A stretch of 64,000 bases of DNA. Source: Bacteroidota bacterium (GTDB lineage: Bacteria; Bacteroidota; Bacteroidia; UBA8524). The stretch covers positions 1 to 64,000 of the forward strand of contig WBUH01000020.1 in assembly GCA_008933805.1 (NCBI GenBank), given 5' to 3'. The stretch's first letter is position 1. Each line of letters begins with the position of its first letter. The notes under the pieces are model-generated. The model saw only the letters and a program-made list of their open reading frames with translations. It did not search any database and was not told where the DNA came from. The position numbers and the translations under genes are program-made. Shown here in pieces: positions 1-64,000 of the stretch.

Positions 1-319
1 AAAACGGGTTGTATTCTATCAAAGCAAAATTGTTTCCGTGGGGTTGGGTGCGCAGGTGTATGTAGTAGCCGCTAATGTTTGGGTCAGTTTGTTGCAGGCG
101 TTTCATTAGGGTTTCAAGGGCTGTCCACGCATCGTAATGCTGCAAAGCGGTGATACCGTTGTATATCTCGGTAAGGCGCAGTATCAGTAGGTTTTGCTTA
201 TCTATGTACGCCCCGTTGGGTTGCGGTCGTTTGGCGTATAGCTGCAACTCGGCAGCAAGTTGGTCAATCACCCTGCTAAAATCATCAAGGGCAGACTGCG
301 GGCTAGTGTAGTGGTTCAT
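1..319 (-). CDS. Hypothetical protein, cut by window start
   Basis: An open frame on the minus strand begins with ATG at 319 (peptide start MNHYTSPQSALDDF) and stays open for 106 codons to base 1, so its C-terminus lies outside the window. The visible part is hydrophilic, probably helical, and has no signal peptide or membrane segment. I do not recognise a family. It is divergent from hmgA across a 146-bp gap. The uninterrupted frame and ordinary codon use support a real gene; nothing visible indicates a function. Confidence 0.6.
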   Translation of the reverse strand, partial: MNHYTSPQSALDDFSRVIDQLAAELQLYAKRPQPNGAYIDKQNLLILRLTEIYNGITALQHYDAWTALETLMKRLQQTDPNISGYYIHLRTQPHGNNFALIEYNPF

Positions 320-453
320 GCAATTGATTTTTTATAAGGGTAATTTGATAGTTGGCAGTTTGTGCGTGTTGCGTAGCAGTAAAAACTGCGGTATGCCGCT
401 GCTAAATGCTTACGGCTAATAGCTAAATGATGGAGGATAAATGCGAAATGCTA

Positions 454-461
454 TATCTTTG
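454..461 (+). promoter_or_regulatory. -7 promoter box (TATCTTTG) of hmgA
   Basis: TATCTTTG matches the Bacteroidota -7 consensus TAnnTTTG. Only 4 nt separate it from the ATG at 466, so transcription probably starts at or within a base or two of the start codon (leaderless mRNA). This also argues against the longer frame that opens at 427. Confidence 0.6.
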
Positions 462-465
462 CAAT

Positions 466-1623
466 ATGCCGTTTTATTATAAAATGGGGGCTATACCCCA
501 AAAGCGCCACACTGTGTACCGCAAGCCTGATGGCAATTTGTATGCAGAAGAACTTGTATCAACCGAAGGTTTCTCAAACATATATTCATTGGTATATCAT
601 TGCCATCCGCCCACGCTGGTAAAGGATATCGGCACACCTTACAGTGTTGAGCCAAAAGTAGCCGTTGCTAAAAATATGCAGCACCGCAGCTTTTTAACCT
701 ATAATGTACCTGCTGTAGATGATTACCTTGAAAGTCGTGTGCCTTTATTGGTAAACAACGATTTGCACATCAGCAGTGCTGCTCCTAAAAAATCAACCAC
801 TGATTACTTTTTTAAAAATACCGATGCGGATGAGGTGATTTTTATACACGAGGGTACCGGCAAGCTAAAAACCTTGTACGGCGAAATTCCTTTTGAATAC
901 GGCGATTATTTGGTGATACCCCGCGGTACTATTTACCAGCTTGAGTTTGACGGTGAAAATAACCGTTTGTTTATTACCGAATCGTTTAGTCCCATAGTTC
1001 CGCCAAAACGCTACCGCAACAATTTCGGGCAATTGCTTGAGCACAGCCCGTATTGCGAGCGCGATATTAAACTGCCCGAAAACCTTACAACCTACGATGA
1101 AAAGGGGGATTATAAGGTGATGATTAAAAAGCAGGGCATGATGTGGCCGTACACCTACGCCACTCATCCGTTTGATGCTATTGGCTGGGATGGTTACGTA
1201 TATCCCTACGGGTTTTCAATCCATAATTTTGAGCCTATTACTGGCCGTGTGCACCAACCGCCTCCGGTGCATCAAACTTTTGAAGGGCACAACTTTGTTA
1301 TCTGCTCGTTTTGCCCCCGTTTGTTTGATTACCACCCCGAAGCTGTACCCGCACCCTACAACCACAGCAACGTGGATAGCGACGAGATTTTGTACTATGT
1401 TGACGGTGATTTTATGAGCCGTAAACACGTAGAGCGCGGTATGATTACCCTTCACCCCAAAGGCATACCTCACGGACCACACCCCGGCACGGTTGAAAAA
1501 TCGATAGGAGCGAAGGAAACCAAAGAATTAGCGGTGATGATAGACCCCTTTTACCCGCTGCAAATTACAGAACAGGCGCTTGCCCTTGAAGACCCAAGTT
1601 ACTGGAAAAGTTGGGTAGAATAG
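466..1623 (+). CDS. hmgA: Homogentisate 1,2-dioxygenase
   Basis: The product should open the ring of homogentisate to maleylacetoacetate in tyrosine/phenylalanine breakdown, as a cytosolic Fe(II) enzyme. The family is recognised from the N-terminus MPFYYKMGAIPQKRHT, the block HQTFEGHNFVICSFCPR (about residues 269-285) and the C-terminal cupin block with NHSNVDSDE and HPKGIPHGPHPG. These blocks carry the candidate iron ligands: a His near 300, a Glu near 307 and a His near 336. The frame is open from 427, but the ATG at 466 fits the usual family N-terminus and lies 4 nt after a -7 box. The length (385 aa) fits the shorter bacterial form. No other catabolic gene of the pathway is adjacent. Carbonic anhydrase follows 15 bp downstream and may be co-transcribed. 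Confidence 0.9.
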   Translation: MPFYYKMGAIPQKRHTVYRKPDGNLYAEELVSTEGFSNIYSLVYHCHPPTLVKDIGTPYSVEPKVAVAKNMQHRSFLTYNVPAVDDYLESRVPLLVNNDLHISSAAPKKSTTDYFFKNTDADEVIFIHEGTGKLKTLYGEIPFEYGDYLVIPRGTIYQLEFDGENNRLFITESFSPIVPPKRYRNNFGQLLEHSPYCERDIKLPENLTTYDEKGDYKVMIKKQGMMWPYTYATHPFDAIGWDGYVYPYGFSIHNFEPITGRVHQPPPVHQTFEGHNFVICSFCPRLFDYHPEAVPAPYNHSNVDSDEILYYVDGDFMSRKHVERGMITLHPKGIPHGPHPGTVEKSIGAKETKELAVMIDPFYPLQITEQALALEDPSYWKSWVE

Positions 1624-1638
1624 TTAATCGCCATTAGT

Positions 1639-2274
1639 ATGTCTTTTGATAAAATATTTGAAAACAACAAGAAATGGGTAGCCGAGAAACTATCGGTTGA
1701 CCCTGACTATTTCAATCAGCTTTCTAAAGGCCAACACCCTGAGTTTTTATACATAGGCTGTTCTGATAGCCGTGTAACTGCCGAAGACCTTATGGGGTTG
1801 AAACCGGGCGAGGTGTTTATACACCGCAACGTGGGCAATTTGGTGGTAAGCACTGATACCAACGTGAATGCCGTGGTGCAATATGCTGTTGAGTTTTTAA
1901 AGGTGAAACACATTATTGTGTGCGGCCATTACGAGTGCGGAGGTATAAAAGCAGCCCTTAACCCAAGCGATATGGGGCAACTGAACAGTTGGCTGCAAAC
2001 CTTGCGCGATGTGTACCGCTTGCACAGGGAAGAACTGGACGCTATTATAGAGGAGCAACGCCGCTTTGACCGTTTGGTGGAGCTGAATGTGCTTGAGCAA
2101 TGCCTTAACATTATTAAGATTGACCACGTGCAGCGTATGTGGTACAAAACAGGTTTTCCTACGGTGCACGGTTGGGTGTTTGATGTGCGCACCGGTAATC
2201 TAAAAGACCTTAACCTTAATATGGAAGCGCGTTTTGAAGAAATACGCTCTATATATGATTTGAAGCTGGCTTAG
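1639..2274 (+). CDS. Beta-class carbonic anhydrase
   Basis: Interconverts CO2 and bicarbonate using zinc; predicted cytosolic. The zinc site is visible: Cys41 and Asp43 with Arg45 in CSDSRVTAEDL, and His97 and Cys100 in CGHYECGG. RNVGNLV is the usual family block. Length (211 aa) is normal for the class. It starts 15 bp after hmgA on the same strand. The last 26 bp overlap the 3' end of the convergent membrane-protein gene, so the two transcripts share an antisense overlap. Confidence 0.93.
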   Translation: MSFDKIFENNKKWVAEKLSVDPDYFNQLSKGQHPEFLYIGCSDSRVTAEDLMGLKPGEVFIHRNVGNLVVSTDTNVNAVVQYAVEFLKVKHIIVCGHYECGGIKAALNPSDMGQLNSWLQTLRDVYRLHREELDAIIEEQRRFDRLVELNVLEQCLNIIKIDHVQRMWYKTGFPTVHGWVFDVRTGNLKDLNLNMEARFEEIRSIYDLKLA

Positions 2275-2743
2275 TACGGTTTTTTCTTCCCACTTTATAG
2301 GTGTTTTTAACGGCAGGCAGCAGGCTAAGTATAGTAATAGCCAGCCCGGCCACTGCATATATAGCTTGCAGCACATCACCGTAGCCAATAACCGCTACTT
2401 GTACATCAATCCATATTATCAGCATCAGCCCCACGTACAGGGCAAAAGTCCATGCCCAAAATTGGTCGGGGTAGGCACTCAGTTTTTGAGGCCATTTCCA
2501 TGTTGGGCGGGTAATCATCCCATAGGCAGCTATGCCCGGTACTATTCCCAGCAAAACAAACAGCGCAAAGCCGGGTATCAAAAAGTTTGGAAAAGGGCTG
2601 TTTTTTAGTGCCGTAAGCGGCATATTAAACAAGCTACCGTCAGGGGCGGCAATTAAAACCGCTCCGCCCCACAAGCCCGTTATCGATTGTATTATCAATA
2701 ATGCAATCAAACAAACTGTTAAAAAGCTTTTCATCCCATCCAT
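2249..2743 (-). CDS. Small integral membrane protein, four helices
   Basis: A 164-aa hydrophobic protein with about four membrane segments (first after MKSFLTVCLIALLIIQS, then near GFALFVLLGIVPGIAAYG, FALYVGLMLIIWIDV and the AGLAITILSLLPAV region). The motif PDGSLFNMPLTALKNSPF lies in the first external loop. I recall similar uncharacterised small membrane proteins in bacteria but cannot name a family. ATG at 2743 or, nine bases later, ATG at 2734 could be the start; the frame opens earlier at a weaker position. The 3' end overlaps the convergent carbonic anhydrase gene by 26 bp. No function is assigned. Confidence 0.7.
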   Translation of the reverse strand: MDGMKSFLTVCLIALLIIQSITGLWGGAVLIAAPDGSLFNMPLTALKNSPFPNFLIPGFALFVLLGIVPGIAAYGMITRPTWKWPQKLSAYPDQFWAWTFALYVGLMLIIWIDVQVAVIGYGDVLQAIYAVAGLAITILSLLPAVKNTYKVGRKNRTKPASNHI

Positions 2744-2891
2744 TTTTTTATGCGAGTTACAGCTATTAATCAAGGTTTACTATGATAGAAATCATTTACC
2801 CTAAATAATCGTACAGGATTGCTTAAAAAGCAGTAAATAAATAGGTTGAGAAATACCGACTAAGTGTAGTAGGGGTGTTGTGACCGAGTGG

Positions 2892-4130
2892 TTATTCGAA
2901 GCGTAACGCCTCAATAGGGTCAAGCTTGGCAGCCTTTTGGGCAGGGTAGTAGCCCGCGGCCAGTCCTACCAGTGTACACAGTATAAGGGCAATAATAATA
3001 GGCACCCACGGCATGATAAAGCCAACGCCCAATGCACCCGAGATAATATTACCAATGATAATACCCAGTACAATACCGCCCGCACCGCCCAGCTGGCAGA
3101 TGGTTACGGCCTCATACAAAAACTGCTTGCGGATAATGGCAGGAGTAGCCCCTAATGATTTACGGATACCGATTTCGCGGGTACGCTCAGTAACCGTTAC
3201 CAGCATAATATTCATTAGCCCGATGGCTGCCCCAAAAATGGTAATAGCCCCTATAATGGTAGCCGCAAAGGTTAGCATACCAAGGTTTTGAATAAACTCT
3301 TGCGCCAAACCGTCGCTTTTAGTCATCTGGAAATTATTATCGTCAAAAGCATTCACCTTGCGCACCTTGCGAAAAATCCCTTCGGCTTCAGACATCGCAG
3401 GGTCAATCATTTCAGGGTCATTCACCATTACTGAAAGTGCGTAGGAAGGAGGCGAGTTTATCAGCCTGAATTTGGCAAACGTAAGGGGCACATAAATAAG
3501 CTTATCGCCGCCGCCAAACCCTACCGAGTTTCCTTTGGATTCAAGCACGCCAATCACCCTCATTTTCACCCCGCCTACTGATATTTCTTTATCGATAGGA
3601 TTTTCTTTATTCGGAAATAATTTACCTGCAATGTCAGTACCTATAATAGCCACGGGGGTCATGGCCTCCATATCGCCCGTACTTATATTACGTCCCTTAG
3701 AGATTTTATAGCCCGATACCAGCAGGTAGTTTTCATCTATCCCTAATACTAGGGTGTTGGGATTGGTTTTGCGTGATTGGTACTTGGCCGTGCTGGCAAA
3801 CGATACGTTTACCGATGCCGAAACGGTGGCCGATGGAAAGTTGTACGCCATCCTGAAATCAACGGCCTCTTCGTACGATATTTTGCGGTAATTGATGCGC
3901 TTGCCGGGGCCACCCATCCTAAAGTTACCGCCTCGGTTTTTGATGCTGAACGTGTTTGCCCCCATTTCTGAGAAGCTTTTGGTAAGATACACCTTCATTG
4001 CATCTATCGAAGACAAAATGCCCACCAAGGCCATAATACCGATAGCCATAATCAGCGCGGTAATTACGGTGCGCAGCTTGTTTATCTTTATCGAGTCAAG
4101 CGAGAGATTTAAAGTGTCTTTAAAGTTCAA
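2892..4130 (-). CDS. MacB/FtsX-type ABC transporter permease
   Basis: An inner-membrane permease of the MacB-like family: an N-terminal helix (residues about 20-42), a large periplasmic MacB_PCD-type domain to about 275, then three C-terminal helices carrying the FtsX-type core ERTREIGIRKSLGA. Such proteins couple a separate ATPase to export or to work on the envelope. No ATPase gene is next to it, so its partner must be elsewhere. The start is probably the TTG at 4130 (MNFKDTLNLSLDSIKINKLR): this fits the usual family N-terminus and no in-frame ATG precedes it before a stop. Length of 412 aa is typical. Substrate unknown. Confidence 0.88.
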   Translation of the reverse strand: MNFKDTLNLSLDSIKINKLRTVITALIMAIGIMALVGILSSIDAMKVYLTKSFSEMGANTFSIKNRGGNFRMGGPGKRINYRKISYEEAVDFRMAYNFPSATVSASVNVSFASTAKYQSRKTNPNTLVLGIDENYLLVSGYKISKGRNISTGDMEAMTPVAIIGTDIAGKLFPNKENPIDKEISVGGVKMRVIGVLESKGNSVGFGGGDKLIYVPLTFAKFRLINSPPSYALSVMVNDPEMIDPAMSEAEGIFRKVRKVNAFDDNNFQMTKSDGLAQEFIQNLGMLTFAATIIGAITIFGAAIGLMNIMLVTVTERTREIGIRKSLGATPAIIRKQFLYEAVTICQLGGAGGIVLGIIIGNIISGALGVGFIMPWVPIIIALILCTLVGLAAGYYPAQKAAKLDPIEALRFE

Positions 4131-4220
4131 GGGGTGGCTAATTACACTTTCAAAAGTGGAAAATTAACCCCAAGGGGCAAAAAAATTATCTGTATAGAGC
4201 CCCAAACCTTCGATAAAAGA

Positions 4221-4739
4221 TTATTTATGGAAAGATGAAGCCACAAAACGACCGCTGTTTATTAGTTGCCAAACCTCGGTAGTAGTATCGCAAGTGCGGT
4301 TAATAATCCACTGGCGGCTAAGTGTACCCGAACAATAGCGGTTAGCTGCACCGTCCCACACGGCAAATTCAAACATATCAACCGGTTTACTTGCCTTATC
4401 GTAACTGCGCAACTGGAAGGTGTAGCATTCTTTACCGTTTTTGTTTTGGCTAAGCAGTAACGCTCTTACCAAAAAACCATCCATTGTCCCCAAATCTTTA
4501 TACAAACTATACGTTTTGGTGAGGCGGTTTTGCAACGCATCGGCAGTTTCGGTGGGGCTTAGGTACTTGGCCAGTTGCGCACTATCGGTAAGCGGCGTAT
4601 ATGTTCCCGTTTGTATAAGGTTGTGGATAGCGTAGCCATCGGTAACCTTTGCCGTAGCGGTAATTTGCAACAAAGGGGTTTTATCGGTACAGCCGAAAAA
4701 CGTGGTAACAACAAGTATAAGGGCAAGCAGGACTCTCAA
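4221..4739 (-). CDS. Hypothetical lipoprotein
   Basis: A 172-aa protein with a signal peptide ending in a lipobox-like TFFGC, so probably lipidated at Cys17 and anchored in the envelope. The rest is soluble. I see no known domain. The start seems to be TTG at 4739, as no in-frame ATG lies upstream. It lies 90 bp downstream of the ABC permease on the same strand and may be read through from it, but there is no functional link beyond position. Confidence 0.65.
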   Translation of the reverse strand: MRVLLALILVVTTFFGCTDKTPLLQITATAKVTDGYAIHNLIQTGTYTPLTDSAQLAKYLSPTETADALQNRLTKTYSLYKDLGTMDGFLVRALLLSQNKNGKECYTFQLRSYDKASKPVDMFEFAVWDGAANRYCSGTLSRQWIINRTCDTTTEVWQLINSGRFVASSFHK

Positions 4740-4923
4740 CGTAGTAAGGTTTTTTGCTAAGTTATCGGTTTTTTGCCATACCCGCCACCGTATTTTATAC
4801 CAAGCATAGTAGTTGTTAGTGATTGGTGGTTGGGGTGTTCCTTCTTTTTTAGAATTTAGTATTTGGCTATTGCCACCGCCCTCGTCTATCGTGTGTAAAA
4901 TTAGAGGTTAATTACAAATTGCT

Positions 4924-4931
4924 TATCTTTG
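4924..4931 (+). promoter_or_regulatory. -7 promoter box (TATCTTTG) of mtaB
   Basis: Exact TAnnTTTG match 14 nt before the ATG at 4946. It lies within the upstream extension of the open frame, which starts at a TTG at 4919, and so supports the internal ATG as the true start. Confidence 0.55.
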
Positions 4932-4945
4932 CGACCTTTAAAAAA

Positions 4946-6256
4946 ATGCAGAAATCGGTAGCCTTTTATACATTGGGTTGTAAGCTAAACTTTAGCGAAA
5001 GCAGTGCCATTGCCCGCCAAATGGAGGGGGAAGGCTTTGCCCGTAAAGAGTTTACCCAAGGTGCTGATTTGTATGTAATAAATACCTGCTCTGTAACGGA
5101 TAATGCGGATAAAAAATGCCGCAAAGTGGTTAAAGAAGCGTTAAAGTATAATCCTGCTGCCAATGTGGTGATTATTGGGTGCTACGCACAGTTGAAACCG
5201 CAGGAAATTGCCGAAATACCCGGCGTGGATATGGTGTTGGGTGCTGCAGAGAAGTTTAATCTGGCCCACCACTTAAAAGAATTAGGCAATGCTGAAAAAG
5301 CCATTGTGCACAACAGCCCGATTAAAGAGACGAATGTATTTGTGCCCGGCTTTTCGTTTGGCGACCGTACCCGTACTTTTCTTAAAGTGCAAGACGGCTG
5401 TAATTACTTCTGCTCGTTTTGTACAATACCTTTGGCACGTGGTTTTAGCCGCAGCGATACCATTGAAAAAACAGTGGCGCAAGCCCGCAATGTAGCTCAA
5501 ACAGGGGTGAAGGAAGTGGTGCTTACGGGAGTAAACATTGGTGATTTTGGCCGACAAAACGGGGAAACCTTTTTTGATTTGGTGCAACAGTTGGATAATG
5601 TGGAAGGGATTGACCGTTTCCGTATCTCGTCGATCGAGCCTAATTTATTAAATGAGGACATTATTGATTTTGTGGCGAAGTCGCAAAAGTTTGTGCCTCA
5701 TTTCCATATTCCTCTGCAAAGCGGCAGCAATAAGATTTTGAAGTTGATGCGTCGTCGTTATGTACGCGAGTTATATGCCGACCGTGTAGCACGCATTAAG
5801 GCTGCAATGCCCAATTGCTGCATTGGTGTGGATGTGATTGTTGGGTTTCCGGGTGAGACTGAAGAAGACTTTTTAGATACCTATCGTTTTATTAACGAGT
5901 TGGATATATCGTATTTGCACGTGTTTCCTTACAGCGAGCGTGAGAATACCACCGCTGTGCGTATGGAAGGGGTAGTACCCCAAAAAGAACGTGCCCGCAG
6001 GGCAGAGATGCTTCGCATTTTATCTGAGAAAAAACGCCGCAGCTTTTACGAGCAGCACATTGGCGGTACGTTTACAGTATTGTTTGAGGCCGAAGAAAAC
6101 GGCGGTATGATGAACGGTTTTACCGAAAACTACATCAAGGTAAAAACGCCTTACGATCCGTTGCTGGTAAATGAACTGGTGGAGGTGAGACTAACGGGCA
6201 TTGATGCTGACGGTGAAGTAACAGTGGAAGAAACGGCCATCCCTGTAGCCCATTAA
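4946..6256 (+). CDS. mtaB: tRNA t6A37 methylthiotransferase MtaB
   Basis: A radical-SAM enzyme that adds a methylthio group to t6A at position 37 of tRNA. The N-terminal UPF0004 domain has its three cluster cysteines at about Cys12 (LGCKLNFSES), Cys48 (NTCSVTDNAD) and Cys79 (GCYAQLKP). The radical SAM motif C-x3-C-x2-C is at 152-159 in DGCNYFCSFC, followed by the SAM-domain blocks HIPLQSGSNKILKLMRRRY and VDVIVGFPGETEEDF. A TRAM-like domain closes the protein. The LGCKLNFSES block and the 436-aa length fit MtaB better than MiaB or RimO. The start at 4946 is chosen because a -7 box sits just upstream. Confidence 0.93.
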   Translation: MQKSVAFYTLGCKLNFSESSAIARQMEGEGFARKEFTQGADLYVINTCSVTDNADKKCRKVVKEALKYNPAANVVIIGCYAQLKPQEIAEIPGVDMVLGAAEKFNLAHHLKELGNAEKAIVHNSPIKETNVFVPGFSFGDRTRTFLKVQDGCNYFCSFCTIPLARGFSRSDTIEKTVAQARNVAQTGVKEVVLTGVNIGDFGRQNGETFFDLVQQLDNVEGIDRFRISSIEPNLLNEDIIDFVAKSQKFVPHFHIPLQSGSNKILKLMRRRYVRELYADRVARIKAAMPNCCIGVDVIVGFPGETEEDFLDTYRFINELDISYLHVFPYSERENTTAVRMEGVVPQKERARRAEMLRILSEKKRRSFYEQHIGGTFTVLFEAEENGGMMNGFTENYIKVKTPYDPLLVNELVEVRLTGIDADGEVTVEETAIPVAH

Positions 6257-6295
6257 TTCAAGCTATTTACAAGTGATTTTAAAACAGTGGGTTGC

Positions 6296-7462
6296 CTACC
6301 TGCTGATGACCATTTTTGATACGGTAGTGTTTCCGTTAACGGTAATGGCAATTGTATAAATCCCGTTGGGTAATTCGCTAATGTTTATAGGGTTTAGCGG
6401 TTGCTTCTCTGTATAGCAAGGCTGCCCTAATAGGTTGTAAATGGTTAACTCGTCCACAATACCTTCCATATAAACAGTTTCATTGGCAGGATTGGGATAA
6501 ACGGTTACTCCTGTTTGTGCGTTATCAATCCCTAACGATGAAGGAGGTTTAGGGTTGGTTGTCAATCGTTTCCAATCAAAATAAGCATATACGGGGTAGT
6601 GGTCAGAAGTATTGTTGCTAAAATTGGTAATGTAACTACCTGCATTGTCAAACACCTTTGATGATGCAGGAATGTACAAACTGTCCATGCTTTTTGCCAT
6701 CATAATGTGGTCAATCATTTTATTGCCAAACGCCCACGAGTTTTTGCCGGCATCGGTAAGTTGTTTGGTGGCAAAAAGGTAACCAGCGTCCAAAAAATTA
6801 CCGTAAGGGGTAGGCATATTGTTGTAAAGCGAGGTATTCAAATCATCGTTCCAATCGCCTAGTATTATGTATTTCTTTCCAGCAAGGTATTGCTCAACAT
6901 AGGTTTTTAAATGCCCCGCAGCTTCTTTGCGACGATTGTACGAGTCCTGTTTTTCTGTTGTAGAACCCGTGTGTGCCTTCATGTGCACCACTATACAATA
7001 TAAAGTGTCTACTCGGTCGTTTTGTTTAGTCCTAAGAGCCACTTGCAATGGTGGTCGCGTAGCAAAAGCACTGTTAGCATACTGGTTCAATATGTTTTTG
7101 CTTAAATCGGGTATTAACTCAAACATACTTTTCTTATACAATAAGCACATTTTTTGTGTTGCCTGAAAGGTAGAGTTAATGCTGCCGTAGGTGCTAAACA
7201 AAGCATCGCTAAGGTTGAAAAAGGTATTGGTATTGGCCATTTCCTGCAAAGCAATAATATCAAACCCTGTTTGATTGATAACGGTTTTAACATTGTTAAA
7301 CTGTAGGTTCTCGTCGGTAGGACCATAGCCGCTTTCACCCAGCCATTCCACGTTCCAAGTGGCAATATCCAGCAAAGTATCATTGCCCAATTTGGGTATT
7401 TGGGCCACTGCCGAATCTGAAACTGCTGTAACTACCAACGCCAAACAAAACCGTTTAATCAT
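6296..7462 (-). CDS. Secreted endonuclease/exonuclease/phosphatase-fold protein with T9SS sorting domain
   Basis: A signal peptide ending near SAVAQ is followed by an EEP-superfamily domain (metal-dependent phosphodiesterases such as DNase I). Motifs are ATWNVEWLG near 33-41, DIIALQEM near 68-75 with the metal-binding Glu, LGDWNDDL with Asp/Asn near 200, and SDHYPVYAYF with the catalytic Asp-His pair near 285-294. The last 80 residues, beginning at VYPNPANETVYMEG and ending in TVSKMVISR, are a type A sorting domain for type IX secretion. The enzyme is therefore expected outside the cell, where it could degrade extracellular nucleic acid or another phosphodiester; the substrate cannot be told. 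Confidence 0.88.
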   Translation of the reverse strand: MIKRFCLALVVTAVSDSAVAQIPKLGNDTLLDIATWNVEWLGESGYGPTDENLQFNNVKTVINQTGFDIIALQEMANTNTFFNLSDALFSTYGSINSTFQATQKMCLLYKKSMFELIPDLSKNILNQYANSAFATRPPLQVALRTKQNDRVDTLYCIVVHMKAHTGSTTEKQDSYNRRKEAAGHLKTYVEQYLAGKKYIILGDWNDDLNTSLYNNMPTPYGNFLDAGYLFATKQLTDAGKNSWAFGNKMIDHIMMAKSMDSLYIPASSKVFDNAGSYITNFSNNTSDHYPVYAYFDWKRLTTNPKPPSSLGIDNAQTGVTVYPNPANETVYMEGIVDELTIYNLLGQPCYTEKQPLNPINISELPNGIYTIAITVNGNTTVSKMVISR

Positions 7463-7466
7463 ACGG

Positions 7467-7474
7467 CAAAGGTA
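7467..7474 (-). promoter_or_regulatory. -7 promoter box (TACCTTTG) of the secreted EEP gene
   Basis: The minus strand reads TACCTTTG, 4 nt before the ATG at 7462. The geometry matches that of hmgA, ddl and queG and suggests a leaderless message. Confidence 0.55.
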
Positions 7475-7488
7475 CGGGTTTGGGATAG

Positions 7489-7748
7489 CATAGGGAATAA
7501 ATCCCTATGTTATTGATAATGATTGATGGTGCAATACTCTTAATAGCGTCGGGTTTTATACCCGATGTCTTAGGTCATCATAGGGAATAGCTCCCTATGT
7601 TATTGATAATGATTGATGGTGCAATACTCTCAATAGCGTCGGGTTTTATACCCGATGTCTTGGGTTATCATAGGGAATAAATCCCTATGTTATTGATAAT
7701 GATTAAGGGCTCAATTTTATCAATAGAATCGGGTTTTATACCCGACGT
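7489..7748. repeat. 90-bp tandem repeat, 2.9 copies, two hairpins per unit
   Basis: Units begin at 7489, 7579 and 7669, exactly 90 bp apart, and differ at few positions; the third is partial and the most diverged. Each unit has two small inverted repeats: ATAGGGAATAAATCCCTAT near its start (centre copy has a small loop change) and CGGGTTTTATACCCG near its end. The array fills most of the gap between the promoter of the secreted EEP gene and the efp terminator. It encodes no protein in any frame that I would trust. Six hairpins in 260 bp suggest an intergenic repeat family rather than a terminator. Confidence 0.9.
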
Positions 7749-7762
7749 ACAATGCATAAACA

Positions 7763-7790
7763 AAAAAAGGCCGCCTTTTGGGCAGCCTTC
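7763..7790 (-). terminator. Rho-independent terminator of efp
   Basis: On the minus strand AAGGCTGCC, a five-base loop and GGCGGCCTT form a 9-bp stem (one G-T pair) followed by a run of T. It lies 20 bp after the efp stop codon. Confidence 0.85.
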
Positions 7791-7809
7791 ATTATAGGGT
7801 TTAAAGATA

Positions 7810-8373
7810 TTACTTCTTCACACGTTCCATGTACTCGCTGGTGCGGGTATCAATACGGATGATTTCACCGGTATCAACAAACAAAGGAACGTTAACAATT
7901 GCTCCTGTTTCAAGGGTAGCAGGTTTCAATGTGTTGGTAGCAGTATCGCCCCTCACACCGGGTTCGGTGTAGGTAATTTCAAGCTCAACAAACGTTGGGG
8001 CTTCAGCAGCAATAGGAGCATCTTCTTCAAAAGAAATCTTCACAGTCATGCCCTCTTTCATAAATTTAGCACCATCGCCAAACATAATCTCGTCCACATA
8101 TATCTGCTCAAAAGTATCATTGTCCATACAAACAATACTATTGCCGTCTTTGTACAAGTATTGCAGTTCGCGTACTTCCACACGTACAATTTCAACCTCT
8201 TCGCCGCTACGATAGCGGTATTCAACTAATTTCCCTGTTTTTACATTGCGCATTTTTGCTTGATAGAAAGCACGCAAGTTGCCGGGTGTGCGGTGCATGT
8301 ATTCTATAAGTTGCACCAACTCGCCGTTGTGGCGCAAAAACATTCCTACTGAAACATCTGATGTATTTGCCAT
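7810..8373 (-). CDS. efp: Translation elongation factor P
   Basis: EF-P enters the ribosomal E site to relieve stalling at polyproline. The 187-aa product (start MANTSDVSVG at 8373) has the KOW-like N-terminal domain, the OB domain and the C-terminal block ETGAIVNVPLFVDTGE. The tip loop reads HRTPGNLRAF: aligned with the usual HVKPGKGxAF, the residue that is lysine 34 in E. coli is Asn32 here. I recall the TPGNLRAF loop from other Bacteroidota, so it is probably lineage-typical, but it excludes the known lysine and arginine modifications at that site. The frame is open from 8409, but the -7 box at 8391-8398 supports the start at 8373. It ends in a strong terminator. Confidence 0.95.
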   Translation of the reverse strand: MANTSDVSVGMFLRHNGELVQLIEYMHRTPGNLRAFYQAKMRNVKTGKLVEYRYRSGEEVEIVRVEVRELQYLYKDGNSIVCMDNDTFEQIYVDEIMFGDGAKFMKEGMTVKISFEEDAPIAAEAPTFVELEITYTEPGVRGDTATNTLKPATLETGAIVNVPLFVDTGEIIRIDTRTSEYMERVKK

Positions 8374-8390
8374 TGTGTAAATTTTGGAGG

Positions 8391-8398
8391 CAAAAATA
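8391..8398 (-). promoter_or_regulatory. -7 promoter box (TATTTTTG) of efp
   Basis: Minus-strand TATTTTTG 17 nt before the efp ATG. It lies inside the upstream extension of the open frame and so decides the start codon. Confidence 0.6.
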
Positions 8399-8444
8399 AG
8401 TTTTACCATCTAATTGGCAAAACCCTGCCCGTTATAAACCGTTT

Positions 8445-8912
8445 CTATTTTAAAATTGAAGCTAAATCAGCGGGACTATAGTTAATAGACTTCATGGTTT
8501 TGTCGTCGCTGGTGCGGTACACAAGGTATAAGCCTTCTACCTCTTTATAATAGCAATCTTCGCCTTTTTTCTCTTTAAAATGCACAACAGTTGCTTGCGC
8601 TTCTTCTTCAGTTTGACAGGCTTTACTCATATTACTGCGTTGCACTTCGTCAAATAAAGCTTTAAACTTATGTCCGAGGCCAAACTCAAGTATTGCACCG
8701 CTCAGCACATACTGTATGTCGCACAAAGCATCGGCAATCTCTACTATATTATTATCTGCAATGGCCTGGCGCAGTTCTTCTAACTCTTCGGCTATCAGGC
8801 TCACGCGCAGTTCGCTGCGGGCGGCGCTGGGTATGGCAGGTTGTTCAATAATGGGATGGCGGAAAGTGCGGTGAAATTCTGCTACTTGTTTAAGGCTTTG
8901 TGGTTGTTCCAT
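8445..8912 (-). CDS. MazG-like nucleoside triphosphate pyrophosphohydrolase family protein
   Basis: A 155-aa all-alpha NTP-PPase-type protein. The metal-binding signature is visible as AEELEEL (about residues 41-47) followed by EIADALCDIQYVLSG (about 58-72), the EExxE...ExxD pattern of the MazG/PRA-PH superfamily. These enzymes hydrolyse non-canonical or unwanted NTPs to NMP and pyrophosphate; the substrate here is unknown. A C-terminal part of about 50 residues lies outside the core. It is transcribed toward efp but has its own promoter 4 nt upstream of its ATG. Confidence 0.8.
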   Translation of the reverse strand: MEQPQSLKQVAEFHRTFRHPIIEQPAIPSAARSELRVSLIAEELEELRQAIADNNIVEIADALCDIQYVLSGAILEFGLGHKFKALFDEVQRSNMSKACQTEEEAQATVVHFKEKKGEDCYYKEVEGLYLVYRTSDDKTMKSINYSPADLASILK

Positions 8913-8916
8913 GCCT

Positions 8917-8924
8917 CAAAAATA
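8917..8924 (-). promoter_or_regulatory. -7 promoter box (TATTTTTG) of the MazG-like gene
   Basis: Minus-strand TATTTTTG ends 4 nt before the ATG at 8912, again compatible with a leaderless transcript. Confidence 0.55.
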
Positions 8925-9001
8925 GTAAGCAACACAGCGTGTGTTTTTTACATTTTATTAACAAAAACAGATTGAGAAGAGGAGCAGAGGGGCGGGTAAG
9001 A

Positions 9002-9526
9002 TTAATCCAGCACCCTGCGGATGCCCATAAAACGCTTTTTGTAATACGGGGTTTGGTTGGTAGAATATGAGATACCCAAATTTACCGAGGCATGGATAAA
9101 ATAAATTGTGCCGTCTTTTATTTCGGTAATGATACCAACGTGGCCGGGACGCTTTGAACGTGAGTTGCGACCTGTGAAGTAAATAATATCACCGGGGCGG
9201 GCATCTTCTTTATCTACTTCTTTACCTATGGTTCGAACTGCAGATGATGAGGGCGAAGTTTTATACCCGAATTTTCCGAATACATAATATACAAAGCCTG
9301 AGCAATCAAAACCTTTTGGGGTTTTGCCACCACTGCGGTAACGGGTACCTAAATAATTATCTGCGTAATCTAAAAGAGAATCAGTAAGTGAACATGGTAT
9401 ATATACGAGACTATCCGCTGCCTCAGAACTGTCGGCAGGAGTGTTGCCTGTGCGCCCGAATGCCGAAACCGACATTAATAAGGCCACAAGCATAGCTAGT
9501 GCGGATATGTATAACTTACTGTACAA
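9002..9526 (-). CDS. NlpC/P60 family cell-wall peptidase
   Basis: A secreted 174-aa peptidase of the C40 family, expected to cut peptide cross-links of peptidoglycan (typically gamma-D-Glu-diamino acid bonds). A signal peptide covers residues 1-24 (ends near SAFG). The catalytic Cys75 is in FDCSGFV, His129 in RPGHVGI, and the third polar residue is probably His145 in FIHAS; RPGDIIYF is the family block between them. There is no SH3 or LysM domain, so it is a minimal enzyme. It has its own promoter about 40 nt upstream. Confidence 0.92.
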   Translation of the reverse strand: MYSKLYISALAMLVALLMSVSAFGRTGNTPADSSEAADSLVYIPCSLTDSLLDYADNYLGTRYRSGGKTPKGFDCSGFVYYVFGKFGYKTSPSSSAVRTIGKEVDKEDARPGDIIYFTGRNSRSKRPGHVGIITEIKDGTIYFIHASVNLGISYSTNQTPYYKKRFMGIRRVLD

Positions 9527-9567
9527 GAACTTAAACCGTTTTTAAGTCGGTTGTAATAAAACGTTTG

Positions 9568-9575
9568 CAAATATA
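9568..9575 (-). promoter_or_regulatory. -7 promoter box (TATATTTG) of the NlpC/P60 gene
   Basis: Minus-strand TATATTTG, 41 nt before the ATG at 9526; predicts a short 5' leader. Confidence 0.5.
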
Positions 9576-9825
9576 GGGCCAAAAAGGGAAAAGGGGAAAC
9601 CCGAGAGGGTGAAAAACCCCTTGCAGTTATTCATATTTTTTCCACAAGCGTTTTAAACAGAGTGGTTTCAGTAGTTTTTAATTTTTTTGTTTGAGAAGAA
9701 ACAATGCAGCAATGGTATGGGTTGTAAAACGGTATCATAGTCTCAAAAAGATAACAGATAATCCAATGTTGAGAGATTAAAACCACGATAGTTCAACTAT
9801 TTTTCACTTTGTTAATGCAAAACCT

Positions 9826-9833
9826 TATTTTTG
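9826..9833 (+). promoter_or_regulatory. -7 promoter box (TATTTTTG) of hppA
   Basis: Exact consensus 32 nt before the hppA ATG. A TTTG lies upstream at 9808-9811, but its 14-bp spacing is shorter than usual for a -33 box. Confidence 0.5.
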
Positions 9834-9865
9834 CCGTCCTGTAAAAAATCGTATTTATAGACTAT

Positions 9866-12247
9866 ATGGAAAACCTTATCTACCTAATACCCGCACTTGG
9901 CGTGGTTGGATTGCTGGTGATGGCCATCAAATCAGCATGGGTGAGCAAGCAAGACGCGGGCGACGAAAACATGAAAGAATTGGCTGGTTACATTGCCAAA
10001 GGTGCAATGGCCTTTTTGAAAGCCGAATGGAAAGTACTATCGTATTTTGCTGTTATTGCGGCAGTATTGCTGGCATGGAGCGGAACTATTCCTTCTGCTA
10101 ATTCAAGCCCAATTATCGCAGTGGCATTTTTAATTGGGGCAGTTTTCTCGGCAGTAGCCGGTTACATAGGTATGAATATAGCTACCAAAGCTAACGTGCG
10201 TACAACACAAGCGGCACGTACCAGCCTTGCACAAGCACTTAAAGTATCATTTACCGGTGGATCGGTAATGGGCTTGGGTGTTGCAGGTTTGGCAGTTTTG
10301 GGTCTTGGCTCATTGTTTATCTTATTTTATACAATGTTTGTTGGCGAAAACGGAAACGTTAACGGTCCTGATATGGCAAAAGCCCTTGAAGTACTTGCAG
10401 GTTTCTCGTTGGGTGCTGAAAGTATAGCCTTGTTTGCACGTGTGGGCGGTGGTATCTATACCAAAGCTGCCGACGTAGGTGCTGACCTTGTGGGTAAAGT
10501 TGAAGCAGGTATTCCTGAGGACGATGTTCGTAACCCTGCTACTATTGCCGATAACGTAGGTGATAACGTAGGTGACGTTGCCGGTATGGGTGCTGACCTT
10601 TTCGGTTCTTATGTTGCTACCATTCTTGCTACCATGGTATTAGGCCGCGAAATTGTTTCGGCTGATAACTTTGGCGGTATGGCTCCTGTATTGCTGCCAA
10701 TGTTAATGGCAGGTTTGGGTATCATATTCTCTATTATAGGTATGTGGTTCGTGAAAGTGAAAGATGATAAAGGTGATGTACAAAAAGCCCTTAACATGGG
10801 TAACTGGTCATCAATTATCATTACCGGTATAGTATCTTATTTCCTTGTAATGTGGATGCTGCCTGAAAACCTTTCTATCCGTGGATATGAATTCACCAAC
10901 ATGAATGTATTCTGGGCCATCTTATTAGGTCTAGTAGTAGGTACTTTAATGAGTATCATTACTGAATACTATACTGCAATGGGCAAACGTCCGGTGCTTT
11001 CAATCGTTAAACAATCAGGTACAGGTCACGCTACTAACATTATCGGTGGTCTTTCAGTAGGTATGGAAAGTACCGTGTTGCCTATATTAGTATTGGCAGG
11101 TGGTATTTACGGCTCATACGCTTTGGCCGGTTTGTACGGTGTGGCTATTGCAGCTGCCGGTATGATGGCTACTACTGCTATGCAGTTGGCAATTGATGCT
11201 TTTGGTCCAATTGCTGATAACGCAGGTGGTATTGCTGAAATGAGCCAATTGCCCGAAGAAGTTCGTGGACGTACTGATAACTTAGATGCTGTAGGTAATA
11301 CTACTGCTGCAACCGGTAAAGGTTTTGCCATTGCTTCAGCAGCACTTACCTCATTAGCACTGTTTGCGGCATTTGTGGGTGTTGCAGGCATTGATGCTAT
11401 CGATATTTACAAAGCAAATGTATTGGCCGGTCTGTTTGTAGGCGGTATGATACCATTTATATTCTCTTCATTAGCAATTGCTGCGGTAGGTCGCGCTGCT
11501 ATGGATATGGTGAACGAAGTTCGTCGCCAGTTCCGCGAAATACCCGGTATTATGGAATACAAAGCCAAGCCTGAGTATGAAAAATGCGTTGAGATTTCAA
11601 CTAAAGCTTCTATCCGTGAAATGATACTACCCGGTGCTATTGCACTTATAGTACCTGTAATTGTAGGCTTTATCTTCGGCCCTGAAGTATTGGGCGGTTT
11701 GTTGGCCGGTGTTACCGTTAGCGGTGTGTTGATGGGTATGTTCCAAAGCAATGCAGGTGGTGCATGGGATAACGCAAAAAAATCGTTTGAAAAGGGCGTT
11801 GTGATAAACGGCGAAACTTTCTACAAAAAATCAGAACCTCACAAAGCATCGGTAACCGGTGATACAGTGGGAGATCCTTTTAAAGATACATCAGGTCCTT
11901 CAATGAACATTTTGATTAAATTGATGTCAATCGTTTCATTGATTATTGCTCCACACATTGCTGTAAACGGCGGTCATGGTGCGAGTGCTGCTGATTGCTG
12001 CACAGACGGTAGTAAAGCTAAAACTGAGGCTTGCTGCTCAATGGACGGACACCATGCAAGTGCAAACGCTAAATGCGATATGGACAAGTGTATGGAAATG
12101 ACCCCCGAAGAGTGTGCTGCTTATTGCGATAGCGTAGGTTGTAGCCCTGAGCAAAAAGCTGAGTGCGTGAAACACGCTAAAGGCAAAAAAGACGGTGCCG
12201 CCGAGCCTCATCATCACGATGGAGATCATGGTGACCACAAACACTAA
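9866..12247 (+). CDS. hppA: Membrane-bound pyrophosphatase (ion pump) with Cys/His-rich C-terminal tail
   Basis: Hydrolyses pyrophosphate to pump H+ and/or Na+ across the inner membrane. The many-helix core (residues 1 to about 700) carries the pyrophosphate-binding acidic blocks ([57 protein letters not shown]). In [10 protein letters not shown] the residue after TT is Ala, the K+-dependent type; K+-independent enzymes have Lys there. From about residue 704 (nt 11975) a 90-residue tail follows the last helix. It has ten Cys (CC at 711 and 723, others in CDMDKC, ECAAYC, GC, EC) and ends in a His/Asp run. This tail is not part of the enzyme and looks metal-binding. A terminator follows the stop. 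Confidence 0.95.
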
Positions 12248-12272
12248 GATTAACTTTTATTAAATCTATACA

Positions 12273-12297
12273 AACCCCGCCCAACAGCGGGGTTTTT
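12273..12297 (+). terminator. Rho-independent terminator of hppA
   Basis: AACCCCGC, a six-base loop and GCGGGGTT form an 8-bp GC-rich stem followed by TTTT, 25 bp after the hppA stop. Confidence 0.85.
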
Positions 12298-12312
12298 TGT
12301 TATTTTGGCTCA

Positions 12313-12843
12313 ATGAAATATTTATCGCTGTTAGTAGTGTTCTTTAGTACGATGATTTTTTCAAAGGCTCAATCATATGTTGGCACTTCAGATAGTGCTA
12401 TTGCAGCCCATGCGAAACAGATTTTAGAGGGTGTTGTAACTCCGACAGATGATAAATTAACTGGTTGTTGTCTGGATAGTCTGTTTTCAGCCAACCTTAC
12501 AACAAGAGAATATTATAGTAAAGTTTTTGGTGTGATAGTTAGTAAATCTGACGGGGCACTGTCAGAGTTAGTAGGAATTTACTGCAAAAACTATCTAGAT
12601 AGCTTGCCTAAAGAATACATAAAGCACTATAAAAGTCAATCCCCAAGTAATAAAAAGTTGCATGATATGTTCATTGCATCTGAATTTTATATTGAAGGAG
12701 CAGATATTAAGGAAGCATATATTTCTTTAAGTAAATTTTTCTTTGATGTAAAACAACGAGACGGTATTTACACTAAAGAGTATAAGGAACTTGAAGAAAT
12801 TCAATTAGCCGTTGTTGAAAGCCTTAAATCGATGTATAACTGA
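12313..12843 (+). CDS. Hypothetical secreted protein
   Basis: A 176-aa product with a signal peptide (MKYLSLLVVFFSTMIFSKAQ) and a hydrophilic, helical mature part containing a CC pair near 52-53 and one more Cys near 91. No family recognised. The gene is more AT-rich than hppA. It starts just after the hppA terminator, so it should have its own promoter; the nearby TATTTTGG is only a near match to the -7 consensus. Its downstream side is a repeat island. Confidence 0.6.
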   Translation: MKYLSLLVVFFSTMIFSKAQSYVGTSDSAIAAHAKQILEGVVTPTDDKLTGCCLDSLFSANLTTREYYSKVFGVIVSKSDGALSELVGIYCKNYLDSLPKEYIKHYKSQSPSNKKLHDMFIASEFYIEGADIKEAYISLSKFFFDVKQRDGIYTKEYKELEEIQLAVVESLKSMYN

Positions 12844-13304
12844 TCCGCGTATATATCGATATTCTCTTAACCATACCCCGCTAACGTTCACCTTTAAGGC
12901 AAACTCGTTACAACTCTGTAACAAGTTGTGTAAGACGCTTCTTCGTCAGCAGGACAGTGGCAAATGCGGTTGCCCATCCTGAGCCTGCCGAAGGGCGCGG
13001 TGGCAGGCAAGCGCGGCGGTTTCCCCCTTAGCAGGGGGAAGGCTTGCGCACTGGCCTTTGTACCCCACCCTGTCTTTCTGAGCGATAGCCAAGAACCTTA
13101 TAACAACTGTGTTAACAAAACGGGGTAAGATGCTTCCTTCGTCAGCATGACAGTAGTTTCCCCGTCATTGCGAGGTCTCCCGAAGCAATCTCACCCCTAA
13201 ATCCCCTAAAGGGGACTTTACGAACGACGGACAAGCGCGATTGCCCATCCTGAGCCTGTCGAAGGATAGAGCCTGTCGAAGGGTGAGGGGGAATAAATTA
13301 CCAA
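12844..13304. repeat. Intergenic mosaic of dispersed repeat modules, island 1
   Basis: A 461-bp non-coding region built of modules seen again at 30.5 and 37.4-38.1 kb. One is a block with CCCATCCTGAGCCTGCCGAA at about 12969-13045, closely matching about 30610-30690 and present in reverse at 37440. A second is CATTGCGAGGTCTCCCGAAG within 13163-13190, matching 30505-30532 and the reverse strand near 37969-37997. A third, CCCCTAAAGGGGACTTTA near 13200-13220, is found in reverse at about 37487 and 37698. A fourth is a block around AAGAACCTTATAACAACTG (13091-13150) like those at 37366 and 38002. Most modules contain small inverted repeats. No gene is visible. Confidence 0.85.
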
Positions 13305-14999
13305 TTAAGATTGTGTTTTTTCGATACTAAACGCTTGTATCAATACTGCGAAGGTAAATACAAGTACGCAGCCTATAAGATTGAGCCATAAGAATGAGGT
13401 TAAATCGGTAATCCAAGCAGCTACAACAAACACTTCGCCTAACAAGGCTGCATAAAACACAGCAGTGCCTTTTACGTGTTTGGCGAAAAAAGCAGTGATA
13501 AAAATACCCAATATCACCCCATAGAATAAGGAACCGAGAATGTTCACAGCTTCTATCAAATTGCCCAATTTGCCTGCATATAGAGCAACCACCATGCAAA
13601 ACAAGCCCCATACCACCGTTGCCCATCGCGAGGCATTTAAATAGCGTTGGTCGCTGCCGTTTTTGTGTGTAAACCGCTTGTAAAAATCAACAATATAGGT
13701 AGATGCCAACGAGTTAAGTCCGCTGGCGGTAGAACCCATGGCTGCCAAGAATATAATGGCTATCAGCAGCCCTACCATACCCGTTGGCAGGTATTGGGTT
13801 ACAAAGCCTAAAAAAACATAGTTACTATCGTTTTTATCAGCCAGTTTGTTGTGGGCACTAATGATGCGTATGGCTGAATCGCGCACTTCGTTTGCTTTAC
13901 TATCCGATTGCTGCAAAGCGGTGCGCATTTCATCAATTTTTGATTGATTGTCCGTGTGCAATGCATCAACCAAGCCATCCACGTATTGCCTGCGTTCGGT
14001 ATAGGTGCTTTGGTATAACTCCTCTTGCTGTTTAAACTGTTGAGCATATTCGCTATTCTCAACAGAGTTCACTTCAACACTGTTAAAAAAAACAGGCGGG
14101 GTGTGAAATTGATAAAAAGTAAAAACCAATACGCCAATCAACAGGATAAAGAACTGCATGGGGATTTTCACCAACCCGTTCATTACCAAACCTAAACGAC
14201 TTTGACTTACGGAACTCCCTGTAAGATAACGACCTACCTGCGACTGATCGGTACCGAAATACGATAACTGCAAAAAGAACCCGCCAATGATGCCCGACCA
14301 TATATTATAGCGGTTGTTAAGGTCGAAAGTAGTATCGATTGCATTGGTTCTCCCCATTTTTCCGGCAATGTGCAAGGCATCGGTAAAGCCTACGCCTTGG
14401 GGTAACATATACACCACCATAAACGCGGCCATAAACAGGCCTGAAAAGATGATAATCATCTGGAACATTTGGGTGTAAGAAACGGCCTTTGTACCGCCAT
14501 ACACCGTATAAAGTATCACGATACCGCCCATAATAAAGGTGGTGTAAATAATACTTATGTTGAGTATGCTTGAGAGGATAATTGCAGGTGCATAAATGGT
14601 TATACCCGTTGATAAACCTCGCTGTAACAGGAATAAAAAAGCAGTGAGTGACCGCGTTTTTATGTCAAAACGGTTTTCGAGGTATTCGTAGGCGGTATAA
14701 ACGTTTAGGTTTTTAAAGATGGGAATGAAAACAATACATATCACAATCATGGCCAGCGGCAACCCGAAATAGAATTGCACAAAGCGCAAACCATCAGCAT
14801 ATCCCAATCCCGGTGCAGAAAGAAAGGTGATAGCACTTGCCTGTGTTGCCATTACCGAAAGTCCTACGTGGTACCAAGGCAGTTTTTTATCGGCCAGCAG
14901 GTAGCCTTCAATATTGCGCATTCCCCTGCTTTTCCACATCCCGTAAAGAGCTATGAACAGCAAGGTTCCTACTAATACCACCCAATCAATCCAACTCAT
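13305..14999 (-). CDS. Sodium:solute symporter (SSS family)
   Basis: A 564-aa inner-membrane transporter with about 13 helices, expected to import a solute with Na+. The family is recognised from ADKKLPWYHVGLSVMATQAS near the N-terminus, the GGTKAVSYTQMFQM block near 165-180 and the GSTASGLNSLASTYIVDFYKR block near 425-445. A hydrophilic insert of about 90 residues (about 305-395) lies between two helices and looks partly coiled. The ATG overlaps the stop of the 40-aa upstream gene (ATGA), and that gene overlaps the PIG-L gene, so all three form one operon. The substrate is not shown, but the operon suggests a sugar derivative released or made by the deacetylase. Confidence 0.92.
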   Translation of the reverse strand: MSWIDWVVLVGTLLFIALYGMWKSRGMRNIEGYLLADKKLPWYHVGLSVMATQASAITFLSAPGLGYADGLRFVQFYFGLPLAMIVICIVFIPIFKNLNVYTAYEYLENRFDIKTRSLTAFLFLLQRGLSTGITIYAPAIILSSILNISIIYTTFIMGGIVILYTVYGGTKAVSYTQMFQMIIIFSGLFMAAFMVVYMLPQGVGFTDALHIAGKMGRTNAIDTTFDLNNRYNIWSGIIGGFFLQLSYFGTDQSQVGRYLTGSSVSQSRLGLVMNGLVKIPMQFFILLIGVLVFTFYQFHTPPVFFNSVEVNSVENSEYAQQFKQQEELYQSTYTERRQYVDGLVDALHTDNQSKIDEMRTALQQSDSKANEVRDSAIRIISAHNKLADKNDSNYVFLGFVTQYLPTGMVGLLIAIIFLAAMGSTASGLNSLASTYIVDFYKRFTHKNGSDQRYLNASRWATVVWGLFCMVVALYAGKLGNLIEAVNILGSLFYGVILGIFITAFFAKHVKGTAVFYAALLGEVFVVAAWITDLTSFLWLNLIGCVLVFTFAVLIQAFSIEKTQS

Positions 15000-15118
15000 T
15001 TAAAATACTCGCTAAATAGGTAAAACAATACCATCAGTACGACCAAAGTGCCTGCTACCAATGCATACACATTGGCCCAAGATTTTAAAAACGGTGGTTT
15101 TTCTTCGTTTTCCTGCAT
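14996..15118 (-). CDS. 40-aa single-helix membrane protein between PIG-L and SSS genes
   Basis: The minus strand encodes MQENEEKPPFLKSWANVYAL and continues through a hydrophobic helix of about 20 residues to SEYFK, then stop: 40 aa in all. Its ATG overlaps the stop of the PIG-L gene (TAATG) and its own stop overlaps the ATG of the symporter (ATGA). Such coupling on both sides strongly supports a translated gene. The N-terminus is charged and the helix begins near residue 17, so an N-in topology is likely. Several SSS transporters have a small membrane partner encoded next to them; by analogy this may be an accessory subunit. No known family recognised. Confidence 0.8.
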   Translation of the reverse strand: MQENEEKPPFLKSWANVYALVAGTLVVLMVLFYLFSEYFK

Positions 15119-17661
15119 TATTTGTTTTGAGGTAGGCTAAGTAAATTCACAAACAAACGGTAGGCTCCGGGTACACCGTCGGGTAATTCTCTAAAAAACG
15201 AAAGTCCGGTATATACAAAGTTTCCTTTGCCGTAAGGGGCTATAATCAAACTCCCCGTTTGTGCTTCTTCGTTAGGGTCGGCCATCTCCAACACAGGTAC
15301 AAAGTTTTCGTTCAACTCTGTTGCGAAATAAATACCGCGCTCTTGCACCCAGCCTTCAAAGTCAGTATCACCGATTTTGTTGGGATAAGTGAGTGCCGGA
15401 TGTTCAGGATTGGGGAATTTTACCGAAGCGGTTTCATCGGTTACCCTGTTGCGTGAAATGGTGAAATCATAAGGACCGATTTTACCTGCAAAAGGACCCA
15501 CCCTGCTGTTGGTGTTGTATTGTACGATAAAATTACCCCCGTTGTTTATATACTCGTTGATGCGGTTGTTAAGTTGCAACAAACGGGCATTGGTGTTGTA
15601 GGCTCGTATTCCGGTTATAATTGCTCCGTATTTGCTCAAATCATCGTTAGCCAGCATATCGTCAGTAAGGTCTACCACTTTGTAGCCTATTAAACGCAGG
15701 CAATTAGCCACTTCATCGCCGGCACCGGGTATGTATCCAATGGTAATGTTCGTTTTTTGTAGCGGAATACTAACCAATTTAGCTTCGGCATCGCTCAGGG
15801 TAAATTGATACGGTATGTGGTCGTATTGCACCCGTTGTATGGCCTTGTTATAGGTTTTCCCGTCAATTTTTATCGAGGCTATAATACTGCTGCTCACGCT
15901 GTTTGGAGTGGCACGTAATACCGCTTCTAACACCTGCTCTTCTCCTTTATTAGCAATAGAAAAAGAGGCATTCTTGAGGGTGATTTGCCAACCGGCGGGT
16001 ATTTCGGCTTTTAAGGTGCCTTGTACGTTATTTTTATTGGCCTTTACAATAAACTTAACGGTTTGCGGAGTTGTATCTCCAAACACATACGATTGTTCGG
16101 CAATATTCACAGTAGCTGGCGGCAATATCTCTAACGGACGATACACTTCGCCTTTAACAGGGTCGGTATATTTATACACCACGGGGCGTTTAACAGCCAA
16201 TTCCAATCCATCAATACTTACGTAAAACGTTACGGCCACCTGTGGGTCGTTTTCAGGTTTGCCTATCATTAATAAGTCGTTAACAGCATACAACCCCAAC
16301 GTGTGATTATCACGCAACCAATACGGTGTTGAGTAAAGTGTGTTGGCTGCTAGTTTTTCGGTATGAGTAAAGGAATGTAAAAGAGGTTTAAACACAAAAG
16401 GCTTTGGTTTATCGTCTTTCCCTTGGAGTTTACGAGAAGGATACCAACCAATATAACATATTGTGTCTGTCTTACCTAAGTAGTTGATTCTATTTAATTG
16501 TGCGTCAAGGCCATTGTTATTTACTATCTGAGCTGTTATTGTAATATCCTCGCCCGGGATTGCTGTATAATCAGCGGCGTATGCTTCCATCCATAATCCT
16601 GCACAGGTAAGTATAAGTGTTTCGGTTTCTTTCAGCTTTTGGGCTTTCCAGTACCGCAACGCGGCATCGGTCTCATCCAATTGTTGCAGGGTTTTGTATA
16701 ATGCCACCAGCCCGCTAACTGAGCGTTCAGGCGATTGCGGTTTAAACTCTTCAATTATTTTATCAATTAGCTTTTGGATTTTTTTAGTTCCTACAAGCCT
16801 TTCCCATGTTTGGTTGATGCCTTCGAACAAATCGCGACTTACTGAATCACCTTTTATTTGCTGAAAATACTCTATCACCTCGCCCCTGCCCCTTGCCGAG
16901 CCAAAGCCTTGGCTTTTGTGGTTAGAGCGGCTATCGGCGGCAATTTCTCCGTATCCTTTACCCAGTAGCGGGTTAAACAACCCCACATTCAGTTGCATTT
17001 GCTCAGGCGTGGTGGTATTGGTTGTTCCAAAATTGTATGAGTTCCAAAACACCCGTTTGGCCTGCCATACTTGTACGTACTGCAATTGCTCGGGAAAACG
17101 GTTAGGGTCGGCGGCGGCTTCGTACGCTTCTTCTGCTAATATTGCCGAAGCAGTATGATGCCCGTGCCCGCCCCTGCCATCGGTTGGGAAACGGCATATT
17201 ATCACATCAGGTCTGAAATTACGAATCACCCATACCACATCGGCCAGTATGCTGTCTTTGTTCCAAAACCCAAATGTCTCTTGCGGGTTTTTACTATACC
17301 CAAAATCGTTTGCACGGGTAAAAAACTGTTCAGCACCATCGGTACGGCGTGCTGCCAACAACTCTTGGGTGCGTATCAAGCCCAGTTGTTCTCCCAATTC
17401 TTTGCCAATCAGGTTTTGTCCACCGTCACCTCTTGTAAGCGATAAATACCCGGTGCGCAGCTTGCGTTCGTTGGCAAGATAGGCCAGCAATCGGGTATTT
17501 TCGTCATCGGGATGGGCGGCTACATACAGCACCGAGCCAACTGTGTTTAGCTTGTATAGCTTTTGTAATATTTCTGCTGAGTTATACTGAGGCGAGTTTT
17601 GAGCCTTTACGCTTATACTAATAAGCAGGCAGAGGTATAGGAAAATAGTGCTACGTTTCAT
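15118..17661 (-). CDS. PIG-L family deacetylase, secreted, large form
   Basis: An 847-aa protein with a signal peptide (ends near SVKAQ). The N-terminal LmbE/PIG-L domain (about residues 30-290) has the zinc motif AAHPDDE near 48-54 and HGHH near 166-169. Such enzymes remove acetyl groups from GlcNAc-type substrates. The middle part is beta-rich, and the last 250 residues resemble a class I glutamine amidotransferase-like fold (GYIPGAGDEVANCL, GIRAYNTN, NGGNFIVQYNTN), probably non-catalytic. It heads a three-gene operon with the 40-aa protein and the SSS symporter, which fits periplasmic processing followed by uptake. The exact substrate is unknown. Confidence 0.88.
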   Translation of the reverse strand: MKRSTIFLYLCLLISISVKAQNSPQYNSAEILQKLYKLNTVGSVLYVAAHPDDENTRLLAYLANERKLRTGYLSLTRGDGGQNLIGKELGEQLGLIRTQELLAARRTDGAEQFFTRANDFGYSKNPQETFGFWNKDSILADVVWVIRNFRPDVIICRFPTDGRGGHGHHTASAILAEEAYEAAADPNRFPEQLQYVQVWQAKRVFWNSYNFGTTNTTTPEQMQLNVGLFNPLLGKGYGEIAADSRSNHKSQGFGSARGRGEVIEYFQQIKGDSVSRDLFEGINQTWERLVGTKKIQKLIDKIIEEFKPQSPERSVSGLVALYKTLQQLDETDAALRYWKAQKLKETETLILTCAGLWMEAYAADYTAIPGEDITITAQIVNNNGLDAQLNRINYLGKTDTICYIGWYPSRKLQGKDDKPKPFVFKPLLHSFTHTEKLAANTLYSTPYWLRDNHTLGLYAVNDLLMIGKPENDPQVAVTFYVSIDGLELAVKRPVVYKYTDPVKGEVYRPLEILPPATVNIAEQSYVFGDTTPQTVKFIVKANKNNVQGTLKAEIPAGWQITLKNASFSIANKGEEQVLEAVLRATPNSVSSSIIASIKIDGKTYNKAIQRVQYDHIPYQFTLSDAEAKLVSIPLQKTNITIGYIPGAGDEVANCLRLIGYKVVDLTDDMLANDDLSKYGAIITGIRAYNTNARLLQLNNRINEYINNGGNFIVQYNTNSRVGPFAGKIGPYDFTISRNRVTDETASVKFPNPEHPALTYPNKIGDTDFEGWVQERGIYFATELNENFVPVLEMADPNEEAQTGSLIIAPYGKGNFVYTGLSFFRELPDGVPGAYRLFVNLLSLPQNK

Positions 17662-17672
17662 TGTTGTAACAG

Positions 17673-17680
17673 CAAATGTA
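17673..17680 (-). promoter_or_regulatory. -7 promoter box (TACATTTG) of the PIG-L operon
   Basis: Minus-strand TACATTTG, 11 nt before the ATG at 17661. Confidence 0.5.
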
Positions 17681-17969
17681 TTGATTTAAGGTTCTGTTGT
17701 AAATTATTTCGATACAAACCCAATTACCGCGCACAAATCAGGCCAATATTTGTTAAGACCTGAACAACCTCTTTAATTTTATACACACTTGAAATCAAAA
17801 AAATCAAAATCTATTAAGCAGACAAAACACCTCTTTACAGAACAATAAAAAACTAACAATCAATGTTTTAACACGCAATTCTATGCTGTTTAATTTTAAT
17901 GTATTACCTTTAACCACAAATTTGGCGGTGGTAAGTGTTTTTATTGTTTTTTCTCGTTATTAATCTAAT
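17681..17969. other. AT-rich intergenic region
   Basis: About 290 bp between the divergent PIG-L and STAS-like genes. It is AT-rich with runs of A and T. I see no ORF, strong hairpin or clear plus-strand -7 box. Confidence 0.6.
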
Positions 17970-18347
17970 ATGAGGGAGATTGTAACTAGGACTGAAAAGT
18001 TGAGCTATACCGATGACGGTATTGTAAAATGTATCGCGCTCCCCGATATTCTTATGGGGTTAGACGAGGCCAAAGAAAATATTGAAGCTGTTAAATCTAT
18101 AGCAAACGGCAAAATAGTTCCTGTATTAGTTGACATCACCCAATCCAAAGGTGCTACAAAAGAAGCGAGAGCTTACTTGGCAAGTGCTGAAGTAGCTAAG
18201 GTACAAAGTGCTTGTGGACTTCTAATAAGTTCTTCCCTATCTCAATTAATCGGCAACTTTTTTCTTGGCCTTAATAAAACCAAGTTTCCTGTGAAGTTAT
18301 TCAAGGATGAAGCAAAAGCTATTGAATGGTTAAAGACTTTTTTATAG
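17970..18347 (+). CDS. STAS/SEC14-like regulatory protein (DUF7793-type)
   Basis: A 125-aa single-domain protein. The layout (TRTEKLSYTDDGIVKCIALP, then VPVLVDITQSKGATKEARAY, then a C-terminal block with NFFLGLNKTKFPVKLFKDEA) matches a Bacteroidota family that I recall as STAS/SEC14-like and that often precedes a histidine kinase gene. It probably serves as a regulatory partner in signalling; its chemistry is unknown. Its TAG stop is followed without a gap by the ATG of the disrupted kinase, so the two were translationally linked. Confidence 0.7.
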   Translation: MREIVTRTEKLSYTDDGIVKCIALPDILMGLDEAKENIEAVKSIANGKIVPVLVDITQSKGATKEARAYLASAEVAKVQSACGLLISSSLSQLIGNFFLGLNKTKFPVKLFKDEAKAIEWLKTFL

Positions 18348-19205
18348 ATGGATATACAAGTAGAAGAGGGACGAATTAATGATTTGATAGAAATGATTGG
18401 GGCGATAGCCAGTCTTAATTTTTCTAAACGCATAGTAACGGAAATTACAAACGACCCGATTGATGTAATGGCTTATGGCCTGAATATGTTGAGTGAGGAA
18501 TTGGAGGCCAACGTGGTAAAAAAATCGATGTTGTAAGAAACCAACCAAAGTCTTGAGCGTTTTTGCTTTACAGTTGCTCATGACATTAAATCTCCCCTCA
18601 ATTCTACCCACACATTAATTGCTTTGATTGAAGCAGAGCTTGAAGGGATAAAAAACGATTCGCTAAAGCAATACATTGAATTGTTAAAACTGATAAACGA
18701 ACAAACCCGCGATATGGTAAACGGGATTTTGGACTATTCTCGTACAAACTTTAACAACATGCACATGGAGGAAATTGATTTACAGTCTCTTTGCCATCAA
18801 ATAGCTGAAGAGTATACCGTAAACAAACGGGTAAACATTACTTACCCAACAAAACTGCCTGTTGTTTACTACAATAGCGTTGCGCTAAAACAAATTGTGG
18901 CAAACCTTATTAATAACGCCATTAAACACAACGACAAACCGATGTGTGCAATAGAGTTACAATGCATTGACAAAGACGATTACTTTGAGTTTTCAATAGC
19001 TGATAACGGGCCCGGAATACCCGAAGAAAGCAGTGAAAAAATATTCAACCTGTTCGAAAACCTTAAGAATACTAAAACCGACAGCTACGGTATCGGCCTA
19101 TCGATAGTTAAAAAGCTGGTTACACAAGCAAACGGTCATATTTGGGTGCATAACAATGTTCCACAAGGGGCAAAATTTGTGTTTACTATCGCCAAAAGTT
19201 TATAA
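18348..19205 (+). pseudogene. Histidine kinase gene interrupted by an in-frame TAA
   Basis: Reading from the ATG at 18348, codons 1-62 give a HAMP-like linker (ITNDPIDVMAYGLNMLSEEL). Codon 63 (18534-18536) is TAA. The same frame then continues without a break for 222 more codons: H-box FTVAHDIKSPLNS with His78 at 18579, N-box NLINNAIKHND, G1 ADNGPGIPEE and G2 YGIGLSIVKK, ending at 19205. The H-box lies between the stop and the first downstream start-like codon (TTG at 18624), so no reinitiation product would contain it. One C-to-T change (CAA to TAA) would explain it. It has no membrane segment, so the kinase was cytoplasmic. It may be a recent pseudogene, a sequencing error, or a stop that is read through. 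Confidence 0.85.
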
Positions 19206-19260
19206 TAGCTAACTGTTTACACACTTTACTAAACCACTACCTAGCAATAGCCCCAAAGCG

Positions 19261-19268
19261 TATCTTTG
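19261..19268 (+). promoter_or_regulatory. -7 promoter box (TATCTTTG) of the ddl operon
   Basis: TATCTTTG ends 4 nt before the GTG at 19273, again a leaderless geometry, here with a GTG start. Confidence 0.55.
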
Positions 19269-19272
19269 CGCC

Positions 19273-21948
19273 GTGATAAAAGTTGGAATATTTTTCGGCG
19301 GGGCATCCCGCGAAAGGGAAGTATCGTTTTCTGGCGGTAGAACGGTATATGATAACCTTAATAAGTTATTGTTTACACCCGTTCCATTGTTTGTAGATAG
19401 CTTCAACACCCTTATTCTTTTAAACAAAGAACTGATATACAAAGGCAGCATCCGCGATTTTTACCCGCCGGTGCAATACCTGCCCGAAAGTCAATACAAT
19501 TTTCAGGTATATGTAGAGAGTTTAGAAGCCGATGTAAAAAGCGGCAAACTAAACTACGATGCCATGATAGGCCAAATAGGCCGCAGGGTTACCGTTGACG
19601 AATTACCCCAACTGATTGATATTGCTTTTTTAGCCCTGCACGGCAGTTACGGCGAAGACGGCACCATACAAGGGATGCTTGAATGGCTGAAAATACCCTA
19701 TACAGGTTCAGGAATACTACCCTCTGCTATTGGTATCAGCAAGGCCATACAAAAACAATTTTTGCAGGCAGGCGGATTTGATACGCCCAATTATACTTTA
19801 GTAACCCGTACCCGCTGGGAAGAAAACCGTTCAATAAATACTGATTCACTTACCTACCCGTTGGTAGTGAAGCCTGCCAATCAAGGTTCTTCATTGGGAG
19901 TTAGTGTTGTAAAAACGGCTGACGAATTAGCTGCGGCTATTGATAAAGCGTTCTTTAACATTACCGTTACTGCATTTGAGTGGAACCATCTGAACCAATT
20001 TCAAAAAATTGAATACGTACGTTCAGTATGTGATATCCGTGAAGGATTAGGATTGCCTTTGTTATTTAACAACAGCCTGATTAACCTGCCCGACGATGTG
20101 CTGCACACCCTTGAAAGCGAATTACAAAATGCGCCCCATGTGGTTTTGCAAGCACTGCAAAACGAGAGCGAGGTGCTGATAGAAGAGTTTGTAAAAGGGC
20201 GTGAGTTTTCGTGTATTGTTATCAGGGGTTTGGATGAAAAACCCATTGCACTCCCTCCTACTGAAATTGTAAAGGGACAAGAGGTGTTTGATTACCGCTC
20301 AAAATATTTGCCCGGTTTATCACGCAAAGTAACCCCTATCGATTTACCCGATGCACAAATAGAAGCCATCCGCCAAAAGGCGCAACAACTGTATAGTTAC
20401 TTCCGTTTTAATACGTATGCCCGTTTGGACGGATTTATTACGGCTGATGGAAAAATATTCCTGAACGACCCTAATACCACTTCGGGTATGATGCCTTCGT
20501 CGTTCTTCTTCCACCAAGCGGCCGAAATAGGATTGAACCCTTCTCAATTCCTAACCTTTATATTATATACCAGCTTGAAAGAACGTGCTGAAACCAGCAT
20601 GGAAAACTTTCATTACAAGGCTGTGTATGACCGTTTAAAGACTGAACTGGACAGTACTGCAAACCAAGCCCAAGAAAAGAAACGCATTGCCGTAATTATG
20701 GGCGGTTACTCTACCGAGCGACACATCTCTATGGAAAGTGGCCGCAATATTTACGAAAAGCTTTCTTCATCGCCCAAATACACTCCCGTACCTGTGTTTT
20801 TAACAGGCAGTGATGATGCTTACCAAATGTACTTAGTGCCGGTGAGCATGATGTTGAAAGACAATGCTGATGATATTGCCGAAAAGGTGAGAAACTATCA
20901 CCCTAACCCGTATCTGCAAAAAATAGCTGACGAGTGCCTTCCCGTTTTGCAACGTTTTGGCAACGGACAAAAGCACGATGCAGCTCCGCACCTAATTGGC
21001 TTTGAGCAACTGGCACAGCTGGCTGATGGGGTATTTATTGCTTTGCACGGAAGACCGGGAGAAGACGGGAGCTTGCAAGTACAACTTGAAAAAGTGGGAT
21101 TGCCCTACAACGGCTCTGGCTATTACAGCTCACAAATCACCATAAATAAATACGATACGGCTGAGTTGCTTGCCGCCAACGGTTTTTCGGTAGCACCGCA
21201 CGTATTGGCCAAAAAAGAAGATTGGGCAGCTGATAGCGCAGCATTTTATGATAAAATACTGTCAGTAACAGGGTTGCCGATGATTGCAAAACCTGCCGAC
21301 GACGGTTGCAGCAGTGCTGTGAAGAAAATAAAAACCCGCGAGGAGTTGGATGCGTTTGCCCGATTGATGTTTAGGGAAACCGAAGCCCGCGAACCTGAAT
21401 TGGAACAACGATTGAAACTGTTGCCCAAAGAAGAGTTTCCGCGTAAAAGCTACTTCTTGGCCGAAAAGTTCATTGACAAATCGGATGCTAAGATATTTTT
21501 AGAAGTAACGGGCGGTTTATTAACCCACCGCACAGAAAACGGCGGAATACGCTATGAAATGTTTGAGCCGAGCGAAACACTGGCCGAAAAAGAAATCTTA
21601 TCATTAGAAGAGAAATTTTTAGCGGGACAAGGGCAAAACATTACCCCTGCGCGTTACTCAAAAGAGCCTACAGAAGACCGTTACATTGCCGATGCTGTAA
21701 AAACAGAGTTGGAACGTGCCGCAAAATTGTTGAATATTGAAGGCTATGCACGAATAGATGCTTTTGTAAAAGTGCACCACAACAACAAAGTGGAAGTAAT
21801 ATTTATTGAAGTAAATTCGTTGCCCGGTATGACTCCCGCAACTTGCATTTTCCACCAAAGTGCACTAAACGGGTATATGCCTTATGATTTTATTGATAAA
21901 ATACTACAATACGGTTTCACCAAAAACAATGCACAGCAAGCAAACTGA
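19273..21948 (+). CDS. Tandem D-alanine--D-alanine ligase, two fused ATP-grasp units
   Basis: An 891-aa protein made of two Ddl-like halves joined head to tail. Ddl makes D-Ala-D-Ala for peptidoglycan precursors. Half 1 begins with GIFFGGASREREVSFSGGR and has LHGSYGEDGTIQG. Half 2 begins near residue 470 with AVIMGGYSTERHISMESGR and has LHGRPGEDGSLQ. The C-terminal metal-binding stretch is canonical in half 2 (IEVNSLPGMTPA) but altered in half 1 (LNDPNTTSGMMPSS), so the halves may differ in activity. Normal Ddl is about 310-370 aa. I recall double-length forms in some Bacteroidota. The start is GTG at 19273, 4 nt after a -7 box. The stop overlaps the PASTA gene's ATG (TGATG). Confidence 0.88.
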   Translation: MIKVGIFFGGASREREVSFSGGRTVYDNLNKLLFTPVPLFVDSFNTLILLNKELIYKGSIRDFYPPVQYLPESQYNFQVYVESLEADVKSGKLNYDAMIGQIGRRVTVDELPQLIDIAFLALHGSYGEDGTIQGMLEWLKIPYTGSGILPSAIGISKAIQKQFLQAGGFDTPNYTLVTRTRWEENRSINTDSLTYPLVVKPANQGSSLGVSVVKTADELAAAIDKAFFNITVTAFEWNHLNQFQKIEYVRSVCDIREGLGLPLLFNNSLINLPDDVLHTLESELQNAPHVVLQALQNESEVLIEEFVKGREFSCIVIRGLDEKPIALPPTEIVKGQEVFDYRSKYLPGLSRKVTPIDLPDAQIEAIRQKAQQLYSYFRFNTYARLDGFITADGKIFLNDPNTTSGMMPSSFFFHQAAEIGLNPSQFLTFILYTSLKERAETSMENFHYKAVYDRLKTELDSTANQAQEKKRIAVIMGGYSTERHISMESGRNIYEKLSSSPKYTPVPVFLTGSDDAYQMYLVPVSMMLKDNADDIAEKVRNYHPNPYLQKIADECLPVLQRFGNGQKHDAAPHLIGFEQLAQLADGVFIALHGRPGEDGSLQVQLEKVGLPYNGSGYYSSQITINKYDTAELLAANGFSVAPHVLAKKEDWAADSAAFYDKILSVTGLPMIAKPADDGCSSAVKKIKTREELDAFARLMFRETEAREPELEQRLKLLPKEEFPRKSYFLAEKFIDKSDAKIFLEVTGGLLTHRTENGGIRYEMFEPSETLAEKEILSLEEKFLAGQGQNITPARYSKEPTEDRYIADAVKTELERAAKLLNIEGYARIDAFVKVHHNNKVEVIFIEVNSLPGMTPATCIFHQSALNGYMPYDFIDKILQYGFTKNNAQQAN

Positions 21949-22718
21949 TGGCAAATAAATTCGTTACGGGCTTTTTACATTCAAAATGGTGGGCAAAGCT
22001 GCTCATAGGCATAGCCTCAATACTGCTGTTTTTATTAGTAATAAACTGGCTGTTGAAGTTTATGACCAACCACGGGCAAAGTTTACCAGTCCCTAAAGTA
22101 AAAGGTTTGGTGTATGACGAAGCCACCCGTTTGCTGGATGAAAAAGACTTGCGCTATGTTGTGTTTGACTCAGTATATATGCCAAAGGCGAAACCCAACC
22201 AAGTAGTTGACCAAAACCCTGCCGAAGGCACTAAGGTGAAGAAGAACCGCATTGTGTACCTTACCATCAACGCCCGTCCTGTACCTATTGTGAAGGTGCC
22301 CGACATTTTGGATATTGGCCTGCGTGAAGCGGTGAGCAAACTTACTGCCGAGGGTTTGGAAGTGGGTGAGATAACCACCCGTGCCGATTTATCAGTAAAC
22401 AGGGTGTTGGGGATGAGTTTTAACGGCAAGAAAGTAAAGGCCGGCGACGGGATTGAAAAAGGCAGCAAAATAGATTTGGTGATAAGTAAAGGCGAGGATG
22501 ACGGTGATAAAAACATCGTAATGCCCGACTTAGGGGGATTAACTTTAGACGAAGCCACAATAGAATTGAGCCTTTTAGGGTTAAATATAGGTGCGGTATC
22601 GTACGATAAAAACGTTACCGATAAAATAACGGCCAAAGTATACCGTCAAACCCCTGAAGCGGGTAGAGGCGCGTATATTGGTCAAGAAATAGATTTGTTC
22701 TTAAAGCAAAGCGACTAA
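21948..22718 (+). CDS. Membrane-anchored PASTA-domain protein
   Basis: A 256-aa protein with a short cytoplasmic N-terminus, one membrane helix (about residues 17-38) and three PASTA domains outside (beginning near LPVPKVKGLVYDEA, VKVPDILDIGLREA and IVMPDLGGLTLDEA). PASTA domains bind peptidoglycan fragments or act as spacers in wall proteins. No kinase or transpeptidase domain is attached. Translational coupling to the double Ddl places it in wall synthesis or sensing. Confidence 0.9.
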   Translation: MANKFVTGFLHSKWWAKLLIGIASILLFLLVINWLLKFMTNHGQSLPVPKVKGLVYDEATRLLDEKDLRYVVFDSVYMPKAKPNQVVDQNPAEGTKVKKNRIVYLTINARPVPIVKVPDILDIGLREAVSKLTAEGLEVGEITTRADLSVNRVLGMSFNGKKVKAGDGIEKGSKIDLVISKGEDDGDKNIVMPDLGGLTLDEATIELSLLGLNIGAVSYDKNVTDKITAKVYRQTPEAGRGAYIGQEIDLFLKQSD

Positions 22719-22720
22719 CA

Positions 22721-24595
22721 ATGTTTAAAAAGCTATCGGGCGCTATAGCCCTTATATGTATTGGTGTTGGTGTAAATGCGCAGCTGAATGAGGAGGTACT
22801 GGTACCCCTGACGGCGAACCCTGCACTTAAACAGCAATTACAACTTAAAAACTCAACCTTTATACGCAAAAGCGGTATTACAGATACGTTGTTATTACCT
22901 TTTTTCGAAGATTTTTCTAAGGGAGAGGTTTTTCCGGATGAAAGCCGCTGGACCAACCGTTTGGCGTATGTAAATACTGATTTTCCGGTAAAAGCTCCCA
23001 GCATCGGGGTTGCTACTTTAGACGCATTGGACAGTACTGGTCGCCCCTATTTAAACATTCGTGCGGATATACACGGCCCTTGCGACACCCTTACTTCACA
23101 ACCCATTGATATTTCTGCATACAGCAGCGGTAATAATATTTTCCTGAGCTTTTTTTACCAGGCACAGGGTTTGAGTTTTCAATCCCTACAAGGAAAAGAC
23201 TCTTTAATCCTGCAATTTAAAAACAACTTAGGGTTTTGGTATACCGTATGGTCTACACCCGGTATTGCACTAAGCGATTTTAAACCTGCTTTGCTAAAAC
23301 TTGAAGCTCCTGAATATTTTCATGCAGGTTTCCAATTCCGTTTTATTAATTATCAAAGCTACATAGGCGGCGTAGGCCAATGGCATCTTGATTATATTTA
23401 TATGGAGCGTAACCGCACGGCAGCCGACAGTATTTTTGCCGATGTAGCGGTTTCGCAAAAACCGATGTCGTTTTTGAAAGAATACCAAGAAATGCCCTAC
23501 GACCAATTCAAAACTTTTGAATCGTTGGAAGTAACAGATAGTACTGTTGGTTATTTGAGTAATTTATTTGACCAAGGTCGTACTGTGGACGTTTTCAACC
23601 GTCAGGTGCGTGATGATGCCGGTAATTTGGTAATTAACCAACCCGGTAGCGGTTTCTCTATCAATCCGTTCAGCGAAAAAGGATTCGGGGTTGCCTCAAA
23701 TTACAATGTAGTAGCCCGTACAGAAGACACAGTAACCTACACTGCTGCTGAGTTTTTAAAAATAACAGGAGCAAACTTTAGAATTGCCAACGACTCCGTT
23801 ACCCGAAAACTTACGTTTGCCAATTATTATGCCTACGACGATGGCACTGCTGAAACAGGTTACGGACTAAAACGCGGTTCAGGTAAAATTGCCTACCGTT
23901 TCAGGCTTAACAAACCCGACAGTTTACGTGCAATTTCAGTTTATTATTTTCAGGCAGAAGACACCATTAAAAGGGCTTTTAACCTTGCTGTTTGGCAAAA
24001 CATTACACCCAATGGTTCACAAGAAACGCTTTTGTACACCAAGTTGGTAACTTACCCTACTTATACCGATTCTATTAACGGATATCACACATATATTCTG
24101 GATAGTGCTATAGCTGTAAGCGGCGAGTTTTACATAGGCTGGGTGCAAACCTCTACTTTCCACCTAAACGTAGGCTGGGACAGGAATTACACCAGCAACC
24201 GCAAAGCCATTGGCAATCCCGGTTTGTACTTTAATACTACCGGAAAATGGTATTTATCAGAAATACCCGGTACGCTGATGATGCGCCCCCACGTAGGTAA
24301 AAACTTTATTAAAGACACTACTTTAGTGGGTATAATCCCCTTGACCGCAAAAGGATTTAATGCAATAAATGTGTACCCAAATCCCGCTTCAACAGAAATT
24401 TCAATAGATATTGCCCAACAAGATATATACACCTACACTATTACGGATATAGCAGGAAAAACAATTAACACAGGGGTTATAAACACTTTTGAAACAAATA
24501 CACTGCCTATCAGTATATTGCCAAACGGATTATATTTTTTAACTTTACATAATCCTTCAATAGGATTTAATACGACTAAATTCATAAAACAGTAA
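22721..24595 (+). CDS. Large secreted protein with T9SS type A sorting domain
   Basis: A 624-aa product with a signal peptide (ends near GVNAQ) and a C-terminal sorting domain (VYPNPASTEISIDIAQ to KFIKQ), hence a type IX secretion cargo. The body has two beta-rich parts, including a segment after SIFADVAVSQK and another around YAYDDGTAETGYGLK that resembles jelly-roll-type modules. No catalytic motif seen. It starts 2 bp after the PASTA gene and is followed closely by a rhodanese gene, so it belongs to the ddl operon. Confidence 0.8.
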   Translation: MFKKLSGAIALICIGVGVNAQLNEEVLVPLTANPALKQQLQLKNSTFIRKSGITDTLLLPFFEDFSKGEVFPDESRWTNRLAYVNTDFPVKAPSIGVATLDALDSTGRPYLNIRADIHGPCDTLTSQPIDISAYSSGNNIFLSFFYQAQGLSFQSLQGKDSLILQFKNNLGFWYTVWSTPGIALSDFKPALLKLEAPEYFHAGFQFRFINYQSYIGGVGQWHLDYIYMERNRTAADSIFADVAVSQKPMSFLKEYQEMPYDQFKTFESLEVTDSTVGYLSNLFDQGRTVDVFNRQVRDDAGNLVINQPGSGFSINPFSEKGFGVASNYNVVARTEDTVTYTAAEFLKITGANFRIANDSVTRKLTFANYYAYDDGTAETGYGLKRGSGKIAYRFRLNKPDSLRAISVYYFQAEDTIKRAFNLAVWQNITPNGSQETLLYTKLVTYPTYTDSINGYHTYILDSAIAVSGEFYIGWVQTSTFHLNVGWDRNYTSNRKAIGNPGLYFNTTGKWYLSEIPGTLMMRPHVGKNFIKDTTLVGIIPLTAKGFNAINVYPNPASTEISIDIAQQDIYTYTITDIAGKTINTGVINTFETNTLPISILPNGLYFLTLHNPSIGFNTTKFIKQ

Positions 24596-24602
24596 ATAGT
24601 AT

Positions 24603-24914
24603 ATGGACATTACCTCCGAAGAATTAAAGACGCGCATGGATAACGGTGAAGACCTTATTGTAATTGATGTGCGTGAACCTCACGAATACGAAGAGTTTAA
24701 TATTGGCGGCCGCCTTATTCCATTGGGTACATTGCCTACCGTAGTGGATGAGTTGGAAGACCTTAAAGGCGAAGAAATAATTGTACACTGCCGCAGTGGT
24801 GCCCGCAGCGGTCAGGCAAAAGCATACCTTGGTTCAATCGGTTTCACAAACGTTCGCAATTTGTTGGGCGGTGTGATGGATTGGCAAGCTAAGTATGGCT
24901 CAACCATGCGATAA
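24603..24914 (+). CDS. Rhodanese-like sulfurtransferase domain protein
   Basis: A 103-aa single rhodanese domain. The substrate-binding blocks VIDVREPHEYEEFNIGG (about 20-36) and the active-site loop HCRSGARSG (about 64-72, catalytic Cys65) are intact. Such proteins move sulfane sulfur or act in redox handling; no signal peptide, so cytosolic. Last gene of the ddl-PASTA-T9SS operon; the terminator follows 20 bp later. Confidence 0.92.
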   Translation: MDITSEELKTRMDNGEDLIVIDVREPHEYEEFNIGGRLIPLGTLPTVVDELEDLKGEEIIVHCRSGARSGQAKAYLGSIGFTNVRNLLGGVMDWQAKYGSTMR

Positions 24915-24934
24915 GAATTTAAACTTTATATAAT

Positions 24935-24961
24935 AAAAAAGCTCCGTTTTGGGGCTTTTTT
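24935..24961 (+). terminator. Rho-independent terminator of the ddl operon
   Basis: An A-run, GCTCC, a five-base loop, GGGGC and six T's form a compact stem extended by A-T pairs, just after the rhodanese stop. Confidence 0.8.
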
Positions 24962-25013
24962 GGTTTATATCCTTGTTTCGGCAAGCTCAACATTTCATAG
25001 GCAAGTTCAACAA

Positions 25014-26087
25014 TTATTGCTTTTTCACTACCTCGCCGTCGTCGCCTATCAATAGCGGTGTTTCAGGAAAATCAGCTTTGGTAAGTTCTTGTATCAGCTT
25101 CAACGCCCATTGTTTTTCGGTATCTATCACGGGTATTCCCTCTCCCATTTGTTTTATCGGGGTGATTTTCGCTCCTATAAAGTTCCCTTTTGTATCCGTT
25201 GTAACCTTTACTATCGGTGCAACTCCGCTTTCGGCAGTCAGGCTAAAACGGTCGTAGGTGGCAAAATTGCCCAAACTATAGCAAATCAAACGGTTGTTAT
25301 ATAACTCCATTGCGCGGGTAACGTGCGGACCGTGCCCGAAAACAATATCAGCACCTGCATCAATCACTGCGTGGCTAAACTCATACACATTGCCCCTGTT
25401 CTCTCCAATAAACATTTCAGTATCACGGGTTACGTGTTGTCGGTCGCGGCCTTCCCCACCCCCGTGAAACGATACAATCAGTATATCGCACAAACTATCC
25501 AAGGCAGCTACAATAGCTTTTGCCCCTTCAATGTCTTTAATGCTTACCGTTCCGCTATTAGGTGCAAAAGCGGCCAAGCCGTATTTAACACCGTCTTTTT
25601 CAATCACAGTTGTTGGGCAGCTTAGCAAACCCGCGTACTGTATGCCATATTCCTCAAGAGTAGTCATGGTAATTTCACGACCTTCGGCACCAAAATCACC
25701 GCTGTGGTTGTTGGCAATACTCAACAAATCAAAACCTGCCTCTTTGTAGTATTTTGCATAATGAACGGGCGAACGGAAAGCATAACACACTTTGGGGTTA
25801 CTGCATTTTTTCACCTTGCCCTTATCACCTGCCAACGTACCTTCAAGGTTGCCAAAAGTGATGTCCGCATCCAGCAAAATTTCACGCACGCTGTCCAACA
25901 GATTTTTACCATCGTTTGGGGGCAAATGTTTTTCGCTGGGATAATTGGTGCCCAGCATCATATCCCCTACGCCAATTACCGTTACCACACGCAAAGAAGT
26001 ATCGTGTGATGTGGGGTAGGTTTCTACTTGTGCTGTAGCGTTAAAAAGTGTAAAAGCGATTAATAACGAGGTTACAATGTATTTCAT
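25014..26087 (-). CDS. CapA-family metallophosphatase-like protein
   Basis: A 357-aa secreted or periplasmic protein (signal peptide ends near NATAQ) of the CapA family, whose members have a calcineurin-like phosphoesterase fold. Motifs are GVGDMMLGTNYP (about 36-47), GNLEGTLAG, SIANNHSGDFG, a His in VSFHGGGEG and GHGPHVTR. CapA is known from poly-gamma-glutamate capsule synthesis, but no capBC genes are here, so the role is open. Its start overlaps the MerR-type gene by 4 bp (ATGA), giving an M23-MerR-CapA operon. Confidence 0.88.
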   Translation of the reverse strand: MKYIVTSLLIAFTLFNATAQVETYPTSHDTSLRVVTVIGVGDMMLGTNYPSEKHLPPNDGKNLLDSVREILLDADITFGNLEGTLAGDKGKVKKCSNPKVCYAFRSPVHYAKYYKEAGFDLLSIANNHSGDFGAEGREITMTTLEEYGIQYAGLLSCPTTVIEKDGVKYGLAAFAPNSGTVSIKDIEGAKAIVAALDSLCDILIVSFHGGGEGRDRQHVTRDTEMFIGENRGNVYEFSHAVIDAGADIVFGHGPHVTRAMELYNNRLICYSLGNFATYDRFSLTAESGVAPIVKVTTDTKGNFIGAKITPIKQMGEGIPVIDTEKQWALKLIQELTKADFPETPLLIGDDGEVVKKQ

Positions 26088-26434
26088 TTGGCTTCCTTGT
26101 CCAGTATATCTTTAATATCGGTTAATAAGTTGCGTATCTTATACAAGCTGTCTATAATCTCCACCTTTTTAGTGCCTTGGCCTTTATCCAGCTTCAATTT
26201 CTCATTAGCTCCCTGCAATGTATAGCCTTGCTCCTTCACCAAATGGTATATCAATCTCAAATTAGCTACATCATCACGGGTAAACTGACGGTTTCCCTTG
26301 CTGTTCTTCTTAGGTCGCAATACATCAAATTCCTTTTCCCAAAAGCGGATGAGTGAAGCATTCACATTCAGCATGGTAGAAACCTCGCTGATAGAATAGT
26401 ACATTTTGTCGGGGTTTTCTTCTTCAGGCAGCAT
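26084..26434 (-). CDS. MerR-family DNA-binding regulator
   Basis: A 116-aa protein with an N-terminal winged helix (about residues 10-78): YSISEVSTMLNVNASLIRFW, then LRPKKNSKGNRQFTRDDVAN. The remaining 40 residues form a helix that could dimerise; there is no ligand-binding domain or Cys cluster. It overlaps CapA downstream and shares one base with the stop of the M23 peptidase gene upstream. The position suggests it acts in envelope biogenesis. Confidence 0.9.
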   Translation of the reverse strand: MLPEEENPDKMYYSISEVSTMLNVNASLIRFWEKEFDVLRPKKNSKGNRQFTRDDVANLRLIYHLVKEQGYTLQGANEKLKLDKGQGTKKVEIIDSLYKIRNLLTDIKDILDKEAK

Positions 26435-27402
26435 CAGTCAAATGATTGGTTATTGGCCGCAGCCAGTTCTTTAATACGTTCGTAATCCTCGGGCGACAAA
26501 TCGTTGTAGTAAAAGTGTACAGGATTTACCTTATCTCCGTTTTTAATAATCTCGTAATGCAAATGCGGTGCGGTTGATAAGCCCGAAGAACCTACAGTGC
26601 CTATACGCTGTCCCCTATTGATAGATTGACCTTGCTTGGCCTCTATCTTCGTCATGTGGGCATATAAACTCTCGTAACCGTAGCCGTGATTAATAATCAC
26701 GTGGTAGCCGTAGCCTTCGTTATAGCCTGCAAAAGTAACCGTACCGTTTCCTGTGGCATAAATAGGAGTACCCTTACTGGCCGTAAAATCCATACCCGAG
26801 TGCATTTTAACCGTTTTGTAAATGGGATGGATACGATACCCGAAACCCGATGCCACACGATCAAGCTCTTTGTTTGAAATGGGTTGTATGGCAGGTATGC
26901 TTGCCAACATATCCTGCTTGCGTTTGGCACGTTCTAAAATATCATCAAACGATGCCGATTGCACCTTCATTCTTGAAGCAAGATTAGCCAACTTGGTCTT
27001 CATCCGCTCCATATTATCCTCTTCGTCCAACCCCACCTTATTTTTATAACGTTCAAAAATGCTTTGCGGGTTCTTAGTACTGTCTTGCAATGGAGGAGCC
27101 TCAAACACTACGCGGTATATTTCTTCGTCGCGTTTATTCAGTTGTTCAAGCGAGGCTGATAATTCATCAACAGTTTTTTCATAGAGTGATACCTGTAGCC
27201 TGTATTCATCAAGCCTATCTTCCAGTATTTTTTCTTTGGGTGAACTGAAATAAGTGTACGACACTGCCATAATTATAGCACCCAACACCGCCGATGCACT
27301 CAAGAAACCAAATACACGCAACGCCATTTTACCCCAACTGGTATGGGCAATTTCATAAGTAAGACTATGCGGGTCGAAAAAGTACTTGGTCTTTTTAGCC
27401 AT
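26434..27402 (-). CDS. M23 metallopeptidase with coiled-coil region
   Basis: A 322-aa envelope protein with one membrane helix (about residues 26-50), a coiled-coil stretch (about 55-100) and a C-terminal LytM/M23 domain. Zinc and catalytic residues are in HSGMDFTA (near 200) and APHLHYEI (near 280). It may cut peptidoglycan or, like EnvC/NlpD, activate an amidase; the first and last ligands are present, so activity is likely. First gene of the operon with the MerR and CapA genes. Confidence 0.92.
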   Translation of the reverse strand: MAKKTKYFFDPHSLTYEIAHTSWGKMALRVFGFLSASAVLGAIIMAVSYTYFSSPKEKILEDRLDEYRLQVSLYEKTVDELSASLEQLNKRDEEIYRVVFEAPPLQDSTKNPQSIFERYKNKVGLDEEDNMERMKTKLANLASRMKVQSASFDDILERAKRKQDMLASIPAIQPISNKELDRVASGFGYRIHPIYKTVKMHSGMDFTASKGTPIYATGNGTVTFAGYNEGYGYHVIINHGYGYESLYAHMTKIEAKQGQSINRGQRIGTVGSSGLSTAPHLHYEIIKNGDKVNPVHFYYNDLSPEDYERIKELAAANNQSFD

Positions 27403-27686
27403 TGTGTGTGTAAGGTTTTAGAAGGGATAAAAACAGCAGCAACATTTGTGCCTGCCTGTTATTTCCAAACATCAACTTGTAGCGAAGGTAAGAATTTGCG
27501 GGGAGATATGCTTAGCAAATCCTACGTAGTTGTTTGTTAACAGTTATTGGTTATTAGTAATCCATTGTTAGCACTTAAGTAAACAAGGAAGCGTTTACCA
27601 GCCGCACCCCTTCGATAATCGTTAGTATGTAAAGATTGTCCCTTTTTTACACCAAAAAAGCCCCCTACAGTAGTCAACTTGCAGGT
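27403..27686. other. Intergenic region between divergent genes
   Basis: About 280 bp between the M23 peptidase and pepP. I see no exact -7 box, hairpin or ORF. A frame does extend pepP upstream to 27636, but from a TTG. Confidence 0.5.
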
Positions 27687-28973
27687 ATGAAAAAGATACT
27701 GATAGATACCTCCCTTTTTAAACAAAACCGTGAGCGGCTTTTGAGTAAAATGAAACCCTATAGCGTGGCGGTGATAAATGCTAATCTAACCTACCCTACC
27801 AATGCAGATGGGACTTACCCCTACAAACCCAACAGCGATTTGTTTTACCTAACGGGTATTGAGCAGGAAGAAACTACCTTGTTGCTGGTAAGAGAAAGTG
27901 AAACGGCGTCAAAAACCATTTTATTTATCAAACCATTTGACCCTTTGTATGAAAAATGGATGGGCAGGCTACTTACGGTTGAAGATGCACAACGTATTGC
28001 CGACATTGATACTGTGCTACTTACCACCGAGTTTGAAACCACCCTGCACACCCATGCTTTGCAACAGCAAACCATTTACCTAAATGCCAACGAGCATTTA
28101 CGCGCTGTGCTTGAGGTGCAGGATAAAGATGCGCAATTTGCACAATGGTGCCGTCAAAAATACCCAACGCACACGTACAAACGCCTTGCACCCATTATCA
28201 GTAGTTTACGGTTGATTAAAAGTGCTGTGGAAGCTGATTTGCTGCAACAAGCTGCCGATGTAACCACACAAGGCTTTTTGCGTTTGCTGCAAATAGTAAA
28301 ACCCGGTGTGTGGGAGTATGAAATTGAGGCCGAACTACTGCATCAATACTACAAACACGGCACTGCCACGGCTGATTATCATCCCATTATTGCCAGCGGT
28401 GCCGATAGCTGCATATTGCATTACAATGCCAACAGTAAGCAATGCCAAGCAGGCGATGTTTTATTGGTTGATGCCGCTGCCAGATGGGCCAACTACAATG
28501 CCGACCTTACCCGTGTGATACCCGTAAGCGGACAGTTTACCCAACGCCAGAAACAGGTGTACAATGCAGTACTGAGAGTAAACAAAGCCATGCAAACCCT
28601 TATGGTTGCGGGGGCTTTACTGGCCGATTTACAACAACATTGTTTTGACTTATTGTTAAAAGAATTGGTGGATTTGGGATTGGCTTCAAAAGAGGCGATA
28701 CACAATCCTTCGCTGCGAAAGGAAGCCCTGCAAACCTATTGCTACCATAATTTTTCGCACCTGTTGGGATTAAGCGTACACGATGTGGGCGATATGAAAC
28801 AACCCTTACAGGCAGGCGTGGTACTTACCAACGAGCCCGGTATTTATATAGCTACCGAAAACATTGGCATACGGATAGAAAACAACATTTTAATAACCGA
28901 AAACGGTAATAAAAATCTGATGGAAAACACTCCCATTGAGGCCGAACATATAGAAACATTGATGAACGCCTGA
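27687..28973 (+). CDS. pepP: Xaa-Pro aminopeptidase (M24B)
   Basis: Removes an N-terminal residue before proline. The 428-aa protein has an N-terminal creatinase-like domain and a C-terminal pita-bread domain with the dinuclear metal site: Asp in LLVDAAARW, Asp in YNADLTRVIP, His in YHNFSHLLGLSVHD, Glu in LTNEPGIYI and Glu in GIRIENNILIT. No signal peptide, so cytosolic. The start at 27687 is preferred over the TTG at 27636 because it gives the usual family N-terminus. Confidence 0.92.
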   Translation: MKKILIDTSLFKQNRERLLSKMKPYSVAVINANLTYPTNADGTYPYKPNSDLFYLTGIEQEETTLLLVRESETASKTILFIKPFDPLYEKWMGRLLTVEDAQRIADIDTVLLTTEFETTLHTHALQQQTIYLNANEHLRAVLEVQDKDAQFAQWCRQKYPTHTYKRLAPIISSLRLIKSAVEADLLQQAADVTTQGFLRLLQIVKPGVWEYEIEAELLHQYYKHGTATADYHPIIASGADSCILHYNANSKQCQAGDVLLVDAAARWANYNADLTRVIPVSGQFTQRQKQVYNAVLRVNKAMQTLMVAGALLADLQQHCFDLLLKELVDLGLASKEAIHNPSLRKEALQTYCYHNFSHLLGLSVHDVGDMKQPLQAGVVLTNEPGIYIATENIGIRIENNILITENGNKNLMENTPIEAEHIETLMNA

Positions 28974-28980
28974 TTATCTG

Positions 28981-29403
28981 CTAAAACGTTTTTTTCTCAA
29001 GCTCCTCAATCCGTTGTTTAATAAACGGCGGAAAGGGGCTTTTTTCGTGTTTATTAAAATCAAACATCACAATCACATCCTCGGCTTCGGCGGCAATAGT
29101 ACCCTCACCGTCAAGCAACCGGTGCACAATACCAAAACTTGTGTTCTTAATAAACTCTACCCTCGATTCAATGCGTACCGTACCCGGATAAAACAACGGA
29201 CGTTTAAATGTGCATTTGCTGCCTGCCAGCATAGGCCCTATATTCGTTTCAGCATGATAATCTGTTATGCCCACCTGCTCCCAGTAATTTACCCTTGCAG
29301 CCTGCACATATTTAAAATACGAAACATTATTTACGTGCCCGTATATATCAATTTCGCTCCAATCAATCCTCAAAGTAAGCACCACAGGAAAAACAACATT
29401 CAT
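28981..29403 (-). CDS. Hotdog-fold acyl-CoA thioesterase
   Basis: A 140-aa member of the 4-hydroxybenzoyl-CoA thioesterase/YbgC type. The signature DWSEIDIYGHVNNVSYFKYV (about 14-33) has the catalytic Asp position replaced by Glu-Ile-Asp spacing typical of this subgroup. It should hydrolyse an acyl-CoA in the cytosol; substrate unknown. Convergent with pepP (8-bp gap) and divergent from the CDF gene. Confidence 0.88.
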   Translation of the reverse strand: MNVVFPVVLTLRIDWSEIDIYGHVNNVSYFKYVQAARVNYWEQVGITDYHAETNIGPMLAGSKCTFKRPLFYPGTVRIESRVEFIKNTSFGIVHRLLDGEGTIAAEAEDVIVMFDFNKHEKSPFPPFIKQRIEELEKKTF

Positions 29404-29423
29404 GCAGGCAAGTTACAAATTGT

Positions 29424-29431
29424 TATTTTTG
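29424..29431 (+). promoter_or_regulatory. -7 promoter box (TATTTTTG) of the CDF transporter gene
   Basis: Exact consensus 10 nt before the ATG at 29442. Confidence 0.5.
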
Positions 29432-29441
29432 ATGTGTTAAA

Positions 29442-30425
29442 ATGCTTCGTCAAAACCCCAATTTACGCTTACAAGTAAACACTCTTGCCATTGGTGCCGT
29501 TATTATGGCAGGCAAATTTGTGGCTTACTTTCTTACCCACTCAAACACTATACTTACTGATGCCCTCGAGAGTATTGTAAATATTGCCGCAGGCATAATG
29601 GGGGTGTATAGCTTGTATTTGGCCGCCAAACCTAAAGACGCCGACCACCCCTACGGTCATGGTAAAGTAGAATTTATTTCAGCCTCGGTAGAGGGAACGT
29701 TAATTGCCGCTACTGGGTTGATGATGATAGTAAAATCAACCATCAACTTTTTTCAGCCCAGCCAACTAACCAACCTCGATATAGGGCTGTACATCACCTC
29801 GGCAGCAGGGTTATTAAACTATTTACTGGGATGGCGTTTAGTATCGCAAGGAACAAAAACCGACTCTATCACTCTTATCGCCAGCGGAAAACACTTAAAA
29901 TCTGATGCCTACACCACCATTGGCGTACTGGCAGGCTTGGCCGTTTTGTATTTTACGGGATTTAACTGGCTGGATAATGCCTTGGCAATGGCGATGGGCG
30001 GACTGATTATCTACACAGGGATTGGCATTTTACGCCGCTCGGTAGCAGGTATTATGGACGAAGCTGACACCGATTTGCTGGTTGATGTGATAAAAATTGT
30101 GAATGATAACCGCAGGCCTGCTTGGGTAGATATACACAACATGCGGATTATTAAGTACGGCAGCAGTTTGCACGTTGATTGTCACATTACCCTGCCGTGG
30201 TATTTTACCATCAAAGAAGCCCATGCAGAGGTAGAAGCCATAGATAAATTAATAAGCGAACACTATCAGCAAGGCGTGGAGTTTTTTATCCATACCGACG
30301 GCTGTATTGAAACCTCTTGCAAGATATGTCAGATAGCCGATTGCAAAGAGCGCAAGCATCCCTTTGAAAACAAGATGGATTGGAGTCTTGAAAACGTAAT
30401 GCAAAACAAAAAACACGGGCTGTAG
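29442..30425 (+). CDS. Cation diffusion facilitator family transporter
   Basis: A 327-aa inner-membrane exporter of divalent metal ions by proton exchange. Six helices fill residues 1-200. Metal-site residues appear in TDALES (helix 2; Asp) and in GKHLKSDAYT (helix 5; His and Asp). DHPYGHGKVEF is the usual loop. The cytoplasmic domain ends with an extra stretch with clustered cysteines (CIETSCKICQIADC, about 287-300) that could bind metal and sense its level. Metal not determined. Confidence 0.92.
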   Translation: MLRQNPNLRLQVNTLAIGAVIMAGKFVAYFLTHSNTILTDALESIVNIAAGIMGVYSLYLAAKPKDADHPYGHGKVEFISASVEGTLIAATGLMMIVKSTINFFQPSQLTNLDIGLYITSAAGLLNYLLGWRLVSQGTKTDSITLIASGKHLKSDAYTTIGVLAGLAVLYFTGFNWLDNALAMAMGGLIIYTGIGILRRSVAGIMDEADTDLLVDVIKIVNDNRRPAWVDIHNMRIIKYGSSLHVDCHITLPWYFTIKEAHAEVEAIDKLISEHYQQGVEFFIHTDGCIETSCKICQIADCKERKHPFENKMDWSLENVMQNKKHGL

Positions 30426-30806
30426 TCTTGAGCCTGTCGAAGGGTGCGGCTGCAATAGCCAAATTCTAAACTCTAATTACTAAATTCTAAAAAAAGAGAA
30501 TCCCCGCCATTGCGAGGTCTCCCGAAGCAATCCCTGCCCATCCATACAAACGGATTGCTTCAAAACCCAAAAGCGGTTTTTCGTAATGACGATAGACGAG
30601 ACAAGTGCAGTTGCCCATCCTGAGCTTGCCGAAGGGTGCGGTTGGCAGGCAAGCGCGGCGGTTTCCCCCTATCAAGGGGGAGTAAGGGGGTGTCAAACTG
30701 GCCGACACCCCCTTGTGTTCCCCCTTAGCAGGGGGAAGTCTTGCGCACAGCCCCCCTAAAAAAAGTTTACAGATTTGGTTAGTAAATACTAACTATGCAG
30801 TAAACT
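30426..30806. repeat. Intergenic mosaic of dispersed repeat modules, island 2
   Basis: A 381-bp gap with the same modules as island 1. CATTGCGAGGTCTCCCGAAG lies within 30505-30532. A long block from about 30505 to 30600 recurs in reverse at about 37895-37997. CCCATCCTGAGCTTGCCGAA lies at about 30613 and continues into the same GGCAGGCAAGCGCGGCGG block as at 13010-13030. Short hairpins of the CCCCCTTAGCAGGGGGAA type are near 30720. No gene is visible. Confidence 0.8.
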
Positions 30807-31370
30807 ATGTTAACCGTTAATTTCAGCCCCTTCCCCACGTTGCACACCGAACGATTGGTGCTGCGCGAAATAAGTCACAAAGATGATGAAGACGTGTTTT
30901 TACTGCGCTCAAACAGAGGGTTGATGGAATACATCGACCGTCCGCGTGCCGAAACTATCGACGATGCCAAAATATTGGTACAGCGCATGATGGATATAGT
31001 GGCTGCTAACGAGGGTATCAGCTGGGCAATTACCCTTAAAGGCTCTGACAGGTTGATTGGTACCATTGGCTTTTGGCGATTGGTGAAAGAACACTACCGG
31101 GGCGAGGTGGGTTATATGCTGCACGCTGATTACCACCGCCAAGGGATAATGAAAGAAGCCTTATTAACTGCTGCCGATTATGCTTTTAAAACCATAAAAC
31201 TGCATACCATTGAGGCCAATATAAACCCTGCAAATATTCCATCGATAAAGTTGGCCGAAAGCGTAGGTTTTGTGCGAGAAGCCTATTTTAAAGAAAATTA
31301 TTACTACAACGGCAAATTCTTAGATTCTGCCATCTATACCCTTTTCAATCCCTACGATATAGTAACATAG
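30807..31370 (+). CDS. GNAT N-acetyltransferase, RimJ/RimL type
   Basis: A 187-aa GNAT. The N-terminal LHTERLVLREISHKDDEDVF and the acetyl-CoA site YHRQGIMKEALLTAADYAF (about 111-129) followed by NPANIPSIKLAESVGFVREA are typical of the RimJ/RimL group that acetylates ribosomal or other N-termini and some small molecules. Target unknown. It is bounded by repeat island 2 upstream and an att-like repeat downstream. Confidence 0.9.
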   Translation: MLTVNFSPFPTLHTERLVLREISHKDDEDVFLLRSNRGLMEYIDRPRAETIDDAKILVQRMMDIVAANEGISWAITLKGSDRLIGTIGFWRLVKEHYRGEVGYMLHADYHRQGIMKEALLTAADYAFKTIKLHTIEANINPANIPSIKLAESVGFVREAYFKENYYYNGKFLDSAIYTLFNPYDIVT

Positions 31371-31404
31371 TAACAGTAATAACACCTTGTTACTACTGTT
31401 ACTA
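31367..31404. repeat. Left copy of 38-bp direct repeat flanking AT-rich gene
   Basis: The last 24 bp (31381-31404) are identical to 32560-32583 and the whole 38 bp match 32546-32583 at 35 positions. It also contains an inverted repeat, TAGTAACAGTA with TACTGTTACTA. The TAG stop of the gene between the copies lies inside this repeat. Confidence 0.85.
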
Positions 31405-32511
31405 GTGCACTCTGATATATTTATTCTTCTTTGGCTTAATAACTGAAAGTATCATGCGTTTTAACTCAACTATGAAATAAGAAATCAGTATTAGTAATAT
31501 TAGAAAACATATATAAACAACAGCCCTTTTAAGAAAAAAATTACAACCAATGGAGGAGATAATTAATGGAATAACTACACCAAATAAAACAATAATTAAC
31601 AATGAATTGAGCAATGTTATCAGCAATCTATCAGCACCCTTTTCAATTTCGTACATCTTCTCCCATAGTTTAGGCAAATAGGAGCTTTCAAAATCATTTC
31701 CAATTTCATCCAGCAAGTCTAAAGTTAATGGCCTATTTTTAAATTTTTCATCTATTTTAACTGCTAGAGTTAATATTCTGTCAAAAGGTTCTTTGGGAAT
31801 ATTACCTAAGGTAAATCTATTTGGAGTCTTATTAATCCCAAAGCTCGCTACATTATTGACGACGCATGCATCTATAAAAAAGAAAGGATACAATTTATCC
31901 CTAGCCGTGTCAAGATATAAGAACGTTTCTTCAGACCAATGTATTCGCTTCGGAACTTTATCTAGCTCTGTTAATTTTCTATCAGCGTCTCGGGACACCA
32001 CTCTTTTTGAAACCAAAGCTTTAAACTTCATATATAGACGAAAACCATAGTATTTGTAATCTTCAGAATCTTTTCCTTCCTCATTGGATATTTCGTTCTG
32101 TATTTCTTCATATTTGCCACTTGTATCGTTGTATTCTATTATTGTCAGATTTGGAAACCTATTGTCGATATTTCTTTTCATTTCTGTATTAAAAAAATCA
32201 TAAGTGATAAGAATATGCGCAATGCTTCTTAGATAAGTTACCTTATTTGATAAAGGTAGAGCTTCTTGAATAAGAATATTTTTCTCTTGCCTTATCTGAT
32301 ATGCTTTTGATATGATAAAGGTTATCAATAACGCTGAAAATATCGCAGTAAAATCAATAATTTTCCCTACCAGATCATCTAACTCAGTTTCCTTTTCAAT
32401 TGGGTACTTTATAAGTAAGCTAAATACAATGAAAAAGCCTACTAAAATTAGGCTGTAACTTTTTTTCAATGCTCTTAAAAGTCGAAAAGCAGTTTGTATG
32501 GACTGTATCAT
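31402..32511 (-). CDS. AT-rich hypothetical membrane protein between direct repeats
   Basis: A 369-aa protein with two helices near the N-terminus (about residues 20-75), a long soluble middle part and two helices near the C-terminus. I do not recognise a family. Start ATG at 32511 (MIQSIQTAFRLLRALKKSYS); the frame also extends up to a TTG. Base composition is clearly more AT-rich than the flanking acetyltransferase and queG. The gene lies between two copies of a 38-bp repeat, and its TAG stop comes from the left copy, so it probably arrived as a single-gene insertion and may have lost its natural 3' end. No integrase or transposase is present. A role in defence is possible but not shown. Confidence 0.65.
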   Translation of the reverse strand: MIQSIQTAFRLLRALKKSYSLILVGFFIVFSLLIKYPIEKETELDDLVGKIIDFTAIFSALLITFIISKAYQIRQEKNILIQEALPLSNKVTYLRSIAHILITYDFFNTEMKRNIDNRFPNLTIIEYNDTSGKYEEIQNEISNEEGKDSEDYKYYGFRLYMKFKALVSKRVVSRDADRKLTELDKVPKRIHWSEETFLYLDTARDKLYPFFFIDACVVNNVASFGINKTPNRFTLGNIPKEPFDRILTLAVKIDEKFKNRPLTLDLLDEIGNDFESSYLPKLWEKMYEIEKGADRLLITLLNSLLIIVLFGVVIPLIISSIGCNFFLKRAVVYICFLILLILISYFIVELKRMILSVIKPKKNKYIRVH

Positions 32512-32545
32512 CTTATCAAAGATAATTAACACAAATAACAAAAAT

Positions 32546-32583
32546 ATAGTAACACTATAAACACCTTGTTACTACTGTTACTA
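32546..32583. repeat. Right copy of 38-bp direct repeat flanking AT-rich gene
   Basis: Partner of 31367-31404, 1179 bp apart. Its right side continues into an inverted repeat, ACACCTTGTTA (32561-32571) with TAACAAGGTGT (32585-32595), which the left copy lacks. Confidence 0.85.
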
Positions 32584-32616
32584 CTAACAAGGTGTGATAA
32601 TGTTAGTATCTGTTAG

Positions 32617-32624
32617 TATTTTTG
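32617..32624 (+). promoter_or_regulatory. -7 promoter box (TATTTTTG) of queG
   Basis: Ends 4 nt before the queG ATG at 32629; leaderless geometry. Confidence 0.55.
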
Positions 32625-32628
32625 GGCA

Positions 32629-33552
32629 ATGGACAAAGCCCTGCATACCCGACTGATAAAAGAAGAAGCCCGCCGATTGGGTTTTAGCTTTTGCGGTGTG
32701 AGTAAAGCAGGCTTTTTAGACGATGAAGCCCGCCGTTTAGAGCGTTGGTTGCAGCAAGGAATGCACGGCCAAATGGGGTACATGGAAAACCATTTTGATA
32801 AACGCCTCGACCCTACAAAACTGGTGGAGGGGGCAAAATCAGTGGTGTCGTTTCTATATAATTATTACACCCCGCAGCAACAACAACACGCTGATGCTCC
32901 CAAAATAAGCAAGTATGCCTACCACACGGATTATCATTTTGTGGTGAAGGATAAGCTGAAACAACTATTGCAATTTATTACCGATACGATTGGCGAGGTG
33001 CACGGACGGGCGTTTGTTGACAGTGCCCCTGTGATGGAGCGGGCTTGGGCTAAGAAAAGTGGTTTGGGCTGGACGGGTAAGCATACCTTGCTGATTAATA
33101 AACAACGGGGCAGTTATTTTTTTTTGGGGGAGTTGATTATTGACCTTGAATTGGAGCCTGATGCCCCTATTAAGGACTATTGCGGTACTTGCACCGCCTG
33201 CATTGATGCCTGCCCTACGGAGGCGATTACCCCCTATTGGGTAGATGGCAGCAAGTGCATCAGCTATCTTACTATTGAGTTGAAGGACGAGATACCTGCC
33301 GAGTTTAAAGGGAAAATGGATAACTGGGCGTTTGGCTGCGATATATGCCAACAGGTATGCCCTTGGAACCGTTTTAGCCAACCCCACAACGAACCTGAGT
33401 TTGAACCTCACCCTGATTTGATGACGATGGATGCCCGCCAATGGCACGAAATAACCGAAGATGTGTTTAAGCAACTGTTTAAAAACAGTCCGGTGAAACG
33501 TACCGGATACAAAGGCTTAAAGCGTACTCTTACTTTTTTAAAAGGAGATTGA
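32629..33552 (+). CDS. queG: Epoxyqueuosine reductase QueG
   Basis: Performs the last step of queuosine synthesis in tRNA, reducing epoxyqueuosine with a corrinoid and two 4Fe-4S clusters. The N-terminal DUF1730-type domain ([29 protein letters not shown]) is followed by [20 protein letters not shown] and by the cluster motifs [12 protein letters not shown] (about 184-195) and [11 protein letters not shown] (about 240-250). Length 307 aa is at the short end for the family. Confidence 0.93.
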
Positions 33553-33553
33553 T

Positions 33554-34120
33554 TTGATTACCCCGCAAAAAACAAAACAGTATTTATTTTTTTACGCCGC
33601 ATTAGTGCTGTTATGTGTTGTAGCCGCCTATTTTTCGTTTTTTATTAATACAAAAAAGCCACACCTATTTCTTCTTCCCGCATCGGCCATTCTCGGATAC
33701 TTCTTTTCAAGCTTGTTTTGCAACGCTTTATACATACTGCTAAAACAACGAAACAGCACCCGAAACGCCCGATTCAGTCTTATAAAAAACCTTTCCTCGC
33801 GTAAATTATCTATCCTCACAAAATCCCTGCTTATTATTATTGTGATTTCTTCGGCATATACAACAAAATACCTGCTGCTAAATAGTACTACCGGTAAATG
33901 CGAAGCGCATGTGCTTTGTATGCCATACAGCCGTAGAGGAGGAAGGGTATACTATAACAATAACTGGTATTGCGATAAACGCCTATCGTATCGTATTCCT
34001 AACGGGCCGTTGGTAATGCGCCCTATTACTTTTTCTAAATACAAAGCAGGAGAAACGCTTCAAATAGAATATTCAACCCGTTGGCCTGAGATATATAGGG
34101 TAATTGAAGTAAGGGAGTAA
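33554..34120 (+). CDS. Hypothetical membrane protein
   Basis: A 188-aa protein with three helices (about residues 11-30, 40-62 and 90-108) and a C-terminal soluble part containing two Cys (near 116 and 122) and WYCDK. No family recognised. The start appears to be TTG at 33554, preceded at a good distance by AAAGGAG (33541-33547), an unusually clear ribosome-binding site for this genome. It starts 1 bp after queG. Confidence 0.6.
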   Translation: MITPQKTKQYLFFYAALVLLCVVAAYFSFFINTKKPHLFLLPASAILGYFFSSLFCNALYILLKQRNSTRNARFSLIKNLSSRKLSILTKSLLIIIVISSAYTTKYLLLNSTTGKCEAHVLCMPYSRRGGRVYYNNNWYCDKRLSYRIPNGPLVMRPITFSKYKAGETLQIEYSTRWPEIYRVIEVRE

Positions 34121-34121
34121 C

Positions 34122-34166
34122 TTAATCTCCATTCTCTTTCACCTGTGTAATTATGATTTTATCAAT
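34122..34166. repeat. Displaced copy of the corC-like gene 3' end
   Basis: These 45 bp match 34811-34855, the end of the CorC-like gene, at 40 positions. Read on the minus strand it encodes IDKIIITQVKENGD and a stop, against IDKIMITQVKENGD in the intact gene; all five differences are transitions and four are synonymous. Upstream of this point the similarity stops. Confidence 0.8.
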
Positions 34167-34178
34167 ACTATGGTTACG

Positions 34179-34760
34179 TTAAAAATCAGTTGTCACTTTG
34201 AATATGCCTGATAAATCAATTACAATTTTTAAAATTATTAAAACGGCTGAAATACCAAATACAAATTTTAAGGATTTATTGAGGTTCATTAAAAGATTTA
34301 TCAACTGCAAACGTATCGCTAAGGCAAAGAACTCAAACACAGAAACATTAGGCACACTAACACCAACAAAACCAACAACATTTACTTTATTTATATAATA
34401 CAATTTATACAACCAGTATAATAATTCGATAGATAAAAACAGTAGTCGGTAATTGGTGTTTTGTATTAATGTAGCTGAAAGAGCCAATAGCAATGAAATC
34501 GTCGTGTACAAGATGTTTTGAGGTGCAAATATTGGCTGTCTATCAATAATACAACCGTATTGCTGGTCGTTGTCCATGTTTGTTAAAAACCCTATTAGTA
34601 TTACTACAAATAAAGCGCTGAATAGATAGTTTTTATTGAGTACATACTCCCTAATAGTATTCTCGTTATATTTATACAACACAAAAAATGTAGCAGGAAT
34701 TACCCAATAAAGGGGGTATTCGAATAGAACTACTCCAATACCTTCATATAAGTCATTCAC
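34179..34760 (-). CDS. AT-rich hypothetical membrane protein between two corC 3' ends
   Basis: A 193-aa very hydrophobic protein with about six membrane segments and few charged residues. The start is GTG at 34760. No family recognised. It is much more AT-rich than its neighbours. It lies between the intact 3' end of the CorC-like gene and a second, diverged 45-bp copy of that end, so it looks like an insertion at the 3' end of that gene. No mobility gene is present. Confidence 0.6.
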   Translation of the reverse strand: MNDLYEGIGVVLFEYPLYWVIPATFFVLYKYNENTIREYVLNKNYLFSALFVVILIGFLTNMDNDQQYGCIIDRQPIFAPQNILYTTISLLLALSATLIQNTNYRLLFLSIELLYWLYKLYYINKVNVVGFVGVSVPNVSVFEFFALAIRLQLINLLMNLNKSLKFVFGISAVLIILKIVIDLSGIFKVTTDF

Positions 34761-34810
34761 GTTTTAAAAATAAAACTTATACCGAGAATTTTAACCTGCT
34801 AACGGATAAT

Positions 34811-36094
34811 TTAGTCCCCGTTCTCTTTCACCTGTGTAATCATAATTTTATCAATGCGGGCACCGTCCATATCTATCACCTCAAGGCGCAGGTTTTGCCA
34901 CACAAGTGTATCTTTTTCGCTGGGTATATTTTTTAATTCATGGATAATTAAGCCGCCCACTGTATTAAACGTGTGCTGCATATTACTATCGTCCACTTCA
35001 AAATAATTCAAAAAGTCGTAAAACGGATAATCCCCGTCAATAATCCAACTGCCGTCTTCGCGTTGTTGCAGCGTGTAATCTTCTTTATAAAACTCGTCCA
35101 CATCGCCCACCAACGCCGTTAGCAAATCATTCATAGTTATCAACCCCTGCATCTGGCCGTATTCATCGCTCACTATCGCATGGTGTATGCGGCTTTTCTT
35201 AAAATTCTCCAACGCCTCGTATGCCGATAGATGCTCACTGATAAAATGCGGCTGGTGCATGTGCTCGGCTATTTTAAAATCAGGCTTTTGCAGGTGCATA
35301 AACAAATCCTTCAGCAAAATATATCCCTCAATCTCGTATTTATCGTTTTCATACACCGGATATACCGAGTGCACCCCCTTGGCTACCTCTTCCCTAATCC
35401 TGTCGGGAGAAAAATTAATATCTAGCAATACTACGTCCTGTCGGTGAGTCATCAGCGAGCTTACATTACGGTCGCCCATATTAAATACCCGCTCCATAAT
35501 ATCCTGCTCAATCTCCTGCACTTCACCCGAAGTAGTTCCTTCCTGTATAATCGATTTTATTTCCTCCTCCGTTACTTTGCTATCGGTAGAAGGTTTAATA
35601 CCCAACAAGGCTATCAACCCATCGGTAACACTGGTAAGCAGCCATACAAACGGAGCTGTGATTTTTGAAATAATATTCATGGGCTGTGCTACCGCTTTGG
35701 CAATCTTTTCAGGATTGGTAAGTCCGATACGTTTTGGCAGCAATTCGCCTAATACCAACGAGAAAAACGTAATACACACCAACACCACCACAATGGCAAT
35801 GGTATTGCTGTAAGGGGCTAATGACTCTATTTTCTCAACATTGGCCTGTAATTGATTGGTAATGTTTTCACCACTATAAATACCCGTTAAAATGCCTATC
35901 AGCGTAATGCCGATTTGTACGGTTGAAAGAAATTTATTGGGTGCATTGGATAACTCTAATGCCAGTTTGGCTTTTGAACTACCTTTTTTAGCGGCACTTT
36001 CAAGTCTTGATTTACGGGCTGATACCAAAGCGATTTCGGCCATCGAGAATACCCCGTTCAGTAAAATCAATAAAAAAATAAACAGTATTTCCAT
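34811..36094 (-). CDS. CNNM/CorC-type hemolysin-family transporter
   Basis: A 427-aa inner-membrane protein: DUF21 membrane domain with four helices (about residues 1-170), a CBS pair (about 200-330; VSSLMTHRQDVVLLD and LITMNDLLTALVGDVDEF) and a C-terminal CorC/HlyC domain (about 345-422). Family members take part in Mg2+ or Co2+ transport or its regulation. The last 45 bp exist in a second copy at 34122-34166, evidence of recombination at its 3' end. Confidence 0.92.
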   Translation of the reverse strand: MEILFIFLLILLNGVFSMAEIALVSARKSRLESAAKKGSSKAKLALELSNAPNKFLSTVQIGITLIGILTGIYSGENITNQLQANVEKIESLAPYSNTIAIVVVLVCITFFSLVLGELLPKRIGLTNPEKIAKAVAQPMNIISKITAPFVWLLTSVTDGLIALLGIKPSTDSKVTEEEIKSIIQEGTTSGEVQEIEQDIMERVFNMGDRNVSSLMTHRQDVVLLDINFSPDRIREEVAKGVHSVYPVYENDKYEIEGYILLKDLFMHLQKPDFKIAEHMHQPHFISEHLSAYEALENFKKSRIHHAIVSDEYGQMQGLITMNDLLTALVGDVDEFYKEDYTLQQREDGSWIIDGDYPFYDFLNYFEVDDSNMQHTFNTVGGLIIHELKNIPSEKDTLVWQNLRLEVIDMDGARIDKIMITQVKENGD

Positions 36095-36291
36095 AGGAAT
36101 ATGAGCAAAGGTAGTAAAACAGCAATAACAGCGATAGATTATAAATCCTCATATCCACAATCGGGAAACCTTGACGGTGACAGTAATAGGCATTTGTCTA
36201 AAATATGGTAAAAGGGGCAACGAAAACCAGCGCGCACTGTATCCAATTAAATATTACACCTGTTTTATTAACTAAGCCCCAACCTACTCCA

Positions 36292-37332
36292 ATGGCACTA
36301 TTTGTACTTAAAAAAGTAAGTCCTAAAAGGGCTATTACCGGAATGGCTTTATTGATGGTTTGTTGCATTGCAAACGCCCAAGACCCTGAGTTTACACAGT
36401 TTTATGCAGCACCCGTGTACACCAACCCGGCTTTGGCGGGTACTTCGGCTTGCAGCGATAAGCAGGCAGGCGGACGTATGGTGCTTAATTACCGTAATCA
36501 GTGGCCATCGTTACCGGGTAGCTTTAAAACCTTCGCGGCATCTTTCGACCAATATGCGGGCGGGGCACACGGCGGTGTGGGTATGCTTGCCCTGCGTGAT
36601 GTAGCCGGAGACGGGCTGCTAACTACCACGGCAGTAAGCGGCGTTTATTCATTTATGGGGATGTTTGGCGGCCACAACCACAAACGCTTTGGGTTTAGTT
36701 TGGCTATACAAGCGGGCATTATGCAGCGCTCTATTGACTTTAGCCGACTGCATTTTGGCGATGAAATTGTGCCCAAAAGAGGTTTTGTTGAGCCTACCAA
36801 AGAAACCTTTGCCACCAACACGGTAACCTATCCCAACTTTTCGGCAGGCGGGCTCATTTATTCAGGGTCGTTTTATGCTGGGGTTGCAGTACACAATATT
36901 ACCGAGCCTAACCAATCGTTTTTTCACAATACCGGCGAGGGTACTACGCTACCACGCCGTTATACGCTGCACGCGGGTACTGTAATCTCTTTAAAGAAAT
37001 CGAAGCCCAACCCAATGGAACAACCAATGACCATTTCTCCAAATATATTGATAATGGCGCAGCAGCGATTTTTTCAAACCAATATCGGATTTTACCTGAA
37101 CAAAGGCTCTTTTGTATCGGGGTTATGGTTTAGGCAAACTGCCCCTAACTCTGATGCTATTATTGCGTTGGTTGGGTTTAAGTTTGATAAATTTAAAATT
37201 GGGTATAGCTATGACATTACTGTATCAAGCGCACGGCAAGCTGCACCGGGCTCTCATGAAATCTCGGTTTCTATCGAGTGGTGTGTAAAACGCCGTGTAG
37301 GCTGGAAACCTATTAACTGCCCCATTTTGTAG
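36292..37332 (+). CDS. PorP/SprF family type IX secretion membrane protein
   Basis: A 346-aa outer-membrane beta-barrel-like protein. The signal peptide ends at CCIANAQ, followed directly by the family N-terminus DPEFTQFYAAPVYTNPALAGTS; regular beta strands follow to the C-terminus. In Bacteroidota such proteins pair with SprB-like adhesins or act in T9SS attachment. No sprB-like gene is next to it. The frame extends to 36205, but the ATG at 36292 gives a proper signal peptide. Confidence 0.92.
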   Translation: MALFVLKKVSPKRAITGMALLMVCCIANAQDPEFTQFYAAPVYTNPALAGTSACSDKQAGGRMVLNYRNQWPSLPGSFKTFAASFDQYAGGAHGGVGMLALRDVAGDGLLTTTAVSGVYSFMGMFGGHNHKRFGFSLAIQAGIMQRSIDFSRLHFGDEIVPKRGFVEPTKETFATNTVTYPNFSAGGLIYSGSFYAGVAVHNITEPNQSFFHNTGEGTTLPRRYTLHAGTVISLKKSKPNPMEQPMTISPNILIMAQQRFFQTNIGFYLNKGSFVSGLWFRQTAPNSDAIIALVGFKFDKFKIGYSYDITVSSARQAAPGSHEISVSIEWCVKRRVGWKPINCPIL

Positions 37333-38170
37333 GGTTTGTATTGTCATTCTGAGCGCAGCGAAGAACCTTATTGCAATTGTGCCAACAGAGCGGGATAAGA
37401 GGCTTCCTTTGTCAGCAGGACAGGGCTATTGCAGCCGCACTCCTTCGGCAGGCTCAGGATGGGCAACAGCACTTGTTCGTCGTGCTTAAAGTCCCCTTTA
37501 GGGGATTTAGGGGTTGTAGCTTACCTCACCCGAAGGGCAAGGATGGTTGAATTACTCAACTTCGCCCTCTCCTAAACGCGAGGGGTGGTTGGGCAGGGCG
37601 CAAGCCTTCCCTCTTGATAGGGTGAAACCGCACATTCATACCAACCGCACCCCTTCGACAGGCTCAGGATGGGCAACAGCACTTGCACGTCGTTGGGTAA
37701 AGTCCCCTTTAGGGGATTTAGGGGTTGTAGCTTACCTCACCCGAAGGGCAAGGATGGTTGAATTGCTCAACTTTGCCCTCTCCTAAAGGCGAGGAGTGGT
37801 TGGGCAGGGCGCAAGCCTTCCCTCTTGATAGGGTGAAACCGCACATTCATACCAACCGCACCCCTTCGACAGGCTCAGGATGGGCAACAGCACTTGCGCC
37901 TGTCTATCGTCATTGCGAAAAACTGCTTTTGAGTTTTGAAGCAATCCGTTTGTATTGATGGGGCAGGGATTGCTTCGGGAGACCTCGCAATGACGGGGAA
38001 ACCTCTGTCCTGCTGACGAAGAAGCATCTTATCTCGCCTTGTTTACACAGTTGTTATAAGGTGCTACGCTGCGCTCAGAATGACAGGATAAGGCGTTTCC
38101 CTTTAGAATTTTAAATACCTGTCTTTAAGCCCTCCTCCTATCAATAGGTTGTTGTGCAGGTATGAGCAAC
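37333..38170. repeat. Intergenic mosaic island 3, with a 211-bp tandem duplication
   Basis: About 840 bp of dispersed repeat modules. Within it a unit of 211 bp is present about 2.2 times: CCTTCGGCAGGCTCAGGATG at 37441, its near-identical partner at about 37650 and a third partial copy at about 37861; GTAGCTTACCTCACCCGAAG recurs at 37516 and 37727. The modules are the reverse of those in islands 1 and 2. The block 37895-37997 is the reverse complement of most of island 2. Frames that stay open here repeat with the unit and are not genes. The remaining bases up to 38222 are AT-rich and hold nothing I recognise. Confidence 0.85.
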
Positions 38171-38222
38171 CACTCAAATTTTAACTTCTTGTTTTTTTAG
38201 TGTTAATTTGGAGGTACACCGA

Positions 38223-39605
38223 ATGAAGAAACAATTACTTGCTATTTATTGGCTGCTTGCAATACCCTTTTGCCTCTCAGCCCAAAACCCCAACTCTGAT
38301 AGTGCTGTTATACGCCGTATGTTTGATGAAGCCTTGCTGCGTGGCAAAGCCCACCCCATGTTGGGCGAGTTATGCAAAACCGCACCGGGACGTGTAAGCG
38401 GTTCGGCAAATGCACAAAAAGCTGTTGAATGGGGATATAAAACCATGAGCGATTTGGGGTTTGATACCGTGTTTTTACAACCTTGTATGGTGCCCCATTG
38501 GGTGCGTGGCGACGCTGAAGAAGCAAAAATTATTGGTAAGCGCGTAAAGGAGAAGGTTAACATTTGTGCCTTGGGAGGTAGTATAGGAACGGGCAAAAAA
38601 GGAATAAAAGCCCAAGTAATCGAAGTAAAAAGCATTGAAGAGGTTGAAAAACTGGGGCGTGATAAGGTAGAAGGTAAAATTGTGTTTTACAGTCGCCCTA
38701 TGGATGCCCGTAAAATATATACGTTTGCCGCTTATGGCAGTTGTGTCGATCAACGGGTTTGGGGTGCCAAAGAAGCTGCCAAACACGGTGCGGTGGGTGT
38801 TATTGTCCGATCGATGAATTTATCACAAGATAAGCATCCGCACACGGGTACGTTGGTGTATGATGACAGTGTGCAGAAAATACCCGCAGCGGCGATTAGC
38901 ACCGAGGATGCTGATAAACTAAGCCTGCTGCTGCAAAGCGAGCCCGAATTGCAGTTCTATTTCCGCCAAACGTGTGAAACCTTGCCCGATGTACTTTCGT
39001 ACAACGTAGTAGGAGAAATACGCGGCACAGAGTTTCCGCAAGAGTATGTGATTACAGGTGGCCACTTGGATGCTTGGGATAATGGCGAAGGCGCACACGA
39101 TGACGGTGCGGGTTGTGTACACTCGATAGAGGCTGTAAGGATATTTAAAGCGTTGGGTATCCGTCCCAAACGTACCATACGTGCTGTGTTGTTTATGAAC
39201 GAAGAAAACGGGTTAAAGGGTGCCTTGCAATATGCCCGCCAAGCGGATAGTTTGCAAGAAAAACATATTGCAGCGATTGAAAGCGATAGAGGCGGTTTCA
39301 CACCCCGCGGTTTTCATTTAGAGGGAGATTCGGGCAAGATAGAGTTGGTGCGCCAATGGGTGAAATTGTTTGAGCCTTACGGTCTGCATGATTTTGCCAA
39401 CGGTGGCGGCGGAGCAGACATCAGTCCCCTAAAAAAATCACAAAAAGGTATTTTGCTGGCAGGGTTCGTGCCTGACTCTCAACGATATTTTGATTTCCAC
39501 CATGCCAACACCGACCGCTTTGAGAACGTCAATAAAAGAGAACTTGAATTAGGTGCAGCATCCATTGCTGCGTTTATGTATTTATTAACACAACATGGGT
39601 ATTAA
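38223..39605 (+). CDS. Secreted M28-family aminopeptidase with PA domain
   Basis: A 460-aa zinc exopeptidase with a signal peptide (ends near CLSAQ), a PA insertion (about residues 140-240) and a C-terminal M28 domain. Metal and catalytic residues are in GGHLDAWDNGEGAHDDGAGC (His, Asp), FMNEENGLKG (catalytic Glu and ligand Glu), ESDRGG (Asp) and FHHANTDRFENV (His). The start at 38223 is chosen over a TTG at 38208. The 3' end overlaps the next gene by 11 bp, and both products are secreted proteases. Confidence 0.92.
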   Translation: MKKQLLAIYWLLAIPFCLSAQNPNSDSAVIRRMFDEALLRGKAHPMLGELCKTAPGRVSGSANAQKAVEWGYKTMSDLGFDTVFLQPCMVPHWVRGDAEEAKIIGKRVKEKVNICALGGSIGTGKKGIKAQVIEVKSIEEVEKLGRDKVEGKIVFYSRPMDARKIYTFAAYGSCVDQRVWGAKEAAKHGAVGVIVRSMNLSQDKHPHTGTLVYDDSVQKIPAAAISTEDADKLSLLLQSEPELQFYFRQTCETLPDVLSYNVVGEIRGTEFPQEYVITGGHLDAWDNGEGAHDDGAGCVHSIEAVRIFKALGIRPKRTIRAVLFMNEENGLKGALQYARQADSLQEKHIAAIESDRGGFTPRGFHLEGDSGKIELVRQWVKLFEPYGLHDFANGGGGADISPLKKSQKGILLAGFVPDSQRYFDFHHANTDRFENVNKRELELGAASIAAFMYLLTQHGY

Positions 39606-41244
39606 ATCGTTACCAAAATATACTGCATTGGCAATGGCCTTTGGCCTTGCTTTGTCTGTACAAGGGCAACAAAACGGCTTGCCTGCCATTGCCCCAAACG
39701 CGGTGCATACCATAAATGGGTTGGATGCCGAGCAAATGTATGCCGAAGATAACAGCCGTAAAAAGCCTTACCACCCTGAGAACGTAGGCCGATTATTAGT
39801 TGTAAACCTCACCCCCTACAACTCGGGTGAGTGGATTACAACCGATAAAGGTTCTGTTTGGCGGTTAAAAGTGAAGCTTGACGGAGCAAAAGCCGTTACC
39901 CTGCTGGGTAAGATGGAAAATATGCCCAACGGAGCATCGCTGATTGTTTATGGTAATAATACACCGGCAGTAAAAAACACGTACAAAACGGCTGATTTTT
40001 CTACCCAAAATATCATCTCTACCACTCCCGTTGCAGGGCAAGAAGCAGTGATTGAGTATTTTGTGCCTAACGGAACCAGCAATACTGCACATTTAACAAT
40101 TGAAAGGCTTTGCTACATTTACCGATATACCGACCCCAACGAAACCCAAACCGATGGCTTTGGTGATGCCTCAAGCTGTAATGTAAATGTAAATTGCAGC
40201 GAAGGTGATAACTGGAGAAACCAACGCAATTCGGTGGTGCGCATTTTAAGTTATACTGATTTTAATACCCAATGGTGCACGGGGACGATGGTAAACAATA
40301 CCTCGCAAAAAATTAAACCGTATTTGTTAACGGCCATGCACTGCGGTTTAGGTTTTAATGATAGTTTGAGCAACGATACCATGTTTAAATACTGGTTGTT
40401 TACGTTTAACTACCAAGCCCCCTCGTGTGCAAACCCCATGAGCGAAGGCAATCTTGCCGATAATAAAATTACAGGCTCAAAAGTGTTGGCACATACAGAA
40501 GACAAAGGCGGCGAGCTGGGAAGCGATTTTTTGTTGCTTGAAATTACCCAACCCATCCCCCCAAGCTACGGAGTGTATTATTCAGGTTGGAGTTTGGATA
40601 CTACCGAAGATTATACCGATAGCGCAGTATGCATCCATCACCCTAAATACGATATCAAAAAAATATCTACCTCTACATGGCCGCTTAAAAAAGGGGCTCC
40701 CTACCCTACTTCTCCCGATAATACCCATTGGGAAGTGTTATGGTCGGCCACTGCCAACGGTCATGGAGTTACCGAACCAGGCTCATCCGGTTCAGCATTA
40801 TTTAATAAAAAAGGGTACCTGATTGGAACCCTTACGGGCGGAAGTGCATCTTGTAATAAGTTGAACGGTACTGATTTTTACGGCCGATTGGATTGGCATT
40901 GGGACAAAAACGGCTCAACGCCGCGCAGCCGTTTGAAAGATTGGCTAGACTCGACCAATACCGGAGTTACCAGCGTAAGCGGAGCATACTTATACCCCGA
41001 AAGTGTAGGCGAAACTGTTGAAAAAGATAAACTGACACTATACCCCAACCCTGCCAATAATTGGCTGCGTATTAGCGGCAGTGAGTTTGATAATGCCACC
41101 ATCACCACTGTTTTGGGGCAACAATTACAAACTATTGCGCTACAAAACGGTTGGTTACATATAGAAACACTGCCTGCGGGCGTTTATATAGTGAGTGTCA
41201 ACAATGGCAACACTACCTACACGGGCAGGTTTATAAAACAATAA
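39595..41244 (+). CDS. Secreted trypsin-like serine protease with T9SS sorting domain
   Basis: A 549-aa protein: signal peptide (ends near SVQGQ), an N-terminal beta region, a chymotrypsin-fold protease with triad His249 (TAMHCG), Asp311 (LGSDFLLLE) and Ser398 (EPGSSGSALF), and a C-terminal type A sorting domain (YPNPANNWLRIS to GRFIKQ). It resembles lysyl endopeptidase-type enzymes; specificity is not proven. Translationally coupled to the M28 peptidase gene, it suggests joint extracellular protein digestion. Confidence 0.9.
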   Translation: MGIKSLPKYTALAMAFGLALSVQGQQNGLPAIAPNAVHTINGLDAEQMYAEDNSRKKPYHPENVGRLLVVNLTPYNSGEWITTDKGSVWRLKVKLDGAKAVTLLGKMENMPNGASLIVYGNNTPAVKNTYKTADFSTQNIISTTPVAGQEAVIEYFVPNGTSNTAHLTIERLCYIYRYTDPNETQTDGFGDASSCNVNVNCSEGDNWRNQRNSVVRILSYTDFNTQWCTGTMVNNTSQKIKPYLLTAMHCGLGFNDSLSNDTMFKYWLFTFNYQAPSCANPMSEGNLADNKITGSKVLAHTEDKGGELGSDFLLLEITQPIPPSYGVYYSGWSLDTTEDYTDSAVCIHHPKYDIKKISTSTWPLKKGAPYPTSPDNTHWEVLWSATANGHGVTEPGSSGSALFNKKGYLIGTLTGGSASCNKLNGTDFYGRLDWHWDKNGSTPRSRLKDWLDSTNTGVTSVSGAYLYPESVGETVEKDKLTLYPNPANNWLRISGSEFDNATITTVLGQQLQTIALQNGWLHIETLPAGVYIVSVNNGNTTYTGRFIKQ

Positions 41245-41267
41245 CAGGATAAAGAGTAACAGGAATA

Positions 41268-41768
41268 ATGAGAGTAGTTGTAGTAATTATTAGTTTGCTG
41301 GCCGCAATCAGTATGTATAGTTGCAAAACGGGGAAAAATGCAGCCGTAAAACCTCTTTCGCCCCACACGGATACACTGAAAATGCTTGTAAACTACCAAA
41401 CCGATACACTTACTGTATTTGTGAAGCGAATTGTTGTAAGCGATAGTCTTTTTGGTCTTGACGAAGGCTCAGTTGATTTTAATATTGTGCATACAGAGCA
41501 AAAAGACAGTATTTTGTTCATCACCATCAGTAGTTATTTCAACTGCAAAAAGGATGATTTTAAGTTATACCAAAGTAAGATTGAGCTAAAAACTTACCCT
41601 GTACGTTTGCGCTGCCGTATTTCTAAGGGTGAGCCCAAAGAGTGTGAAGAAAAACCCGCCATGTACACCTTGGCAGTAGATATAAGGGATATTCTAAGCA
41701 ACCATGCCGAGGCAAACCTTATGTTTACCGGGTTTAATAAATTGGTAACCGTTAAACGTTACAAATAA
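41268..41768 (+). CDS. Hypothetical lipoprotein
   Basis: A 166-aa product with a short signal peptide and lipobox-like SMYSC (Cys19). The mature part is beta-rich and holds several Cys, including RCRISKGEPKECEEK. No family recognised. It follows the protease gene by 23 bp and may be part of that operon. Confidence 0.65.
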   Translation: MRVVVVIISLLAAISMYSCKTGKNAAVKPLSPHTDTLKMLVNYQTDTLTVFVKRIVVSDSLFGLDEGSVDFNIVHTEQKDSILFITISSYFNCKKDDFKLYQSKIELKTYPVRLRCRISKGEPKECEEKPAMYTLAVDIRDILSNHAEANLMFTGFNKLVTVKRYK

Positions 41769-41837
41769 TGGCAATTTGACACGGCTGTGCTATTGGCCTT
41801 GTTTTTGCGATATTTGCAGTATAAAACCATACCCATT

Positions 41838-42203
41838 ATGGAAGTAGTAGATGCACCCAAAACCCTTGCCCCTTCGCCCATTACGTTTACTGAAGGTGCG
41901 CGTACCGAATTATTAAAGCTGATAAACACGCTGAGTATTTCTGACGAGCAGGGACTACGTATTGGTGTAAAAGGCGGCGGCTGTTCGGGCTTATCGTACC
42001 TGTTGGCTTTTGACAGTAAGGAAGAAGGTGATACGGAGTACATGGCCGACGGTATTAAAATACTGATGAACAAAGCCCACTTAATGTATTTGGTAGGTAT
42101 GCAGGTAGATTGGGAAGACGGACTGAATAACAAAGGCTTTACGTTTAGCAATCCTAATGCTACAACTACCTGCGGCTGCGGCACTTCGTTTGCGGCGGGG
42201 TAA
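41838..42203 (+). CDS. A-type iron-sulfur cluster carrier (IscA/HesB family)
   Basis: A 121-aa protein that carries or delivers Fe-S clusters. The three conserved cysteines are seen in KGGGCSGLSY and TTCGCGTSF, the latter as C-G-C near the C-terminus. The frame extends up to 41787, but the ATG at 41838 gives the normal family length. It is not in a suf or isc cluster. Confidence 0.93.
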   Translation: MEVVDAPKTLAPSPITFTEGARTELLKLINTLSISDEQGLRIGVKGGGCSGLSYLLAFDSKEEGDTEYMADGIKILMNKAHLMYLVGMQVDWEDGLNNKGFTFSNPNATTTCGCGTSFAAG

Positions 42204-42242
42204 TATTTTACGAACGCGATAACAAATAAAACGTCCAAGAAC

Positions 42243-42280
42243 AAAAAATCCCCGAATAGGACGGAAACCTTTCGGGGATT
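42243..42280 (-). terminator. Terminator-like hairpin ending the immunity-gene array
   Basis: AATCCCCGAA and TTCGGGGATT pair over 10 bp with a 14-base loop; on the minus strand a T-run follows. It lies 130 bp after the last minus-strand gene. A fragment of it (AAAAAATCCCCGAATAG) is repeated at 42761-42777, between the next two genes. Confidence 0.7.
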
Positions 42281-42410
42281 GTATTAAATATACTCAGTAT
42301 AGTACTACCAATGCACAGTGTCGTATGGGTAATACTTTTGTTCCTTCAAGCTGCTGTCGTCAATGCCTTTTAATTATACTATTGTGGCCGTTTCCCATGC
42401 CCATATAGAG

Positions 42411-42722
42411 CTAATCCTCCCCATAGCGTTTAACCGTTTTTTCTATTGTTCCGTCCTCATTAAGGGTTAGATACACATTTGCATGACTGTGAAATATTAA
42501 CAAGGGTGCCCCTGTTTCATCATCAATATACAAAAAAGCAAGTCGCCTAGGGGTAAATTGTATCGCAATCTGATAAGCTACAACCCAAGTAGGTTTAGAA
42601 AATCTATTGTCTTTTTTATCCACTGCGATTGCTTTTAATTCAACAGATTTGTCATATGGAAATTCGAGTTTCCTTAAAACGTCTTTTGCGATGTCTAAAA
42701 TTTCTTTTTCTGTATGTTTCAT
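42411..42722 (-). CDS. Small hypothetical protein in immunity-gene array
   Basis: A 103-aa cytosolic protein, N-terminus KHTEKEILDIAKDVLRKL, with a C-terminal beta region (LYIDDETGAPLLIFHSHANV). I do not recognise a family. It resembles small immunity proteins in size, charge and context: the following genes are SUKH-type. Between 42204 and 42410 lies no gene, only a hairpin and a possible coding remnant. Confidence 0.6.
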   Translation of the reverse strand: MKHTEKEILDIAKDVLRKLEFPYDKSVELKAIAVDKKDNRFSKPTWVVAYQIAIQFTPRRLAFLYIDDETGAPLLIFHSHANVYLTLNEDGTIEKTVKRYGED

Positions 42723-42797
42723 GAATAAATTTCATTTATCAGCAATGTACTGCTAACAAAAAAAATCCCCGAATAGTAGGTAAACTATAGAAATACG

Positions 42798-43247
42798 TTA
42801 AGTAAGCATTAGCTTTAATATACGTTCTAGCATTTTGTTAAATGAATCAAAAACTTCAACTACATCCCCACTATAACGATCCAGTAACTCAAAATTCATT
42901 TCCGTTTTATTAAAAACAAAAGTGTATTGCCCTGATTCAGCAAAAAAGATATACCTTCTGTTTTCTTTATCCTGATCATACCAAACTTCGTTGTTTTCAA
43001 AAATGCCGTACAAAACATTATTTACATCAAAATCATTTGATGAATAAATTATTACTCCATTTTCCTCCAACCCATTACAAATCTTCAAAAATTCTAAGTA
43101 TCCATCGTCCAAACTTGTTTTAAAATACTCTTTAAATTTTATGCGAAATGAATCAACATCTTTATTGTCCAGTCCTTGAGGAATAGAAAGCCCAAACTCT
43201 CCCCTATCATTTTTTATTTCTGCGATAAGTGTTTCAATGCTACTCAT
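42798..43247 (-). CDS. SUKH-type (YrhA/SMI1-KNR4-like) immunity protein
   Basis: A 149-aa acidic protein with the SUKH pattern: YLEFLKICNGLEENGVIIYS followed by a beta-rich region and RYIFFAESGQYTFVF. SUKH proteins mostly neutralise toxins of polymorphic toxin systems. ATG at 43247 is preferred; the frame extends to 43274. No toxin gene is nearby. Confidence 0.65.
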   Translation of the reverse strand: MSSIETLIAEIKNDRGEFGLSIPQGLDNKDVDSFRIKFKEYFKTSLDDGYLEFLKICNGLEENGVIIYSSNDFDVNNVLYGIFENNEVWYDQDKENRRYIFFAESGQYTFVFNKTEMNFELLDRYSGDVVEVFDSFNKMLERILKLMLT

Positions 43248-43343
43248 TAAATTTCTTAAAATAACTAAATGCAAGTTTAACCCCTCTTATTCAAGATAAT
43301 CAAATTCAATAATGCCTGATAAATTCATCTATTTTTTTTGTTT

Positions 43344-43769
43344 TCATATCTCACCACCTAAAAATTCTTCTAATGTATTAGCAACAAAAATTCCTTCCTC
43401 GTCCCCTGTATCAAGGAACCAGCAAAAAATCTCACCATAGTTTTTTTTATCAATAGATATACAATATGGATTACCGAACGCATCGTATGCAATAGGAACA
43501 TAATTTTTAGGGATGATATCTTCAATTAATTGGAAATCAGTAATTGCATTTTCTAACAATGCTTCGTTTCTTGTTAAACTGTAGAACCCTCCAATTGATC
43601 CTTCTTCGCCGTCAATATAAATACAATCTTCTGAAGGAATGCCCCCGTTAAACCTCAACAGCAGTTTCTTATAGTTTTGAGGAAGTCTTATGTTAAACTT
43701 GGCTTCAAAATCATCAATATCCTTTTGAATAATCGGATTACCAACATCATAAAAATCAATTTTTTTCAT
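43344..43769 (-). CDS. SMI1/KNR4 (SUKH-1) immunity protein
   Basis: A 141-aa SUKH-1 protein. The core LPQNYKKLLLRFNGGIPSED (about 29-48) is typical, followed by GFYSLTRNEALLENAITD and PIAYDAFGNPYCISIDKKNY, where a glycine- and aspartate-containing turn marks the family. Predicted function: binding and neutralising a nuclease-type toxin. Its first 53 codons plus flank (43611-43771) are repeated exactly at 44499-44659. It overlaps the next upstream gene's 3' end by 4 bp. Confidence 0.8.
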   Translation of the reverse strand: MKKIDFYDVGNPIIQKDIDDFEAKFNIRLPQNYKKLLLRFNGGIPSEDCIYIDGEEGSIGGFYSLTRNEALLENAITDFQLIEDIIPKNYVPIAYDAFGNPYCISIDKKNYGEIFCWFLDTGDEEGIFVANTLEEFLGGEI

Positions 43770-43771
43770 TC
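43611..43771. repeat. 161-bp exact direct repeat, copy 1
   Basis: Identical to 44499-44659, 888 bp away. It covers codons 1-53 of the SUKH-1 gene and 2 bp upstream. Confidence 0.92.
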
Positions 43772-44055
43772 TTCTAATTCTTCAATAGGACCATGGGGTC
43801 CCACAGTGTACAAGACTTCACCTGTATTTGCATCAATTCTAACCCCCATCGCTCGCGCACCCATTCCCCATGGGGCTCCATACCCAACAACATAGGTATC
43901 AATATACTGTCCTTCCCTTACTCCATAGAAAACTTTCATTTCTTTAAAAACCAAAATCTTTCTATTTCCTCAACAGAATTTATTGATGTAAAACTCCTCT
44001 TTTTCTCTTTTAAATAATTTTTAGCAATCTCCAATGCTTGTTTTGGTGTTATCAT
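43766..44055 (-). pseudogene. Frameshifted immunity-type gene
   Basis: The ATG at 44055 opens a frame of 39 codons (MITPKQALEIAKNYLKEKKR...) that ends at 43936. A second frame overlaps it and runs to 43766, with VFYGVREGQYIDTYVVGYG and VRIDANTGEVLYTVGP. Joined, they align over their whole length with the intact 90-aa gene at 44156-44428, which begins MITKEVARKLAEEYLKQ and has STYSIGFGEVWG and VMLDAKDGAILYLITP. The frameshift lies within about 43945-43985, near T- and A-runs. Either half alone lacks the other, so it is probably inactive unless slippage occurs or the sequence is in error. Confidence 0.75.
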
Positions 44056-44155
44056 AATCAATATAATAATTGATTAATTTCAATTTCTCTAAAACTTTAG
44101 GGTGTTTTTCAATATCAAAACTATATTATATTTTCAATTATATACTGCAAAAAAA

Positions 44156-44428
44156 TTAAGGGTTAACAAATTTTTGAGGTGTAATTAAATATAGTATCGC
44201 ACCATCTTTTGCATCTAACATGACGAATGACACTTTAACTTCATCACCCCAAACCTCACCAAAGCCAATACTATAAGTGCTGTGAACTTCACCAAGTTTT
44301 GCTCCAAAAGGAATAACATGGGTTTCTTCAAAATAAATTTTATCATTGGAATCGATAAATGTGAAATCACGAGAGTTTTGTTTCAAATACTCTTCTGCCA
44401 GTTTTCTAGCAACTTCTTTGGTTATCAT
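44156..44428 (-). CDS. Small YrhB-like/immunity-type protein
   Basis: A 90-aa cytosolic protein: an N-terminal helix (VARKLAEEYLKQ) followed by beta strands with FGEVWGDEVKVSFVMLDAKDG. Its shape recalls the YrhB/Imm35-like group of small immunity proteins, but this is from memory. It is an intact paralogue of the frameshifted gene at 43766-44055. Confidence 0.6.
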   Translation of the reverse strand: MITKEVARKLAEEYLKQNSRDFTFIDSNDKIYFEETHVIPFGAKLGEVHSTYSIGFGEVWGDEVKVSFVMLDAKDGAILYLITPQKFVNP

Positions 44429-44429
44429 A

Positions 44430-44657
44430 CTATTTTACTTGCGAATTTAGTATTGTATTAATGTCTATTTCTTTTCTAACAATTGGAACTTTATTGATGT
44501 CAATATAAATACAATCTTCTGAAGGAATGCCCCCGTTAAACCTCAACAGCAGTTTCTTATAGTTTTGAGGAAGTCTTATGTTAAACTTGGCTTCAAAATC
44601 ATCAATATCCTTTTGAATAATCGGATTACCAACATCATAAAAATCAATTTTTTTCAT
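44430..44657 (-). pseudogene. Truncated duplicate of the SUKH-1 gene
   Basis: The first 53 residues are identical, down to DNA level, to those of the SUKH-1 protein at 43344-43769, but then the frame runs into unrelated sequence (INKVPIVRKEIDINTILNSQ) and stops after 75 residues. The SUKH fold needs about 130 residues, so this is a remnant. It ends 1 bp before the ATG of the 90-aa gene. Confidence 0.85.
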
Positions 44658-44659
44658 TC
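44499..44659. repeat. 161-bp exact direct repeat, copy 2
   Basis: Identical to 43611-43771. The lack of any difference implies a very recent duplication or gene conversion. Confidence 0.92.
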
Positions 44660-44791
44660 CAATTTGTGTTACCTACAGAAATAATCATTCAACACCCACG
44701 CTGATAAAAGTTTTTTGTACCAATATAGCACAACCTGTTGCAAAGTTTAAACGGCTAAAGTATTGCTTGTAAAAAAGAAGTTTGTATTAAA

Positions 44792-44799
44792 TACTTTTG
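44792..44799 (+). promoter_or_regulatory. -7 promoter box (TACTTTTG) of meaB
   Basis: Exact TAnnTTTG, 36 nt before the TTG start at 44836. Confidence 0.5.
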
Positions 44800-44835
44800 T
44801 AGAACGGGCGTATAACAACCCGCTGCGATACTATT

Positions 44836-45825
44836 TTGACTTCTTATAAACGCAAGCGCCTTACGGCGGATGAATACTACACGGGCATTTTAAATGCCGA
44901 CCGTGCAGTATTGGGCAAAGCTATCACCTTGATTGAAAGCACGTTGGATACTGATAAACAACTTGCTAATGAGGTAATAGAACGCTGCCTGCCGCACAGC
45001 GGCAACAGCATTCGTGTGGGGATTACGGGAGTGCCCGGTGTGGGCAAAAGCACGTTTATAGAGTCATTCGGGATGTTTTTGGCAGAGGCAGGCCGTAAGG
45101 TGTGTGTGCTGGCCATCGACCCTACTTCGCAAATCTCACACGGCAGCATATTGGGCGATAAAACCCGTATGCAAAACCTTTCATCGCACCCCAATGCGTT
45201 TATACGTCCTTCGCCCAGTAGCGGCTCTTTGGGCGGTGTAACCCGCAGTACCCGCGAAACAGTTATACTTTGTGAAGCAGCGGGCTTTGACACGGTAATT
45301 ATTGAAACTGTGGGCGTGGGACAAAGTGAAACGGCTGTACACGGCATGGTAGATTTCTTTTTACTGCTGATGCTGGCAGGTGCAGGCGATGAATTGCAAG
45401 GAATTAAGCGCGGTATTATGGAAATGTGCGATGCACTGATTATTACCAAAGCGGATGGCGAAAACAAAACCAAAGCACAACGGGCGATTGTTGAGTACCG
45501 GAATGCGCTGCATTTGTACCCGCCAACACAATCAGGATGGGCAGCAAAGGTGGGTATTTGTTCTTCGCTGACGGGGGAAGGTGTGCCCGAAGTATGGGAT
45601 ATTATTACTGAATACGAGACGCTGACGAAACAAAACGGATATTTTGCTACCCACCGTACCGAACAGGAAAAACAACGTTTGCACGAAACCATTGAGCAAC
45701 TGCTAAAAGACCGTTTTTACCATAACCCGGCAGTAGTTAAAAAGATTAAAGAATTGGAACAACAGGTGGCCGATAAGAAAATAAGTGCCTACAGTGCTGC
45801 TGAGGAGTTGATAAAAACCCACTAA
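44836..45825 (+). CDS. meaB: MeaB/ArgK-family GTPase (methylmalonyl-CoA mutase chaperone)
   Basis: A 329-aa G3E-type GTPase that protects and reloads adenosylcobalamin in methylmalonyl-CoA mutase. The P-loop GVPGVGKST is at about 65-73, then CVLAIDPTSQISHGSILGDKTRM with the switch Asp, ETVGVGQSE (about 156-164) and TKAD for guanine specificity. The mutase genes are not in the window. The start is TTG at 44836, as no upstream ATG exists. The last 4 bp overlap the convergent lipoprotein gene. Confidence 0.93.
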   Translation: MTSYKRKRLTADEYYTGILNADRAVLGKAITLIESTLDTDKQLANEVIERCLPHSGNSIRVGITGVPGVGKSTFIESFGMFLAEAGRKVCVLAIDPTSQISHGSILGDKTRMQNLSSHPNAFIRPSPSSGSLGGVTRSTRETVILCEAAGFDTVIIETVGVGQSETAVHGMVDFFLLLMLAGAGDELQGIKRGIMEMCDALIITKADGENKTKAQRAIVEYRNALHLYPPTQSGWAAKVGICSSLTGEGVPEVWDIITEYETLTKQNGYFATHRTEQEKQRLHETIEQLLKDRFYHNPAVVKKIKELEQQVADKKISAYSAAEELIKTH

Positions 45826-46685
45826 CGATTGTAGTCATCACTTAAATCCCAAAGGGCTTTTAAGTACACATCCCAAGAGTTTTCAGCTTTTGTTACTGTT
45901 GAGTCCTTTAACTTTCCGTTTTCATAAAAATAAACTTTTGTTGTCCATAAACTATCTGTATTACATCCGTCAAACGGAATATATTCAGCGCTGGCTACTA
46001 ACTCAATACTATCATTAACTACTTTATACAGTTCCTTATCAATAGTCCAACAGAGTCCTCTATAACTATGCGTTCGAAGTAGCTTTCTGTTTTTATCAAG
46101 TGATAAATTACGTAAATCAAATTGTGGTGTTCGTTTTAATGTATTTAGTTTTAAATCGTATAAAAAAGTAGTAGAGAACGAGTTTCCCCAAGCGCCTTGC
46201 ATATCCGTAAATACAACATCGTTATACCCGTCAAAATTTACATCCATAGCTTTAATATCTAAATGATAAGGGTCCATTCCTGCGTTTTCATTGTAAAAAA
46301 TTCTTTTATACTCATTTCCAATTCGCTTGTGTATTATTAAATCATTTCCAAATATGATACTAGCTACAAACTTTTGGCTATTAATGGTAAAACCTTTTAT
46401 CAATAGTGGGTAAAAATCTTTTCTTTCTGTTATAGTAAATGACTTATAATTAATGAAATGACTTATTGTATCTTCAACCATACTTAAAATTTCATTAGAA
46501 AAACTATCAGGATAAACCTGTACTATTTCTTCTGAATGACTATCTAATAATTCCGACACAATTTTTGTAGACTCGGTTGTATCGTCAACAGTTTCAGCAG
46601 TTATATGTTTGTTGACCTTACCGCAGCTTATAGCTACAAGAAAAAAAAATATAACCACAAAGCATTTTATTATACCAATTTTCAT
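45822..46685 (-). CDS. Hypothetical lipoprotein with VCBS/FG-GAP-like turn
   Basis: A 287-aa product with a lipoprotein signal peptide ending in VAISC. The segment IKAMDVNFDGYNDVVFTD has the Asp/Asn-rich loop of FG-GAP/VCBS repeats, present once, so calcium binding is possible. The gene is AT-rich. ATG at 46685 gives a proper signal peptide; the frame extends to 46754. No function assigned. Confidence 0.7.
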   Translation of the reverse strand: MKIGIIKCFVVIFFFLVAISCGKVNKHITAETVDDTTESTKIVSELLDSHSEEIVQVYPDSFSNEILSMVEDTISHFINYKSFTITERKDFYPLLIKGFTINSQKFVASIIFGNDLIIHKRIGNEYKRIFYNENAGMDPYHLDIKAMDVNFDGYNDVVFTDMQGAWGNSFSTTFLYDLKLNTLKRTPQFDLRNLSLDKNRKLLRTHSYRGLCWTIDKELYKVVNDSIELVASAEYIPFDGCNTDSLWTTKVYFYENGKLKDSTVTKAENSWDVYLKALWDLSDDYNR

Positions 46686-46764
46686 CCTTTCATTAACTTC
46701 AAAACCTATTAAAACATTGTGCTGTATAAAAAAAATTTTACCTTCACGTATCAAATTAATTCTT

Positions 46765-47145
46765 ATGCTATCTAATCAAGCGCTGCAACACATTTTAGCT
46801 AAGTGGAGTATCTTATACCCAAACCGCCCCTCAACATTTAGAAACTCAGTTATTTTCTGGATTTTAAGGGTTCTATTTAACTTGATTATTCTAATTTCTT
46901 TTGCCGTACTAATGACCACCTTCTCAAGGGAGATGTGGCTCCCTGCTTTTGAAGAGGTTGTTACTGCAGAAGATTATGAAGCCATGGATGCACTTTTGGT
47001 AGCAATGCGGGGTACTTCAATTTTCTTTATAACAATTTCAGGAATTATTGTTTGGTTATCACGTAGTGCAATACGCCGAAATAATTATATCGTGCAAGTT
47101 GAAGAGTTAATGACTGAATTGGAAAGCTCTTCTATAACCAATTAA
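46765..47145 (+). CDS. Small membrane protein, two helices
   Basis: A 126-aa protein starting with MLSNQALQHILAKWSI, with two membrane helices (about 26-45 and 80-98). No family recognised. A longer frame opens at 46609 but would run antisense through the lipoprotein gene, so the ATG at 46765 is chosen. A bidirectional-looking hairpin follows its stop. Confidence 0.6.
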   Translation: MLSNQALQHILAKWSILYPNRPSTFRNSVIFWILRVLFNLIILISFAVLMTTFSREMWLPAFEEVVTAEDYEAMDALLVAMRGTSIFFITISGIIVWLSRSAIRRNNYIVQVEELMTELESSSITN

Positions 47146-47147
47146 AC

Positions 47148-47183
47148 AAAAAAATCCCTTGCTTTTACTTCAAAAGCAAGGGA
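47148..47183 (-). terminator. Terminator of the T9SS protein gene
   Basis: TCCCTTGCTTTT (47155-47166) and AAAAGCAAGGGA (47172-47183) form a perfect 12-bp stem with a 5-base loop. On the minus strand it is followed by TTTTTTT. It lies 22 bp beyond the stop of the T9SS gene and could also stop the convergent small gene. Confidence 0.88.
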
Positions 47184-47205
47184 CTGAAAATTAGTAAACA
47201 CTATT

Positions 47206-48588
47206 TTATTTCTTATAAAATTTACCCGTTGCGGCTTGTACTCCTGTGCCCGAAAATTGGTAAAAATAAACTCCCGAAGGCATCAAGTCGGTTTCAACAG
47301 TAATACTGCCGATAGCACTTTCTACCGCCATGCTATTCACTATTCGTCCCAAAGCATCGGTAACCGTTAATGTTGTAAATGCCGTGTTCTCACCAAACGC
47401 TAGGGTAATATTGCTTGTTGCCGGATTAGGGTATGCGCTCACCTTGCTGGTAAATATTTGCTTAACTCCTGTATTCAACGGTTGTGATTTTAATTGAATT
47501 TCATCAATGTATAGTTTACTTCCCAAACTTGAGATTGACGCAGGATATTTTGAAGAAATAAACTCAAGTCGAAATGTATCAGGTGCTGTCATTGATTGAA
47601 AGGGTACTTCTACTCTTGTATAACTGCTTGCGGCTGCCAAAAATTTACCATTACCGCCTACTGAGTTTCCTTGATTAAACAAACTGATAAACACCACCGC
47701 CGAATCATTACCTACAGGAGTATATTTATAATAAAACACCAGCGTGTCTTGCATATTTGTAAAAGGTACTCCGCCACTCGGGCCTTGATCTTCGTTAAAT
47801 TTTCCGTTGGTTATGGCTGACGCATTGGCTCCGTTATCACTCAAATCTTTGGTCTCCATCAATACGGCATAGTCTCCCCTGTATTTATCCGTTGTTCTTG
47901 AAACACCTGAGCCTCCCCTTTCCCAATTGGTAGCCACATCGTAGGTTTTAGCTATCCAATTATCAAAATTTCCGTTTGGAATAGCCTGTGTTATACCTGT
48001 ACCGGTAAAGGCCAACTCATCAATTGTAAGCGTGCTGCCCGGCAATACGCCAATTTCATCAATTGCATTGCTAGAGGCTGCTGCAATAATAATAGAATCG
48101 GGTACTGCAGCTAATGATAATGGGAATGCAAACCGCTTAAAGGTGCTTTGTGTGCCGCCAAACTTAAATAAATCCAAACCAATCACAATCCCGTTCTTTT
48201 TACATACAATCAATATAAGGCCTGAATCACCCGCACCTATATTGCATTGGTAATATCCTGTAATACTATCCGGCTTTTGCGAGTACGGGAAACCACCTTG
48301 TCCCGCAATAGGGTCGCCCTGAGTGGAATTAAAATATCCGAGAAAGGTATCGGTTGCTGAGGCTTTGGTTTCCAACTTAATGGCGTTTCCGTTTTGTCCA
48401 GTCACTTTTGAAACCGTAACCAATCCTCCTGAGTTGCTTTGCTCCTCGTTAGCTGTAAACCATCCAGAAGGGTCTTCGTAGTTGGTGATGCTCCAGTTTT
48501 CTAATGCTCCGTTTTTAATAACGGGTTGCGCTATTGCACCGACAAAGGCAAATGCGCTTATAAGGCTAAGTAAAGTTTTTAGTTTCAT
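47206..48588 (-). CDS. Secreted two-domain protein with T9SS sorting domain
   Basis: A 460-aa T9SS cargo. After the signal peptide (ends near VGAIAQ) come two related beta-sandwich-like domains: the first begins KNGALENWSITNYEDPSGW, the second IPNGNFDNWIAKTYDVATNW near 215. Each contains a strand ending LYIDE or LTIDE, as in carbohydrate-binding jelly-rolls. The C-terminus (YPNPATSNITLAFG to GKFYKK) is the type A sorting domain. The 279-aa protein at 59297 has one such domain. Its promoter region carries a Crp-type operator, so expression is probably controlled by the Crp-like protein encoded next door. Confidence 0.85.
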   Translation of the reverse strand: MKLKTLLSLISAFAFVGAIAQPVIKNGALENWSITNYEDPSGWFTANEEQSNSGGLVTVSKVTGQNGNAIKLETKASATDTFLGYFNSTQGDPIAGQGGFPYSQKPDSITGYYQCNIGAGDSGLILIVCKKNGIVIGLDLFKFGGTQSTFKRFAFPLSLAAVPDSIIIAAASSNAIDEIGVLPGSTLTIDELAFTGTGITQAIPNGNFDNWIAKTYDVATNWERGGSGVSRTTDKYRGDYAVLMETKDLSDNGANASAITNGKFNEDQGPSGGVPFTNMQDTLVFYYKYTPVGNDSAVVFISLFNQGNSVGGNGKFLAAASSYTRVEVPFQSMTAPDTFRLEFISSKYPASISSLGSKLYIDEIQLKSQPLNTGVKQIFTSKVSAYPNPATSNITLAFGENTAFTTLTVTDALGRIVNSMAVESAIGSITVETDLMPSGVYFYQFSGTGVQAATGKFYKK

Positions 48589-48609
48589 AGTATTTGCATT
48601 TAGGTTTAA

Positions 48610-48617
48610 CAAACCTA
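48610..48617 (-). promoter_or_regulatory. -7 promoter box (TAGGTTTG) of the T9SS gene
   Basis: Minus-strand TAGGTTTG, 21 nt before the ATG at 48588. The predicted start of transcription is about 48604-48605. Confidence 0.5.
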
Positions 48618-48631
48618 CGCACTACAACTAT

Positions 48632-48661
48632 CTTATTTTGTGATATTTATCACAAAATAAG
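48632..48661. promoter_or_regulatory. Perfect palindromic Crp-type operator
   Basis: Two 14-bp arms (48632-48645 and 48648-48661) are perfect inverted repeats around TT. The core 48639-48654 is TGTGA-N6-TCACA, the classical CRP consensus. Its centre (48646.5) is about 42 bp upstream of the predicted start of the T9SS gene, a class II activator position, and about 138 bp upstream of the crp-like gene's predicted start. Confidence 0.8.
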
Positions 48662-48771
48662 AATGACCTTTCTCACGTAAAATTTATCGGGGGTATTTTA
48701 TCGTTTATGCAATCAATGCTGCTAAAAATTAAGTCTAGCGTTACGCACAAAACATTTATACTGTCTGATTG

Positions 48772-48779
48772 TATCTTTG
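48772..48779 (+). promoter_or_regulatory. -7 promoter box (TATCTTTG) of the Crp/Fnr gene
   Basis: Ends 5 nt before the ATG at 48785 and lies inside the upstream extension of the frame, so it decides the start; leaderless geometry. Confidence 0.58.
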
Positions 48780-48784
48780 CCAGT

Positions 48785-49408
48785 ATGCTGCCCCTTCCTA
48801 TACAAGAAAAACTGATTTTTAAAGATACAGCCCTACTTGATGAGATAAACCGATATGGCCGACTGAAAACAGTGGGCAAGGACGAAGCACTTATTAATAC
48901 CGGAGATGAAATTGTTTTTATACCCATTGTATTAAGCGGTTGCATACGGATTATACGACAAGATGAGGAAGGCCGCGAGGTATTCTTATATCACTTGTAT
49001 CCGGGGCAAACTTGTGCTATGTCGCTTACTTGCTGCCAAATAGGTAAAAAAAGTATGATAAAAGCCGTAGCCGAAGACGATACAGAGGTTTTGCAAATAC
49101 CTGTAGGGCAAACCGAAGACTGGTTTAAATATGCCGAATGGAAAACCTTTGTGAGCAACAACTACAACAACCGATTTGCTGAATTATTACAAGTGGTGGA
49201 TTTGATTGCATTTAGCAATCTCGATAAACAGTTGCTGCATTACCTTACCGAACGCAGCAAGGCCCTTACTACTAAAACACTGGATATTACCCACCAACAA
49301 ATTGCTGATGAACTGCATACCCACCGCGAGGTAATTAGCCGATTACTGCGTACGATGGAGCAAAAAGGATTGGTAAAATTAGGCCGTAACAGCGTAGAGC
49401 TGATATAA
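48785..49408 (+). CDS. Crp/Fnr-family transcription regulator
   Basis: A 207-aa regulator with a cyclic-nucleotide-binding-type beta-barrel (about residues 20-115), a dimerisation helix and a winged helix (about 150-205). The recognition helix reads THREVISRLLRTMEQ; Arg181, Glu182 and Arg186 occupy the places of CRP Arg180, Glu181 and Arg185, which read TGTGA. The ligand pocket lacks the usual RxS cAMP motif, and Cys53, Cys77, Cys83 and Cys84 are the only Cys, without the N-terminal cluster of FNR, so the signal is unknown. The start at 48785 is set by the -7 box. Confidence 0.9.
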   Translation: MLPLPIQEKLIFKDTALLDEINRYGRLKTVGKDEALINTGDEIVFIPIVLSGCIRIIRQDEEGREVFLYHLYPGQTCAMSLTCCQIGKKSMIKAVAEDDTEVLQIPVGQTEDWFKYAEWKTFVSNNYNNRFAELLQVVDLIAFSNLDKQLLHYLTERSKALTTKTLDITHQQIADELHTHREVISRLLRTMEQKGLVKLGRNSVELI

Positions 49409-49410
49409 AC

Positions 49411-50949
49411 CTACTCCACTTCTACCACCCTATACATATCCTCACGTCGGTCGCGCCAGTTAGTAACCGTACCGCTTTTGCGGGTACGTTCCAGCGTAGC
49501 CAAGTCAAGGTCGGCAATTACCACTGTTTCCAAGTTAGGACTGCATTCACCCGCAACTGCCTCCGGCGGGAACGCAAAATCGCTGGGTGTATAAATACCG
49601 CTTTGGGCATAGTTAATGTCCATATTCTCTACCGAAGGAATGTTTCCAATCGTTCCGGCCGTTGCCACATATATCTGATTTTCGATAGCGCGGGCTTGTG
49701 AGCATAGTTTTACGCGCAAATAACCGTGTCGCTCATCGGTACAAAAAGGTACAAAAATCACTTTAGCTCCTTTTTGTGCCATGATACGGGCAATTTCAGG
49801 GAATTCAGAGTCGTAACAAATGTTTATACCAATCTTACCGCAATCGGTATTAAACACTTTTATTTCATTCCCTGCTTTCACACCCCACCATTTCGATTCG
49901 TTAGGGGTAACGTGTATTTTGTATTGTTTCTCAAAAGTACCGTCGCGTTTAAACAAAAACGAAACGTTGTACAAATCTCCACCTTCAACCACCAAGTGGG
50001 TTCCGGCTATAATATTAATGTTATACTCTAACGAAAGACGAGAAAACAGGTTAATAAAATCGCCCGTGTAATCATCCAGCTTACGAATGCTATCCTCGAT
50101 ACTCATTTCCGAAGAATCAATAAACGATAGCAATTGGGTGGTAAACAGTTCAGGAAACAACGCAAAATCCGATTTGTAGTTAGAAGCCACATCGGTAAAA
50201 AACTCGCATTGGGTGGCAAAATCTTCAAACGACTGTATTTTACGCAACTCATACTGTATGCAACAAATACGGATGTTTTTCATCAACACGCTACGTTCCG
50301 GTGTTTCAGGCACATAGTCAATGTTGTTCCACTCCATCAGCACCCCATAGCCACCGCTCTCCCAGTCGCTGGGCAGGTAGTCTTTTATTATCTTACGGAT
50401 TTGAAACCCTTGCGAAAGCTGAAAATTCACCACAGGGTCTTTAATCTTCTTATCCAATACCCTTTTCAGGTATGCCCGCGCACCAAACTCTTCCTCGTAC
50501 TTAAAAAAGTTAGGAATACGACCCCCAATCAAAATTTCTTTTAAGTTCAAATCCTCGCAAAGCTGGCGGCGCATTTCATACAAACGGCGGCCAATTTTCA
50601 AGCCTTGATATTCGGGGTGCACCATCACCTCAATTCCATACAAAGTATCGCCTTCAGGGTCGTGGTTGGTAATGTAACCGTTATCGCATACCTCTGCCCA
50701 AGTGTGGTTATCGGTATAGTCTTCCATGTTCACAATCAAACTGGTGGCACTACCCACAATTTCTCCGTCGTATTCAATCACCTGCATTCCTTCGGGAAAC
50801 ATCGTGTACTGGCTTTCCAGCATCTCAAGTTTCCAAGGTTGATGCTCGGGGAAGCATATTTTTGAGAGTTTGATAATATCATGAAAATCATCGGGTGTGG
50901 CGTGGCGTTGCTTTAACCTTGGTTTTCTTGAACGGCGTATTTGCGACAT
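49411..50949 (-). CDS. Fused GNAT acetyltransferase and carbon-nitrogen hydrolase
   Basis: A 512-aa cytosolic protein. The N-terminal part (about 1-210) is a GNAT with the acetyl-CoA block VHPEYQGLKIGRRLYEMRR. The C-terminal part (about 225-505) is a nitrilase-superfamily amidohydrolase with Glu in LFPELFT, Lys in YKIHVTPNE and Cys in GINICYDSEFPE, the expected Glu-Lys-Cys triad. Such fusions are known; I do not know the substrate. The start at 50949 is chosen since the frame upstream overlaps the dapD leader. Confidence 0.9.
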   Translation of the reverse strand: MSQIRRSRKPRLKQRHATPDDFHDIIKLSKICFPEHQPWKLEMLESQYTMFPEGMQVIEYDGEIVGSATSLIVNMEDYTDNHTWAEVCDNGYITNHDPEGDTLYGIEVMVHPEYQGLKIGRRLYEMRRQLCEDLNLKEILIGGRIPNFFKYEEEFGARAYLKRVLDKKIKDPVVNFQLSQGFQIRKIIKDYLPSDWESGGYGVLMEWNNIDYVPETPERSVLMKNIRICCIQYELRKIQSFEDFATQCEFFTDVASNYKSDFALFPELFTTQLLSFIDSSEMSIEDSIRKLDDYTGDFINLFSRLSLEYNINIIAGTHLVVEGGDLYNVSFLFKRDGTFEKQYKIHVTPNESKWWGVKAGNEIKVFNTDCGKIGINICYDSEFPEIARIMAQKGAKVIFVPFCTDERHGYLRVKLCSQARAIENQIYVATAGTIGNIPSVENMDINYAQSGIYTPSDFAFPPEAVAGECSPNLETVVIADLDLATLERTRKSGTVTNWRDRREDMYRVVEVE

Positions 50950-51015
50950 AATGGATACTTTTTTTGGCTGTGCGAAATTAATATAACAAATTTGCCCGAA
51001 AAAGAGCGAATAAAG

Positions 51016-51831
51016 ATGCAAAACCTGCAAACAATAATTGAGAGTGCTTGGGAAAACCGCGAGTTACTAAAAGACTCTGCTACGCAAGAGGCTATAAACA
51101 CGATAATTGAAGAGTTGGACAAAGGTCGTTTACGGGTGGCACAACCCACTGATAACGGCTGGCAAGTGAACGATTGGGTAAAAAAAACCGTTATTATGTA
51201 CTTCCCTATCCGCCAAATGGAAACTATTGAAGTGGGTCCGATGGAATTTCATGATAAAATGAAACTAAAAACCGGTTATGCCCAATTAGGCGTTCGTGTG
51301 GTGCCTCACGCTATTGCGCGCTACGGTGCCTACCTTGCCAAAGGGGTGATTATGATGCCCGGTTATGTAAACATTGGTGCTTATGTAGATGAAGGAACGA
51401 TGGTGGATACTTGGGCTACTGTGGGTAGCTGTGCCCAAATAGGTAAAAATGTACACCTTAGCGGTGGTGTAGGTATTGGCGGGGTATTAGAGCCCGTACA
51501 AGCCGCCCCTGTAATTATTGAGGATAACTGTTTTATAGGTTCACGCTGCATAGTGGTTGAAGGGGTACGTGTAGAGCGTGAAGCAGTATTGGGTGCCGGT
51601 GTTGTTTTAACACAAAGTACCAAAATTATTGATGTAACAGGGCCAACGCCGATTGAAACTAAAGGTGTTGTACCTGAAAGAAGTGTGGTGATACCCGGAA
51701 GCTATACAAAAACGTTCCCTGCGGGCGAATACCAAGTGCCTTGCGCATTGATTATCGGTCGCCGCAAACCAAGCACCGACCTTAAAACCAGCTTGAACGA
51801 CGCTCTACGCGAGCATAGTGTAGCTGTGTAA
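51016..51831 (+). CDS. dapD: 2,3,4,5-tetrahydropyridine-2,6-dicarboxylate N-succinyltransferase
   Basis: Makes N-succinyl-L-2-amino-6-oxopimelate in the succinylase route to diaminopimelate and lysine, feeding peptidoglycan synthesis. The 271-aa product has the short N-terminal domain and a left-handed beta-helix of hexapeptide repeats (VNIGAYVDEGTMVDTWATVG, GIGGVLEPVQAAP). The ATG at 51016 is chosen since it matches the family N-terminus; the frame extends to 50941. Confidence 0.94.
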   Translation: MQNLQTIIESAWENRELLKDSATQEAINTIIEELDKGRLRVAQPTDNGWQVNDWVKKTVIMYFPIRQMETIEVGPMEFHDKMKLKTGYAQLGVRVVPHAIARYGAYLAKGVIMMPGYVNIGAYVDEGTMVDTWATVGSCAQIGKNVHLSGGVGIGGVLEPVQAAPVIIEDNCFIGSRCIVVEGVRVEREAVLGAGVVLTQSTKIIDVTGPTPIETKGVVPERSVVIPGSYTKTFPAGEYQVPCALIIGRRKPSTDLKTSLNDALREHSVAV

Positions 51832-51845
51832 GTATCTCATATATT

Positions 51846-51900
51846 ATAAGCACTGTGAGCCGGCACTCAATATTATATAATTGCCGGCTGCTGTGCTTAT
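51846..51900. other. Long hairpin after dapD
   Basis: ATAAGCAC pairs with GTGCTTAT and, inside, AGCCGGCA with TGCCGGCT, with a small internal loop and an AT-rich 16-base end loop. It lies 15 bp after the dapD stop. No T-run follows, so it may be a processing or stability element rather than an intrinsic terminator. Confidence 0.65.
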
Positions 51901-51935
51901 GGCAACCATTTTACTAAAAGGTTCGTTACTCAATT

Positions 51936-53252
51936 ATGATTAAATGGCTTCTCTGTTTATTTAGTTGGGTAACGAGCCTTTGTGCTTCTGCTCAAATTGA
52001 TATTGATTTCTTACAACAGAATGATATACCTATAATACTGGCCAACGGGCAAGTAAACTGGGATTATAAAAACGAACAGGCATCAACAGCTGTTGCAAAA
52101 GCAGGTTTAAAAACTATCTCAATAAAAGAAACCGGCACTTTTCCCAGAATAGGTTTATACGGGTTTGAGCAACATACCCCTGATAGTGTACTTTTTTCTG
52201 AGTTTGAAAAAAACGGACAACCCAAAAGGGTTTTCCCTAAAGATGCTGTGGTAAACTACAATCGTCGAGGGCTGCCGGTTTCTTATACCTATGTCGAAAC
52301 TATACAGCAAGGTTGCGCTACGGGCGGTTTCGTGTTTTCTAGTTATCACCGATATGTCAATCTGTATTACAAAAAATCTAAACTGATAAAAACCGTTTCA
52401 GGTTTTATTACCAACGGAAAAAGTAGTGATGGTTCAACTACACTTTACAATGAAATAAGTCGTAAAAATGCAGTGTTTAATGAAAAAGTGAGCTACTTAA
52501 CTTCCGATACTCTCACCAATACATCTTGCACGTTTTATGGACCTAAGAACCGTATCAAAGGGGAGTTTAAATTAAGGAACAATATTGGTGCTGAACATTA
52601 TACTCTTATAAACAACATACAAGACAGTTTACTGTATTATTTGATGACCAACCCTTGGGGGGCTTGGTACGACAGTACTTTTATTGCTAATACCGGTTAT
52701 TTATCAGACAGTTTAGAGCAAAATGACCGTAGCGATGAATTTTATGATTATGAAACGGCTATTGAAAACTTGAACGACTCGATACTTGAGATTTATAATG
52801 AGCTTGCTGAAAGTTACACAGGCTACATGTATGATAAAAACGGATTATTAACCGTTTCGGGGGTGTTTGACGGGGATGATGTGCAACAAATTGACAAATA
52901 CGCGTACAATAATACCCGACAGGTTACACAATGGGATTCTTGGCATTTCAAATACGATTACTCCTATACTAAATCGCCCTACGGCTTAGATAATATTTCA
53001 GGAAATTATAAGTTATCGCGCTATTTTCAGTACGATACAAAGGGCAGGGTACAAAAGTGCTTTTTGTATGTGTTTACGTTTTGGGGAGATGATTACGAAG
53101 AAACGTTTTCTTATAACTCTACCCCGTACTGCTTAGAATATGCCTTTGAATACGATACAAAAAATAGGGTGAGCTTAATCACTATTACGGATTTACAAAA
53201 GAAAGCAGGGCTAACATCTTACCCTTTTATTGTTGAATATACCCGTTACTAA
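51936..53252 (+). CDS. Secreted protein with YD-like repeats
   Basis: A 438-aa protein with a signal peptide (ends near LCASAQ). The C-terminal half has several loose YD-type units (YDKNGLLTVSG, YAYNNTRQVTQW, YFQYDTKGRVQKC, FEYDTKNRVSLIT), as in RHS-like proteins, but far fewer than a toxin shell needs and with no toxin domain or sorting domain. Function unknown. The last 4 bp overlap convergent coaE. Confidence 0.65.
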   Translation: MIKWLLCLFSWVTSLCASAQIDIDFLQQNDIPIILANGQVNWDYKNEQASTAVAKAGLKTISIKETGTFPRIGLYGFEQHTPDSVLFSEFEKNGQPKRVFPKDAVVNYNRRGLPVSYTYVETIQQGCATGGFVFSSYHRYVNLYYKKSKLIKTVSGFITNGKSSDGSTTLYNEISRKNAVFNEKVSYLTSDTLTNTSCTFYGPKNRIKGEFKLRNNIGAEHYTLINNIQDSLLYYLMTNPWGAWYDSTFIANTGYLSDSLEQNDRSDEFYDYETAIENLNDSILEIYNELAESYTGYMYDKNGLLTVSGVFDGDDVQQIDKYAYNNTRQVTQWDSWHFKYDYSYTKSPYGLDNISGNYKLSRYFQYDTKGRVQKCFLYVFTFWGDDYEETFSYNSTPYCLEYAFEYDTKNRVSLITITDLQKKAGLTSYPFIVEYTRY

Positions 53253-53851
53253 ACCAAGGGCTGGCCTGCCTCTAAAAACATCTGGTGAAAGTGCATTACC
53301 TGAGGAATCAACGGGTGCTTACCATCATTTTTAATGACAAAATCTGCACGTTCCACCCTCTCCTTTTCACTAAGTTGGTTGTTCATTCGTTTCAACACAT
53401 CGGCACGCTTTGCTCCATCTCGCTCAATTACTCTTTTTAATCTCACTTCTTTGGGTGCTGTAACGGTAATCACATAATCCAAGCCTTTGTAGCTTTCACT
53501 CTCAAACATCAATGCTGCTTCTTTTATCACATACGGGCAATTGGTTTGGGCATTAGCCCATTGCTTAAAATGTTCTTTAACCGCAGGATGCACCAACGCA
53601 TTTAGTTTCTCAACCTTGGTTTTATCTCTAAACACTAATGTTGCCAGTTTAGGGCGTATCAACTCGCCTTTTGCATCATAAATATCAGCACCAAACTCTT
53701 TTTTAAGGGCTGCTACCAACGTTACATCCGTATTCATCAACTCACGGGCTTCCAAATCGGCACTATATACCGGTATTCCCAATTGTTCAAATATTTTGCA
53801 CACAGTGCTTTTGCCACTGCCTATACCACCGGTTATCCCTATTTTCAACAT
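53249..53851 (-). CDS. coaE: Dephospho-CoA kinase
   Basis: Phosphorylates dephospho-CoA in the last step of CoA synthesis. The 200-aa product has the P-loop GGIGSGKST (8-16), SADLEARELM, LVHPAVKEHF and the lid RVIERDGAKRADVLKRM. Last gene of the nusB-DUF1573-yajC-coaE cluster, though a terminator-like hairpin lies just upstream of it. Confidence 0.94.
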   Translation of the reverse strand: MLKIGITGGIGSGKSTVCKIFEQLGIPVYSADLEARELMNTDVTLVAALKKEFGADIYDAKGELIRPKLATLVFRDKTKVEKLNALVHPAVKEHFKQWANAQTNCPYVIKEAALMFESESYKGLDYVITVTAPKEVRLKRVIERDGAKRADVLKRMNNQLSEKERVERADFVIKNDGKHPLIPQVMHFHQMFLEAGQPLV

Positions 53852-53871
53852 TACTTATTACCTTTAAAAAC

Positions 53872-53901
53872 AAAAAACTCAGGCACAAAAGTACCTGAGT
53901 T
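53872..53901 (-). terminator. Terminator after yajC
   Basis: AACTCAGG and CCTGAGTT form an 8-bp stem with a 10-base loop; on the minus strand a T-rich tail follows. It lies between yajC and coaE and may lower coaE expression. Confidence 0.75.
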
Positions 53902-53925
53902 TTCTGATGAATATGGTTTGAAAGA

Positions 53926-54258
53926 TTACTTTTTCTCTTCAGTTTTTGGATTGTTAAGGGCGTTGGTAGCTTCCATTGATATCGAAGATTTTTCGATACG
54001 CATTTTCACACCTTCCTCTAATTCAATCACCAACGTAGTATCGTCCATGTCCTTAATTTTTCCGTGTATTCCGGCAAGGTTCACAATACGGTCACCTTTT
54101 TTCAATTCTTCACGAAACTTACGTTGGGCTTTGGCTTTGCGGGTTTGGGGCAAAATCATAAACACATAAAACACCACCATAATAAGTAACAATGGTACTA
54201 ATTGTCCTAATCCTCCACCTTGTTGGCCGCCGGCCATTAATAAAATACTTAAAGTCAT
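53926..54258 (-). CDS. yajC: Preprotein translocase subunit YajC
   Basis: A 110-aa membrane protein with one N-terminal helix (LVPLLLIMVVFYVFMILPQ, about 19-37) followed by the family block RKAKAQRKFREELKKGDRI and a small beta domain. Accessory to the SecDF-YajC complex. It lies 23 bp downstream of the DUF1573 gene. Confidence 0.93.
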   Translation of the reverse strand: MTLSILLMAGGQQGGGLGQLVPLLLIMVVFYVFMILPQTRKAKAQRKFREELKKGDRIVNLAGIHGKIKDMDDTTLVIELEEGVKMRIEKSSISMEATNALNNPKTEEKK

Positions 54259-54281
54259 TTTGTGTAGTATAGCTAATTAAA

Positions 54282-54791
54282 TTATCCTTTTTTAGGGTTC
54301 ACCTGTACGGTAAATTTCAAGTCGGTAACATCACCGGGGTAGGGAGCGTTTGATTGCACGCTGATGTTTTTAGTGATGCTTCCTGTTCCCCTGTCTTTGC
54401 TGTTATAAACCGCTTTGATTTTTCCTTTAGCACCGGGTGCAATAGGTTCTTTTGGCCAATCATCGGTTACGGTACATCCGCAAGTAGGCTGTACAGCTTT
54501 AAGCACCAACGGTGCGTTTCCGGTGTTAGTAAATGTATAAACAATTTCTATTGACTCGCCTTCGGTAATAGGCTCTACGGTTACGTGGGTGTTCTCAAAG
54601 CTAATGGCCGGTGAGTTAGCAGGGTCTGATGCCGCCGCAGGATTTTGCGGAGTAGCCGGGTTGTTAATTACATCGGTGTTTGGGGTTGCACTGTTTTGTG
54701 CGCCACCATCAGTAGCTCCGTCGGTATTACCTTTTTTTTCGGCACAAGCGGCAAGTGCTAAAACTGTAACTGCTATAAGTATTTTTTTCAT
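54282..54791 (-). CDS. DUF1573 lipoprotein
   Basis: A 169-aa product with a lipobox LAAC (Cys15), a Thr/Asn/Pro-rich linker and a DUF1573 Ig-like domain (YTFTNTGNAPLVLKAVQPTC, then GCTVTDDWP). DUF1573 proteins are common and uncharacterised in Bacteroidota and often lie beside yajC, as here. ATG at 54791 chosen for the signal peptide. Confidence 0.9.
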   Translation of the reverse strand: MKKILIAVTVLALAACAEKKGNTDGATDGGAQNSATPNTDVINNPATPQNPAAASDPANSPAISFENTHVTVEPITEGESIEIVYTFTNTGNAPLVLKAVQPTCGCTVTDDWPKEPIAPGAKGKIKAVYNSKDRGTGSITKNISVQSNAPYPGDVTDLKFTVQVNPKKG

Positions 54792-54812
54792 TTTGTTTCT
54801 ATGTTTATAGTT

Positions 54813-54820
54813 CAAAAATA
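54813..54820 (-). promoter_or_regulatory. -7 promoter box (TATTTTTG) of DUF1573-yajC
   Basis: Minus-strand TATTTTTG, 21 nt before the ATG at 54791; overlaps no coding sequence of nusB, which ends at 54832. Confidence 0.5.
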
Positions 54821-54831
54821 ATAAGACACCT

Positions 54832-55776
54832 TTACTCCACCAAACCGCGCCCTTGTTTAATTATTTTATTTTCGTCCAGCAATTCGTTTTTGATTTTATC
54901 CAAGATACCGTTCAAAAATGAGTTACTTTTTGGGGTGCTGTAAATTTTTGATATTTCAAGGTATTCGTTAATGGTAACCTTAACAGGAATAGAGGGAAAC
55001 TCTATCATTTCGCAAAGCGCCATTTTCATCAACACCAAATCTGATACCGCAATACGATCGCTATCCCACTTCTCAGTCTTTTTGGCTATCAGCTCTTGGT
55101 ATTCCTGATTGTTAACAACCGTTTTGCGGAATAGTTTCAAAGCAAATCCCCAATCTTCGTCCCAATCTTCTGATAGCGGGTATAAGAAATTCTTATCGTT
55201 TTCTTCGTTTACGGCTTCTACAGATTTTGCAAGGAAGTTAAAAATCAACTTCTTGTCGTCTTGCCAATGCATAGAGAGTTCTTCCATGTATTGTTCAAAA
55301 TCTTCAGATTCGGCCAAAAATTGAGTGAAAAAGTTACTCATCAGCCTTTTTTGGGCTGCGAAGTCTTTTAAAGGCTCATCAAGGTATTGCTGGAAATACT
55401 TACCGCCTTTAAACTCCCTGAATAGAATACGAAGCAGGTCTTTGTTTTCCTGCCAGTTAAACTTCACCTTTTTCAGCTTATCAACAAAATACTGGTTTTG
55501 TTGCAGCTTGGTGATAATCTCGTTGTAAACGAAAGTTCGGCCGGTGGCGATGTCCCTTTCGGTAGGAAAATACTTTACCTCCTCGGGGTTAGCATCGTTT
55601 TGTATGTAGTACTTAATTTCTCCCGGAAGGCTAAGTACAAAATGGTACATTTCTTCAATACGGGAAATACTGGTGAGCAAAAAGGTTTCGTGGCGTTGCA
55701 TAACGGGCTGCTCTTCCCGATAATACGCATAAAGAACTTGAAAGACCTTGATTCTGAGAATACGTCTGTTGAGCAT
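54832..55776 (-). CDS. nusB: Transcription antitermination factor NusB, long form
   Basis: NusB binds boxA of rRNA leaders with NusE. The N-terminus MLNRRILRIKVFQVLYAYY and the C-terminal block of about 120 residues (DLVLMKMALCEMIEFPSIPV, NEYLEISKIYSTPKSNSF) are the family core. At 314 aa it is twice the E. coli size because of a long middle insertion, usual for Bacteroidota. ATG at 55776 is chosen, with a -7 box just upstream. Confidence 0.93.
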   Translation of the reverse strand: MLNRRILRIKVFQVLYAYYREEQPVMQRHETFLLTSISRIEEMYHFVLSLPGEIKYYIQNDANPEEVKYFPTERDIATGRTFVYNEIITKLQQNQYFVDKLKKVKFNWQENKDLLRILFREFKGGKYFQQYLDEPLKDFAAQKRLMSNFFTQFLAESEDFEQYMEELSMHWQDDKKLIFNFLAKSVEAVNEENDKNFLYPLSEDWDEDWGFALKLFRKTVVNNQEYQELIAKKTEKWDSDRIAVSDLVLMKMALCEMIEFPSIPVKVTINEYLEISKIYSTPKSNSFLNGILDKIKNELLDENKIIKQGRGLVE

Positions 55777-55788
55777 AAAAAATGGCTG

Positions 55789-55796
55789 CAAAAATA
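55789..55796 (-). promoter_or_regulatory. -7 promoter box (TATTTTTG) of nusB
   Basis: Minus-strand exact consensus 12 nt before the ATG at 55776. Confidence 0.55.
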
Positions 55797-55844
55797 GAGT
55801 AATAAATCAATTATGCACTGTGATAGATTACTTTTTATTAACAA

Positions 55845-55878
55845 AGTGGGTTGCTTGTTAGCAAACAAGCAACCCACT
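55845..55878 (-). terminator. Strong hairpin after the DUF3078 gene
   Basis: AGTGGGTTGCTTGT and ACAAGCAACCCACT form a perfect 14-bp stem with a 6-base loop, 26 bp after the DUF3078 stop. The T-tail on the minus strand is weak; on the plus strand GTTTTT follows. Confidence 0.75.
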
Positions 55879-55903
55879 GTTTTTCAAACAAATACCCTCT
55901 TTG

Positions 55904-56812
55904 TTATTCTGTAGAGCCCAGTTTCATCAAAAAGCCTACGTTCAAAACCTGACTCAACTGTACGTCTTTATCTTGTGTAAGGTCGTAAAACAAGATGGAT
56001 GAGAGTGTGGTATTGATGTACTTGGTTACTTTGGCTGTAAACACAATATCCAAACGGTGAACAAAGTCGGTTACTCTCACCCTGTCGTAATCAAAAAAGC
56101 CGAAGTAATTGGCCTTAAAGTTAATAGTGCTGGTAATATCGCGGTTATAGCCTGAAACGATTTGCATACCAAACTGGCGATACACTTTTTTGTTGGTATC
56201 AACTCCGTAGTTGTTGGCTACCGTTTTACGGATTTCAGGGTCGGTAACAAATGTGTAGCGCAGAGATGCTACCCCAAAGCGGGCAAAAAAGTAGCTGTTG
56301 GGTTTGTATTGCACTCCCAGCGGAATGGTTAAATATGCGGGAGCAAACAGATTACTTTGACGCTCTATGTACAAGGTATCGTCGTCATACTCATAACCGG
56401 GGGTAAACTGGGTAATAAGGTTGGCTCCCAAGTAACCGCTCCATTTAGGGTTTTTAAACAGGTAGGCTATTTTGGTATCTATCAATAATACGTCGATGGT
56501 TTTACGCAGTTCTTGCCCTTTGGTGTTTTGAATACCGTGTTGTGCATTTATCTTACCATCAAACGCAAACCTCTTTTTTGTATACGAGCTTGTACCGTTT
56601 AGCAAACCGCCAATAGCGTATGAATTGGTACCCCCGCCCTTCCAGTTAGGACTAAAGCTTGACTGGTTAAAGTTAATACCCAGTTCAAGTGTATTATTCC
56701 ACTTACCCGTATCTGAGTATAACGAGGCTTCTTTAATCTCGATTTTTTGATTTTGAGCAAAGGCTGTCAACATACACCCTACACTACAAACAGTTAGCAA
56801 AACTTTTTTCAT
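55904..56812 (-). CDS. DUF3078 outer-membrane-type protein
   Basis: A 302-aa product with a signal peptide (ends near LTAFAQ) and the DUF3078 pattern: GINFNQSSFSPNWKGGGTNS, then alternating beta strands to the C-terminus, consistent with an outer-membrane barrel. The role is unknown. ATG at 56812 is supported by the -7 box at 56830-56837. Confidence 0.9.
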   Translation of the reverse strand: MKKVLLTVCSVGCMLTAFAQNQKIEIKEASLYSDTGKWNNTLELGINFNQSSFSPNWKGGGTNSYAIGGLLNGTSSYTKKRFAFDGKINAQHGIQNTKGQELRKTIDVLLIDTKIAYLFKNPKWSGYLGANLITQFTPGYEYDDDTLYIERQSNLFAPAYLTIPLGVQYKPNSYFFARFGVASLRYTFVTDPEIRKTVANNYGVDTNKKVYRQFGMQIVSGYNRDITSTINFKANYFGFFDYDRVRVTDFVHRLDIVFTAKVTKYINTTLSSILFYDLTQDKDVQLSQVLNVGFLMKLGSTE

Positions 56813-56829
56813 GGCTAGTAGTTTTGCAA

Positions 56830-56837
56830 CAAAAATA
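56830..56837 (-). promoter_or_regulatory. -7 promoter box (TATTTTTG) of the DUF3078 gene
   Basis: Minus-strand exact consensus 17 nt before the ATG at 56812. Confidence 0.55.
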
Positions 56838-56889
56838 AAAGTTATTGTACAGGGTTTATGGTGGATAGTTTTACCACCTGTTAATAACA

Positions 56890-59163
56890 CTATAAATCAA
56901 GTACCTCTATGGTATAAGTATAGTTTTGTGTGGTGGTTTTTCCGTAAGCGGCCACCCCTGTAATTTTTATGGTATAAACTTCGCCTGCTTTCACCTCGTT
57001 TTCCATTCTCCAAACCACGGTATTAAGCCCGTATCCTTGCTGTTGCGGCTCGGTTTTAATCTTTACAGGCTTTCCTTTTAGGGTAACGCTTATTTTAGCT
57101 TTGCTGAAATCGCCGTCTTCAAGCGAGAACGACCACCTGCGAGGCACTAATGTTGACGGAGCATAGTCTTGAGGCGGCCAGCTGACAAAGGTTTCTTTGT
57201 TCCACTTGGGTAAACGGTCTTTTTCAGGGTTATTGTAGTATTTACCAAACACATACAAGGCCATGCTCATATCGGTGCTGCCGTGGCCAAACACCTTGTT
57301 GTGCGGGTTAATAATCCAACGGCGATGACCTACTGAAAAGTTACTTTCTCCTTGGTCTTCCATTTGCCCCAACAAGGCATCGGTACCGCTGTGACCTAAC
57401 GATAGGTTACTGCTACCTGCACCGCGTTTGCCTTTAGCCGAAAAACATTTCCAACTGCTGTCAGGAAAATGGTCAAGGTCGCCGCGGGCTGTCATCATCA
57501 ATGCAGCTTGCTGTGCAATTTCATTCAGCTCGGCATCCAATACACAGCTATCATACATCCCGGCTTGACGGCGAAGGTAGTTGAGCAAACCAATAAACTT
57601 TTTATTGGCAAGGCTATCCACTTTGCCGGGTGTGCAGGTACCTACGTGGTACACCACTTTCATTTCGCCAACGCTTGTTATTTGATTGGTTAAAAAGTTT
57701 TGGTTGAAGTCTTTTATCACCATCTCCTTTTTCAACTTCATCATGGTTGGGTCGGCAGTAAAACGTGCTAATCCTCTGTTTACCGTAGCAAAAAACAACG
57801 AGAAGTTTTGCCCTTGCACCATAGGTTTCAATATATCATGGTAGATAGAGCGTTCAATCTCGGGTAACTTTTTATTAGCAGGCGCAATGGTGGTGAACTT
57901 TTCAGCCAAATCAAGCGATGCAAGTTCTTTTGGGGCAGCGGTAAGCAACTGCACCAGTTTATTTTCAAGGGCGGTTTGCATATCAGCCAGCATTTTTTTG
58001 TCCTTAGGGTATAAGGTTTTGCTTTGTTTGATAAAATAGGCCGCAACCTCATAATTATCTTGCTGCAACAAGTAGTTAAATACATACTGCGCCGCGGGTG
58101 TATTAACACCTTTTGCGTTTGAGCTGTTGTATTCAATCAATACACGGGTAAGGTTATCCAGTGCCCCATCCACCCTGCGTATATCAGTATTGCTATACAG
58201 CGTAATCAGGTGATTGTTAATAGCTTTAGAACCGTATGTATTACTGTCATACGCCGCACATTGCTTTATAAAATCAAGTGTAACTTGGGGTTTATCATAA
58301 TCATACTGAATACTAAGGGTAAGCATCTTGTAGTTGGTGGTTTTCAGCATGGTTAGTACCTCATCATAACGGGGGTAGCAACTATCTGCCCATAGCAAGT
58401 GGTTGCGCAGCTTGTTCAAATCTTTGGTGTAATCTGATACAATGATGGCTGCATACGTTCCTTTTACTTGCGCTACCAATTCGCTGCGAATGGCTGTATC
58501 GTTTGGGAAAACCTCCACACCCTTGCGCAAAATATCCTCAGCATTAAAGTAGTAGTTGCGTTTAAGGTATTCTTTTGATAAACGGGCAAATGCCTGCGGA
58601 ATTTGGGTTACCTCCTCCCCTGTTTTGTAATCCTTATACACTCCCAAAACGGTATTGCGCAACAGGGTAAAACCATCGGCTCTTTGGAAGGTATCGGCCA
58701 GCATACAAAGACTTTTTTTGTAGTTACTAAGTCGGTCGCCAAACAGTTCATTTATATTATCATAAAAGCGGATTGCCTGTCCACATTTCCCGTCTTTCAC
58801 CAAACCGTCGGCTTTTTCAAAGGCACGTTGTTTCAGTTGTTCAAAATCATCGTAAAACTCATCGTACAGCTTATCATTTTTATCCTTACGCATGGCTTTA
58901 CGCCCTGCTGAAAGTGCTTTGTTGATGGCACTTTTCTGTTTGTCGTGGTTGTCGTCCTCATCAATCGCCAACCAGCATTTCATTAAGTACAAATTAGGGA
59001 TTGGCTCTTTGGGTTCTGCCTTTGCATACTTTTCAGCCTTTTTAATGCACTTATCATACTTGTTGGCCTCAAACAACTTTTGCAGTTTGGGGTATTGCTT
59101 GTATTGTGCTTGTGCTGTGCTTAAGAGAAGCTGTAGTAGTACTATCCACACCATTTTACTCAT
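56890..59163 (-). CDS. Secreted protein with helical-repeat region and CAP domain
   Basis: A 757-aa protein. The signal peptide (MSKMVWIVLLQLLLSTAQAQ) is followed by about 480 residues of helical, TPR-like repeats, then a CAP/SCP-PR1 domain (about residues 520-650): LNYLRRQAGMYDSC, LDAELNEIAQQAALMM, a His in LDHFPDSS, and NFSVGHRRWIINPHNKVFGHG with the second His. The end is a beta domain. CAP domains have varied roles, including lipid binding and proteolysis; none can be chosen here. Alternative start at 59154. Confidence 0.82.
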   Translation of the reverse strand: MSKMVWIVLLQLLLSTAQAQYKQYPKLQKLFEANKYDKCIKKAEKYAKAEPKEPIPNLYLMKCWLAIDEDDNHDKQKSAINKALSAGRKAMRKDKNDKLYDEFYDDFEQLKQRAFEKADGLVKDGKCGQAIRFYDNINELFGDRLSNYKKSLCMLADTFQRADGFTLLRNTVLGVYKDYKTGEEVTQIPQAFARLSKEYLKRNYYFNAEDILRKGVEVFPNDTAIRSELVAQVKGTYAAIIVSDYTKDLNKLRNHLLWADSCYPRYDEVLTMLKTTNYKMLTLSIQYDYDKPQVTLDFIKQCAAYDSNTYGSKAINNHLITLYSNTDIRRVDGALDNLTRVLIEYNSSNAKGVNTPAAQYVFNYLLQQDNYEVAAYFIKQSKTLYPKDKKMLADMQTALENKLVQLLTAAPKELASLDLAEKFTTIAPANKKLPEIERSIYHDILKPMVQGQNFSLFFATVNRGLARFTADPTMMKLKKEMVIKDFNQNFLTNQITSVGEMKVVYHVGTCTPGKVDSLANKKFIGLLNYLRRQAGMYDSCVLDAELNEIAQQAALMMTARGDLDHFPDSSWKCFSAKGKRGAGSSNLSLGHSGTDALLGQMEDQGESNFSVGHRRWIINPHNKVFGHGSTDMSMALYVFGKYYNNPEKDRLPKWNKETFVSWPPQDYAPSTLVPRRWSFSLEDGDFSKAKISVTLKGKPVKIKTEPQQQGYGLNTVVWRMENEVKAGEVYTIKITGVAAYGKTTTQNYTYTIEVLDL

Positions 59164-59296
59164 ACGTTGCGAAATTAAACGAATAATGTAATGCCTTATC
59201 AACGGTTTATTATTTATCCCTAATCGTTTAAGAATAGTAAATACCAAAACGCAGGTATTTATTGTGCAAGGCGGTTTTTGATTGTATTTTTACGCT

Positions 59297-60136
59297 ATGA
59301 AACTTTTGGTGACTGCTTGTGGTATTTGTATTGTAATGCTGGCACAAGGCCAGCAATTACTGAATAGCGGGTTTGAAAACTGGACATTAAAAAACGAATA
59401 CATTGAACCCGACGGGTGGATAAGTACCAACGCTTACGCTTTTTTAGGTGCCCCTGAAACCTGCTATCCTTTTGAGGAGGCGCATACAGGAAATTGGAGT
59501 GCTAAGCTTGAAACACGCCTCGACCCTATTACAGGCGATACATTAAGGGCTGTATTGATTACGGGCAGTGATTACGAAGCTCCTGGTGTAAGTTTCCCTC
59601 ATAAACCAACGGCTTGCAGTTTTTACTATAAGCACAACCGCTTAGATACCGCCGCCGCAGTGGTGTACCTTACCAAATGGAATTCTGTTCTTAAAAGAAA
59701 AGATACCATCGCCTCGGGTTTTACCATCTTTTTCGACATTGCAAGTACGTTTACGCTCCGCACCATACCGCTTACTTATTTTGGTACAGCAAAGCCTGAC
59801 ACTTGTTTGTTTTTGTTTACCACAACACTAAAAGATAAACCCAATCCCGGTAATTATTTGATTATTGACGATATAGTTTTTACTGGTTTTTTAAGTGTGA
59901 ATGGTATTGAAAACCAACCTGCGCTAAGGATTTACCCCAACCCTGCACAAGATGTTGTAACAATAGATACCGAGGACGAGGTGAAGCAGGTCATTATTCG
60001 TTCTGTTGAAGGGAAAGAAGTTTCTAAGGGCTTTGATAAAAAACTAACTGTCAGTCATTTAAATTCATCGGTTTATTTTATTGAAGTTGAGACGGCAAAC
60101 GGGTGGATATACACACAACGGTTTGTGAAAGATTGA
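59297..60136 (+). CDS. Secreted single-domain protein with T9SS sorting domain
   Basis: A 279-aa T9SS cargo: signal peptide (ends near LAQGQ), one jelly-roll-like domain (LNSGFENWTLKNEYIEPDGW to YLIIDDIVFTG) and a sorting domain (IYPNPAQDVVTIDTE to RFVKD). Its domain is a paralogue of the two domains in the 47206-48588 product. A near-consensus -7 box TATTTTTA at 59285-59292 ends 4 nt before the ATG. Confidence 0.85.
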   Translation: MKLLVTACGICIVMLAQGQQLLNSGFENWTLKNEYIEPDGWISTNAYAFLGAPETCYPFEEAHTGNWSAKLETRLDPITGDTLRAVLITGSDYEAPGVSFPHKPTACSFYYKHNRLDTAAAVVYLTKWNSVLKRKDTIASGFTIFFDIASTFTLRTIPLTYFGTAKPDTCLFLFTTTLKDKPNPGNYLIIDDIVFTGFLSVNGIENQPALRIYPNPAQDVVTIDTEDEVKQVIIRSVEGKEVSKGFDKKLTVSHLNSSVYFIEVETANGWIYTQRFVKD

Positions 60137-60225
60137 AGGCTGTAAAAGACTTTTATCGGTAAAAAACACCATTGTACCTGCTCCCTTTTCTATATCCACT
60201 ACTGATTTTTTTATATTGCAACTGA

Positions 60226-61308
60226 ATGGAATTTAAAGCAACTTTATTTGACGGTACAGTTAGGGAAGGCAAGCCCGTAACCTTAGAGTTATTATCAGAA
60301 AGTATAAAAATACAAGCCACCGGCAGCGAGTATACATCGCCTGTGTATTGGCAAGTGACCCAACTAAAACAACTTCGGCATCACAAACCCCACCACGTGA
60401 TGTTGCAGCATACCGTTAATACCAAACACTATCTTGAGTTAAGTAAAGACGATTTTACCACACTGGTAGCCCCGTATTACCGCAGCCATGCGTTCATCAA
60501 TCCTGTAAAAGAAAAATCAGGCTCTGCGTTGAAACCTATTTTGGTGGTGGTAGGCATCGGATTGGCCGTTTTAGCCGGTTTGTACTTTTTTGTAGTGCCT
60601 TGGGCTGCCGAACGTTTTGCCACAGTTGTTCCTAAAGAAACCGAAGTAGAAATAGGTGATAATCTATTTAAAAGCACCATTGCCGAATACACTGTAAACG
60701 ATAGTGCTACAAAACTTATAAATGCATTCTTCAGGCAGGTGAACCGCCCGCAAGACTATGATATACGAATCACGGTGGTTAAAAATGCACAGGTAAATGC
60801 TTTTGCTATGCCCGGTGGAAACATTGTGGTATTTGACGGAATACTGAAAAAGATGGATGCTTACCCGCAATTAGCGGCTTTGCTCGGACACGAGTTTAGC
60901 CACGTGCAACACAGGCACACTACACGTTCAATCTTTCGTTCGTTGGGCAATTATTTGTTTATAGCTGCCATTTTTGGCGATGTAAACGGCGTTGCAGGAA
61001 TGATAGGTGAACATGCCAACTCGCTGAAAGACTTGGGTTACTCCCGCAGTCTTGAACACGAAGCGGACGAAGAAGGTTTTAAACTACTGGTACAAAACAA
61101 TATTGACCCACAGGGAATGCTACAACTGTTTGAGAAGTTGGAGGAAGAAACCAAAGGGCAAGAAGTTCCTGAGTTTTTAAGCTCACACCCTGTTACCCAA
61201 TCACGCAAAGACTTTGCGCAAGATGAAATTGGCAAGGGAGGCTATACCGTGAAAGAAAACACCACAATGAAAACTCTTTTTGAGCAGTTAAAAGCACAAG
61301 TGAAATAA
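60226..61308 (+). CDS. M48-family membrane metalloprotease
   Basis: A 360-aa protein: an N-terminal beta domain of about 95 residues (as in the DUF7092 type), one membrane helix (about 104-125) and a peptidase M48 domain outside. Zinc ligands and catalytic residue are in HEFSH (222-226) and the third ligand Glu in EHEAD (277-281); SSHPVTQSR is the usual C-terminal block. Similar to BepA/LoiP-type periplasmic quality-control proteases. The next gene follows 5 bp later. Confidence 0.92.
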   Translation: MEFKATLFDGTVREGKPVTLELLSESIKIQATGSEYTSPVYWQVTQLKQLRHHKPHHVMLQHTVNTKHYLELSKDDFTTLVAPYYRSHAFINPVKEKSGSALKPILVVVGIGLAVLAGLYFFVVPWAAERFATVVPKETEVEIGDNLFKSTIAEYTVNDSATKLINAFFRQVNRPQDYDIRITVVKNAQVNAFAMPGGNIVVFDGILKKMDAYPQLAALLGHEFSHVQHRHTTRSIFRSLGNYLFIAAIFGDVNGVAGMIGEHANSLKDLGYSRSLEHEADEEGFKLLVQNNIDPQGMLQLFEKLEEETKGQEVPEFLSSHPVTQSRKDFAQDEIGKGGYTVKENTTMKTLFEQLKAQVK

Positions 61309-61313
61309 TACCA

Positions 61314-61595
61314 ATGCCTGAGTTAAGAACCTGCTCAAACGGCCACCAATATTACAAAAGCAGCGATTGCCCCACCTGCCCGCACTGTGAGAATGAACGC
61401 AAACCCCAACATGGTTTTTTAGCGTTGCTACCGGCACCTGCGCGCAGAGCATTGGAAAACAAGGGCATATTTACATTGGAACAATTGGCTGAACACAGTA
61501 AAAAAGAAATTTTGGAGCTCCATGGCATAGGACCCAGTTCCATACCCAAACTTCAAAAGGCATTGAATGAAACGGGTTTACAGTTTAAAGAGTAA
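61314..61595 (+). CDS. Zinc-ribbon and alphaCTD-like HhH protein
   Basis: A 93-aa cytosolic protein. The N-terminus has four Cys in a ribbon-like pattern (TCSNGH, DCPTCPHCE). After a linker comes a 60-residue domain like the C-terminal domain of RNA polymerase alpha (PAPARRALENKGIFTLEQLA, then LHGIGPSSIPKLQKAL), a helix-hairpin-helix fold that binds DNA or protein. It is not rpoA. Role unknown; probably co-transcribed with the M48 protease. Confidence 0.82.
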   Translation: MPELRTCSNGHQYYKSSDCPTCPHCENERKPQHGFLALLPAPARRALENKGIFTLEQLAEHSKKEILELHGIGPSSIPKLQKALNETGLQFKE

Positions 61596-61599
61596 TGCG

Positions 61600-61941
61600 T
61601 TATTTTTTCTTCTTCGATGATTTGGCTTCTTTGTTAAAAGCTAAACAAAGTTGCACCCAAAAATTAAGGTCGGTAGGGGTTTCGATAAGGGTATTGCTCA
61701 CAAACACATAATCCTTCATGGGTTTGCCATTGTGTATCATTTGGCGGCATCCGTCGGTTTCTATTACCTCACTAATTTTTTTTGCCCCTATTCGGCAAAG
61801 AATTTCGTCCTCGTTCACGCAAATACACATCTTGTCCTCCACCATAAAACACAACCCGTTAAACATGGTTTTCTCTTGCACATCGGGTAAATGCATCAAG
61901 GCTTCCCGCACTCGGTTTGTAATTACTTCGTTAGCTGCCAT
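61600..61941 (-). CDS. TfoX/Sxy N-terminal domain protein
   Basis: A 113-aa single-domain protein. The family blocks KTMFNGLCFMVEDKMCICV and KDYVFVSNTLIETPTDLNFW are clear. TfoX/Sxy controls competence genes in proteobacteria, but Bacteroidota proteins with only this domain are uncharacterised. It ends in a Lys-rich tail (SSKKKK). Confidence 0.88.
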   Translation of the reverse strand: MAANEVITNRVREALMHLPDVQEKTMFNGLCFMVEDKMCICVNEDEILCRIGAKKISEVIETDGCRQMIHNGKPMKDYVFVSNTLIETPTDLNFWVQLCLAFNKEAKSSKKKK

Positions 61942-61979
61942 AGTTTGTGAATATCGGCTATAAATATAGCTAAATCACA

Positions 61980-63023
61980 TTACTCATCCCCATCTCCCTG
62001 CACAATCGTGGCTTCTTTTTCAATAAACACAATATCCTGCACAGGCACTATCAAACGGTTGCCTTTCACCACATCGTGTAAATAATGTTGTTGAGGTTTA
62101 GCTGCTGCCCCTTTCAAAAAATCGATGGTATAATAAAACATATCCCCGCAAGCTTTCAGGTATTCGCCAAACGTGCCGATGTCTACCTTAGCCATTTTAT
62201 AGATGTGGTACACACACCATCTTCGGTATATTTTAGGGTGAACTAAATGTCCTTTATCCATTGCGGCAGAGGTACCACTTTTACTTATTGTTGCGGGATT
62301 GCGGTAGCGTAATTTGTTATCAAACACGCCAAAATAATCTTTGTACAGTGCATACACACCGCTTTTTGTGTCCCTTCCCTTTTGTGCGGCATCGAGCACA
62401 TTTTTCACCTCGTTCACAGCCATTCCGCTGTACAATGCGGGGAAGGCAAGCGCTTTCTCAAGCAACCAATGGTTTATGCATACCCGTTTGCTTTTTACTT
62501 CAATAATGACATCACCCACAAAACGGCCGTACACATCACACGCGTCCTCCGGGCTATTCACTTCTGAAACAAACGTGCAGGCCACTTGCCCTCCCTTTGC
62601 ATTTTTACTAAGCAGTTCTAATAGTTTTACAGATGCTGTTTCGGCCATCGGTTGCCTAAAATCAGCAGAGTTGTTTATTAAGATTAGTTGTTCATAGTCT
62701 ATGCCCAATAAATTTCCCTTTTTCGTAGGGTGTTTAGTAGGCGTAGGGCCCCATAATTTATAATGCAATTCGGGTGCATCTGCGCCCTGTAAGCGGGCTT
62801 CAATTTGCATTCCCCTTTTTATTAGTTTTTGTTTTTTTCTGCCTTGTCCCGTGTAAGCCTCATTAAATATGCTTATCACCTCAAAATCAGCATTTTCGCT
62901 TTTTTTAAATTCAAACGAATTGTTATCAACTGTTATTTTGATTTTTGAAACATCGGCGGCCGATTTTCCCCGCGGCCAAAACTGATCCAATCTAATAAGT
63001 CCATGTATCTTTAGTACCCCCAT
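61980..63023 (-). CDS. SNase-like (thermonuclease-fold) protein
   Basis: A 347-aa protein with signs of a staphylococcal-nuclease domain in its first 225 residues: RLQGADAPELHY (Arg77, Asp82, Glu85) and DVYGRFVGDVI (Arg167) match the nuclease active-site residues Arg35, Asp40, Glu43 and Arg87, and INHWLLEKALAFPALY matches the following helix. The insertion between the two blocks is longer than usual. The C-terminal 120 residues are of unknown type. No signal peptide is seen, so it is probably cytosolic, unlike most bacterial SNases. Confidence 0.7.
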   Translation of the reverse strand: MGVLKIHGLIRLDQFWPRGKSAADVSKIKITVDNNSFEFKKSENADFEVISIFNEAYTGQGRKKQKLIKRGMQIEARLQGADAPELHYKLWGPTPTKHPTKKGNLLGIDYEQLILINNSADFRQPMAETASVKLLELLSKNAKGGQVACTFVSEVNSPEDACDVYGRFVGDVIIEVKSKRVCINHWLLEKALAFPALYSGMAVNEVKNVLDAAQKGRDTKSGVYALYKDYFGVFDNKLRYRNPATISKSGTSAAMDKGHLVHPKIYRRWCVYHIYKMAKVDIGTFGEYLKACGDMFYYTIDFLKGAAAKPQQHYLHDVVKGNRLIVPVQDIVFIEKEATIVQGDGDE

Positions 63024-63149
63024 AAATCATGAAACGCAATTGCATTTATAATTACAATTTTATGGGTAATAATTTGTTAATTCTACGGTGAAAACACGGT
63101 TTTATTTTCAGAGAAACATCACAAGATGTAGCTTTTAGTGTACATTTTT
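63024..63149. other. Short intergenic gap
   Basis: 126 AT-rich bases between folP and the SNase-like gene. No hairpin, ORF or exact -7 box seen. Confidence 0.5.
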
Positions 63150-64000
63150 TTACTCTGTTTGGCTGTATTTAGTAGTAAGAATAACGGCCTCTTTAGCCTC
63201 CCTAACATCGTGCACACGCAATATGTTTGCACCCCCGAGTAATGCAAGCGTATTTATTACTGTAGTGCCGTTTAAAGCTTCGGCAGCTTTTATATCTAAC
63301 ACTTTATTTATTAAACTTTTGCGTGAAACACCTGCTAAAATTGGTACGTTTAGCAGTGAGAATTTATCCATATTTTTAAGGAGTGAAAAATTATGGTCCA
63401 CCGTTTTTCCAAAACCAAAACCGGGGTCAATAACCATATCGTGCACACCCAAACTTTGCAATAAAGTTACCTTAGCAGCAAGGTATCCCAATACCTCATT
63501 CACAACATCTTTATAAACCGGATTGTTTTGCATGGTTTGCGGGTTGCCCTGTTTATGCATCAAAATGTATGGCACATTTAGTTCGGCCACCAAAGGTATC
63601 ATCTGCTCATCATCATCGCCTGCCGAAACATCGTTAATAATGCTTGCGCCACTTTGTACCGCCGCTTTTGCTACCGATGCTCTAAAAGTATCAATAGAGA
63701 TAATACACTCAGGAAAACGGGTTATAATCGCTTCTATCACGGACACCACTCTGCGCAGTTCTTCATCAGGGGTGATTTCTTGTGCACCCGGCCGGGTTGA
63801 ATATCCTCCAACATCTATCAAATCTGCCCCCTCAGTAAGCATTTTCTCGGTTCTTACCAGCGCGTTATCCACAGCATTATACCTCCCCCCATCAAAAAAC
63901 GAATCGGGCGTTGTATTCAGTATTCCCATAACACGGGGCGTGTTAAGACTTTGTAATTTCCCCCTACAGTTAAGGGTATATGTGGGTTTTATCAGTTTGG
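63150..64000 (-). CDS. folP: Dihydropteroate synthase, 5' end beyond the window
   Basis: Condenses p-aminobenzoate with the pterin diphosphate in folate synthesis; the sulfonamide target. The TIM-barrel motifs are present: MGILNTTPDSFFDGG, DLIDVGGYSTRPGA, ISIDTF, IINDVSAGDDD, LMHKQGNP, DPGFGFGK and AGVSRKS. An ATG lies at 63929, but the frame stays open to base 64000, and the codons before that ATG read TYTLNCRGKLQSLNTPRV, the normal start region of the family. The true start is therefore beyond the window. Confidence 0.94.
   Translation of the reverse strand, partial: KLIKPTYTLNCRGKLQSLNTPRVMGILNTTPDSFFDGGRYNAVDNALVRTEKMLTEGADLIDVGGYSTRPGAQEITPDEELRRVVSVIEAIITRFPECIISIDTFRASVAKAAVQSGASIINDVSAGDDDEQMIPLVAELNVPYILMHKQGNPQTMQNNPVYKDVVNEVLGYLAAKVTLLQSLGVHDMVIDPGFGFGKTVDHNFSLLKNMDKFSLLNVPILAGVSRKSLINKVLDIKAAEALNGTTVINTLALLGGANILRVHDVREAKEAVILTTKYSQTE

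Follow-up and report, generated by a model that had tools for sequence, protein, structure and literature searches.

Organization of the locus

The window, the whole stretch of 64,000 nucleotides that was analysed, contains two divergent genes separated by a 196-bp gap (Table 1). The rightward gene encodes P0001, a protein that is placed in the Crp/Fnr family by matches to PF00027 and PF13545 above their cut-offs and whose AlphaFold model (mean pLDDT 85.8) is matched by Foldseek to the folds of CRP, FNR, and NtcA. Between the end of a TATCTTTG box and the ATG of this gene there are 5 nt (48772–48787), so that the transcript would be nearly leaderless. The leftward gene encodes P0002, a type IX secretion (T9SS) cargo protein by its sorting domain (TIGR04183, 38.2 bits against a cut-off of 23), with a signal peptide that was recognised by eye. 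Full-length homologues of P0002 with 34–46% identity are present in other Bacteroidota. A search with PADLOC gave no matches.

Table 1. Positions of the genes and predicted regulatory features in the window
Feature	Position	Strand	Basis or remark
Secreted T9SS cargo protein P0002, 460 aa, predicted target	47206..48588	−	Matches to PCMD (partial) and Por_Secre_tail
Predicted transcription start of the T9SS gene	48605..48605	−	From the −7 box by the position rule of PMC9723704
SigmaA −7 box TAGGTTTG (TAnnTTTG)	48610..48617	−	22 nt from the 14-bp core 48640–48653
32-bp palindrome, proposed operator (15-nt arms, 2-nt centre)	48631..48662	.	Repeat search; arms 48631–48645 and 48648–48662, 100% complementary
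Crp-type core TGTGATATTTATCACA	48639..48654	.	Centred at −41.5 relative to the predicted start of the T9SS gene
Possible second Crp-like site TGA-N6-TCA	48664..48675	.	23 bp between its centre and that of the operator
TAnnTTTG box TATCTTTG, possible promoter of the regulator gene	48772..48779	+	Would place the centre of the palindrome near −137
Crp/Fnr-family regulator P0001, 207 aa	48785..49408	+	cNMP_binding and HTH_Crp_2
Codons of Cys77 and Cys83-Cys84 (C-x5-CC, replaces the cAMP phosphate cassette)	49013..49036	+	Conservation in homologues
Recognition-helix codons Arg181-Glu182-Val183-Ile184-Ser185-Arg186	49325..49342	+	Motif H-R-E-V-I-S-R

The palindrome and the promoter of the T9SS gene

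An earlier note on this DNA had described a 30-bp palindrome with 14-bp arms in the gap. The palindrome is real, but its arms are 15 nt long, one pair more than was claimed. The core TGTGA-N6-TCACA that the same note placed within it is an exact match and the only one in the window. In the genome of 4.29 Mb the bare core has three exact matches, whereas about five are expected by composition, so the core alone is not significant.

The −7 box that the note had proposed for the T9SS gene is present on the minus strand. Because the sigmaA box of a flavobacterium covers −12 to −5 (PMC9723704), the predicted +1 is at 48605, with a 5′ UTR of ~17 nt, and the centre of the palindrome, 48646.5, is at −41.5. 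The start at 48604 and the distance of ~42 bp given previously are corrected accordingly, but the class II position that they implied stands. An evident TTG at −33 with normal spacing was not seen upstream of this box. Given a site at −41.5, a −7 box, and no evident −33 TTG, class II activation is the most likely mode of action.

Two other roles for the repeat were considered at this stage. As an inverted repeat it might form an RNA hairpin, acting as a terminator or attenuator, with a predicted stem of 14 bp (−15.7 kcal/mol, z −4.4), or it might be a chance palindrome. However, it is located between divergent genes, before the predicted start of either transcript, and so would be part of neither; it has no Rfam match; and two arms of 15 nt have an expectation of ~1e-5 by chance in the 196-bp gap. 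Palindromes also recur at one set distance from −7 boxes (see below). We consider both possibilities to be extremely improbable. The palindrome might also serve chiefly for autoregulation of the regulator gene, its proximity to the T9SS promoter being incidental, since it is within the divergent gap and a TAnnTTTG box is found just before the regulator ATG. Against this, its centre is ~137 bp upstream of the predicted start of the regulator transcript, and there is no plus-strand TAnnTTTG at the mirrored distance, whereas the minus-strand geometry is exact; we assign this role a low probability.

A second composite site in the genome

The earlier note had recommended scanning the genome for the same palindrome. 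The composite TGTGA-N6-TCACA-N21-TAnnTTTG has exactly two matches in the genome, as compared with 0.004 expected from base composition. They are the T9SS promoter and the promoter of a small protein with a YgaP-like transmembrane domain, the product of the only gene in the genome that matches PF11127, and in both sites the 14-bp core is 22 nt from the box. The third exact core (C16:65969) was set aside as it is inside an Fe-S-assembly-like coding region and has no TAnnTTTG box. A composite with one mismatch, TGTGATGTAAATTACA with TATATTTG, precedes a MarR-family gene adjoining a MATE transporter (L149, G000:C5:201862) and is a doubtful member of the regulon. Composites with two or three mismatches were rejected because, with few exceptions, they are coding or asymmetric, and they are fewer than in the reversed control (34 versus 70). 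No GGAACA-type composite with fewer than three mismatches was found in this genome.

Putative operators of homologous regulators

The spacing was examined in 136 homologous loci by a scan for 14-bp palindromes with at least six of seven pairs upstream of an exact TAnnTTTG, in which both sequence and spacing were left free. The matches peak at a spacing of 22 (24 matches, as compared with 0–7 and a mean of ~3 at other spacings; for perfect palindromes, 7 as compared with a maximum of 1), although these counts, like those for co-variation below, overstate the evidence because related loci are not independent. The class II position is thus supported by the exact geometry of the second promoter and by the peak in relatives: in both sites of the genome, and at the peak, the operator is predicted to be centred at −41.5, over the −33/−35 region of a sigmaA promoter.

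The letters of the operator differ among these loci. In close relatives (58–76% identity) the YgaP-like promoter has mostly GGAACAWWTGTTCC or GTAACAWWTGTTCC and not TGTGA. In relatives with an HREA helix (L067–L128 and others) a GGAACAWWTGTTCC or GTAACA... palindrome is conserved in the gap that follows the regulator gene, 22 nt upstream of a TAnnTTTG before the YgaP-like gene. The exact TGTGA palindrome was not found in 80 homologous loci (788 kb), and 9/10 matches were about as frequent there as controls. The earlier note had stated that its proposal would be refuted if orthologous loci lacked the palindrome. The exact TGTGA core is indeed absent from the 80 loci, but the geometry is kept and the letters co-vary, so a test worded for one sequence cannot be applied to an operator that, as compared here, has a fixed geometry and a different, co-varying sequence. 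Among nine other genomes with P0002 homologues, seven had a promoter that was readable (matched start), and none of these had such a palindrome; the wiring of the T9SS gene therefore looks lineage-specific.

Several other loci have related arrangements. In four relatives with a PREV helix (L133, L138, L144, and L145), CTGACGATCGTCAG-type palindromes are found 22 nt from TAnnTTTG, upstream of the regulator gene and on the minus strand. In L041, from the family of the window's genome, GTGATTTATATCAC is 22 nt from TAGTTTTG, 3.2 kb downstream of the regulator, and precedes a small predicted secreted protein, a possible further secreted target. In L152 (G000:C13:22508-22552) and L252, TGTCACATAGCTGACA and a TACCTTTG box have the same 22-nt spacing. 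They precede the gene for a small secreted protein, and a Crp paralogue with the ARQTTAR helix is encoded alongside, so this may be a further pair of regulator and operator built in the same way. In L034 (G041:C157) a gene for a T9SS-type PKD-repeat protein is divergent from the regulator, with no palindrome in the gap.

A possible tandem site was identified by searching, with a relaxed box, upstream of 66 such operators. TGA-N6-TCA occurs with its centre at distances of 22 (n = 6), 23 (n = 1, the window), 32 (n = 1), 33 (n = 3, including the YgaP-like promoter of the same genome), and 61 (n = 1), whereas five control dyads gave two matches in total. Sites centred exactly 22 or 33 bp upstream of the operator centre are present in L147, L107, L111, L113, L119, L124, L127, L076, and L079. 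Several of the loci with tandem sites are close relatives. Such distances correspond to two or three turns of the helix and suggest that another Crp/Fnr-type dimer binds the same DNA face.

The geometry also bears on the direction of control. P0001 might bind the palindrome but repress the T9SS gene, covering −33 until it is released by a signal; polymerase can be blocked by a site over −33, and known persulfide sensors such as CstR, SqrR, and BigR are repressors (PMC9774590). However, the 22-nt spacing is kept across many lineages, as expected for contact with polymerase, and no good TTG is visible at −33 with normal spacing. Activation is the usual effect of Crp/Fnr proteins bound at −41.5. 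We therefore regard repression as unlikely, and activation of the T9SS gene by P0001 as likely on this comparative evidence.

Co-variation of the operator with the recognition helix

Arg181, Glu182, and Arg186, which the earlier note had equated with the residues of E. coli CRP that read TGTGA, are found in P0001 within the H-R-E-V-I-S-R motif. Among operators with the 22-nt spacing, helices and half-sites form three groups. (i) S-R-V-V is associated with GTAAC...GTTAC in eight loci. (ii) P-R-E-V, S-R-E-V, and the H-R-E-V of the window are associated with GTGAT, GTGAC, or CTGAC in nine loci. (iii) H/Q-R-E-A is associated with GGAAC. In E. coli CRP, Arg180 reads G2, whereas Glu181 and Arg185 read the G4:C4 pair of TGTGA (PMC11253593), so the loss of the Glu together with that of the G:C pair is in the expected direction.

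In a tree of the 136 proteins, in which many forks are open, the window protein is within the HREA clade, and REV arose in this clade at least three or four times (the window, L076 with L100, L212, and L096). The operators are of the GTGA type in the window, L076, and L100, and in L212 a hybrid, CCAACAAATGTCAC, has GTGA in one half. L096 has an HREV helix yet retains the GGAACA-type operator GGAACATTTGTTCC, so that Val183 alone does not set specificity. The view that the Arg-Glu-Arg combination by itself specifies TGTGA has to be abandoned since dozens of H-R-E-A-x-x-R relatives use GGAACAWWTGTTCC; judging from these pairs, the residue after Arg-Glu (Val or Ala) also matters for the letters of the operator.

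Because the half-site letters follow the recognition helix, the operator is tied to P0001 and not to Crp proteins generally. This bears on the alternative that the cognate protein is another Crp/Fnr paralogue or factor and that the adjacency of P0001 is coincidental. The genome does encode three other HTH_Crp_2 proteins above the cut-off, but their helices (SQETAIR, ATETVIR, and ARQTTAR) lack R-E-x-x-x-R, which only P0001 has among the Crp-type proteins of the genome, and the operators of relatives co-vary with the helix of the P0001 subfamily itself; a paralogue is therefore as improbable here as simple autoregulation. The assignment of the palindrome to the adjacent regulator is strengthened by the second site, the spacing peak, and the letters that change with the helix, and the palindrome is very probably the operator of P0001 in a class II position.

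Putative signal

The cAMP contacts of E. coli CRP are E72, R82, T127, and S128 (PMC11253593). In an alignment with P0001 all four are replaced (E72 by S80, R82 by S90, T127 by L134, and S128 by L135), and the CRP equivalog model gives a score of 38 as compared with its cut-off of 266, placing P0001 outside the cAMP-responsive CRPs. The contact motif, previously described as not obvious, is absent, and the suggestion that the ligand is other than cAMP is supported by the comparative sequence evidence. In 43 homologues Cys77 and Cys84 are invariant and Cys83 is conserved in at least 90%, and the C-x5-CC motif is present in 125 of the 136 homologues. This loop has low confidence in the P0001 model (pLDDT ~64). 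P0001 does not have the four cysteines of an FNR [4Fe-4S] site, as only Cys77, Cys83, and Cys84 are conserved and Cys53 is not. The position of the CooA heme-ligand His, two after the Cys, is Met79 in the P0001 sequence itself.

Sulfur genes are present within 4 kb in 99 of the 126 homologous loci with enough flank, the families counted being rhodanese, YgaP-like, thioredoxin, MBL-rhodanese, TauE, OsmC, YeeE, and DUF6132; persulfide-dioxygenase-like genes are among these neighbours. A 123-kb background sample of the window's genome contained none of these families, and no sulfur gene is beside the regulator in the window. The YgaP-like (PF11127) gene is a conserved neighbour of P0001 homologues in many Bacteroidota, and in 41 of 62 HREA relatives it comes after the gene for the regulator. 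The loss of the cAMP contacts, the conserved Cys-x5-Cys-Cys, and the sulfur-transfer neighbours indicate that the P0001 subfamily probably responds to a sulfur or thiol-redox species and not to cAMP. A signal related to sulfur is plausible, and NO or general thiol stress would fit the same facts. Reactive-sulfur sensors belong to families other than Crp/Fnr, and no Crp/Fnr protein is named among them, in the pertinent part of a 2022 review (PMC9774590). A literature search with partial coverage, which may have missed Crp/Fnr papers, found no study of the P0001 subfamily.

Proposed mechanism

A P0001 dimer would bind the Crp-type core at −41.5 of the sigmaA promoter and, from this class II position, activate the divergent gene for the T9SS cargo, and through the identical arrangement it would also activate the YgaP-like membrane gene. 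P0001 would control a small sulfur-linked regulon to which the T9SS cargo gene was added in the lineage of the window. We are fairly confident of this scheme as a whole, comprising the P0001 operator, class II activation of both genes, and a sulfur or thiol-redox signal in place of cAMP.

A broader proposal is more tentative and, in our judgement, somewhat less probable than its opposite. Here, a widespread subfamily of Bacteroidota Crp/Fnr proteins would have come to sense reactive sulfur, in place of cAMP, via a Cys-x5-Cys-Cys loop. Its operator would have been recoded repeatedly among GGAACA, TGTGA, and GTAAC with changes in one or two helix residues, the −41.5 geometry being retained throughout. 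In the lineage of the window it would have gained a secreted T9SS target, so that sulfur stress would lead to the production of a surface protein.

For a common Bacteroidota Crp/Fnr subfamily that is uncharacterised as far as we have found, the analysis yields a regulon, an operator, and a class of signal that can be tested. The matched operators and recognition helices form a natural series in which a change of specificity can be traced residue by residue, and type IX secretion cargo is predicted to be linked to sulfur or thiol stress.

Comparison with known systems

P0001 resembles E. coli CRP at class II promoters in its fold, the Arg-Glu-x-x-x-Arg motif, the operator core, and the promoter position. 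It differs in the replaced cAMP contacts, the Cys-x5-Cys-Cys motif, the sulfur-gene neighbourhood of its subfamily, and the TAnnTTTG promoter, and also in the number of sites, since the regulon of E. coli CRP is global, whereas the P0001 genome has two exact composite sites. The cyanobacterial regulator NtcA, which senses 2-oxoglutarate and has the operator pattern GTA-N8-TAC, is related to P0001 in fold and sequence. The helix of NtcA has Arg-Val, which is also found in the SRVV relatives of P0001, and the GTAAC-N4-GTTAC of these relatives fits the NtcA pattern, whereas P0001 has Arg-Glu and a TGTGA operator. The best sequence match among solved structures is a Crp/Fnr protein of Eubacterium rectale (PDB 3dv8; E 7e-33 in a profile search), which has the helix HREVITR and Cys residues in the same loop as P0001. 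CstR, SqrR/BigR, and FisR belong to different families (CsoR, ArsR, and Fis, respectively) but share with the P0001 subfamily both paired cysteines and the company of genes for rhodanese, persulfide dioxygenase, and sulfur exporters.
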